Source: Crocinitomicaceae bacterium
GTDB lineage: Bacteria > Bacteroidota > Bacteroidia > Flavobacteriales_D > Crocinitomicaceae
Length of the DNA: 32,248 bases
Assembly: GCA_020832365.1 (NCBI GenBank)
Contig: JAFIEX010000011.1
Location: 1 to 32,248, forward strand
Reading direction: 5' to 3'
Under the pieces are notes generated by a model that was not told the origin of the DNA, did no database searches, and worked only from the letters and a program-made list of their open reading frames with translations. How positions within the stretch are numbered: position 1 is the stretch's first letter; every line of letters begins with the position of its first letter. Made by a program: the position numbers and the translations under genes. Positions 1-32,248 of this stretch are shown in pieces.

Positions 1-1
1 T

Positions 2-997
2 ACTGCAGCTTGGAATAGGCCGTATCCAAAAGATAAAATAGAAAGGATTGAAATTGGCATTAGAGGCAATACTTCTAGAAGTTTTTTGAAAAAACAATTT
101 AAAGTTCATTCCAACCTCACAGGACAAAGAGAAAAATTTGCTTTAAACGGTCCTTATGCCGATTTTAGTTTAATTCGCAATGCTTTGGCTTTTGATTTAG
201 GTCGTGAAATAGGCTTGGATGCACCGAGTTATTCCTTTTATAATTTGGTAATCAATAATTTCTATGAGGGCATCTATGTCCTAATCAATAAGCCAACACC
301 TCATCAAAATGAATTATTGCTTAGCATTGATGAAAAACCGGGGTTTAGTATACGACAGAACGACGCAGTAGTAACCTATCAGGTAAAACCAAAAGACAAG
401 TACAAACAACATGCCCAAAATGCAGTAATGCAGCTTTACGCCAATGAAAAAGACTTTAACAAGCTCAAGAAAGCACTCCCATTAGAAGAAGCTATAGATT
501 ACTTGCTGCTTCACGAACTAACAAAGAATATTGACAGCTACAAAAAAAGTTTTTACTTGCGCTATGATACTATTAAAGAGCAATTCTCCTTTGGACCGTT
601 ATGGGATTTTAATTTTTCATTAGGCAACACCTTTTTGTCTAATGGTGATGACCCAACAGGATTTGTTTATGAGCAAGAAGAAAATCAAGCTCACTTTCCC
701 AGTTGGTGGTTGAATTACATTCTTTTCGATGAATTTCAGCGCGAAATGAAAACACGCTACCCAGCACTTAGAAAGTCATACTTTCGCACAGCTTATCTAC
801 ATGAAAAAATAGATGCATTGGTTGCTCAAGTGGAAAACGATGTTCACTTTAACTTTCAGAGGTGGCCGATTGCTGTAGGTCATCAATATTGGGCACAACC
901 AGCAGCACCAAAAAGTTTTAAAGAGGAAATAAACAGAATGAAAACATTTTTGGAAGAGCGTCTAAAATGGATGGATAGTCAATTGCTAAAAAACTAA
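2..997 (+). CDS. CotH kinase family protein, 5'-truncated by the window edge
   Basis: The reading frame is open from base 2 with no credible start, so the gene begins before the window. The TTG at 86 is inside the domain: upstream codons already read IGIRGNTSRSFLKKQFK, the typical opening block of CotH-type kinases. Further family signatures are GPYADFSLIRNALAFDLGRE, an NNFYEGIYVLINKP strand, LLHELTKNIDSYKKS, and FGPLWDFNFSLGN, where the Asp of WDFN fits the metal-binding position. CotH proteins are atypical secreted protein kinases, first known from Bacillus spore coats; in Bacteroidota they occur as envelope or secreted proteins of unknown target. The C-terminus has no T9SS sorting domain. 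An N-terminal signal or lipobox cannot be judged here. Family assignment is firm; the substrate is unknown. Confidence 0.85.
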   Translation, partial: TAAWNRPYPKDKIERIEIGIRGNTSRSFLKKQFKVHSNLTGQREKFALNGPYADFSLIRNALAFDLGREIGLDAPSYSFYNLVINNFYEGIYVLINKPTPHQNELLLSIDEKPGFSIRQNDAVVTYQVKPKDKYKQHAQNAVMQLYANEKDFNKLKKALPLEEAIDYLLLHELTKNIDSYKKSFYLRYDTIKEQFSFGPLWDFNFSLGNTFLSNGDDPTGFVYEQEENQAHFPSWWLNYILFDEFQREMKTRYPALRKSYFRTAYLHEKIDALVAQVENDVHFNFQRWPIAVGHQYWAQPAAPKSFKEEINRMKTFLEERLKWMDSQLLKN

Positions 998-1020
998 ATA
1001 ACGATTACTACTAAAATAAC

Positions 1021-1028
1021 TAACTTTG
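1021..1028 (+). promoter_or_regulatory. Candidate -7 element TAACTTTG upstream of the AraC-family gene
   Basis: This is an exact match to the Bacteroidota consensus TAnnTTTG, 35 nt before the ATG at 1063. No convincing -33 TTTG lies at the expected distance, so this is only a candidate. Confidence 0.35.
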
Positions 1029-1077
1029 TTTCAACAAATTATAGTCATTATTGAACGACAATATGGGAGAATAAACC

Positions 1078-2193
1078 ATTAAATTCGTAGATGCGTTCAG
1101 TATAGAAGCTCATTTACTAACGATTTTTCTGTTTATACAAATTTTGTTCTTTAAGCGTGAAAAAGGCCATGGTGACAAATACTTTTTAGCATTTTTAGTG
1201 GCTGTTTTTCTGATTAACTCATTTTTTGTTATTTTCAATTTTGGGTTAAATATTCTAGCTGCTTCTATCCTTCCGCTGGCTATATTTTCTGCGCTTATTA
1301 TGTCCCCTTTAATGTGGCGGCAACTGAAAGCAATGATTGCTCCAGCTAGTAGGGTGAGACTTCTTATACATTTGATTCCAGCAATTTTGTTTGGATTGAT
1401 GTATTTCCTTTTTCTGTATCCAGCACTTTTCTGGCTTCCTAAAGAAGCAGCCAATTCCAATATTGATATTGTTGAGATAATTACTGTTGTTTTTTCTGTT
1501 ATTTTTCTGATTCAAAATCTATTTTACCTGGTAATGGCTTTTCAACTTTACAAGCTACACCAGCGTAATATTCAAGATGCATTTTCTTACGCAGAAAAAA
1601 TATCATTAGACTGGGTCAAAGTTTATATCATTGGATACGTTTTATTCATTTTGGGGTTAGTAGCTGTGAATTTAATTTCTGGCGATATTTCCAATATGAT
1701 TAATGATTTTGTATTTATTGCTTATCTAGCTTATATTGGCAACCGTGTTTTTATTCAGGAAAGTATTTATAAAGGAACAATAGGGTCTAAGGACACAGAT
1801 CTTATTGATAAATCAACAAGCCATAATCTCAACGAAAACCTAGCTGAGGAACTAAAAGAAAAGTTGACATTGGCTATGGAAGAAGAAAAGCGATTTTTAG
1901 ATAAAAATCTATCAATTTTTTCTTTAGCACAAGAGCTTGGCACCAACACAACCTATTTATCGCAAGTCGTTAACCAGATAGACAGTTCTGGATTTTCTGG
2001 CTTTATAAATGCACACCGAGTAAACTATGCCAAAGAACTTTTACTTTCCAGGAAAATGGATCATTTGACAATGGAAGCAATAGGGTCTGAGTCGGGCTTT
2101 AAATCCAAGTCTGCCTTTAACGCGGCATTTAAGAAATTTACCGGTAAAACGCCAAGTGCCTTTCAGAAAGAAAAACTAAGCGTCGCTAGTTAG
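1078..2193 (+). CDS. AraC-family regulator with N-terminal membrane domain; start problematic
   Basis: The N-terminal half has about six or seven hydrophobic helices (for example AHLLTIFLFIQILFF and YFLAFLVAVFLINSFFVIFNF). It is followed by a roughly 100-residue AraC/XylS DNA-binding domain with two helix-turn-helix units (SIFSLAQELGTNTTYLSQVV and LTMEAIGSESGFKSKSAFNA) ending in KKFTGKTPSAFQKE. This is the common Bacteroidota one-component architecture: a membrane sensor fused to an AraC output. The first orthodox start, TTG at 1144, would delete the first helix. The frame is open from 1075 with a purine-rich GGGAGA 7 nt before ATT 1078. An ATG at 1063 is in the same frame but followed at codon 4 by TAA. 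The gene is therefore either started from an unusual codon, damaged by a nonsense mutation, or affected by a sequencing error. It ends 18 nt from the convergent FISUMP gene. Confidence 0.75.
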   Translation: MKFVDAFSIEAHLLTIFLFIQILFFKREKGHGDKYFLAFLVAVFLINSFFVIFNFGLNILAASILPLAIFSALIMSPLMWRQLKAMIAPASRVRLLIHLIPAILFGLMYFLFLYPALFWLPKEAANSNIDIVEIITVVFSVIFLIQNLFYLVMAFQLYKLHQRNIQDAFSYAEKISLDWVKVYIIGYVLFILGLVAVNLISGDISNMINDFVFIAYLAYIGNRVFIQESIYKGTIGSKDTDLIDKSTSHNLNENLAEELKEKLTLAMEEEKRFLDKNLSIFSLAQELGTNTTYLSQVVNQIDSSGFSGFINAHRVNYAKELLLSRKMDHLTMEAIGSESGFKSKSAFNAAFKKFTGKTPSAFQKEKLSVAS

Positions 2194-2211
2194 CAACTAT
2201 TTATTATCTTA

Positions 2212-3636
2212 TTAGTCTTTTAAACATCTTACAGCATAGCCGACATTTTGCGCATTAGACCCTCGGAAAAAAGCACCTGAAGTTGGCCGCAAAGCCCTAT
2301 AATAGGCAAAAGACCATCCTGACTCAAAAGTTGCTGACCAGAGATAGGTCCATGTTAGGTCATGATAAGAATCCAGTACAATGTTTTTCCTTCCACTTTG
2401 TTGTGCTGAGAAATTACTTGAATTTGTTCCACCTAATGACCAAGAGGCAATTTGCGAACCTACATTACCCGTTGCTCTCCAACCAGTAGCACTCGACTCA
2501 ACAAGGTCCATACCTAGGAAAAGCTCCAACTCTTGCCATTCAGCGTCACTTGGTATGTGCCACCCCTCTGGACAAGAACCCTGAACCCCACTTGGATTAG
2601 CAGCGCTCTGAGTAGCTCCATTCATTGCCGCTGGCCAATCATACAATCTTCCAAGGGTGGCACAATTTGCAGGATCATCATTAAAGCAAAAACTATTTCC
2701 ATTAGTATGACCTGCCCAATTTAAGTTTTGTTTCATCCAACATTGACCTCCAATTTCTACGGCTTCATAAGTTTGTCCATCTCTAGCATCTACAAATGAG
2801 GAAGGACAAGTACTAGAAATGATCGTTACCGCTAAGGATTGAGCAGTACTCGCTCCACATGCGTTTTCTGCAACTACTGAAACACTTCCATTCTGGCCTG
2901 CTATTCCCGTCGTCACATTTATGCTGGTTGAGCCTTGACCACTATTGATTATCCAACCGATTGGAACAGACCAAGTGTAAGAAGTTGCTCCCGAAACCGG
3001 TGCAATTGAATATGTCTCTGAAGTAGTGGCATTTACTAAAATTTCACCAGTAATACTTCCAGGCTGATCAGGTAACAAACAAGCGGCAATTGTGACGCTA
3101 ATTTCTCGAGGGGGACTGTTTCCGCAGCTGTTATTCGCAGTTACTGCAATCAATCCATCATCTCCAATATTTCCTGTAATAACTGTTATTTCTGATGTTC
3201 CTTGCCCGCTAATGATAGTCCAGCCTATTGGAACAGTCCAAGAATAACTAGTTGCACCTAAAACTGGCGCAATGGAATACGTTTCTGTTTCCAAAGGTTG
3301 CGGCATCAATTCTCCAGATATTGCTCCTGGTTGAGAGGGTAAAACACATGGCACTGTAGGGTCTCCACAAAGTGATAACCAATCCGTTCCATCAAAGTAA
3401 TTGATGCATTGCGTAGTAAGGTTATAAACCACCAGACCCTCCGCTGGAGCTGAAAGAGTAGTAATCTGGTTAGCTGTAAGTCTTGGAGGTAAGAATCCCT
3501 TGTTATCTGACTTCAATTCTAAAATAGCACTCGAATGGGCAGATGTTCCATCTTCGTTAATAGCAATATTTTGAGCTATTGATGGTGTGTGAACCCCAAA
3601 ATAAAATACTACTATGAAAAAAATAAATCGCTTCAT
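2212..3636 (-). CDS. Secreted FISUMP-domain protein with two Ig/PKD-like repeats
   Basis: This is a 474-residue exported protein. Residues 1-22 form a signal peptide (MKRFIFFIVVFYFGVHTPSIAQ without the last residue or two). About 23-95 is the Bacteroidota head module (SSAILELKSDNKGFLPPR, then GLVVYN and YFDGTDW). Two tandem repeats of about 90 residues follow, each starting C-LP-QPG-I-GE and containing ATSY-W-VP-GW and a C-terminal Cys-Gly, resembling PKD_6/Ig-like domains. Residues from about 277 to the end form the FISUMP domain: DGQTYEAVEIGGQCWMKQNL, LYDWPAAMNG, CPEGWHIPSDAEWQELE, YLWSATF and GYAVRCLKD. FISUMP domains are abundant in secreted proteins of Fibrobacter and Bacteroidota; the role is unknown, probably carbohydrate or surface binding. 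No T9SS sorting tail is present, so export via Sec to the periplasm or outer surface is inferred. Confidence 0.85.
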   Translation of the reverse strand: MKRFIFFIVVFYFGVHTPSIAQNIAINEDGTSAHSSAILELKSDNKGFLPPRLTANQITTLSAPAEGLVVYNLTTQCINYFDGTDWLSLCGDPTVPCVLPSQPGAISGELMPQPLETETYSIAPVLGATSYSWTVPIGWTIISGQGTSEITVITGNIGDDGLIAVTANNSCGNSPPREISVTIAACLLPDQPGSITGEILVNATTSETYSIAPVSGATSYTWSVPIGWIINSGQGSTSINVTTGIAGQNGSVSVVAENACGASTAQSLAVTIISSTCPSSFVDARDGQTYEAVEIGGQCWMKQNLNWAGHTNGNSFCFNDDPANCATLGRLYDWPAAMNGATQSAANPSGVQGSCPEGWHIPSDAEWQELELFLGMDLVESSATGWRATGNVGSQIASWSLGGTNSSNFSAQQSGRKNIVLDSYHDLTWTYLWSATFESGWSFAYYRALRPTSGAFFRGSNAQNVGYAVRCLKD

Positions 3637-3933
3637 GGTTTAAAATTTTGTGCGTGTAATAGTTGCATTACGCTGGCAAAATTGAAAGGATTATTTACGC
3701 TTTGCAAACGAAGTATGTAGCGATATCTAAAACCATACAAAACACATTTTTTTGAATGTATTCATTTATAAATCAACACGGTTAATACACTAAAAATCAA
3801 CTTTTTAAATAGAAAAATAAAAACACCGTTTAAACAGCTAAAAAACACTTCAAAAAAAGTACTCAAAACATACTGCACTTGAAAAACCATATAAAACCAC
3901 CAAACAATACAAGATATCAGTTAATTTAGCAAA
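3637..3933. other. AT-rich intergenic stretch between divergent genes
   Basis: This is about 300 bases of very A-rich sequence between the FISUMP gene (minus) and pnuC (plus). I see no open frame with coding character, no strong hairpin and no repeat array. It must hold the promoters of both flanking genes. The only motif I can point to is the near-consensus TAATTTAG at 3922-3929, just before pnuC. Confidence 0.5.
3922..3929 (+). promoter_or_regulatory. Near-consensus -7 element TAATTTAG abutting the pnuC start
   Basis: One mismatch to TAnnTTTG, ending 4 nt before the ATG at 3934. If used, transcription would start at or next to the start codon, giving a leaderless or nearly leaderless pnuC-nadR mRNA. 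Confidence 0.3.
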
Positions 3934-4530
3934 ATGGATTTTGTCGAGCTTTCAGAACAAATTAAATCCACTTCCAGTTTGGAATGGATAGCCGTAATTT
4001 GTGGAGTCACATACGTATTGCTCGCAGGGAAACAAATTAGAAGTTGCTGGTATTTTGCCATGGTTAGTACGGGTATTTTTATATTCCTCTGTTTTCAAAG
4101 TAACCTATACATTGAATCAAGTTTACAGTTGTTTTATTTCGTTATGGCTATTTATGGTTGGTTCAGTTGGAAAAAGCAAAATCAAACAGAAATACCCATA
4201 ATTAGATGGAAATGGACATGGCACCTTTGGAATATTTTAATAAGCGCAATTGTCGCAATAATTTTAGGATACAGCTTGTCTAAATGGACAGATCAAGCTA
4301 ACAGTTATTTAGATGCTTTTACGACAGTCTTCAGTCTATTAGCCACTTGGATGGTGGCCAAAAAAGTATTAGACAATTGGATTTATTGGATAATTATAGA
4401 CGTTGCGTTATTTTACCTCTACGGGCAAAATGGTTTATATTTGACAAGTTATCAATATTTATTTTTTACACTTCTAGCAGGTTATGCTTATTTTAATTGG
4501 TATAAAAGCTATCAAACCCAAAGCGTATGA
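3934..4530 (+). CDS. pnuC: Nicotinamide riboside/mononucleotide transporter PnuC
   Basis: A 198-residue inner membrane protein with about seven hydrophobic segments. Family signatures include LEWIAVICGVTYVLLAGKQ near the N-terminus, the ESSLQLFYFVMAIYGWFSWK block of PnuC helices, and the C-terminal KKVLDNWIYWIIIDVALFYLY. PnuC transporters move vitamins (nicotinamide riboside, and in relatives thiamine or riboflavin) down their gradient and rely on a kinase to trap the substrate. The next gene overlaps by ATGA and encodes a NadR-type kinase, so nicotinamide riboside is the likely substrate. No TonB receptor or TPP riboswitch lies upstream, which argues against the thiamine-specific PnuT variant. 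Confidence 0.9.
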   Translation: MDFVELSEQIKSTSSLEWIAVICGVTYVLLAGKQIRSCWYFAMVSTGIFIFLCFQSNLYIESSLQLFYFVMAIYGWFSWKKQNQTEIPIIRWKWTWHLWNILISAIVAIILGYSLSKWTDQANSYLDAFTTVFSLLATWMVAKKVLDNWIYWIIIDVALFYLYGQNGLYLTSYQYLFFTLLAGYAYFNWYKSYQTQSV

Positions 4531-5036
4531 GAATTGCATTCACTGGTCCAGAAAGCACAGGCAAAAGCACATTGGCGGCATGGACTGCTGAACATTTTGG
4601 AGCGGAAATCGTAACAGAATACGCGCGTACTTATCTTTCAGAGAAAAAAACGCCCTATGCGCTGTCAGATTTGCAAATTATTGCAAAAAGTCAACAGGCA
4701 CTTTGGGATGAAAAGCGCAATGAAAAGTTAGTCTTCTACGATACAGAATTTCTAGTACTAAAAATTTGGGCGCAAGAAAGGTTTAATGAGGTTCCCGAAA
4801 TAATACAAGCGGGCTGGCTGCAACAAAAGATTGATCACTATTTTTTGTGCTTCCCTGATACAAAATGGGAGTTTGATGAACTGCGTGAAAATCCCAATGA
4901 TCGTGAAAGACTTTATCAAATTTATAAAGCAGCATTAATCGAAGAAAATTATTCATTCACAGAACTTCGCGGTACTTGGCTCGAAAAACAAAATGCTATC
5001 CAGTCTAAGGTTGAACAGTTGATGAAAAAAGTATAA
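4527..5036 (+). CDS. nadR: NadR-like ribosylnicotinamide kinase
   Basis: A 169-residue P-loop kinase with Walker A GPESTGKST at residues 7-15. It then has EYARTYL, YDTEFLVLKIWAQERF (the Walker B-like segment of this family) and NDRERLYQIYKAALIEENY. It corresponds to the C-terminal kinase domain of enterobacterial NadR, which phosphorylates nicotinamide riboside to NMN. The N-terminal DNA-binding and adenylyltransferase regions of E. coli NadR are absent, as is usual in Bacteroidota. The start overlaps the pnuC stop by 4 nt (ATGA), implying translational coupling: PnuC imports the riboside and this enzyme traps it for NAD synthesis. It ends 20 nt from the convergent DUF1287 gene. Confidence 0.88.
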   Translation: MRIAFTGPESTGKSTLAAWTAEHFGAEIVTEYARTYLSEKKTPYALSDLQIIAKSQQALWDEKRNEKLVFYDTEFLVLKIWAQERFNEVPEIIQAGWLQQKIDHYFLCFPDTKWEFDELRENPNDRERLYQIYKAALIEENYSFTELRGTWLEKQNAIQSKVEQLMKKV

Positions 5037-5056
5037 ATTAAATTCAACTGGCATCA

Positions 5057-5650
5057 CTATTCAAAAGCACCATAACGATAATGACCTATAATTGGAAAGC
5101 GAAAAAGCATATCTTCTGTCACCTGACCAGCGCCAATATTGTGGATAATTAAATGCCTTTTTCTATCGTTTGATTTCAAGTTTGAAACAACACCAATATG
5201 TGTCATCCCTCTATCTAATTGCCAGCATACAATATCTCCGGGTAGAAAATGAGCTGGATTATTTGAAATTGGAAGTGCTGTTCCAAAACGTTCGAAAAAG
5301 ACCATCAAATTAGGTACTCTTCGATGATCGATGTTCTTATCAGGACGAGATAATCCCCATTTGTTAGGATAAAGTGAGAAGTGAGCTCTCATATCTTCAT
5401 GTACCAATTGCTGTAAATCCATCCCTAACTTTCGATATGCTCGAATAACTACATCCGTGCAGACACCAGTATTTTCTGGAACATCACCCATCGGATAAGC
5501 AATACTGCGATAAGCAGGGTCATAAACTACGCTCGTTTTGGTTAACACCAAGGCAGAGTCCGCTAAAGTTAAACCGAAGTTAGCCTGTGCCTTTACATGG
5601 CCTACCAATAAAGCAAAAACAATTGGAATACAACAACGCAAAAATTGCAT
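5057..5650 (-). CDS. DUF1287 family secreted protein
   Basis: A 197-residue protein with an N-terminal signal peptide ending about residue 22 (FALLVGHVKAQA). The DUF1287 blocks are clear: YPMGDVPENTGVCTDVVIRA, then LQQLVHEDMRAHFSLYP, NIDHRRVPNL, LPGDIVCWQL, MTHIGVVS, IIHNIGAG and IGHYRYG. The ordered Cys (GVCTD), His (MTHIGVVS) and acidic residues resemble an NlpC/P60-like papain fold, so a periplasmic cell-wall hydrolase role is possible, but the family has no settled function. Two good -7 elements lie 21-37 nt upstream. It is probably a separate transcription unit from the photolyase genes, which end 60 nt upstream. Confidence 0.88.
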   Translation of the reverse strand: MQFLRCCIPIVFALLVGHVKAQANFGLTLADSALVLTKTSVVYDPAYRSIAYPMGDVPENTGVCTDVVIRAYRKLGMDLQQLVHEDMRAHFSLYPNKWGLSRPDKNIDHRRVPNLMVFFERFGTALPISNNPAHFLPGDIVCWQLDRGMTHIGVVSNLKSNDRKRHLIIHNIGAGQVTEDMLFRFPIIGHYRYGAFE

Positions 5651-5670
5651 AACTAGAATTTGATATTAAA

Positions 5671-5687
5671 CAAATGTATCAAAAATA
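5671..5687 (-). promoter_or_regulatory. Two adjacent -7 elements (TACATTTG and TATTTTTG) for the DUF1287 gene
   Basis: On the minus strand, 5678-5671 reads TACATTTG and 5687-5680 reads TATTTTTG, both exact matches to TAnnTTTG. They lie 21 and 30 nt before the ATG at 5650. They fall between the stop of the photolyase-related gene and this start, supporting an independent promoter. No -33 element was confirmed. Confidence 0.45.
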
Positions 5688-5710
5688 AGGCCGAAAAACA
5701 CAAATACGAA

Positions 5711-7171
5711 TCACTTCAAAAACGCCTCCGCTATATTCAAGTGGCCTTCCAAAGTTTCTTTTTTCATGCGTTTTAAATGAAAGGTCATTGGAGCAGTTCG
5801 GTGATTGGACTTTAGATAATCTTCATTTTTAAAAACAAACCGCCAATAAAGTGCATCCCAAATTTTTGCCCAATTGCGCTCTCTTTTTAGCCCCATTTTA
5901 TTCAAATAATTTGACGAGCTAACATAAGGTTTAGTTGACATGATTCCACCATCTGCAAATTGGCTCATGCCATATACATTCGGAACCATTACCCAATCAT
6001 AGGCGTCAATGTAGTAGGTCATAAAATAGTTGTAAACCTCATCAGGGTGAATTTCTGCTAACAGGAAAAAATTTCCCAACAACATGAGTCGCTCAATATG
6101 ATGGCTGTAAGCATATTTCAATGACTTTTCATGCACGGCTTTTAATGGTGGAATGTCCTCAAAGATTTTATCATCTAACTTTCGCTGGTACTTCCAAAAG
6201 TTTTCTGTTCTTTCCTTAACGCCATGTCTTTCATAAATTGCTCTAATGAACTCTCGCCAACCAATGATTTGTCTTACGAAGCCTTCAATACTGGAAAGCC
6301 TGACTTGATTTTCATTTGCATATTTCAGTGCCGCGCCAATAACATAATCAGGAGTGAGTAAACCATTGTTTAAACTCGAACTCAACAAACTATGATTTAA
6401 AAATGGTTGTTCGTTACTTAATGCGTCTTGAAAAGGTCCAAAATCATTAAATCTGTAAGTCAAAAAGTTAGCCAAAAATTGCTCGGCATCGTTAAAAGTA
6501 ATTGGGTAAAAGAAAGCGGTAGTTTCTCCTGGATTATCAGAAAAATTTTCTTCAACGTACTCTATAGCTCTTTGCACATAATTGTTTTTTTTAGGAAAAA
6601 CCGGTGTTGGCGCCACATAATTTTTTGGCAATGCCTTTCGGTTCTCCTCATCCAAACTCCACTTACCACCAATTGGCAAACCATTATCCACCAGAATATC
6701 ATGGTGCAATCGTTGCTTTTTATAATAATCGCCCATCCGATAACTCGCTTTACTTTTTCCAAGCATTTCCTCGTTCAAGTCATTGTTATTCAAAAACATT
6801 GGTGTTTGATAAGGAAAGAGTTCTAAACGATTTTTTGGAGCGTGAATACTTAATCGTTTCGATAAAAGAAAATCAACAGGATCACAGTAATGTACCTCCT
6901 TAATTTGTTCACCACTAAAGCAACGACTGAAGAAATGTCCGAGATTGACATAATCCGCGTGATCAACGTAAGTCACACGATAACCTTTATTCGCTAAAAA
7001 GTCGGCATAGAATTTCATGGAGGCACGGTGCAAAACCAATTTCATCTTGTGAAAAGGCTGATAGCTAAAAAACAAATCATCTTCCACAATAAAAACACGT
7101 CGATGTTTATCTATGCAGGGATTTTCTTTAAAAATTTGATGGGGGAAAACGATACTTACTGCCTCAGTCAT
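5711..7171 (-). CDS. FeS-BCP/(6-4)-photolyase-related protein lacking the Fe-S cysteines
   Basis: A 486-residue deoxyribodipyrimidine photolyase-related protein (DPRP, prokaryotic (6-4) photolyase/cryptochrome group) starting at ATG 7171; an in-frame TTG at 7180 is less likely. The N-terminal antenna domain has IVFPHQIF, VFIVEDDLFF and MKLVLHRASMKFYADFL. The FAD-binding C-terminal half has GFVRQIIGWREFIRAIY, AYSHHIERLMLLGNFFLL, YYIDAYDWVMVPNVYGMSQF and ADGGIMSTKPYVSSSNYLNK. In characterised relatives such as Agrobacterium PhrB four cysteines bind a 4Fe-4S cluster, one before the HHIQRLM helix and three after the SSxNYxNKM segment. Here those regions read PLKAVHEKSLKYA and KMGLKRERNWAKIWDALYW, and there is no cysteine in the C-terminal half. 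It is the last gene of a three-photolyase operon, 9 nt after the DASH gene. Repair of (6-4) photoproducts or light sensing is inferred. Confidence 0.88.
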   Translation of the reverse strand: MTEAVSIVFPHQIFKENPCIDKHRRVFIVEDDLFFSYQPFHKMKLVLHRASMKFYADFLANKGYRVTYVDHADYVNLGHFFSRCFSGEQIKEVHYCDPVDFLLSKRLSIHAPKNRLELFPYQTPMFLNNNDLNEEMLGKSKASYRMGDYYKKQRLHHDILVDNGLPIGGKWSLDEENRKALPKNYVAPTPVFPKKNNYVQRAIEYVEENFSDNPGETTAFFYPITFNDAEQFLANFLTYRFNDFGPFQDALSNEQPFLNHSLLSSSLNNGLLTPDYVIGAALKYANENQVRLSSIEGFVRQIIGWREFIRAIYERHGVKERTENFWKYQRKLDDKIFEDIPPLKAVHEKSLKYAYSHHIERLMLLGNFFLLAEIHPDEVYNYFMTYYIDAYDWVMVPNVYGMSQFADGGIMSTKPYVSSSNYLNKMGLKRERNWAKIWDALYWRFVFKNEDYLKSNHRTAPMTFHLKRMKKETLEGHLNIAEAFLK

Positions 7172-7180
7172 AACGCACAA

Positions 7181-8464
7181 TTAATAATTACTCCATGTAT
7201 TAATATATTCAAAATTGGGATCATAGAAATTTGCCTGAGAAACCGTATTAAAATGGCTACCACCTTTAGGATTAAAACCAACGCCTGCGATATACTGCCA
7301 GTTGCCGTAATTGCTCGCAGCATCGAAATCCAGCAATTGATTTTCGAACCAAGCAGCACCAATCCACCAAGGCTGTTTTAAGTCGTGAATAAAAAAACTT
7401 GCTACATTTTGTCTTCCACGATTAGACATAAAACCAGTATTTACTAATTCTTTCATATTTGCATTGACAAACTGGTCTGGAGTTTCACCGTTTTGCCATT
7501 TTTTTAATGTATTCACCTTCAAACCTTCATCTACTAAACCTCCATTTATTCCATTCTTTAAAAACAATTTCGCACCATAGCAAGCTGCAGCATGCTGAAA
7601 ATATTCTCGCCAGAGTAATTCAAACCAAAGCCAATAAGTACTTTCATTTCCGCCATGGGTCGCCTCGTACTTTTTCAAATGGCGCATAATCGTTCTTGGC
7701 GAAATACTACCATTAGCAATAAAAACACTAAACTTAGAGGAATAGTTTGTCCCCAAAAGACCATTTCTTGTTTCTTTGTATTTGCTAACGGCTTTCGATT
7801 CATAAAAATAGTGATTTAAACGATCTAAGGCTGATTGTTCATTTACAGGAAAAGGAATCGCTGACATCAGGTGTATTGGTGTTTTTACCTTTTTTATTTC
7901 CGAAAAAGATTTGGGGGTATTTGGAAGCTCTTGCGGTTTGGGATAATACATCCAATCTATATTCTTAGCCATTTTTTCGGCCTTTTTTCTAAATCCTGTA
8001 AAGCTTTTGGGAAAATTATTGGTCCTCCATGTAAAGGATTCTAGGGGAAGCAAATAATTTTCATTACCCTCGAATGCAACATTTTCTATCGCATTCAATA
8101 TTTTATCTTGTTCTGTTTTTTCCCAATGGAATGTAGCCCTTTGAAAGCTCAATGAAGCATCATAATTCTTGCATAATTCAGGTATGATTTTACTAGGTGT
8201 ACCAACACACACTAAAAGATCACTACCTAATTTTCTTAAATCTACCTGCAAAGCATGTAATTGATTCCGCAAGTTTTGCAACCGCATTAGACTCATCCTT
8301 CTAAATCCAAATGAGGTATGTTTGAACAGCCTAGGATCTAAAATATAAACGCCAAAAAAATAATTTTTTCCAGCAAGATGTGTTGTAAAACTTTGATCTG
8401 TTAACCTCAAGTCATGGATAAACCAATGGATATGCGTTGTACTATTTGTTTTTTTTATTGACAT
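7181..8464 (-). CDS. Cryptochrome-DASH
   Basis: A 427-residue photolyase/cryptochrome with the N-terminal Rossmann domain ([40 protein letters not shown]) and a helical FAD domain. DASH signatures are [62 protein letters not shown], and [23 protein letters not shown] proteins bind FAD plus a folate antenna and repair cyclobutane dimers in single-stranded DNA; some also signal. The ATG at 8464 is preferred over a GTG at 8473 because the homology starts just after it. The start lies inside the 3' end of the upstream photolyase gene (23-nt overlap). The downstream photolyase-related gene starts 9 nt after the stop, so all three are probably co-translated from one mRNA. Confidence 0.93.
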
Positions 8465-9893
8465 GAATTGCACTTATTTTTTTAGCATTAGCTTTAGCCA
8501 AATGTGAAGTTTTAATTTGATGAATAGTGTCCCTTGCTAACGCTGCAGCCTTTTCTAAATCACAAATTGGCAAGGGGTAATTGACTCCTAACTCAAAACC
8601 GAGCATCATTTGCTCCATTGGTGTCATTCTCCATGGCGCCATGGCAAAAGGAGCCGGTAAGTCATTCAATTCAGGCACCCATTTTTTAATAAAAGTAGCA
8701 TCTGGATCATGTTTTTCGGCATTGCTAACTGGATTATACACGCGCATCGTATGGTATCCGACAGTTCCGGCTTGCATCTGGTGCTGCGCATAATGAATCC
8801 CGGGCTCAAAATCTGTAAATTGTCTAGCCAAATGCAATGCCGCCGATTGCCAAGGTTGCATCAAGTGGTAAGTCCAAAAGGAAACAACCATCGCACGCAT
8901 TCTGAAATTCAAATAACCCGTTTCTGCAACACAGCGCATGCATGCATCTACCAGAGGAACACCAGTAGTGCCAGTTTTCCAGCGCAACAAAAATTCTTTA
9001 TTGACTTTATTTCGGACAGTATCAAAAGCCATATTTTGATTCCTGAACTCCATACTTGGGTCACTCTCTAATTTTTGGATGAAATGACAATGCCAATGCA
9101 AACGAGAAAGAAAATTCTGTAAATTTCGCTTGTTTTTCTGCTTTTTCAATTCCTGACTTGTAGCTTGCACTAATTCTCTAATTGATAAACTTCCCCAGGC
9201 TAAGTGTGGCGAAAGCCTGCTACAAGATGACCTACTGAGAACAGGTTTAGATATATGACTACTGTAGTTGTATGAACGCTCACGGAAAAACGAATGCATT
9301 AATTGTAATGCTTTACTTCGACCTCCTTTTTGGATATAAGGCAAACGTTCGCCAAAATCAAAAGTAACAGGAAATAGCTTCATCAATGCTTCACTAAAAT
9401 TAGCCGGAACAATAGCATTCAAATCCACAGGTTGAATGGGAGCGTACATAAATCTCGACCAGTCCTTGTCCCAATTTTCTCTATTCTTTCTACCTCTTTT
9501 TACTCCATATTGCTGGTATTCTTTCCATTCAACACCATTTTTTTCGCACCATAACTCCACATCAATATCTCTTTGAAAAGTAGATCCTATACCTACTTCC
9601 ATGTGACTTAGCAAGCGAAACTCACCATAATTATCTTTTAAATATTGCAGGAAACTAATCATGTCTGCTTGCACTAGGCATAGCTTATGGTCGTATTTTT
9701 CAAGGGTGGATCGCAACTCTGATAAGCAATCACACATGAACTGCCAGTGTCTAGGAGAATAATTGGGTTCTTTCAGTAAGAGCGGTTCAAAATTGAACAA
9801 AAACAGTGTTGGCTGCTGAAATTTCTTTGCAACAGCCAAGGGAATATGATCTTCCCACCTTAAATCACGCTTAAACCAAACTACTTGAAACAT
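8442..9893 (-). CDS. Divergent cryptochrome/photolyase family protein (COG0415-like)
   Basis: A 483-residue protein with the N-terminal photolyase domain ([39 protein letters not shown]) and a C-terminal FAD domain: [71 protein letters not shown] and [19 protein letters not shown]. The usual class I sequence around the isoalloxazine (DxxxNxGxWQWxAG) is replaced by [16 protein letters not shown], followed by a near-canonical [20 protein letters not shown]. It therefore belongs to a bacterial subgroup distinct from E. coli PhrB, and CPD repair is likely but not certain. It is first in the operon and its 3' end overlaps the DASH start. No consensus promoter was seen immediately upstream. Confidence 0.85.
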
Positions 9894-10169
9894 GCACTAT
9901 TAAAACAACGAAAACTTGTGTTTGTGCGTGAGTGGGCGAATGGATTTAAACATTGATGAAAATTGGCATTTGGAATATTAACCAAAAAAGACAACTACCT
10001 CTTATCAGTTGGTATTTTACAAATGAGTAAAAGCTCATAACAACAAATTAGCCCTAGCGGCATATGCTCATACCTGGTAGCTGAATGTGCCAGTTTGCAT
10101 ATCGTTACAGGCTATCCCCCCTACCATTCAAAAACAGTTGCGTTTTGTAGCTAAAGATAGATTTTATAA
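9894..10169. other. Intergenic stretch with no intact gene
   Basis: No credible complete gene here. One plus-strand frame (bases 10027-10191) is nearly open, broken by a TAG at 10078, and reads segments such as IQKQLRFVAKDRFYKLVV, which look protein-like. It may be the decayed upstream part of the pseudogene that follows. No rRNA, tRNA or clear terminator hairpin was seen. The stretch must hold the photolyase operon promoter, reading leftwards. Confidence 0.4.
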
Positions 10170-10429
10170 ATTAGTCGTGCTTCTTATATAGACCGGTTTA
10201 GTCATGGCTATAATAAGCGAAATTGGTTTGGAACTTTAAGTTTTTCAGGGTGTTCGGGCACATCAAACAGTGCTAAAGTAGCTTTTGAACGCATTGTTCG
10301 TATATCTCAATTGAAACACAAATTCAGGGCGTAGCATCAGCCATCAACATACTTGAACCAAACGATATATTGGTGCTTTATGGATCAAACAAAGATTTAC
10401 AAATGTTCCTAAAGCAAAAATTGAGATGA
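10170..10429 (+). pseudogene. Frameshifted gene remnant, possibly RCK_C/TrkA_C-like C-terminus
   Basis: Two overlapping frames give a continuous protein-like sequence if one base has been lost near 10301-10330. The first (10170 on) reads DRFSHGYNKRNWFGTLSF then SGCSGTSNSAKVAFERIVRI. The second continues IQGVASAINILEPNDILVLY then GSNKDLQMFLKQKLR and a stop at 10427-10429. The pattern LEPNDILVLYGSNKDLQMFL resembles the end of RCK_C domains of potassium-channel and CPA-transporter regulators, but this is a visual resemblance only. The stop overlaps the next ATG (ATGA), as expected for former operon partners. No start codon or intact domain remains. Confidence 0.35.
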
Positions 10430-10540
10430 TAAAACCAATAATGTACATTTCACTTATTTTAATTACCTTCGTTTCTTGTGGTTATACTTAATAATCAAAA
10501 GAAAAAACCTAGTACAGATAATGGTTCAATCGAAAAATAA
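10426..10540 (+). pseudogene. Small lipoprotein remnant, frameshifted just after the lipobox
   Basis: From ATG 10426 the frame reads MIKPIMYISLILITFVSCGY, a short lipoprotein signal peptide with a plausible lipobox (TFVSC), and stops at TAA 10489-10491. A one-base shift there opens LNNQKKKPSTDNGSIEK up to TAA at 10538-10540, a lysine-rich hydrophilic tail as expected of a mature small lipoprotein. The start overlaps the stop of the upstream remnant. It could also be an intact 21-residue peptide, but the continuation argues for a damaged gene. Confidence 0.35.
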
Positions 10541-10543
10541 ATA

Positions 10544-10690
10544 ATGTGTTTTTTAGAAAATAAAGTTGGTGTTATTGTTAATTATGGATGTGAAATCCTT
10601 ATTTACAAGGAAGATAAAGTCGCTAATTCATCTTATGGTTTTGTGGCTTATAAAAGCAATTGCTCAAATCCAATTCACAAATGCAAGTAA
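10544..10690 (+). CDS. Small hypothetical ORF (48 aa)
   Basis: ATG 10544 opens a 48-residue frame beginning MCFLENKVGVIVNYGCEILI and continuing YKEDKVANSSYGFVAYK, with four cysteines. It overlaps the porin start by 10 nt. It reads more like protein than random AT-rich sequence, but I recognise no family, and it may be another fragment of the decayed segment rather than a functional gene. Confidence 0.25.
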   Translation: MCFLENKVGVIVNYGCEILIYKEDKVANSSYGFVAYKSNCSNPIHKCK

Positions 10691-11787
10691 GAGTTTATTT
10701 GATACTACTTTTTGCCTTTGTGAACCAAGTGGTCATGGCTCAAAATGACAGCATTTGGCAACAAAAACCAAAATTGAAACTTTCGGGTTTCTTGGACGTA
10801 TTTTATGTTTATGATTTTAACCAACCACAAGGCATAGAGAGACAGGCATTTTTATACAACCATAACAGACATAATGAATTTAACCTGAACTTAGGATTTG
10901 TAAAACTTGGCTTAGAACATTCAAAATATCGGGCAAATTTAGCTTTACAGACAGGAACATATGCCAATGACAACTACGCAGCAGAACCAGGACTTTTAAA
11001 AAACATTTTTGAAGCCAATATTGGTATATCAGTCAATAAAGAAAACAACCTTTGGTTGGATGCAGGAGTTTTTGCATCACACATTGGTTTTGAAAGTGCT
11101 ATTTCCATTAACAATTGGACTATTACACGTTCGATATTGGCTGAAAATTCGCCTTACTTTCTTACAGGAGCAAAATTGACTTACAACCCAAATGAAAAGT
11201 GGGAAATTGCTGGATTGATTGTTAACGGTTGGCAACGCATTCAGCGACTGCAAGGAAATTCATTACCCTCTTTTGGAACTCAAATAAATTTTAGTCCGTC
11301 AGAAAAAGTTGAATTTAATTGGAGTACGTTCAATGGGACAGACGACCCCGATACTATAAGAAGAATGCGTTATTTCAACAATTTTTACGTACAGTTTCAA
11401 TTGACAGAAAAATTTGGTTTAATTACAGGTTTCGACTTTGGGGCACAGCAGAGAGTGAAAGGAAGTTCAACTTACGACCTTTGGTTTAGCCCAGTAATAA
11501 TAGGACAATACGCTATAAATAAAACTTGGAAAACCGCAATTAGAGCAGAGTATTACCAAGACGAAACAGGAATTATCATCCCGACAAGCACACCAAACGG
11601 ATTTAAAACAACAGGTATTTCACTAAACCTTGACTACTCTCCAACACAAAACATTATTTGTAGACTTGAAGGACGTTGGCTAAACAGCAGAGACCAAATT
11701 TTTGAAACTAAAAGTACGTTGACAGACAATAATTTTATCATAGCGGCATCAATAGCAATCCAATTTTCAGAGACCATAAAAAAGTAA
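10681..11787 (+). CDS. Outer membrane beta-barrel porin, BBP2/OmpL-like
   Basis: A 368-residue protein. The ATG at 10681 gives a signal peptide (MQVRVYLILLFAFVNQVVMA); an upstream TTG at 10660 only adds non-signal residues. The mature protein matches putative beta-barrel porin-2: LKLSGFLDVFYVYDFNQP, FLYNHNRHNEFNLNLGFVKL, ALQTGTYANDNYAAEPG, LWLDAGVFASHIGFESAIS and TRSILAENSPYFLTGAKLTY, followed by alternating amphipathic strands ending in a strand close to the C-terminus. It is expected to form an outer membrane channel; the substrate is unknown. It follows decayed sequence and precedes a T9SS protein by 95 nt, in what looks like an accessory islet. Confidence 0.85.
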   Translation: MQVRVYLILLFAFVNQVVMAQNDSIWQQKPKLKLSGFLDVFYVYDFNQPQGIERQAFLYNHNRHNEFNLNLGFVKLGLEHSKYRANLALQTGTYANDNYAAEPGLLKNIFEANIGISVNKENNLWLDAGVFASHIGFESAISINNWTITRSILAENSPYFLTGAKLTYNPNEKWEIAGLIVNGWQRIQRLQGNSLPSFGTQINFSPSEKVEFNWSTFNGTDDPDTIRRMRYFNNFYVQFQLTEKFGLITGFDFGAQQRVKGSSTYDLWFSPVIIGQYAINKTWKTAIRAEYYQDETGIIIPTSTPNGFKTTGISLNLDYSPTQNIICRLEGRWLNSRDQIFETKSTLTDNNFIIAASIAIQFSETIKK

Positions 11788-11882
11788 AATGCAATTCTAT
11801 AAAACGGACGAGAGCAGGAAGCCAGCAAACTCAAGCATTTGGCTAATACTAAAAATATAGACACCAGAAAAAACACAGGAAT

Positions 11883-12797
11883 ATGAAAACAACAATTCTA
11901 CTTTCAATTTTTCTTCTTCCCTCAATTCTTTTGGGACAAGTAATTAATCATTTTGGCAACTTAGATTCAAAATGGAATGTTGCAAAAAGTTATCCTTCTG
12001 GCAATCAACAAAATCCAAACTTTGTGGCGACAATAACAAAAGTTTACGGCTTTCAAGGCGACACTTTAATAGATAGTGAACAATGGTTTAAGCTCTATTC
12101 ATCGAGTGACTCATTATTTGAAAGCAATCTTTTATATCTTGGCTTGCTTAGAGAAGAAAACAACAAAGTATTTTATCTTGACACATTAAACCAGCTTGAC
12201 ACCTTGTACGACTTCTCTTTGAATGTTGGCGACAGCGTTCTGTTTGACCTATATGGAATGTATCCCGAATGGCTTCAAGTGGTCAATGTTGACAGTGTTC
12301 AAATAAGCGGAGACTATTACAAACGCCTAAAATTTGCTGAACCAACAATCAACGCCTTTGATGAACTAAACGAAATATGGATAGAAGGAATAGGAAGTAT
12401 TCACGGACCGCTCTTCCCAAGCTTTCCTATAAAGTTCAGCCAAGAAATACCTGACTCAATGTTAGTTACTTGCACATTTTCAAATAATCAACAAGTTTGG
12501 CAACACCAAAGTTACCCAAGCTGCTATGTAAAGGTTGTTCTAAGTGTTGATCAGATGGAAATTTTGAACTTCAAAATTTATCCTAATCCATTTACGGATA
12601 GAATTCATTTTGAGAACAATGGTTTGCAACAATATAGATTAACTGTTTTGAATAGCTTAGGACAGACAATTCATAAAATACAAGCCAATACTAACAATCG
12701 AATTATTGATTTATCAGATTTTCAAGCAGGAATTTACTTTTTAAAAATTGAAAGTGGAGATAACATTAAGACAATTAAAATGATAAAAAAGCACTAA
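11883..12797 (+). CDS. Secreted protein with T9SS type A sorting domain
   Basis: A 304-residue protein with signal peptide MKTTILLSIFLLPSILLGQ. The central region (about 20-220) has no domain I recognise: it is rich in Trp, Tyr and Asp and contains LYDFSLNVGDSVLFDLYG and ELNEIWIEGIGSIHGPLF, phrases common in uncharacterised Bacteroidota exported proteins. The last 80 residues form a type A C-terminal sorting domain: FKIYPNPFTDRIHFEN, YRLTVLNSLGQTIHK, and DFQAGIYFLKIESGDNIKTI with a basic KMIKKH end. It should be exported by Sec, translocated by the type IX system and anchored or released at the surface. The start is preceded by ACACAGGAAT. Confidence 0.82.
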   Translation: MKTTILLSIFLLPSILLGQVINHFGNLDSKWNVAKSYPSGNQQNPNFVATITKVYGFQGDTLIDSEQWFKLYSSSDSLFESNLLYLGLLREENNKVFYLDTLNQLDTLYDFSLNVGDSVLFDLYGMYPEWLQVVNVDSVQISGDYYKRLKFAEPTINAFDELNEIWIEGIGSIHGPLFPSFPIKFSQEIPDSMLVTCTFSNNQQVWQHQSYPSCYVKVVLSVDQMEILNFKIYPNPFTDRIHFENNGLQQYRLTVLNSLGQTIHKIQANTNNRIIDLSDFQAGIYFLKIESGDNIKTIKMIKKH

Positions 12798-13011
12798 GTC
12801 AAACGGTACCTCCAAAAGTGGTGGTTTAGTGGTTAAATTAAGCTTTGTGCTGGATTGATTCCAAAGGGAGGAAATTCGTAATCCCCTCCTTCGGGTGTAT
12901 TCCAAAATAGCACCAATATTATGACAAAGATGCTCTACATATTGACAATTTTTACTTTTCCCTGACTCATTACACACACCATGAAAATGCCAATTAATAT
13001 GAACCTAGGCT

Positions 13012-13557
13012 CTATTTCTTTTCTTTTTTTCTGATATGAATTGTTCGTTCTCTTTCAGTGACCATTAGAAAACGTAATGAGATATATAATTCATTGTGTT
13101 CTACAAAATGACGCGCATTGGTATGAAATACGTAACCCGTTTGGAGATGGAATCCGAAAATCTTATAGCCTAGATTGGGCCCAATTCCAATCTTATGTTC
13201 GTCAAAATTGCTTCGATAAACAGCATTTAAACCATAAGTAAAGTCGTAGCGGCCAGGTTTTCTCCAAGCACCGGCATTAAAGCCAAGCACGTTATGGGTT
13301 AAATTGTATTCCCCACCGAAATTAACCGCATGTGTTTTTGCCTCTCTTATGCTTTTTCTTTTCCATTGAATCTCTCCCCCTAACTCCGCAAAAGTATAGG
13401 CTCCCTGCTGTAATCCAAAATAAGGGCCAGATTTCCTGACCTCCACCATTATCAAAGGGTCTTTTTTATTGTCTTTTTGCAGCCATTTAAAGTCTTGAGC
13501 CATCGCAATATTTGCTACTAATAAACAAAAGACGATAAAAATTGAATGCACCTGCAT
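13012..13557 (-). CDS. Hypothetical outer membrane beta-barrel-like protein
   Basis: A 181-residue protein from ATG 13557, which gives a clean signal peptide (MQVHSIFIVFCLLVANIAMA). An in-frame ATG at 13614 would add 19 residues and overlap cvpA, so the shorter start is preferred. The mature part alternates aromatic and Gly-rich strands (GPYFGLQQGAYTFAELGGEI, HAVNFGGEYNLTHNVLGFNA, IGIGPNLGYKIFGFHLQTGY) and ends in a strand followed by a basic tail, consistent with a small barrel. No named family recognised. It lies 28 nt after cvpA and is probably the last gene of the yebC-cvpA transcription unit. Confidence 0.7.
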   Translation of the reverse strand: MQVHSIFIVFCLLVANIAMAQDFKWLQKDNKKDPLIMVEVRKSGPYFGLQQGAYTFAELGGEIQWKRKSIREAKTHAVNFGGEYNLTHNVLGFNAGAWRKPGRYDFTYGLNAVYRSNFDEHKIGIGPNLGYKIFGFHLQTGYVFHTNARHFVEHNELYISLRFLMVTERERTIHIRKKEKK

Positions 13558-13585
13558 AGCTATTAATGTTAAGGGAAAAAGCCAA

Positions 13586-14212
13586 TTAATTGTTTTGCAA
13601 GTATTCCTGAACATCAGAAGGTTCTATGCCAAGACTATCTGCTACTTCTTTTAAACGCATAAGATCCTTTAATGTTACATCATTATCATTTTCCAACCAA
13701 TCATTATTCATCGCTTCTTTCACCCAAATAGCACTTTCTTGAACAGCAGGAATAGTTGCAGAGGCGGTAGCTTTTATCGGAGAATATAGTAACGACTTCT
13801 CCTTTAACTCTTCGGGGAAAAAATTTCCGCGTTGATCATACGTTTCTATTAAAATCAGGAAGATACTTATCGTGTATAGCATTTTTAATAGGCCAAATAG
13901 TACTCCTAAAATTTTATTAATTGGACTGAGGTTTACCACCTTTACCATTTGCTCCAGCATCTTTCCAGCAAAATACACCATTGCGCCAATTGCTAAAAAA
14001 GTTAGCGTAAAAGCAATTACTGGAAGATAGTTTGGTGTGATATCAAAAAAATCTGCAATCATTTCAGAAGTCCAATCTGAAAAATGAATGCCCGCATAAA
14101 TACCAACTAACAACGCTAATAAAGTAAAAACTTCAATAATTAATCCCTTTTTAAAACCCTTCCATGCAGCGTATGCTAACGGAATAATTAGTAGGATATC
14201 TATGAAGTTCAT
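13586..14212 (-). CDS. cvpA: CvpA family membrane protein
   Basis: A 208-residue protein with four predicted membrane helices: IDILLIIPLAYAAWKGFKKG with the characteristic WKGFKKGLIIEVF motif of CvpA, then LLALLVGIYAGIHFSDW, YLPVIAFTLTFLAIGAMVYF, and NKILGVLFGLLKMLYTISIF. CvpA-type proteins are linked to colicin V production in E. coli and more generally to envelope homeostasis; the exact function is unsettled. The C-terminal 60 residues are soluble and end with a short acidic helix (VADSLGIEPSDVQEYLQNN). It starts 14 nt after the yebC stop, so co-transcription is likely. Confidence 0.85.
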   Translation of the reverse strand: MNFIDILLIIPLAYAAWKGFKKGLIIEVFTLLALLVGIYAGIHFSDWTSEMIADFFDITPNYLPVIAFTLTFLAIGAMVYFAGKMLEQMVKVVNLSPINKILGVLFGLLKMLYTISIFLILIETYDQRGNFFPEELKEKSLLYSPIKATASATIPAVQESAIWVKEAMNNDWLENDNDVTLKDLMRLKEVADSLGIEPSDVQEYLQNN

Positions 14213-14226
14213 GCTTTTAGATTCAA

Positions 14227-14940
14227 CTAGGCTATATTCGTAAAGACTTGTTGGATATCGTCATCATCTTCAATTTTGTCCAACATTTTTTCAATATCTA
14301 CCAATTGTTCTTCAGAAAACTCAACAGGTGTAGTTGCAATTCTTTGTAGATTGGATTTAGCCACTTCTATGTTTCTTTCCTCTAGCGCCGTTTGTAAAGA
14401 TCCAAAACTTGTATAGTCTCCATAAATTATAATATGACCTTCTTCGTTTTTTTCAATCTCTTCAAGACCGGCATCAATTAATTCGAACTCCAATTCTTCC
14501 AATTCTAAATTTTCAGTGTTTTCAATATGAAAAACTGCCTTTCTATTGAACATAAACTCGAAAGAGCCATTTGGCACAACGCCTCCACCAGCTTTATTAA
14601 AATAGGATTTCACATTCGCAACAGTTCTTGTAGGATTGTCTGTAGCACATTCTACAAATACCAATACGCCGTGCGGACCTTTGCCCTCATAATTTATCTC
14701 TACATAGTTCTCAACATCTTTCGCTGAGGCTCTTTTGATCGCTTTCTCAATATTATCCTTAGGCATATTTTGCGCCTTAGCATTCTGAATTGCTGTTCTC
14801 AAAGATGCGTTCATCGCAGGATCCTGTCCGCCCTCTTTAGCCGCCATAGTTATTGCTTTGGCTAATTTTGGAAATAATTTAGACATTTTATCCCATCTCT
14901 TTTCTTTAGCTGCGCGACGATACTCAAAAGCTCTTCCCAT
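14227..14940 (-). CDS. yebC: YebC/PmpR family protein (DNA-binding or translation factor)
   Basis: A 237-residue protein with the full YebC fold: [80 protein letters not shown] and [20 protein letters not shown]. Members have been described both as transcriptional regulators (PmpR) and as ribosome-associated factors that relieve stalling. Length is normal for the family. ATG 14940 is the obvious start because the conserved MGRAFEYRR begins there. It is the first gene of a minus-strand unit with cvpA. Confidence 0.93.
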
Positions 14941-15073
14941 GTTTCAATATTTTGAAGGATTTTTTTGCGAATATAAGTATTCCTCTACTTAATTCAGGTG
15001 CTGAATTTGAATTTTTCTCTTAGTTATGACCGGATAATTTTCGCTAGTATCAAAACATAACCAATAAAGCAAT

Positions 15074-15081
15074 TAAATTTG
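15074..15081 (+). promoter_or_regulatory. -7 element TAAATTTG immediately upstream of the 15086 start
   Basis: An exact TAnnTTTG match ending 4 nt before the ATG. With the usual distance from this element to the transcription start, the mRNA would begin at or within a base or two of the A of ATG. No -33 motif at the expected spacing. Confidence 0.4.
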
Positions 15082-15085
15082 CATC

Positions 15086-15493
15086 ATGGATTATGCTATT
15101 GAAATTAAGTTCAAAGAACTTTTGAAAAAATTAGAACCAACTTTTGGAGGAGGTATGGATGCACAAGCGGTGCTCTTTTTAATTGGTGTGCAGGAGTTGG
15201 GAAAAGGATATCAAAAGTTTTCTAAAAGAGAAAAAACAGAATTGCTGCATGTGGCGGTTTGCACCGTTTTAGAACCTTATGGCTTTTACCGATTTGTAGG
15301 TAGAGACGATGACAATTGGCCCCATTTTGAATTAATAAAAGAACTGCCTCCTCTGGAAGAAAAACAACAACAACACCTTATTAAGGAAGCCATCTTACAA
15401 TATTTCGAAATGGAAGAAAACATGGACCCAAGCGCCTTTCGACTTGAGGATGAAGTTACAAAACGCTGGATGACAAAAAAACAAGAGGAGTAA
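15086..15493 (+). CDS. Conserved hypothetical protein (135 aa)
   Basis: A soluble, mostly helical 135-residue protein. The sequence DAQAVLFLIGVQELGKGYQK, SKREKTELLHVAVCTVLEPY, GFYRFVGRDDDNWPHFELIK and LIKEAILQYFEMEENMD looks well constrained, and I recall similar short proteins in Bacteroidota genomes without a named function. No signal peptide, membrane segment or metal-binding cluster. The stop codon is embedded in a perfect 15-bp hairpin, so the last four sense codons form one arm of a terminator. It stands alone between two minus-strand units. Confidence 0.75.
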   Translation: MDYAIEIKFKELLKKLEPTFGGGMDAQAVLFLIGVQELGKGYQKFSKREKTELLHVAVCTVLEPYGFYRFVGRDDDNWPHFELIKELPPLEEKQQQHLIKEAILQYFEMEENMDPSAFRLEDEVTKRWMTKKQEE

Positions 15494-15513
15494 ACGGGCG
15501 TTTACTCCTCTTG
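15482..15513. terminator. Perfect 15-bp hairpin, terminator for the minus-strand usp-atoE unit
   Basis: Bases 15482-15496 and 15499-15513 are exact reverse complements (CAAGAGGAGTAAACG) separated by GG. On the minus strand the hairpin is followed by TTTTTTT (plus 15475-15481), a classic intrinsic terminator for the fatty acid transporter unit that ends at 15642. On the plus strand there is no T-run, although the stem could still block read-through. It overlaps the last codons and stop of the 15086 gene. Confidence 0.75.
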
Positions 15514-15641
15514 AAACACTACTACTTATGAAACCTAACTACTAACTGTTTTTAAAACGTAGTAAATTCAGTATTGTTATATTTTAAAACTAAAAAAATG
15601 TTAAGCATTTTAGCTTTCAAATCTAAAAAATCATAAACTAC

Positions 15642-17048
15642 TCAAAACAAGCATATTACTGTTGTGAAAATTATTGCGCCCAGCAAGAAAAAAATAAAAG
15701 TATAAGGTAAAATTTGGTGTGCTTTGAGTTTAGTTATGCCCATTAAAGGTAGCGCCCAGAAAGGTTGTAACATGTTGGTTAATTGATCACCATAAGCCAT
15801 TGCCATGATTGATTTAGGTAAATCTGCATTAAGCTCATTAGCTACATGAATAATTAACGGTCCTTGTATTGCCCACTGTCCGCCACCACTTGGAACAAAA
15901 AAGTTCACCATGCCTGCACTAACAAAAGTAAAAAAAGGTAGTGTATCACTATTGGCCCAGTCCACCATAAAATTGGAAAATATTGCAATCAATCCACTTT
16001 CTTTTAGAATACCCAGAATACCGAAATATAAAGGAAACTGAATTAATATTCCAGCGATATCTCCAATTGCGATTTGTACCGCATTCAAAAAAGAGAAAAT
16101 ACTTCTATGAAACAAAAGACAGAGGGCAAAAAGAAATAAATTGATAAAATTTGGTTGAATAAAACCAAAAAAATCATTGCCTTCATATTTCATAGCTGTA
16201 ATTATACAAACCAACAATAAGAAGACACCAACACTTTTCCCTAGCCACTTAGAGTTATCTAATCTTTCTGCCAATAAGAAACTGTTGCGTTCAGCATGCA
16301 CATCGCCTTTCGATTTGAATTGTTCTAGTTGCAGTAAACTTTCGTTTTTCCATTTTTTACCCATCCAATAGACAGCGGTTGGCAAAATACACAGAATTAA
16401 TATTGTTGTAAAAATGTTCATATTAGAACCAATTGTAGCCTCCAAAGGAATTCGTTCAGGTGCATTAACCTTTGAGAACCCCAGCATCAGTTCTTGAAGG
16501 TAACCTTGTTCCATAATTTTGGTTGGCGCACTACCAGACAAACCACCATGCCAAACCATCATACCTAAGTATGCGGCAGCACCAACTAATCCATAATTAA
16601 TTGGTTGCTGAGCAGCGGTAAACTTTTCACCGATTTTTCTTGCCAAAATTGCGGAGACGACCAAGCCCAAGCCCCAATTAAAAAGCCCAAGTATTATTGC
16701 AACTACTGCAACTATAGCTGCACTTTTTGCGGAATTCGTGCAAAATTTTAATACTTGTCTAATTAGTATTTCAAAAGGAGGAGTTAATGCTAAACAATGG
16801 CCTAAAACCAACATTAACATCATCTGAAAAGCGAAATAAAGCCCCCCTGTAGAGCTATCCCAAAGTCCACCTTCCCACCATGTCATGATTTCTAAAAAAT
16901 AAGCAGTAGTGCTGTGCTCTTTGGGCTTTGTAAAAAGCAGCGCAGCAAATACGGTTACTATAGTTAAAAATATGGCGATTGTGAAGGGAGAGGGTAATAC
17001 ACCTCTTATGACAGTAATAAATCGGTTAGAAAAATTACTGTTCTTCAA
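15642..17048 (-). CDS. atoE: Short-chain fatty acid transporter, AtoE family
   Basis: A 468-residue protein with about ten to twelve membrane helices. Family blocks include RFITVIRGVLPSPFTIAIFL, WWEGGLWDSSTGGLYFAFQM, GLFNWGLGLVVSAILARKIG, AYLGMMVWHGGLSGSAPTKI and VSAGMVNFFVPSGGGQWAIQ, then HVANELNADLPKSIMAMAYG. AtoE in E. coli is linked to acetoacetate/butyrate uptake. The start is a TTG at 17048, because homology begins at KNSNFSNRFITV and the next ATG is deep in the protein. The upstream usp gene ends only 3 nt earlier in the same frame, so a single TAA separates the two reading frames. A perfect terminator hairpin follows the gene at 15482-15513. Confidence 0.9.
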   Translation of the reverse strand: MKNSNFSNRFITVIRGVLPSPFTIAIFLTIVTVFAALLFTKPKEHSTTAYFLEIMTWWEGGLWDSSTGGLYFAFQMMLMLVLGHCLALTPPFEILIRQVLKFCTNSAKSAAIVAVVAIILGLFNWGLGLVVSAILARKIGEKFTAAQQPINYGLVGAAAYLGMMVWHGGLSGSAPTKIMEQGYLQELMLGFSKVNAPERIPLEATIGSNMNIFTTILILCILPTAVYWMGKKWKNESLLQLEQFKSKGDVHAERNSFLLAERLDNSKWLGKSVGVFLLLVCIITAMKYEGNDFFGFIQPNFINLFLFALCLLFHRSIFSFLNAVQIAIGDIAGILIQFPLYFGILGILKESGLIAIFSNFMVDWANSDTLPFFTFVSAGMVNFFVPSGGGQWAIQGPLIIHVANELNADLPKSIMAMAYGDQLTNMLQPFWALPLMGITKLKAHQILPYTFIFFLLGAIIFTTVICLF

Positions 17049-17051
17049 ACC

Positions 17052-17891
17052 TTAAATTTTTGGAAATGTCAGCAGCGGAATATTCAAGTGATGAGCGATT
17101 CTTTTGGAAACACTTTTACTAAATAGTCGCGCAAAAATATTTTTCTTTCTTGGCAAAACCGCTAGTAAGTGTAAATCTTCTTTGTCATTAAATTTTAGTA
17201 GCTCTTCTTCAAAATCATTACCAGTAAAAACGCTGTAGTTTATTTTGCCATAAGCTGACGATACCTTTTCCTTCCATGCCTGCATTTCCTCACCTTGTTT
17301 GCAAGAATCATCACCATCAAAATGTAGGCAATAGACTTGCGCGTTATACATTTTAGCTAACTCAATTACTTCATGAAACACAGGGATTTCTTCAGTTTGA
17401 TAATTGGTGAGGTAAGCAATTCGTTCTATTGTTTGGTGATGAACCGTTTTTTCTGGAACAGAGATCACCTTTACACTTGACTCATCAATTACACCACTAG
17501 CAACAGAACCAAGGAAAATTTCTTTTAACCCTGTTGCACCAGTTGTTCCTAGTACTATGTAATTCGCCTCAATTTTCTTAGCTATCTTAGTAATCTGATA
17601 AACTGTTTCACCTTCAGCCATAATATGGTCTAAATCAATAGAACCATAATTTTTTTCTTCGGCCAACTCCCGAAGTTTATTTACCGACTTCTTAAAAGCC
17701 TCCAGCTCCTCCATTTCCATCATTTCATAAACTTCTTTTGTCGTGGTTTTTAACGACCTTCCCAGTTCTGGAAGTTGATATACATGTAACAAAGTTACTG
17801 AAGCATCAATTTTCTGTGCTAATGCCAATGCATTTAAAAAAGCATTTTCCGCTGCACTGGAAAAATCTGTTGGGAAAAGAATTTTTTTCAT
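17052..17891 (-). CDS. Universal stress protein with two UspA domains
   Basis: A 279-residue protein starting at ATG 17891 (MKKILFPTDFSSAAENAFLN); an in-frame ATG at 17918 is outside the domain. The first UspA domain (about 1-140) carries the ATP-binding signature GTTGATGLKEIFLGSVASGV. The second half (about 150-279) is a degenerate UspA domain (IAYLTNYQTEEIPVFHEVIE, YNAQVYCLHFD, LHLLAVLPRKKNIFARLFSK) without the glycine loop. Such tandem proteins are common in Bacteroidota and bind nucleotides under stress. It is paired with the AtoE transporter 3 nt downstream, which suggests joint expression and perhaps a stress-linked control of fatty acid or acetoacetate uptake. Confidence 0.87.
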   Translation of the reverse strand: MKKILFPTDFSSAAENAFLNALALAQKIDASVTLLHVYQLPELGRSLKTTTKEVYEMMEMEELEAFKKSVNKLRELAEEKNYGSIDLDHIMAEGETVYQITKIAKKIEANYIVLGTTGATGLKEIFLGSVASGVIDESSVKVISVPEKTVHHQTIERIAYLTNYQTEEIPVFHEVIELAKMYNAQVYCLHFDGDDSCKQGEEMQAWKEKVSSAYGKINYSVFTGNDFEEELLKFNDKEDLHLLAVLPRKKNIFARLFSKSVSKRIAHHLNIPLLTFPKI

Positions 17892-18022
17892 GATGAAGTT
17901 TTTAACAAATAAACCCATTAAAGGAGCAAACGAAGTTAAAAATAATTCTTCACATTTCTTTCTACTTCAATATTTATATGCAAAAATGAAGCAAAAATCA
18001 TAATTCTAAAAGTAAAACAAAA

Positions 18023-18047
18023 ACGAGCGACCAAAATAGTCGCTCGT
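18023..18047 (-). terminator. Intrinsic terminator of the 1039-aa T9SS gene
   Basis: A perfect 9-bp GC-rich stem (ACGAGCGAC / GTCGCTCGT) with a 7-nt loop. On the minus strand it is followed by TTTTGTTTTACTTTT. It lies 28 nt after the stop codon of the large secreted protein gene. The spacing, stem and T-rich tail are those of a rho-independent terminator. Confidence 0.8.
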
Positions 18048-18075
18048 AAAATAAATTAAAACGTTTATTGTACCA

Positions 18076-21000
18076 TTACTGCACAACGATTCGTTTTCTC
18101 AAAATTTGATTTTCAATTACTGTTTCAATAAAATAAACACCAGCAACAATTCCATCTAAATGAATTGGTACTTCCTGCTGAATTTTTTCAACTGAAATAT
18201 TTGCGACTATTTTTCCATCTAAAGCTACCACTTGAATTTGATTTACAAGCACTTCTCCTGAAAAAGCAATTACGAATTTACCATTGTTAGGATTCGGGAA
18301 AATATTCCATATAAATTGGACACCATCTTCATTGACAGTGTTAAGGCACTCATCTACTGTTACGTCAATAAATGCAGTTCCCTCGCAGCCATTGGCATCT
18401 GAATAAACATAAGTAACCGTATGCGTTCCAACACCAGCCACAGCTGGATTAAAATCATTACCAACAACACCGTTTCCTGAAAGATTACCACCAGTAGGAG
18501 TAACAGTCAATGTTACTGCTGGATCCGCTAAACAAAGATCATCCAATGGCAACAATTGTACTTCTGGAGCGGGATTAATATTCACCTGAACCGTATCAGT
18601 TGCAATACAACTGTTTAAATCAGCAGTTACAACAAAACTAGTAGCAACTGAAGGCGCACTAAATGGCTGACCATCAACAACACCATTATCCCAAGCAATA
18701 GCAGCGCCATTTGGATTATCAGCTGTAAGCGTTATTTGCTCCATTTCACATGCTGTGAAGTCAGAACCAGCACTCACAGATGGAATTGGTGTTACAATAA
18801 TTTGCACTTGCGCTGTATCTGAGCAACCGTTGTTGTCAAGACCAATCACTTCATAGTTTGTATTCACATTTGGCTGATCTGAAATGACTGCACTTGTTCC
18901 TAGGTTATTAGACCAAACAAAGCCGTCTGCTCCAGAAGCAGTTAATTCCACAACATCTCCTAAACAAATATCACCAGAAGAAACAACACTTACTTCTGGA
19001 GCTTCTAATACAGTTACCTGAACAGTTTCTGAAGCCTGACATGTACCGGTTGGCGTTGTATAAGCCACTTCATATGTCGTACCAGCTGTAAAGTTGGTAA
19101 TGATACCACTTGCACCATCAATTTGCGCACCATCTGCTGGTGGTATTGCAAAGTCAAACGATCCACCAGGGGTAACAATATTTGTAACTTGTGGCGTCGT
19201 GTTTTCACAGAAATCAGTGAAAGTGAAAGAAGCATCATCCAAAGACTGCACAGTTATGGTTACAAAAGAGCTGTCAGGGCATACTCCGTTAGTTACGTAT
19301 TTAATCGTGTAAGCGGTACCTAAAGTTTCATTAGAAATTTCACCATTAACAGGATTAATTTGTGCACCATCTAAAGGAAGCGGATCGAAAGAAAACACCC
19401 CTCCCGAAGTTGCTATATTCGTTGCTCCATTCGATGCTCCAAAGCAGAAGTTTGGAAAACTAAAAGAAGGATTATCAATTGGGTCGATAACAACATTAAT
19501 TAAGTTAGAAGTATCAGAGCAGCCATTCAGATCCGTAAAGTGGACGCTATAATCTCCTGACATAGCCGCGATAAATTGGTTAGTGTTAGCTCCTGGAATA
19601 ACCGCTCCGTCTAGTAGCCATTCAAACCCACCATTTCCAGAACTATTTAATTCAACAACATCTCCATCACATACATTAGTTGGGCCATTAGCAGAAATGT
19701 TTGGTGCATTCACTTCCATATCAAACTCCAAGCTGTAGTTATTAAAAGTACCACATGGGTAGCCTTCAAATAAAGAAGGGGCAACAAATACCACATAATT
19801 TCCTGTCCCTGTAAATTGGTGCGAAACAGTAGTTGGTGTGCATGATGTAGAAACGACCTGCGATGATAAAATCACCAAATCATTACAATCTGTAGCATCA
19901 ATAATAGCAACAATTGCGGGGAACTCAGCGTTGACAGTAGCAGTGACTGTTGTGGGCTCATTCACCGAAAAGCTGTACCAGTCAGAATCTCTGGTTCCGT
20001 TGTTTGCCCAAGCACTACCCCAAATTACATCTCCACAGTTAATTGGTGAAAAAAGTGGTGATCCAGCCATGTTACACCCCCCGTTGATATCTGCGCCACA
20101 AGTTTCCCCTTCGGGTATTGAACCAGCAGGTTGTTGCACATTACAAGGGGTAAACTCCTCAACACAAATATCAAAATCCGCAGTCCCTGGGGCGGTTGCA
20201 TACCAGTCGTAAACTCTTATGAAATATGTATTACCAGGTACTAAATTAGTGAATTGAATAGATTCAGCCTCTCCTTCGAGGGTGTTATCTACACAAGCTA
20301 TGGAATTCAAGTTACCACAAGTTCCGTCAAAAATTTCCATTACGGGGTCTAATAATGCGGAAGGATCGACAGTAATAATTGCATTAGCACTAGTCGCTGT
20401 AAAACTATACCACACATCGTTATTTGCTGTTCCCCCACAGGTAACAGGAACACCTGATGCTGAGGCTCCTTGAACGGAGCCTTGTGTTGGCACACATGTC
20501 TGACCATGCGTTAAACTTGTCGCTGATGCACAATCATTATTTGACGCTGATAATGTAGAAATATACTCATAACTATCAATGCCAATATAGTCAGAATTCA
20601 GACCTCCAGGACCACCATCGGTTACAAAATATCTAAAAGCAACTCTTCCAGAAGTTGGGCCTGACAGACCAGAAATGGTGATTGTATATTGCGTCCATGT
20701 AGTTGGGAAACCTGATGGAGTAAGTGTAGGATTCACGTCTAGCAACAATGTTGTAAAATCACCAACCGCGGTAGGGGTCGTTCCCACATTAGTACTAGTG
20801 CCATTAGTTGATAATCGAACTTGCAATCGATCGGCAAAATCAGCGGTAGCTTGTCTCGTATAAAAAGATATTTGATCACCATTATTAAATATGCGATGCG
20901 GCGTTATGAGCCAAGCACTTAAAGTAACACCGAATGTGGAAGATTGGCTACTCATAAAATAACCAGCGGCCACATAGGTATCTGGAGCTCCAGCCTGCGC

Positions 21001-21195
21001 AGGCATTACTGTTGGGCTACCAATCTGCCAATTTTGATCCGGAGAAGTACTATTATTCACAATAAACCAGTCAGCAGGCAATGCTAAAGATGTTGGAATA
21101 TCATCAAATCCTTCAAAAAAAGATTGACTATTTGAAAATAAAGAGCACGCAAGTAATACAAATACAGCGCTCCAAGTTTTGAACTGTTGAAACAT
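18076..21195 (-). CDS. Large secreted multidomain protein with T9SS type A sorting domain
   Basis: A 1039-residue protein. Signal peptide about 1-23. Residues about 25-210 resemble the choice-of-anchor J domain (FFEGFDDIPTSLALPADWFI, AWLITPHRIFNNGDQISFYT, RVAFRYFVTDGGPGG, YIGIDSYEY). Two modules of about 130 residues follow that resemble pre-peptidase C-terminal/beta-sandwich domains (NNDVWYSFTATSANAIITVD; RDSDWYSFSVNEPTTVTATV). Then come about six Ig/PKD-like repeats, including two clearly related copies (FPNFCFGASN and FTDFCENTTP, each with DGAQI and a GI/GEI-N turn). The C-terminus is a type A sorting domain: FIWNIFPNPNNGKFVIAFSG, QVVALDGKIVANI, GIVAGVYFIETV, LRKRIVVQ. It is an adhesin-like surface protein with no enzymatic domain visible. 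It follows the small secreted protein gene by 26 nt. Confidence 0.85.
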   Translation of the reverse strand: MFQQFKTWSAVFVLLACSLFSNSQSFFEGFDDIPTSLALPADWFIVNNSTSPDQNWQIGSPTVMPAQAGAPDTYVAAGYFMSSQSSTFGVTLSAWLITPHRIFNNGDQISFYTRQATADFADRLQVRLSTNGTSTNVGTTPTAVGDFTTLLLDVNPTLTPSGFPTTWTQYTITISGLSGPTSGRVAFRYFVTDGGPGGLNSDYIGIDSYEYISTLSASNNDCASATSLTHGQTCVPTQGSVQGASASGVPVTCGGTANNDVWYSFTATSANAIITVDPSALLDPVMEIFDGTCGNLNSIACVDNTLEGEAESIQFTNLVPGNTYFIRVYDWYATAPGTADFDICVEEFTPCNVQQPAGSIPEGETCGADINGGCNMAGSPLFSPINCGDVIWGSAWANNGTRDSDWYSFSVNEPTTVTATVNAEFPAIVAIIDATDCNDLVILSSQVVSTSCTPTTVSHQFTGTGNYVVFVAPSLFEGYPCGTFNNYSLEFDMEVNAPNISANGPTNVCDGDVVELNSSGNGGFEWLLDGAVIPGANTNQFIAAMSGDYSVHFTDLNGCSDTSNLINVVIDPIDNPSFSFPNFCFGASNGATNIATSGGVFSFDPLPLDGAQINPVNGEISNETLGTAYTIKYVTNGVCPDSSFVTITVQSLDDASFTFTDFCENTTPQVTNIVTPGGSFDFAIPPADGAQIDGASGIITNFTAGTTYEVAYTTPTGTCQASETVQVTVLEAPEVSVVSSGDICLGDVVELTASGADGFVWSNNLGTSAVISDQPNVNTNYEVIGLDNNGCSDTAQVQIIVTPIPSVSAGSDFTACEMEQITLTADNPNGAAIAWDNGVVDGQPFSAPSVATSFVVTADLNSCIATDTVQVNINPAPEVQLLPLDDLCLADPAVTLTVTPTGGNLSGNGVVGNDFNPAVAGVGTHTVTYVYSDANGCEGTAFIDVTVDECLNTVNEDGVQFIWNIFPNPNNGKFVIAFSGEVLVNQIQVVALDGKIVANISVEKIQQEVPIHLDGIVAGVYFIETVIENQILRKRIVVQ

Positions 21196-21221
21196 AATAA
21201 AAGTTTTAGATTTGGTTTAAT

Positions 21222-21500
21222 TTATTCCTCAATTCTTGCTGGAGACACTTTTTTAGCGCGAATTTCACTAGGTTCTGTGATTCTTACGCTCTCCCCTTTT
21301 TGCACCTCAGACTGCGCGTTATTTGTTGGCTTGCGATTACTAGAGGCTGGAGAAAGGACAGCTCCCTCTACTTGCCTGGATTCTACTTTTTGAACTTCTT
21401 TTACTTCATTTTTCTGAGTAGTAGTATTAATTTGGTTCTGCGACCAAACTGTTAAACTAGCAAAAACAAATGCAATTGTAGCAGTAAATAATTTTTTCAT
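21222..21500 (-). CDS. Small secreted protein, hydrophilic (92 aa)
   Basis: Residues 1-21 are a signal peptide (MKKLFTATIAFVFASLTVWS). The mature 70 residues are hydrophilic, rich in Lys, Glu, Gln, Val and Ser (KNEVKEVQKVESRQVEGAVL; KGESVRITEPSEIRAKKVSP), without cysteines and probably disordered. I recognise no family. It is the first gene of a two-gene unit with the 1039-residue T9SS protein 26 nt downstream. A near-consensus -7 element (TATTTTCG, one mismatch) lies at 21526-21519 on the minus strand, about 20 nt before the ATG. Confidence 0.65.
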   Translation of the reverse strand: MKKLFTATIAFVFASLTVWSQNQINTTTQKNEVKEVQKVESRQVEGAVLSPASSNRKPTNNAQSEVQKGESVRITEPSEIRAKKVSPARIEE

Positions 21501-21588
21501 AGCTTTGGTTATTTTATACGAAAATAAGCAATTCTTTAAACTCTATGAAAAAAGTAGAAAAATTAACATTTAAAACGAATGTCGGTGA

Positions 21589-22023
21589 CTAAAAATCGTC
21601 TTCATCGATTGTAAAATCACTAATTTCATCATAATTATCTCGGCTATCCTGATTGTCTTCAAAGCTTTCTTCCGAGGCCGGTTTACCCAATCGGAGTATG
21701 TTAGTTTTGGACACATTCAATCGTATTTCAGAGCGAACAAATCCATCCTCCTGAACAAATGCTTTTGCAAATGGCGTTCCCGTTAGTTCTACCAGAGTTC
21801 CACTTTTCAAAAAATCAAGAATGCGCAAATTACCGCCCTCTTTTTTCCAAATCGTACAATTAACCCATGTTGTTTTTGATTTGTTTTCACCTGAGCTCTT
21901 ATCTCGCCAATTTTTATTGTGTGCAACAGGAAAGTTAATCGCTATAACGCCTTTATCCATTTTATTAACCGTAGCATCTCTACCGATATTTCCAATTAGT
22001 CTTGCCTCAAAAACTGTTGCCAT
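21589..22023 (-). CDS. ssb: Single-stranded DNA-binding protein
   Basis: A 144-residue protein with an N-terminal OB fold: MATVFEARLIGNIGRDATVN, AINFPVAHNKNWRDK, KTTWVNCTIWKKEGGNL, ILDFLKSGTLVELTGTPFAK, followed by an acidic low-complexity linker and the tip IDEDDF, a variant of the DDIPF-like tail that binds partner proteins. It coats single-stranded DNA in replication, recombination and repair. Length is typical for Bacteroidota Ssb. It lies 74 nt after hemF and 88 nt before the small secreted protein gene, all on the minus strand, so a separate promoter is possible. Confidence 0.93.
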   Translation of the reverse strand: MATVFEARLIGNIGRDATVNKMDKGVIAINFPVAHNKNWRDKSSGENKSKTTWVNCTIWKKEGGNLRILDFLKSGTLVELTGTPFAKAFVQEDGFVRSEIRLNVSKTNILRLGKPASEESFEDNQDSRDNYDEISDFTIDEDDF

Positions 22024-22097
22024 CTACCAAGAATATTATGATTCATTCAAGTAAATATAAAAATATTTTTGATAGCAATCGCAAAAACATTTAAAAC

Positions 22098-22997
22098 CTA
22101 CTTTAGTAAAGATAGCCAATCTACATCTTTCTTTAGGCTCAATAATGTTGATTCTTCTGGGGAACCTGTTTTAGCTTGAAAATTATATAACCAGGATGCG
22201 TGTTCTGGAAGGCTCATTAAAATAGATTCAATTCTTCCGCCGGTTTTAAGTCCAAACTGTGTTCCTCTATCATGTACCAGATTAAATTCCACATATCTAC
22301 CTCTTCTCAGGTTTCTGAATTGTATATTTTCTTCAGAATACTCTTTCTTGTATCCAGCGAGATACTGTTCTTCGTACAAGTGAGGAAATGCATTACCTAA
22401 GTCAATCGCGAAATGGAGTAACTCCTCTTTAGTGACATCGTTTAAGGCGCGTTGGTGATCATAGAAAATTCCCCCAACTCCTCTTGTTTCATTTCGATGT
22501 GGGATGAAAAAATAATCATCTGCCCACTTTTTAAAATTTGTATAAAAGTCAGGGTGGTATTTTTGACAAATTTTGTTTAATCCATCATGGAATTTCGCTG
22601 CCATTTTCTTATCGACGTAATGCGGAGTCATATCAATCCCTCCACCAAACCAATAGTCCTTATCGTCCAATTGAAAATAACGAATATTCATGTGCATAAT
22701 TGGCACAAAGGGGTGATGTGGGTGTAAAACAATGGAAACACCCGTAGCATAAAACTCGTCCCCTTCCATTTTCAATTGCTTACGCATCAAGTCAGAAACC
22801 GGTCCATAAACTTCTGAAAAATTCACGCCACCTTTTTCGAAAACTTCACCTTGTTGAATAACCCTAGTTCTTCCACCGCCGCCGCCTTCTCGCTGCCACA
22901 AGTCCTCCTTAAATTTCGCTGCGCCATCAAGTCTTTCTAATTCACCGCAGATGTAATCCTGTACCTTTTTAAATGCTCTTACAATATCACTCTTCAT
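22098..22997 (-). CDS. hemF: Oxygen-dependent coproporphyrinogen III oxidase
   Basis: A 299-residue cytoplasmic enzyme of haem synthesis that decarboxylates coproporphyrinogen III to protoporphyrinogen IX using oxygen. Conserved blocks: DLWQREGGGGGRTRVIQQGE, GVNFSEVYG, ATGVSIVLHPHHPFVPIMHM, NIRYF, YWFGGGIDMTPHY, HRNETRGVGGIFYD, RRGRYVEFNLVHDRGTQFGL and GGRIESILMSLPEHASW. The ATG at 22997 is preferred because it gives the 299-residue length of E. coli HemF; an upstream in-frame ATG at 23009 would add four residues. The start lies inside the 3' end of the LysM/binding-protein gene, so translation is likely coupled. Its presence implies an aerobic lifestyle. Confidence 0.95.
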   Translation of the reverse strand: MKSDIVRAFKKVQDYICGELERLDGAAKFKEDLWQREGGGGGRTRVIQQGEVFEKGGVNFSEVYGPVSDLMRKQLKMEGDEFYATGVSIVLHPHHPFVPIMHMNIRYFQLDDKDYWFGGGIDMTPHYVDKKMAAKFHDGLNKICQKYHPDFYTNFKKWADDYFFIPHRNETRGVGGIFYDHQRALNDVTKEELLHFAIDLGNAFPHLYEEQYLAGYKKEYSEENIQFRNLRRGRYVEFNLVHDRGTQFGLKTGGRIESILMSLPEHASWLYNFQAKTGSPEESTLLSLKKDVDWLSLLK

Positions 22998-24921
22998 TAT
23001 CTGTTCCATCTTTAGGAAGGGTATTTTCAGACTTTATAGTGTCTTGAATTGCTGGAAATATTTTTCTTGATAGGCTGTAAGTTTCTACACCTACTAAATG
23101 AAGCTCATAATCTTTCTGGCTAACTATGAATGCTGAAGTGTTTTCTTCTCCATAGTTTGGACCCAAATCATCAAAATTGAAATGATTGATTAATCCTGAT
23201 TCAACAGGTATGCCCAATAACTTTTTACTCATTGCAAAAAACACGACATCAAAGCCCTGCAAACTAAATTGGGATGCATCTGCTTTGTATTTTAATCTGT
23301 AGTCACGCACAAATTCAAGAACAGCTTCATCTTGATAATTTACAAAGCTAGGCATCGCTACATGAAGCTCAAATCGATTTTTATAATAGCTATTAAGCGG
23401 ATCAATGTTGTGCCAGTTTCTTAATCCAAAAACGGTAACTTTTGCTCTTCCATGTTTAGGTGATTGATTTTTTGCAGTATTAATGTTATTTATGAATCGC
23501 ATTACCCCTTGGGCATTGTCTGAAAATGAAATGAAAATATTCTGAGCATCTAAATCAAAAAGATTAGCAAACTCTCTACCAGAAGCACCTCCAGAAACTT
23601 CTCTTAAGTTAATGCTTTTACCCATTTGCCTGCCATACATTTCCAGAACTCTTTGGAAGTATAGATTTCTATCCTGGTCTTCTTTTGTAATACCTTTGAC
23701 AATAAAAAGCTTATCCTCCGAGTGATTTTTAGTAATATACTTCGCTAACCCGCCAATCAAGGTCAAGTCACTAGGAACAGACAAAGAAACATAAGGATTT
23801 CCTTCGATTGTTTTTGCAGAAGCTGTAACAGGAATTATGACATTTTTTTTGTGTTCTTGAGCCCATTGTGCGACTATTTCAATATTATGCGAAAAGAAAG
23901 GACCAATAATTAAATCAGCTTCTTGTAATACCTGCATTTGCAATAATTGTATCATTTTTTCCTTAGCACCCTCCGTATCTAACACATGAACTTGTGCGTT
24001 TAACCCAAGTTTTTCAAGGGAATCAAGCGCTATTTTTGCTCCCATTAAAAAATCTATTGCAAAACCTGTTACATTATCTAACTGCGTTTGTGGCTCTAGC
24101 AACCCCGAAAAAACCCTCGGATTATTATTTATTTTTACTGGAAGCAATAAAACTACATTATAACTCTCCTTTCTTCTGATTTTAACTAAAGGTGAGTCAA
24201 TAGAGATTGGTTGACTTTCAATTGTGAAATCATGTTCACTTTTAATAGGAATCAATAATACCGAACCAACCGCAATATCATCAGAAGTTAAGTGATTGCG
24301 CTTTTTAAGTTCCTTAATAGGAACCATATAGCGCCTTGAAATACTGTACAATGTTTCTCCTGGTTGGACTGTGTATCTTAATATGCTATCTTGGATGACA
24401 AAAATTGGAGGTGCTGGATCTTCCCCTTCCTTATCTGTTTGCGTAACATCATCGTCATCCAATAATTCTTCCTCCTCTTCCTCTTGAAAACACGGGATCA
24501 TAAGGTATTGTCCAATTTGTAAACCATTTTCTATTCCTGGATTAGCAGCCGTAATATCGTCAATTGAGCAGTTGTATTTTCTTGAGATACCAAATAAAGT
24601 TTCTTGTTTTTTGACAACATGCTTGTATTGTTTAAACCTAGTTGGCTCCTCCTTTACTGGAGTTGACTCATTATTGGGAATTGGAATAAGCAACCTTTGG
24701 CCTATTTTCAGTCCACTTGCCACAGTTGGGTTATAGTGAATAATAGAATCCACAGGAACACCCAATTCATTCGACAGGGAAAAAAGAGTATTTCCTTTTT
24801 GAACATTATAAATCTTAAAGGACTTTCCATCGATTTTTTCAACGCCTCCCATTTGTGAAAAAAGCGCACTCTGACAGAAGCAGAGTATAAAAACAATGAT
24901 ATGTTGACTTTTTATTCCCAT
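22987..24921 (-). CDS. Triple-LysM protein fused to a periplasmic-binding (type 1) domain
   Basis: A 644-residue exported protein. Signal peptide 1-23 ([18 protein letters not shown]). There are three LysM repeats at about 38-81 ([18 protein letters not shown]), 100-144 ([20 protein letters not shown]) and 184-228 ([20 protein letters not shown]), each ending in a LIP motif. An acidic stretch ([12 protein letters not shown]) separates the second and third. The rest (about 250-630) resembles the Leu/Ile/Val-type periplasmic-binding fold: [72 protein letters not shown], and [16 protein letters not shown]. LysM should anchor it to peptidoglycan; the ligand is unknown and no permease is nearby. 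It overlaps guaA by 10 nt and hemF by 11 nt. Confidence 0.85.
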
Positions 24922-26444
24922 TCTATCGTTGCTGGTGGTTTTGAACTGATATCGTAGGTTACGCGATTTATCCCTTTCACCTGATTGATAATTTTATTAG
25001 AAATCTTGGCTAAGAATTCATAAGGTAAATGGCACCAGTCAGCTGTCATGCCATCCGTACTTGTAACAGCTCTTAACGCAACAGCATTTTCATACGTTCG
25101 CTCGTCTCCCATTACGCCTACAGACTGTACAGGCAAGAATATTGCCCCTGCTTGCCAAACTTCATCATACAAACCGGCGTCTTTTAACCCTTGGATAAAC
25201 ACATGGTCTACTTCTTGTAAAATTCTCACGCGTTCTGCAGTTACTTCTCCTAAAATTCGAATACCCAGCCCTGGGCCAGGAAAAGGGTGTCTTCCTAATA
25301 TGGCAGCAGGTAGTCCCAATGATTTCCCTACACGCCTTACTTCATCTTTAAACAATAAACGCAACGGTTCGACAACCTGTAATTTCATATAATCTGGTAA
25401 TCCTCCAACATTATGGTGCGACTTGATAGTTGCAGAAGGACCTCCGCTCACAGACACCGATTCAATTACATCAGGATAAATAGTTCCTTGTCCAAGCCAC
25501 TTTGCGTTTTCCACTTTCTTCGATTCGTCATCGAACACATCAACAAATACTTTGCCAATGGCTTTGCGTTTTAGCTCTGGATCTGTTAATCCTTTTAAGG
25601 CATCGTAAAAAAGCGCCGAAGCATCAACACCTTTTACATTTAGCCCCATCCCCTTGTAGCCATCTAAAACGCTTTCAAATTCATTTTTTCTCAGTAAGCC
25701 GTTGTTAACGAATATACAATATAAATTAGCTCCAATCGCTTTATGCAGCAACATGGCTGCTACAGAAGAATCTACTCCTCCAGACAAACCAAGTATGACC
25801 CTATCATTTCCCAGTTTTTCTTGTAATGCTGTTACTGTGCTGTCCACAAAGGCATCGGGTGTCCAGTCTTGTTGACAACCACAAATTCCAACAACAAAGT
25901 TTTTAATAAGTTGCTGCCCCTCCAAAGAGTGATAAACCTCAGGATGGAATTGAATACCATAAGTTTTTTCTCCGTCGATAGCATAACCCGCCACACGAAC
26001 ATCTTCTGTACTTGCTATGATTTTGTAGTTATTAGGTACACTTTTTATGGTGTCACCATGCGACATCCAAACTTGAGAAAGATCAGAAATACCAGTTGTT
26101 AGTGAATTAGAGCGATCTACAAAGGATAAATTAGCTCTACCATACTCTCTAATTTCCGATGGCGCTACTTCACCACCGAAATGATGTGCCATATATTGTG
26201 CGCCAAAACAAACACCTAAAAGTGGCAGTTTGCCTTTGAACATAGATAAATCTGGTCTGGGAGATTTCTCATCTCGCACGGAAAATGGACTTCCAGAAAG
26301 AATAACTCCTTTAATATTAGAGGTGATTTCTGGGCATTTATTCCAAGGATGGATTTCACTGTATACGTTTAATTCACGTATTCTTCGGGCTATCAGCTGG
26401 GTATATTGCGACCCAAAATCCAAAATCAAAATCATTTCTTGCAT
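24912..26444 (-). CDS. guaA: GMP synthase (glutamine-hydrolysing)
   Basis: A 510-residue enzyme that aminates XMP to GMP. The class I glutamine amidotransferase domain (about 1-190) has [17 protein letters not shown], catalytic Cys79 in GVCFGAQ, and the His-Glu pair in [11 protein letters not shown]. The ATP-pyrophosphatase domain has the PP-loop [13 protein letters not shown]. The dimerisation domain ends in [21 protein letters not shown] 26444 gives the family N-terminus; the longer TTG-started frame (26462) adds unrelated residues and spans a promoter-like motif. It overlaps the LysM gene by 10 nt. It lies 42 nt after purC, so two purine genes are adjacent although guaA may have its own promoter. 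Confidence 0.96.
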
Positions 26445-26449
26445 AGGCA

Positions 26450-26457
26450 CAAAGATA
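26450..26457 (-). promoter_or_regulatory. -7 element TATCTTTG next to the guaA start
   Basis: On the minus strand 26457-26450 reads TATCTTTG, an exact TAnnTTTG match ending 5 nt before ATG 26444. It would give a leaderless or nearly leaderless guaA transcript. No -33 element at the usual spacing. Confidence 0.4.
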
Positions 26458-26486
26458 AACAAATACTATCTTAGATATATTTCAAG

Positions 26487-27437
26487 TTATAAACTATGTT
26501 CTTGTAAAAAACTCAAGGTGTTTTCATAAATGCGTTTTTCAATAGCTTCATAAGATGACTTAACGAATGCTTTTCCAGTAATTTTCTCGTATAGTTCAAT
26601 GTAGCGTTCAGTAACCAAATCAACGAAGTCATCTGGCATAAATGGCATGCTCTGACCATCTAACCCTTGAAAATTATTTTCGATTAACCATTGCCTCACA
26701 AACTCCTTACTTAGTTGTTTTTGAGGTTCATTATTCTCTAATCTCTCCGCATAACCCTCTGCATAAAAATAGCGAGAAGAATCAGGCGTGTGGATTTCAT
26801 CCATGAGCATTATTTCTCCATTATACATGCCGAACTCATACTTAGTATCTACGAGGATCAGTCCTCTTTCTGCAGCCATTTCTGTGCCTCTTTGAAACAA
26901 TGCCTTGGTATATTTTTCTAACGCAACATAAGTTGGCTCATCAACGATACCTTGACTTAAAATTTCTGCTCTTGAGATATCTTCATCATGCCCTTCCTCT
27001 GCTTTGGTTGCAGGCGTAATAATTGGCTCTGGAAACGCTTGATTCTCTTTCATTCCTTCAGGCATTTCGACACCGCACAGCAGACGTTCACCTTTTTGAT
27101 ATTGGCGCCAAGCGTGACCAGTCAAATAACCTCTAATTACCATTTCCAATTTGATGGGTTCACAGCGATAACCTACAGCAACATTAGGGTCTGGCACACC
27201 AATTAACCAATTCGGAACAATATCTCTAGTTGCTTCCAAAAACATCGTTGCTACTTGATTTAAAACTTGTCCTTTAAATGGGATTCCCTTGGGAAGAATA
27301 TAATCAAAAGCAGAAATACGGTCAGAGGCGACCATGACTAACAAATCTTCCCCTATACTATAAACATCACGCACCTTTCCGTGATATACATTTGTCTGAT
27401 TTGGGAAGGTTAACTCCAAGTTGGTTATACTATTCAT
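26487..27437 (-). CDS. purC: Phosphoribosylaminoimidazole-succinocarboxamide synthase
   Basis: A 316-residue enzyme of de novo purine synthesis that joins CAIR and aspartate to form SAICAR. Conserved blocks: [20 protein letters not shown] with [54 protein letters not shown], and [20 protein letters not shown] with [12 protein letters not shown]. It is the long form (about 300 residues, similar to yeast Ade1) rather than the 240-residue E. coli type. The ATG at 27437 overlaps the phoH stop by 8 nt, so the two are translationally linked; guaA follows. Confidence 0.95.
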
Positions 27438-28374
27438 CTTCTTCTTTTTCTAAAGCTGCTATTATTCTTTTGACCAGTTGATGTCGGATCACATCATTTT
27501 TATTTAATCTCACAATTCCAATTCCCTCTACTTCCTTCAGTCTATCTAAAGCAAAGGTAAGACCAGATTGCTGTTTTTTAGGTAAATCAATTTGAGAAAC
27601 ATCACCAGTTATGACGAAGTTAGCGGACATTCCCATTCTGGTTAAAAACATTTTCATTTGATTGACTGTTGAATTTTGGGCTTCATCCAAAATAACAAAA
27701 GCCTTGTCAAGCGTTCGTCCTCTCATAAATGCTAGCGGAGCAATTTCAATCACACCTAACTCTAAAAAATTCAGCAGTTTTTCAGCTGGAATCATATCAC
27801 GTAGCGCGTCGTAAAGCGGCATCATGTATGGGTCTAGTTTTTCCTTCATATCACCTGGTAAAAAACCTAGATTTTCACCAGCTTCAACAGCAGGTCTTGT
27901 TAAAATAATACGTTTTACCTGTTTATTTTTTAATGCACGAACAGCACAAGCCACAGCAGTGTATGTTTTCCCCGTACCCGCTGGACCAACAGCAAAAACC
28001 ATATCATTAGTGTTAATTGCTGCCACTAATTTACGCTGATTAAAAGTCTTTGCTCTAATTTTCGCACCACCATTGCCGTGCACCAGCACTTCAGAACCAT
28101 CACCTGAGAGAATCCTAAGTGGATCTTCTAACATCAGGTTATCAATGTTGTTTTCTGTTAGTTCTTTATACTTGGAAATATGCAAAATAAGTTGCTGAAT
28201 TTTTAACTCAAAATTTTGCAATGCCTCCTCTTCGCCAGAAGCCACTAAAACATTTCCTCTTGCAACAATTTTCAGGGTAGGGTAATAACTTTTAATGAGT
28301 CTTAATTTGGTGTTATTTACTCCAAATAACTCAACAGGATTCACATCCGTAATTTCGACTTTTATCTCTTGCAA
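27430..28374 (-). CDS. phoH: PhoH-like ATPase
   Basis: A 314-residue protein. The N-terminal ~100 residues form a KH-like module ([20 protein letters not shown]). The P-loop ATPase domain has Walker A GPAGTGKT at 130-137, [40 protein letters not shown] (Walker B), [20 protein letters not shown], and [12 protein letters not shown]. PhoH proteins are widely conserved and linked to RNA metabolism, often with YbeY, which is not seen here. The start is TTG at 28374: the upstream codons are ATA and then TAG, and the family N-terminus begins here. It is the first gene of the phoH-purC unit, with a -7 element 33 nt upstream. Confidence 0.93.
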
Positions 28375-28406
28375 TATCTACAGTTTAAATACAATTTTTA
28401 CAAGTG

Positions 28407-28414
28407 CAAAAATA
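28407..28414 (-). promoter_or_regulatory. -7 element TATTTTTG upstream of phoH
   Basis: On the minus strand 28414-28407 reads TATTTTTG, matching TAnnTTTG, 33 nt before the TTG start at 28374, a normal leader length. The -33 element was not identified. Confidence 0.4.
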
Positions 28415-28597
28415 ACACCAAAAATCATACATTTGAATTGGTTTTGAAATTAATCACAAGAACAAAGGTGTCAGCAAAGATTCAAGACCAACAAATTCAA
28501 CTAACAGGTTTAATTGTTCAAACTAGATTTTTATTTAAACATTTTTTGTGATTTGAAAAAAAAAATGCAATTTTACCACAACGAAAAATATGAAATC

Positions 28598-31500
28598 ATG
28601 AAAAAACTGCTACTAATTAAAGCACTGATACTGTGCTTTATTTCAATGAATCTTGCACAAACAGTACACAAAGATTATTTAGATGGTGCCATTTGGGTCA
28701 AACTCAAACAACCTTTATTGCAAAAAGCCACTATGGATTTTGAAACTGGCAAGGCAGTTGCCAAGCCTGTAACTTTATCAGATTTAAATTTCGGACAAGC
28801 AATTGAGAGATTTGGAGTGCATACTGTCATCCATTCTTTTCCAATGGTTAACAATCCAAAATTAAACACCGTTTATCGTATAGAATTTTCTAAAATTCAT
28901 GCTGTACAAAATTTAATTCGAGTTATTGAAAAAGACGAAACAGTTGATTATGTAGAGCGGGTTCCTTATTTACAAAAAACAGTTAATGACCCCAGTTATA
29001 ACAGCTCTACGCAGTGGAATCTATTTCAAGTAAATGCAGCAGCGGCTTGGAATATAAGCACGGGGAGTTCAACTATTAAAGTAGCTATTGTTGACGACGC
29101 AGTTCAAAGAAACCATCCCGACTTACAGCCATCGATTTGGATTAATCCCAATGAAATTCCAAATAACGGAATAGACGACGATGGCAATGGTTACGTAGAC
29201 GATGTAAGTGGCTGGGATGCGGCAGACCAGAATAACAACCCTAATCCTCCAAACAACAATTTCGACCATGGAACGCACGTTGCAGGAATTGCAGGTGCTG
29301 CCACCAATAATGGCATAGGTATGGCTTCTATTGGACATAATTTAAAATTAATCCCAGTAAAAGCAACAAACTCAGCAACAGCTGTAACGCATGGATATGA
29401 AGGCGTAATATACGCTGTGGCAGCAGGCGCTGATGTCATCAACATGTCATGGGGTGGTTCAGGAGCATCACAGACAGCACAAAACATTATTGCCCATGCT
29501 TCGAATCAAGGAATTGTTTTAGTTGCAGCAGCAGGTAATGACAATGTATCATCTGTTTTTTACCCAGCTGGATTCTCACAAGTAATTGCTGTTGCCTCCA
29601 CTACTTTTGGAGACAGCAAGTCTGGATTTTCCAACTTCGGTTCTTGGATAGACATCTCTGCACCTGGAAGCGCAATTTACAGTACCGTTCCTGGTAATGG
29701 TTACCAAGTTAAGCAAGGTACATCAATGGCTAGCCCGATGGTAGCTGGACTAGCTGGATTAATGCTTTCCCTTAACCCGGGCTTGTCACCTAATGATATA
29801 AAGACATGTTTATTAAGTAGTGCAGACAACATCGACGCTGCCAACCCTTCTTTTGTTGGTCAATTAGGAGCAGGACGAATTAATGCCCTAGCCGCAATGA
29901 ACTGTGTATCTGGCACACTCAACTGGGCACCGGAAGCGAATTTCATGGCAAACCAAACGACCATAATGGAAGGTCAAAGCGTAACTTTTACCGATCAATC
30001 TATTTATAATCCAACATCTTGGCAGTGGACCTTTACAGGAGGGAACCCTGCGACCTTTAATGGTCAGAACCCTCCAGCTGTAAACTATGCAACCGCAGGT
30101 ACTTACCCAGTAAGCTTAACGGTTTCTAATGCTAACGGCACAGATACAGAAACAAAAAATGGATATATTACCGTAACGGCGCTAACAGGGTGTGACACCA
30201 TTTCTAATACCTTGGCAAATGATTTGAATTATACTTTCTCTTTTGCAAATAATTCAGGTTATGTAGCCGGACATAACAACTTAGGAGTTAGTGCTTGGGC
30301 TGACAAGTATTCGAACTTAGGTCCAACGAATGTAACAGGAGCACGATTTTATTTTGTGGAAGGAGAAACCAATGATCCTAATTCATTTATCACAATTCGT
30401 GTATGGGCTGCAAATGCGAACGGGTCACCTGGGAATATTCTTTATTCTCAGCAAGTGCCCATCTCTGAAATTGAAGCTAATGTAACTGGCCCTGGACCAG
30501 GTTCCTTTTTTATTACCAACATTAATTTTCATCAAGCGGTTTCTGTTCCAACAAATGATTTCTTCGTTGGATACACTTTAACCAATGGTGTTGCAGGTGA
30601 CACAGTTGCGTGCGCAATTACGGATAATTTTGCGAGCAATCCTTCTAGACCTAATACGATGTGGGCTCAATTGAATGGGGTGTGGGATAGTTATCAAAAT
30701 CTTACGAATAATAATTCTAAATTTTCTATGCATATTTATCCTAGAATCACAAGCATACCCCCTCAAGCCGTCATCCAGGCTAATCCAACAGAGGTTTGTG
30801 TAGGTGACTACATCACTTTTGATGGGTCGAACTCACCAAATACAGTTGCCTGGCAATGGGCTATCAATGGTACGTCCTCACCATTTCCAACACAACTAAG
30901 TCCTCAAGTGGTAATGAACAGTCCAGGTTCGCATTGGGCATATATGCTAGCGGAAAACGTTTGTGGTTTCTTCCACATTGATAGTGTTCAAGTTACTGTT
31001 AGTGCGCCACCATCAGTTCAATTAACAGCAAGTACTGATACGATCTGTCCAGGTGGCTCTGCACAATTGAATGCCACAAGTTCAGGAAATTTAACATGGT
31101 CTCCTGGGGGAAGCTTAACTTGCACGAACTGTCCAAACCCGGTAGCTACTCCAAATAACACAACTACATATTCTGTTTTGGCAGAAAATGGTGGATGTTC
31201 TAGCGAATCGTTAATCACCATTGTTGTAGATAATCAGACGCCAATTGCTAATTTCTTAATGAGCAGTGATACAATTTGTGAGGGGCAAACTTTAAGTTTA
31301 AATGGTGGAATCTCAGACGGTGCTAGTCAGTTTGCATGGACCATTAACGGCGGTAGTCCAAGCACAGCTTTGGGGACTATAGCTAGCTCACAATTTAACA
31401 ACCCAGGTTTCTTTGAGATTTCATTAATTGCAACGAATAGTTGTGGATTAAGTGATAATACCTCGAGAAATATAGTTGTGGTGGATATGGCTAATTGCCC

Positions 31501-31762
31501 ACTTGCTAACACTGCTGAATTAGTTGCAGATCTTTCGGTTATCTTCTTTGATGCAAAGAAAGAAAGCCTAGTTGTAGATTTATCAATGATTAAAAATAAA
31601 GGAACCTTAAACATCTACGCAATGAGCGGACAACTTATTTATTCTGGTCAAGCGAAATTCGGAGAAAAAGAAGAGATTTCTCTATCACATATTGCACCTG
31701 GTGTTTACAATGTTCAAATCATCTCGGCAAACGAGAAATTACACAAGAAGTTTGTGAGATAA
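28598..31762 (+). CDS. Secreted subtilisin-like (S8) protease with PKD domain and T9SS tail
   Basis: A 1054-residue protein from ATG 28598 (MKKLLLIKALILCFISMNLA, signal peptide); upstream in-frame codons add only non-signal sequence. Residues about 22-135 look like an inhibitor propeptide. The S8 catalytic triad is Asp166 (KVAIVDDAVQRNHPDL), His224 (NFDHGTHVAGIAGA) and Ser376 (QGTSMASPMVAGLAGLM), with oxyanion Asn314 (AAAGNDN). A PKD domain follows (VTFTDQSIYNPTSWQWTFTG), then a beta-rich region (NLGPTNVTGARFYFVEGETN) and further PKD/Ig-like modules (YITFDGSNSPNTVAWQWAIN; TTTYSVLAENGGCSSESLIT). The last 75 residues form a type A-like sorting domain (GTLNIYAMSGQLIYSGQAKF; HIAPGVYNVQIISANEK, ending KKFVR). 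It is probably an extracellular protein-degrading enzyme. It is divergent from phoH, with 223 nt between the starts. Confidence 0.92.
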   Translation: MKKLLLIKALILCFISMNLAQTVHKDYLDGAIWVKLKQPLLQKATMDFETGKAVAKPVTLSDLNFGQAIERFGVHTVIHSFPMVNNPKLNTVYRIEFSKIHAVQNLIRVIEKDETVDYVERVPYLQKTVNDPSYNSSTQWNLFQVNAAAAWNISTGSSTIKVAIVDDAVQRNHPDLQPSIWINPNEIPNNGIDDDGNGYVDDVSGWDAADQNNNPNPPNNNFDHGTHVAGIAGAATNNGIGMASIGHNLKLIPVKATNSATAVTHGYEGVIYAVAAGADVINMSWGGSGASQTAQNIIAHASNQGIVLVAAAGNDNVSSVFYPAGFSQVIAVASTTFGDSKSGFSNFGSWIDISAPGSAIYSTVPGNGYQVKQGTSMASPMVAGLAGLMLSLNPGLSPNDIKTCLLSSADNIDAANPSFVGQLGAGRINALAAMNCVSGTLNWAPEANFMANQTTIMEGQSVTFTDQSIYNPTSWQWTFTGGNPATFNGQNPPAVNYATAGTYPVSLTVSNANGTDTETKNGYITVTALTGCDTISNTLANDLNYTFSFANNSGYVAGHNNLGVSAWADKYSNLGPTNVTGARFYFVEGETNDPNSFITIRVWAANANGSPGNILYSQQVPISEIEANVTGPGPGSFFITNINFHQAVSVPTNDFFVGYTLTNGVAGDTVACAITDNFASNPSRPNTMWAQLNGVWDSYQNLTNNNSKFSMHIYPRITSIPPQAVIQANPTEVCVGDYITFDGSNSPNTVAWQWAINGTSSPFPTQLSPQVVMNSPGSHWAYMLAENVCGFFHIDSVQVTVSAPPSVQLTASTDTICPGGSAQLNATSSGNLTWSPGGSLTCTNCPNPVATPNNTTTYSVLAENGGCSSESLITIVVDNQTPIANFLMSSDTICEGQTLSLNGGISDGASQFAWTINGGSPSTALGTIASSQFNNPGFFEISLIATNSCGLSDNTSRNIVVVDMANCPLANTAELVADLSVIFFDAKKESLVVDLSMIKNKGTLNIYAMSGQLIYSGQAKFGEKEEISLSHIAPGVYNVQIISANEKLHKKFVR

Positions 31763-31791
31763 GAATCTATAGAAATTGTTTGGTTTTATGC

Positions 31792-31823
31792 AAAAATGGC
31801 GTGTTATATAACACGCCATTTTT
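31792..31823. terminator. 32-bp perfect palindrome, bidirectional terminator
   Basis: The two 15-base arms (AAAAATGGCGTGTTA and its exact complement) flank TA, making a 32-bp perfect palindrome 29 nt after the protease stop. The GC-rich core is bordered by A-run and T-run, so it can act as an intrinsic terminator on either strand: for the protease on plus, and for leftward transcription from the transposase remnant. Confidence 0.8.
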
Positions 31824-31889
31824 GATATATTTATTTTGATAAATATCAATGGTAAATACTTCTATACATTGACAAAAGTGTGGAAGGCC

Positions 31890-32213
31890 TTACTTTTCTT
31901 TTCCCCATTTTTCAGGATTTTCAACAACATATTTCACAATATTATGATAGGCAAAACTGTTTCGGATGATATGATCATAAAACCTAAACTGCCATTCAAA
32001 ATTGGGGTTTATTTTTCTACATTCAAATGTGGTTCTGCCTTTGTACCATCTGATTACCCTAGAAATATTTTGGTGTAGCATGGGATTGTGGTTTTTGGTG
32101 GCACCACCAGGGATTTTGCCCTCTTCTGTGGGGATTTTCCCCTCTGTGGAGGTTTTCCCCTCTGTGGAGGTTTTCCCCTCTGTGGAGGCGCGATGACCCG
32201 TCCTAAAAAAAGT
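31890..32213 (-). pseudogene. 5'-truncated REP-associated tyrosine transposase (RAYT) fragment
   Basis: The minus-strand frame is open from 32213 down to the stop at 31890. The C-terminal part reads NISRVIRWYKGRTTFECRKI, NPNFEWQFRFYDHIIRN and IVKYVVENPEKWGKEK, the conserved end of the TnpA_REP/Y1-transposase family. The upstream part of the frame is a low-complexity linker of TEGKTS/TEGKIP repeats, encoded by 18-bp DNA repeats, as I recall from RAYT genes of other Bacteroidota. The N-terminal HUH motif (PNHxH) is missing: a TAA at 32214-32216 closes the frame. It is therefore a truncated, probably inactive gene; the only ATG (32081) lies after the linker. Confidence 0.7.
32121..32188. repeat. 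18-bp tandem repeats inside the RAYT linker
   Basis: The unit CCCCTCTGTGGAGGTTTT occurs exactly at 32139-32156 and 32157-32174, with a partial copy at 32175-32188 and a diverged copy at 32121-32138. It encodes the repeated hexapeptide of the transposase linker on the minus strand. The unit contains the short inverted pair CCTC/GAGG. Confidence 0.8.
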
Positions 32214-32248
32214 TTACAGATTTAACTTTTATTTATTAATAGTCCTAC

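Follow-up and report, generated by a model that had tools for sequence, protein, structure and literature searches.

Can a prokaryotic (6-4) photolyase do without its [4Fe-4S] cluster, and is such a protein peculiar to one lineage? This question is raised by a gene at 5711-7171 on the minus strand of contig JAFIEX010000011.1 from a Crocinitomicaceae bacterium, of which we analysed positions 1 to 32,248 (hereafter the window, 32,248 nucleotides). The reading frame is intact, with an ATG at 7171 and a stop at 5711-5713, and encodes 486 amino acids comprising a DPRP N-terminal domain and an FAD/catalytic domain. A Pfam search detected the DPRP domain (PF04244; 161.6 bits against a cut-off of 22.1, 3.2e-47), and a phmmer search against PDB matched the protein to Agrobacterium PhrB (4dja, 2.4e-74). 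All of its PDB sequence matches are prokaryotic (6-4) photolyases, namely PhrB and the proteins from Caulobacter, Vibrio, Synechococcus (SePhrB) and Rhodobacter (CryB). An AlphaFold2 model built with 34 homologs was confident (mean pLDDT 91.5, pTM 0.92), and its best Foldseek match was again PhrB 4dja, with a TM of 0.93. Thus, the protein has both the DPRP domain and the PhrB-like fold of the prokaryotic (6-4) photolyase family. The family blocks HHIERLM, YGMSQFADGG, KPYVSSSNYLNKM and GLKRERNWAKIWDALYW, which had been picked out from the letters of the DNA, were all found. No NCBIfam model was assigned to the protein, and neither a promoter/terminator scan nor a repeat search of its surroundings gave anything beyond chance.

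The cluster ligands were compared in an alignment of 153 sequences, in which PhrB was represented by residues 30-492 from PDB alignments. PhrB ligands C350, C438, C441 and C454 correspond to P342, R430, a gap and K436, so that the protein has none of the four [4Fe-4S]-binding cysteines of the FeS-BCP subtype. Its only cysteines, C19, C84 and C96, are located in the N-terminal domain. The sequence-only reading had held that the C-terminal half is free of cysteine and that the cysteine ahead of HHIERLM is absent, and both statements are correct: the final 390 residues contain no Cys, and the PhrB C350 position is occupied by Pro342 (6146-6148, minus strand), as it is by Pro in 124/128 FeS-free homologs. 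Among the 153 sequences, 128 have none of the four ligands and 25 have all four. No intermediates between the two types were found, and L188, L189 and L190, the most divergent of the matches inspected, were also FeS-free. The stretch from M434 to W461 of PhrB has 28 residues in 24 of the 25 FeS-bearing proteins and 18 residues in 125/128 FeS-free proteins, including the 5711-7171 protein, in which the former cluster segment is residues 426-443 (MGLKRERNWAKIWDALYW; 5843-5896, minus strand). The shortened segment of FeS-free homologs contains a nearly invariant pair of tryptophans, W434 (125/128) and W438 (126/128), at positions where FeS-bearing proteins have other residues (mostly Lys or Asp) and Phe, respectively. 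This suggests that the Trp pair, together with the shortened loop, occupies the place of the cluster in the FeS-free branch. The segment had been described as a shorter basic helix; it is indeed shorter, but its basic helical character is a property of this one sequence, and the clade as a whole conserves the Trp pair instead. The missing ligands and the shortening are shared by orthologs in five other genomes (63-67% identity), which indicates that the absence is clade-wide and is due neither to chance nor to sequencing error. A second, FeS-bearing copy was not found elsewhere in the 98%-complete genome. The sequence-only reading had also proposed absorbance at 410 nm as a test for the cluster; 6,7-dimethyl-8-ribityllumazine (DMRL) peaks at 410 nm too (PMC9178010), and therefore this absorbance alone is a weak test.

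Photolyases without these cysteines have been described before. Graf et al. (2015) found the cysteines missing in 7% of 464 family members, and Cys mutants of PhrB were insoluble or not expressed (PMC4619345). In PhrB, the cluster is a stability element. Chen et al. (2022) distinguished seven subgroups among 110 prokaryotic (6-4) photolyases, of which only subgroup M (20 sequences), including PromaPL from Prochlorococcus, lacks the four cysteines, and kept the name FeS-BCP for the other subgroups (PMC9178010). PromaPL contains no cluster and is called a (6-4) photolyase (PMC9178010, PMC9426592), and picocyanobacterial Phr2 likewise lacks the FeS cysteines (PMC9426592). FeS-free relatives from marine cyanobacteria, which the sequence-only reading had mentioned, have thus indeed been reported. 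The 5711-7171 protein, which shows the four-Cys absence that marks the PromaPL type, is a further member of subgroup M and its loss of the cluster is not new. It had been introduced as an FeS-BCP family member without ligands; the family and the missing ligands stand, and the FeS-BCP label has to be replaced by subgroup M. As a separate observation, a Phr2-like protein of V. cholerae is said to lack the FeS cysteines (PMC9426592), and the solved protein (7ykn/8a1h) aligns with all four.

The residues required for (6-4) repair by PhrB, His366, Tyr424 and Tyr430 (PMC4619345), correspond to H358, Y416 and Y422 in the alignment. The equivalent of the catalytic histidine, His358 (6098-6100, minus strand), is conserved in 128/128 FeS-free proteins, and so is that of the lesion-binding Tyr424 (128/128). 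The equivalents of PhrB L370 and M410 are also conserved in the 5711-7171 protein. D174 and D249 align with PhrB Asp179 and Asp254, which we take to be the aspartate pair linked to stimulation by Mg2+. H358, Y416, Y422, D174 and D249 are kept across the FeS-free set with essentially no exceptions. On the basis of its family, its branch of the tree and these residues, the gene very probably encodes a light-dependent (6-4) photolyase of the FeS-free branch, i.e., of subgroup M with PromaPL, and (6-4) repair activity is predicted for it. After excitation of the reduced FAD by blue light, an electron would pass to the (6-4) lesion, positioned close to Tyr416, and the proton would come from His358. 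The [4Fe-4S] cluster would be replaced by the shorter segment packed with two tryptophans, which may have a stabilising role.

It has been proposed that Cys-less Phr2 is a likely CPD photolyase, and UV-B survival is affected by its loss (PMC9426592). If the FeS-free branch as a whole, including the 5711-7171 protein, carried out CPD repair, our assignment would be wrong. We consider this improbable: that argument was built solely on the missing cluster, both PMC9178010 and PMC9426592 itself term PromaPL a (6-4) photolyase, and the (6-4)-specific His366 and the lesion-binding Tyr424 are conserved without exception.

If the enzyme is a (6-4) photolyase, how is its flavin reduced? Photoreduction of FAD in PhrB needs Trp342 and Trp390 (PMC4619345). 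In FeS-free relatives, the 342 position is Tyr (81 sequences) or Trp (42 sequences) and the 390 position is Trp in 121/128; in the L007 group, the two positions are Trp and Phe, respectively. The subclade of the 5711-7171 protein has Phe or Leu at the former and Tyr at the latter. In the protein itself, these residues are Phe337 (6161-6163, minus strand), whose assignment lies in a gapped region of the alignment and is less sure than that at 390, and Tyr382 (6026-6028, minus strand), and no Trp is present within residues 327-392. In place of the Trp342-Trp390-Tyr391-Tyr395 wire of FeS-BCP, the protein has F337, Y382, F383 and Y387. As far as the aligned residues tell, its photoreduction cannot proceed via the PhrB Trp342-Trp390 wire. 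According to Chen et al., no member of subgroup M has a complete wire (PMC9178010); thus, the Trp loss in this subclade extends a known trend. PhrB Tyr40 and Tyr399 have been considered as a second electron path (PMC4619345). The subclade has Tyr at both positions (Y37 and Y391), the former being mostly Gln or Asn in other FeS-free proteins. Furthermore, the residue at the FAD-N5 position, Glu403 in PhrB, is Met395 (5987-5989, minus strand), and Met is found in 128/128 FeS-free homologs. Chen et al. discussed that a Met next to FAD N5 might be redox-active or a covalent partner (PMC9178010), and the crystal entry of SePhrB, 8ijy, is described with covalently linked FAD. Candidate electron donors for the flavin are therefore tyrosines (Y37/Y391 and Y382/Y387) and Met395 at N5; alternatively, the cell may reduce it chemically.

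The 5711-7171 gene closes a row of three photolyase-family genes arranged head to tail, which overlap or are separated by a few bases. Directly upstream and in the same direction lies a cry-DASH gene (7181-8473, minus strand; TIGR02765 above cut-off), whose frame is overlapped by that of a photolyase/cryptochrome family protein (8442-9893, minus strand; PF00875 and PF03441). The latter scores far under every NCBIfam cut-off (best 139 bits versus 884.6 needed) and is only distantly similar to solved class I/III enzymes. The same trio is found in the same order with different flanks in four further genomes, G035, G011, UBA2104 (G600) and G608, the loci being L182, L183, L186 and L187. This gene order suggests that the three genes are co-transcribed. 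A UV-B-induced operon of two photolyases, with different family members, has been reported in Synechococcus sp. PCC 7335 (PMC9649867). The trio accounts for all photolyase-family genes of the 98%-complete genome, which encodes no other DPRP protein. Another photolyase-family gene is present within about 3 kb at 33/80 named FeS-free loci (L021-L100). These neighbours are nearly always on the same strand and encode a cry-DASH, a relative of the 8442-9893 protein, or a short protein of about 370-430 amino acids that is only about 28% like cry-DASH. Elsewhere in the window, at 3934-5036 on the plus strand, a PnuC-like NMN transporter gene (PF04973) overlaps an AAA_28 gene resembling the kinase part of NadR, and the two are likely a NAD-salvage pair.

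Loss of both photoreduction tryptophans could mean an altered or lost function. The protein might then be a cryptochrome-like light sensor in which the missing Trp wire and cluster reflect lost catalysis, and regulatory roles are known for its relative CryB (PMC9178010). This seems quite unlikely, because every lesion-binding and catalytic residue is kept, the gene lies in a cluster with two more of the photolyase family, and no attached or adjoining signalling partner was seen. We thus retain the (6-4) photolyase. A fuller picture, in which the subclade (six genomes) has a (6-4) photolyase that works with neither cluster nor Trp wire, reduces its flavin via Tyr or Met, and is expressed from a co-transcribed operon of three photolyases, is a tentative one, and we regard it as possible rather than probable.

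Is the absence of the cluster in this Bacteroidota lineage the same event as that in cyanobacteria? The sequence-only reading left this open. We built unrooted trees without the cysteine columns, one of 85 rows by a quick method and one of 45 rows by a careful method with long branches excluded. One branch separates FeS-free from FeS-bearing proteins (support 100 in the 85-row tree and 100/100 in the 45-row tree), and 200/200 bootstrap trees contain a single change between the two types. The FeS-free side includes Bacteroidota, Prochlorococcus marinus (L059), a second cyanobacterium, Verrucomicrobiota, Planctomycetota, Ignavibacteriota, Balneolota, Spirochaetota and one gammaproteobacterial bin; several of these members are metagenome bins, and single taxon assignments may be wrong. 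L059, which was used as the ortholog of PromaPL and comes from a strain different from the published one, lies on the same side as the 5711-7171 protein, apart from all FeS-bearing members (100/100). The protein clusters with those of G035, G011 and UBA2104 (100/99), and then with the flavobacterial set L007/L046 (99/99). These results place the Bacteroidota and cyanobacterial proteins in the same clade.

Ordinary four-Cys members are also present in Bacteroidota, even in the host's own family (L020), as would be expected if the cluster had been lost independently within this phylum. Such a loss is nevertheless extremely improbable, given the single fully supported branch in all bootstrap trees, which spans many phyla with the Cys columns excluded, and the 10-residue shortening and Trp pair found throughout the FeS-free sequences; a Bacteroidota-specific loss is ruled out by the two trees, in which the FeS-free branch includes Prochlorococcus. 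In a Bacteroidota sample, a match was found in 135/396 genomes. The scores formed two distinct groups: about 40 matches of the FeS-free-like type exceeded about 600 bits, and all others were below 440 bits; the FeS-bearing members retrieved from the lower group have all four Cys. Sampling was thinner for FeS-bearing proteins (n=25) than for FeS-free proteins, and FeS-free queries were used for the large searches, so further independent losses may have occurred elsewhere in the family. The cluster is usually considered to have been lost, since primase PriL has one at the same place (PMC4619345), although the unrooted tree does not prove the direction. Two FeS-free photolyase genes, L012 (G025:C8) and L172 (G736:C49), contain one in-frame stop each (TAA and TAG, respectively), and are possibly pseudogenes or assembly errors.

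That the 5711-7171 protein still holds a cluster via displaced cysteines is scarcely conceivable and was rejected: most FeS-free relatives do have two non-ligand cysteines, at PhrB positions 364 (74/128) and 380 (115/128), but these are S356 and A372 in the protein and both are missing throughout its subclade, C19, C84 and C96 are far from the roof site, and no conserved set of cysteines exists.

What the [4Fe-4S] cluster does in these photolyases is an open question, and PhrB from which it has been removed by mutation is insoluble or not expressed (PMC4619345). A natural and widespread branch that is free of the cluster, with a 10-residue shortening and a Trp pair, offers a clean comparison for cluster function, and the 5711-7171 subclade, which also lacks the Trp wire, provides a natural experiment on the need for photoreduction by that route. 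The FeS-free branch was already known, and the gain is therefore modest; the less ordinary part is the added loss of both photoreduction tryptophans.

Compared with known systems, the 5711-7171 protein shares fold, catalytic and lesion-binding residues and domain order with FeS-BCP (Agrobacterium PhrB, Caulobacter Cc(6-4)PL, Vibrio Vc(6-4) and Rhodobacter CryB), but it has no [4Fe-4S] ligands, a roof segment that is 10 residues shorter, no Trp342/Trp390 wire and Met instead of Glu at N5. Its antenna pocket (F34, F40 and H48) is unlike that of PhrB, with an apolar ceiling (F34 for E37). Synechococcus elongatus SePhrB (8ijy) resembles it in the Met near FAD N5 and in an interrupted electron-transfer chain. 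All four cysteines are retained in SePhrB, which uses 8-HDF, whereas the host genome of the 5711-7171 protein has no FO synthase (CofH, for 8-HDF) above cut-off (best 24 bits, at radical-SAM level, versus 374) and encodes lumazine synthase, the source of DMRL. The closest resemblance is to subgroup M (PromaPL and picocyanobacterial Phr2), with which the protein shares the lack of ligand Cys, the branch, the shortened segment, the Met at FAD N5 and the broken aromatic wire. Within this group, its subclade differs in that the equivalents of Trp342 and Trp390 are both missing, the second being kept in Prochlorococcus L059, and in having Tyr at the positions of PhrB Tyr40 and Tyr460.
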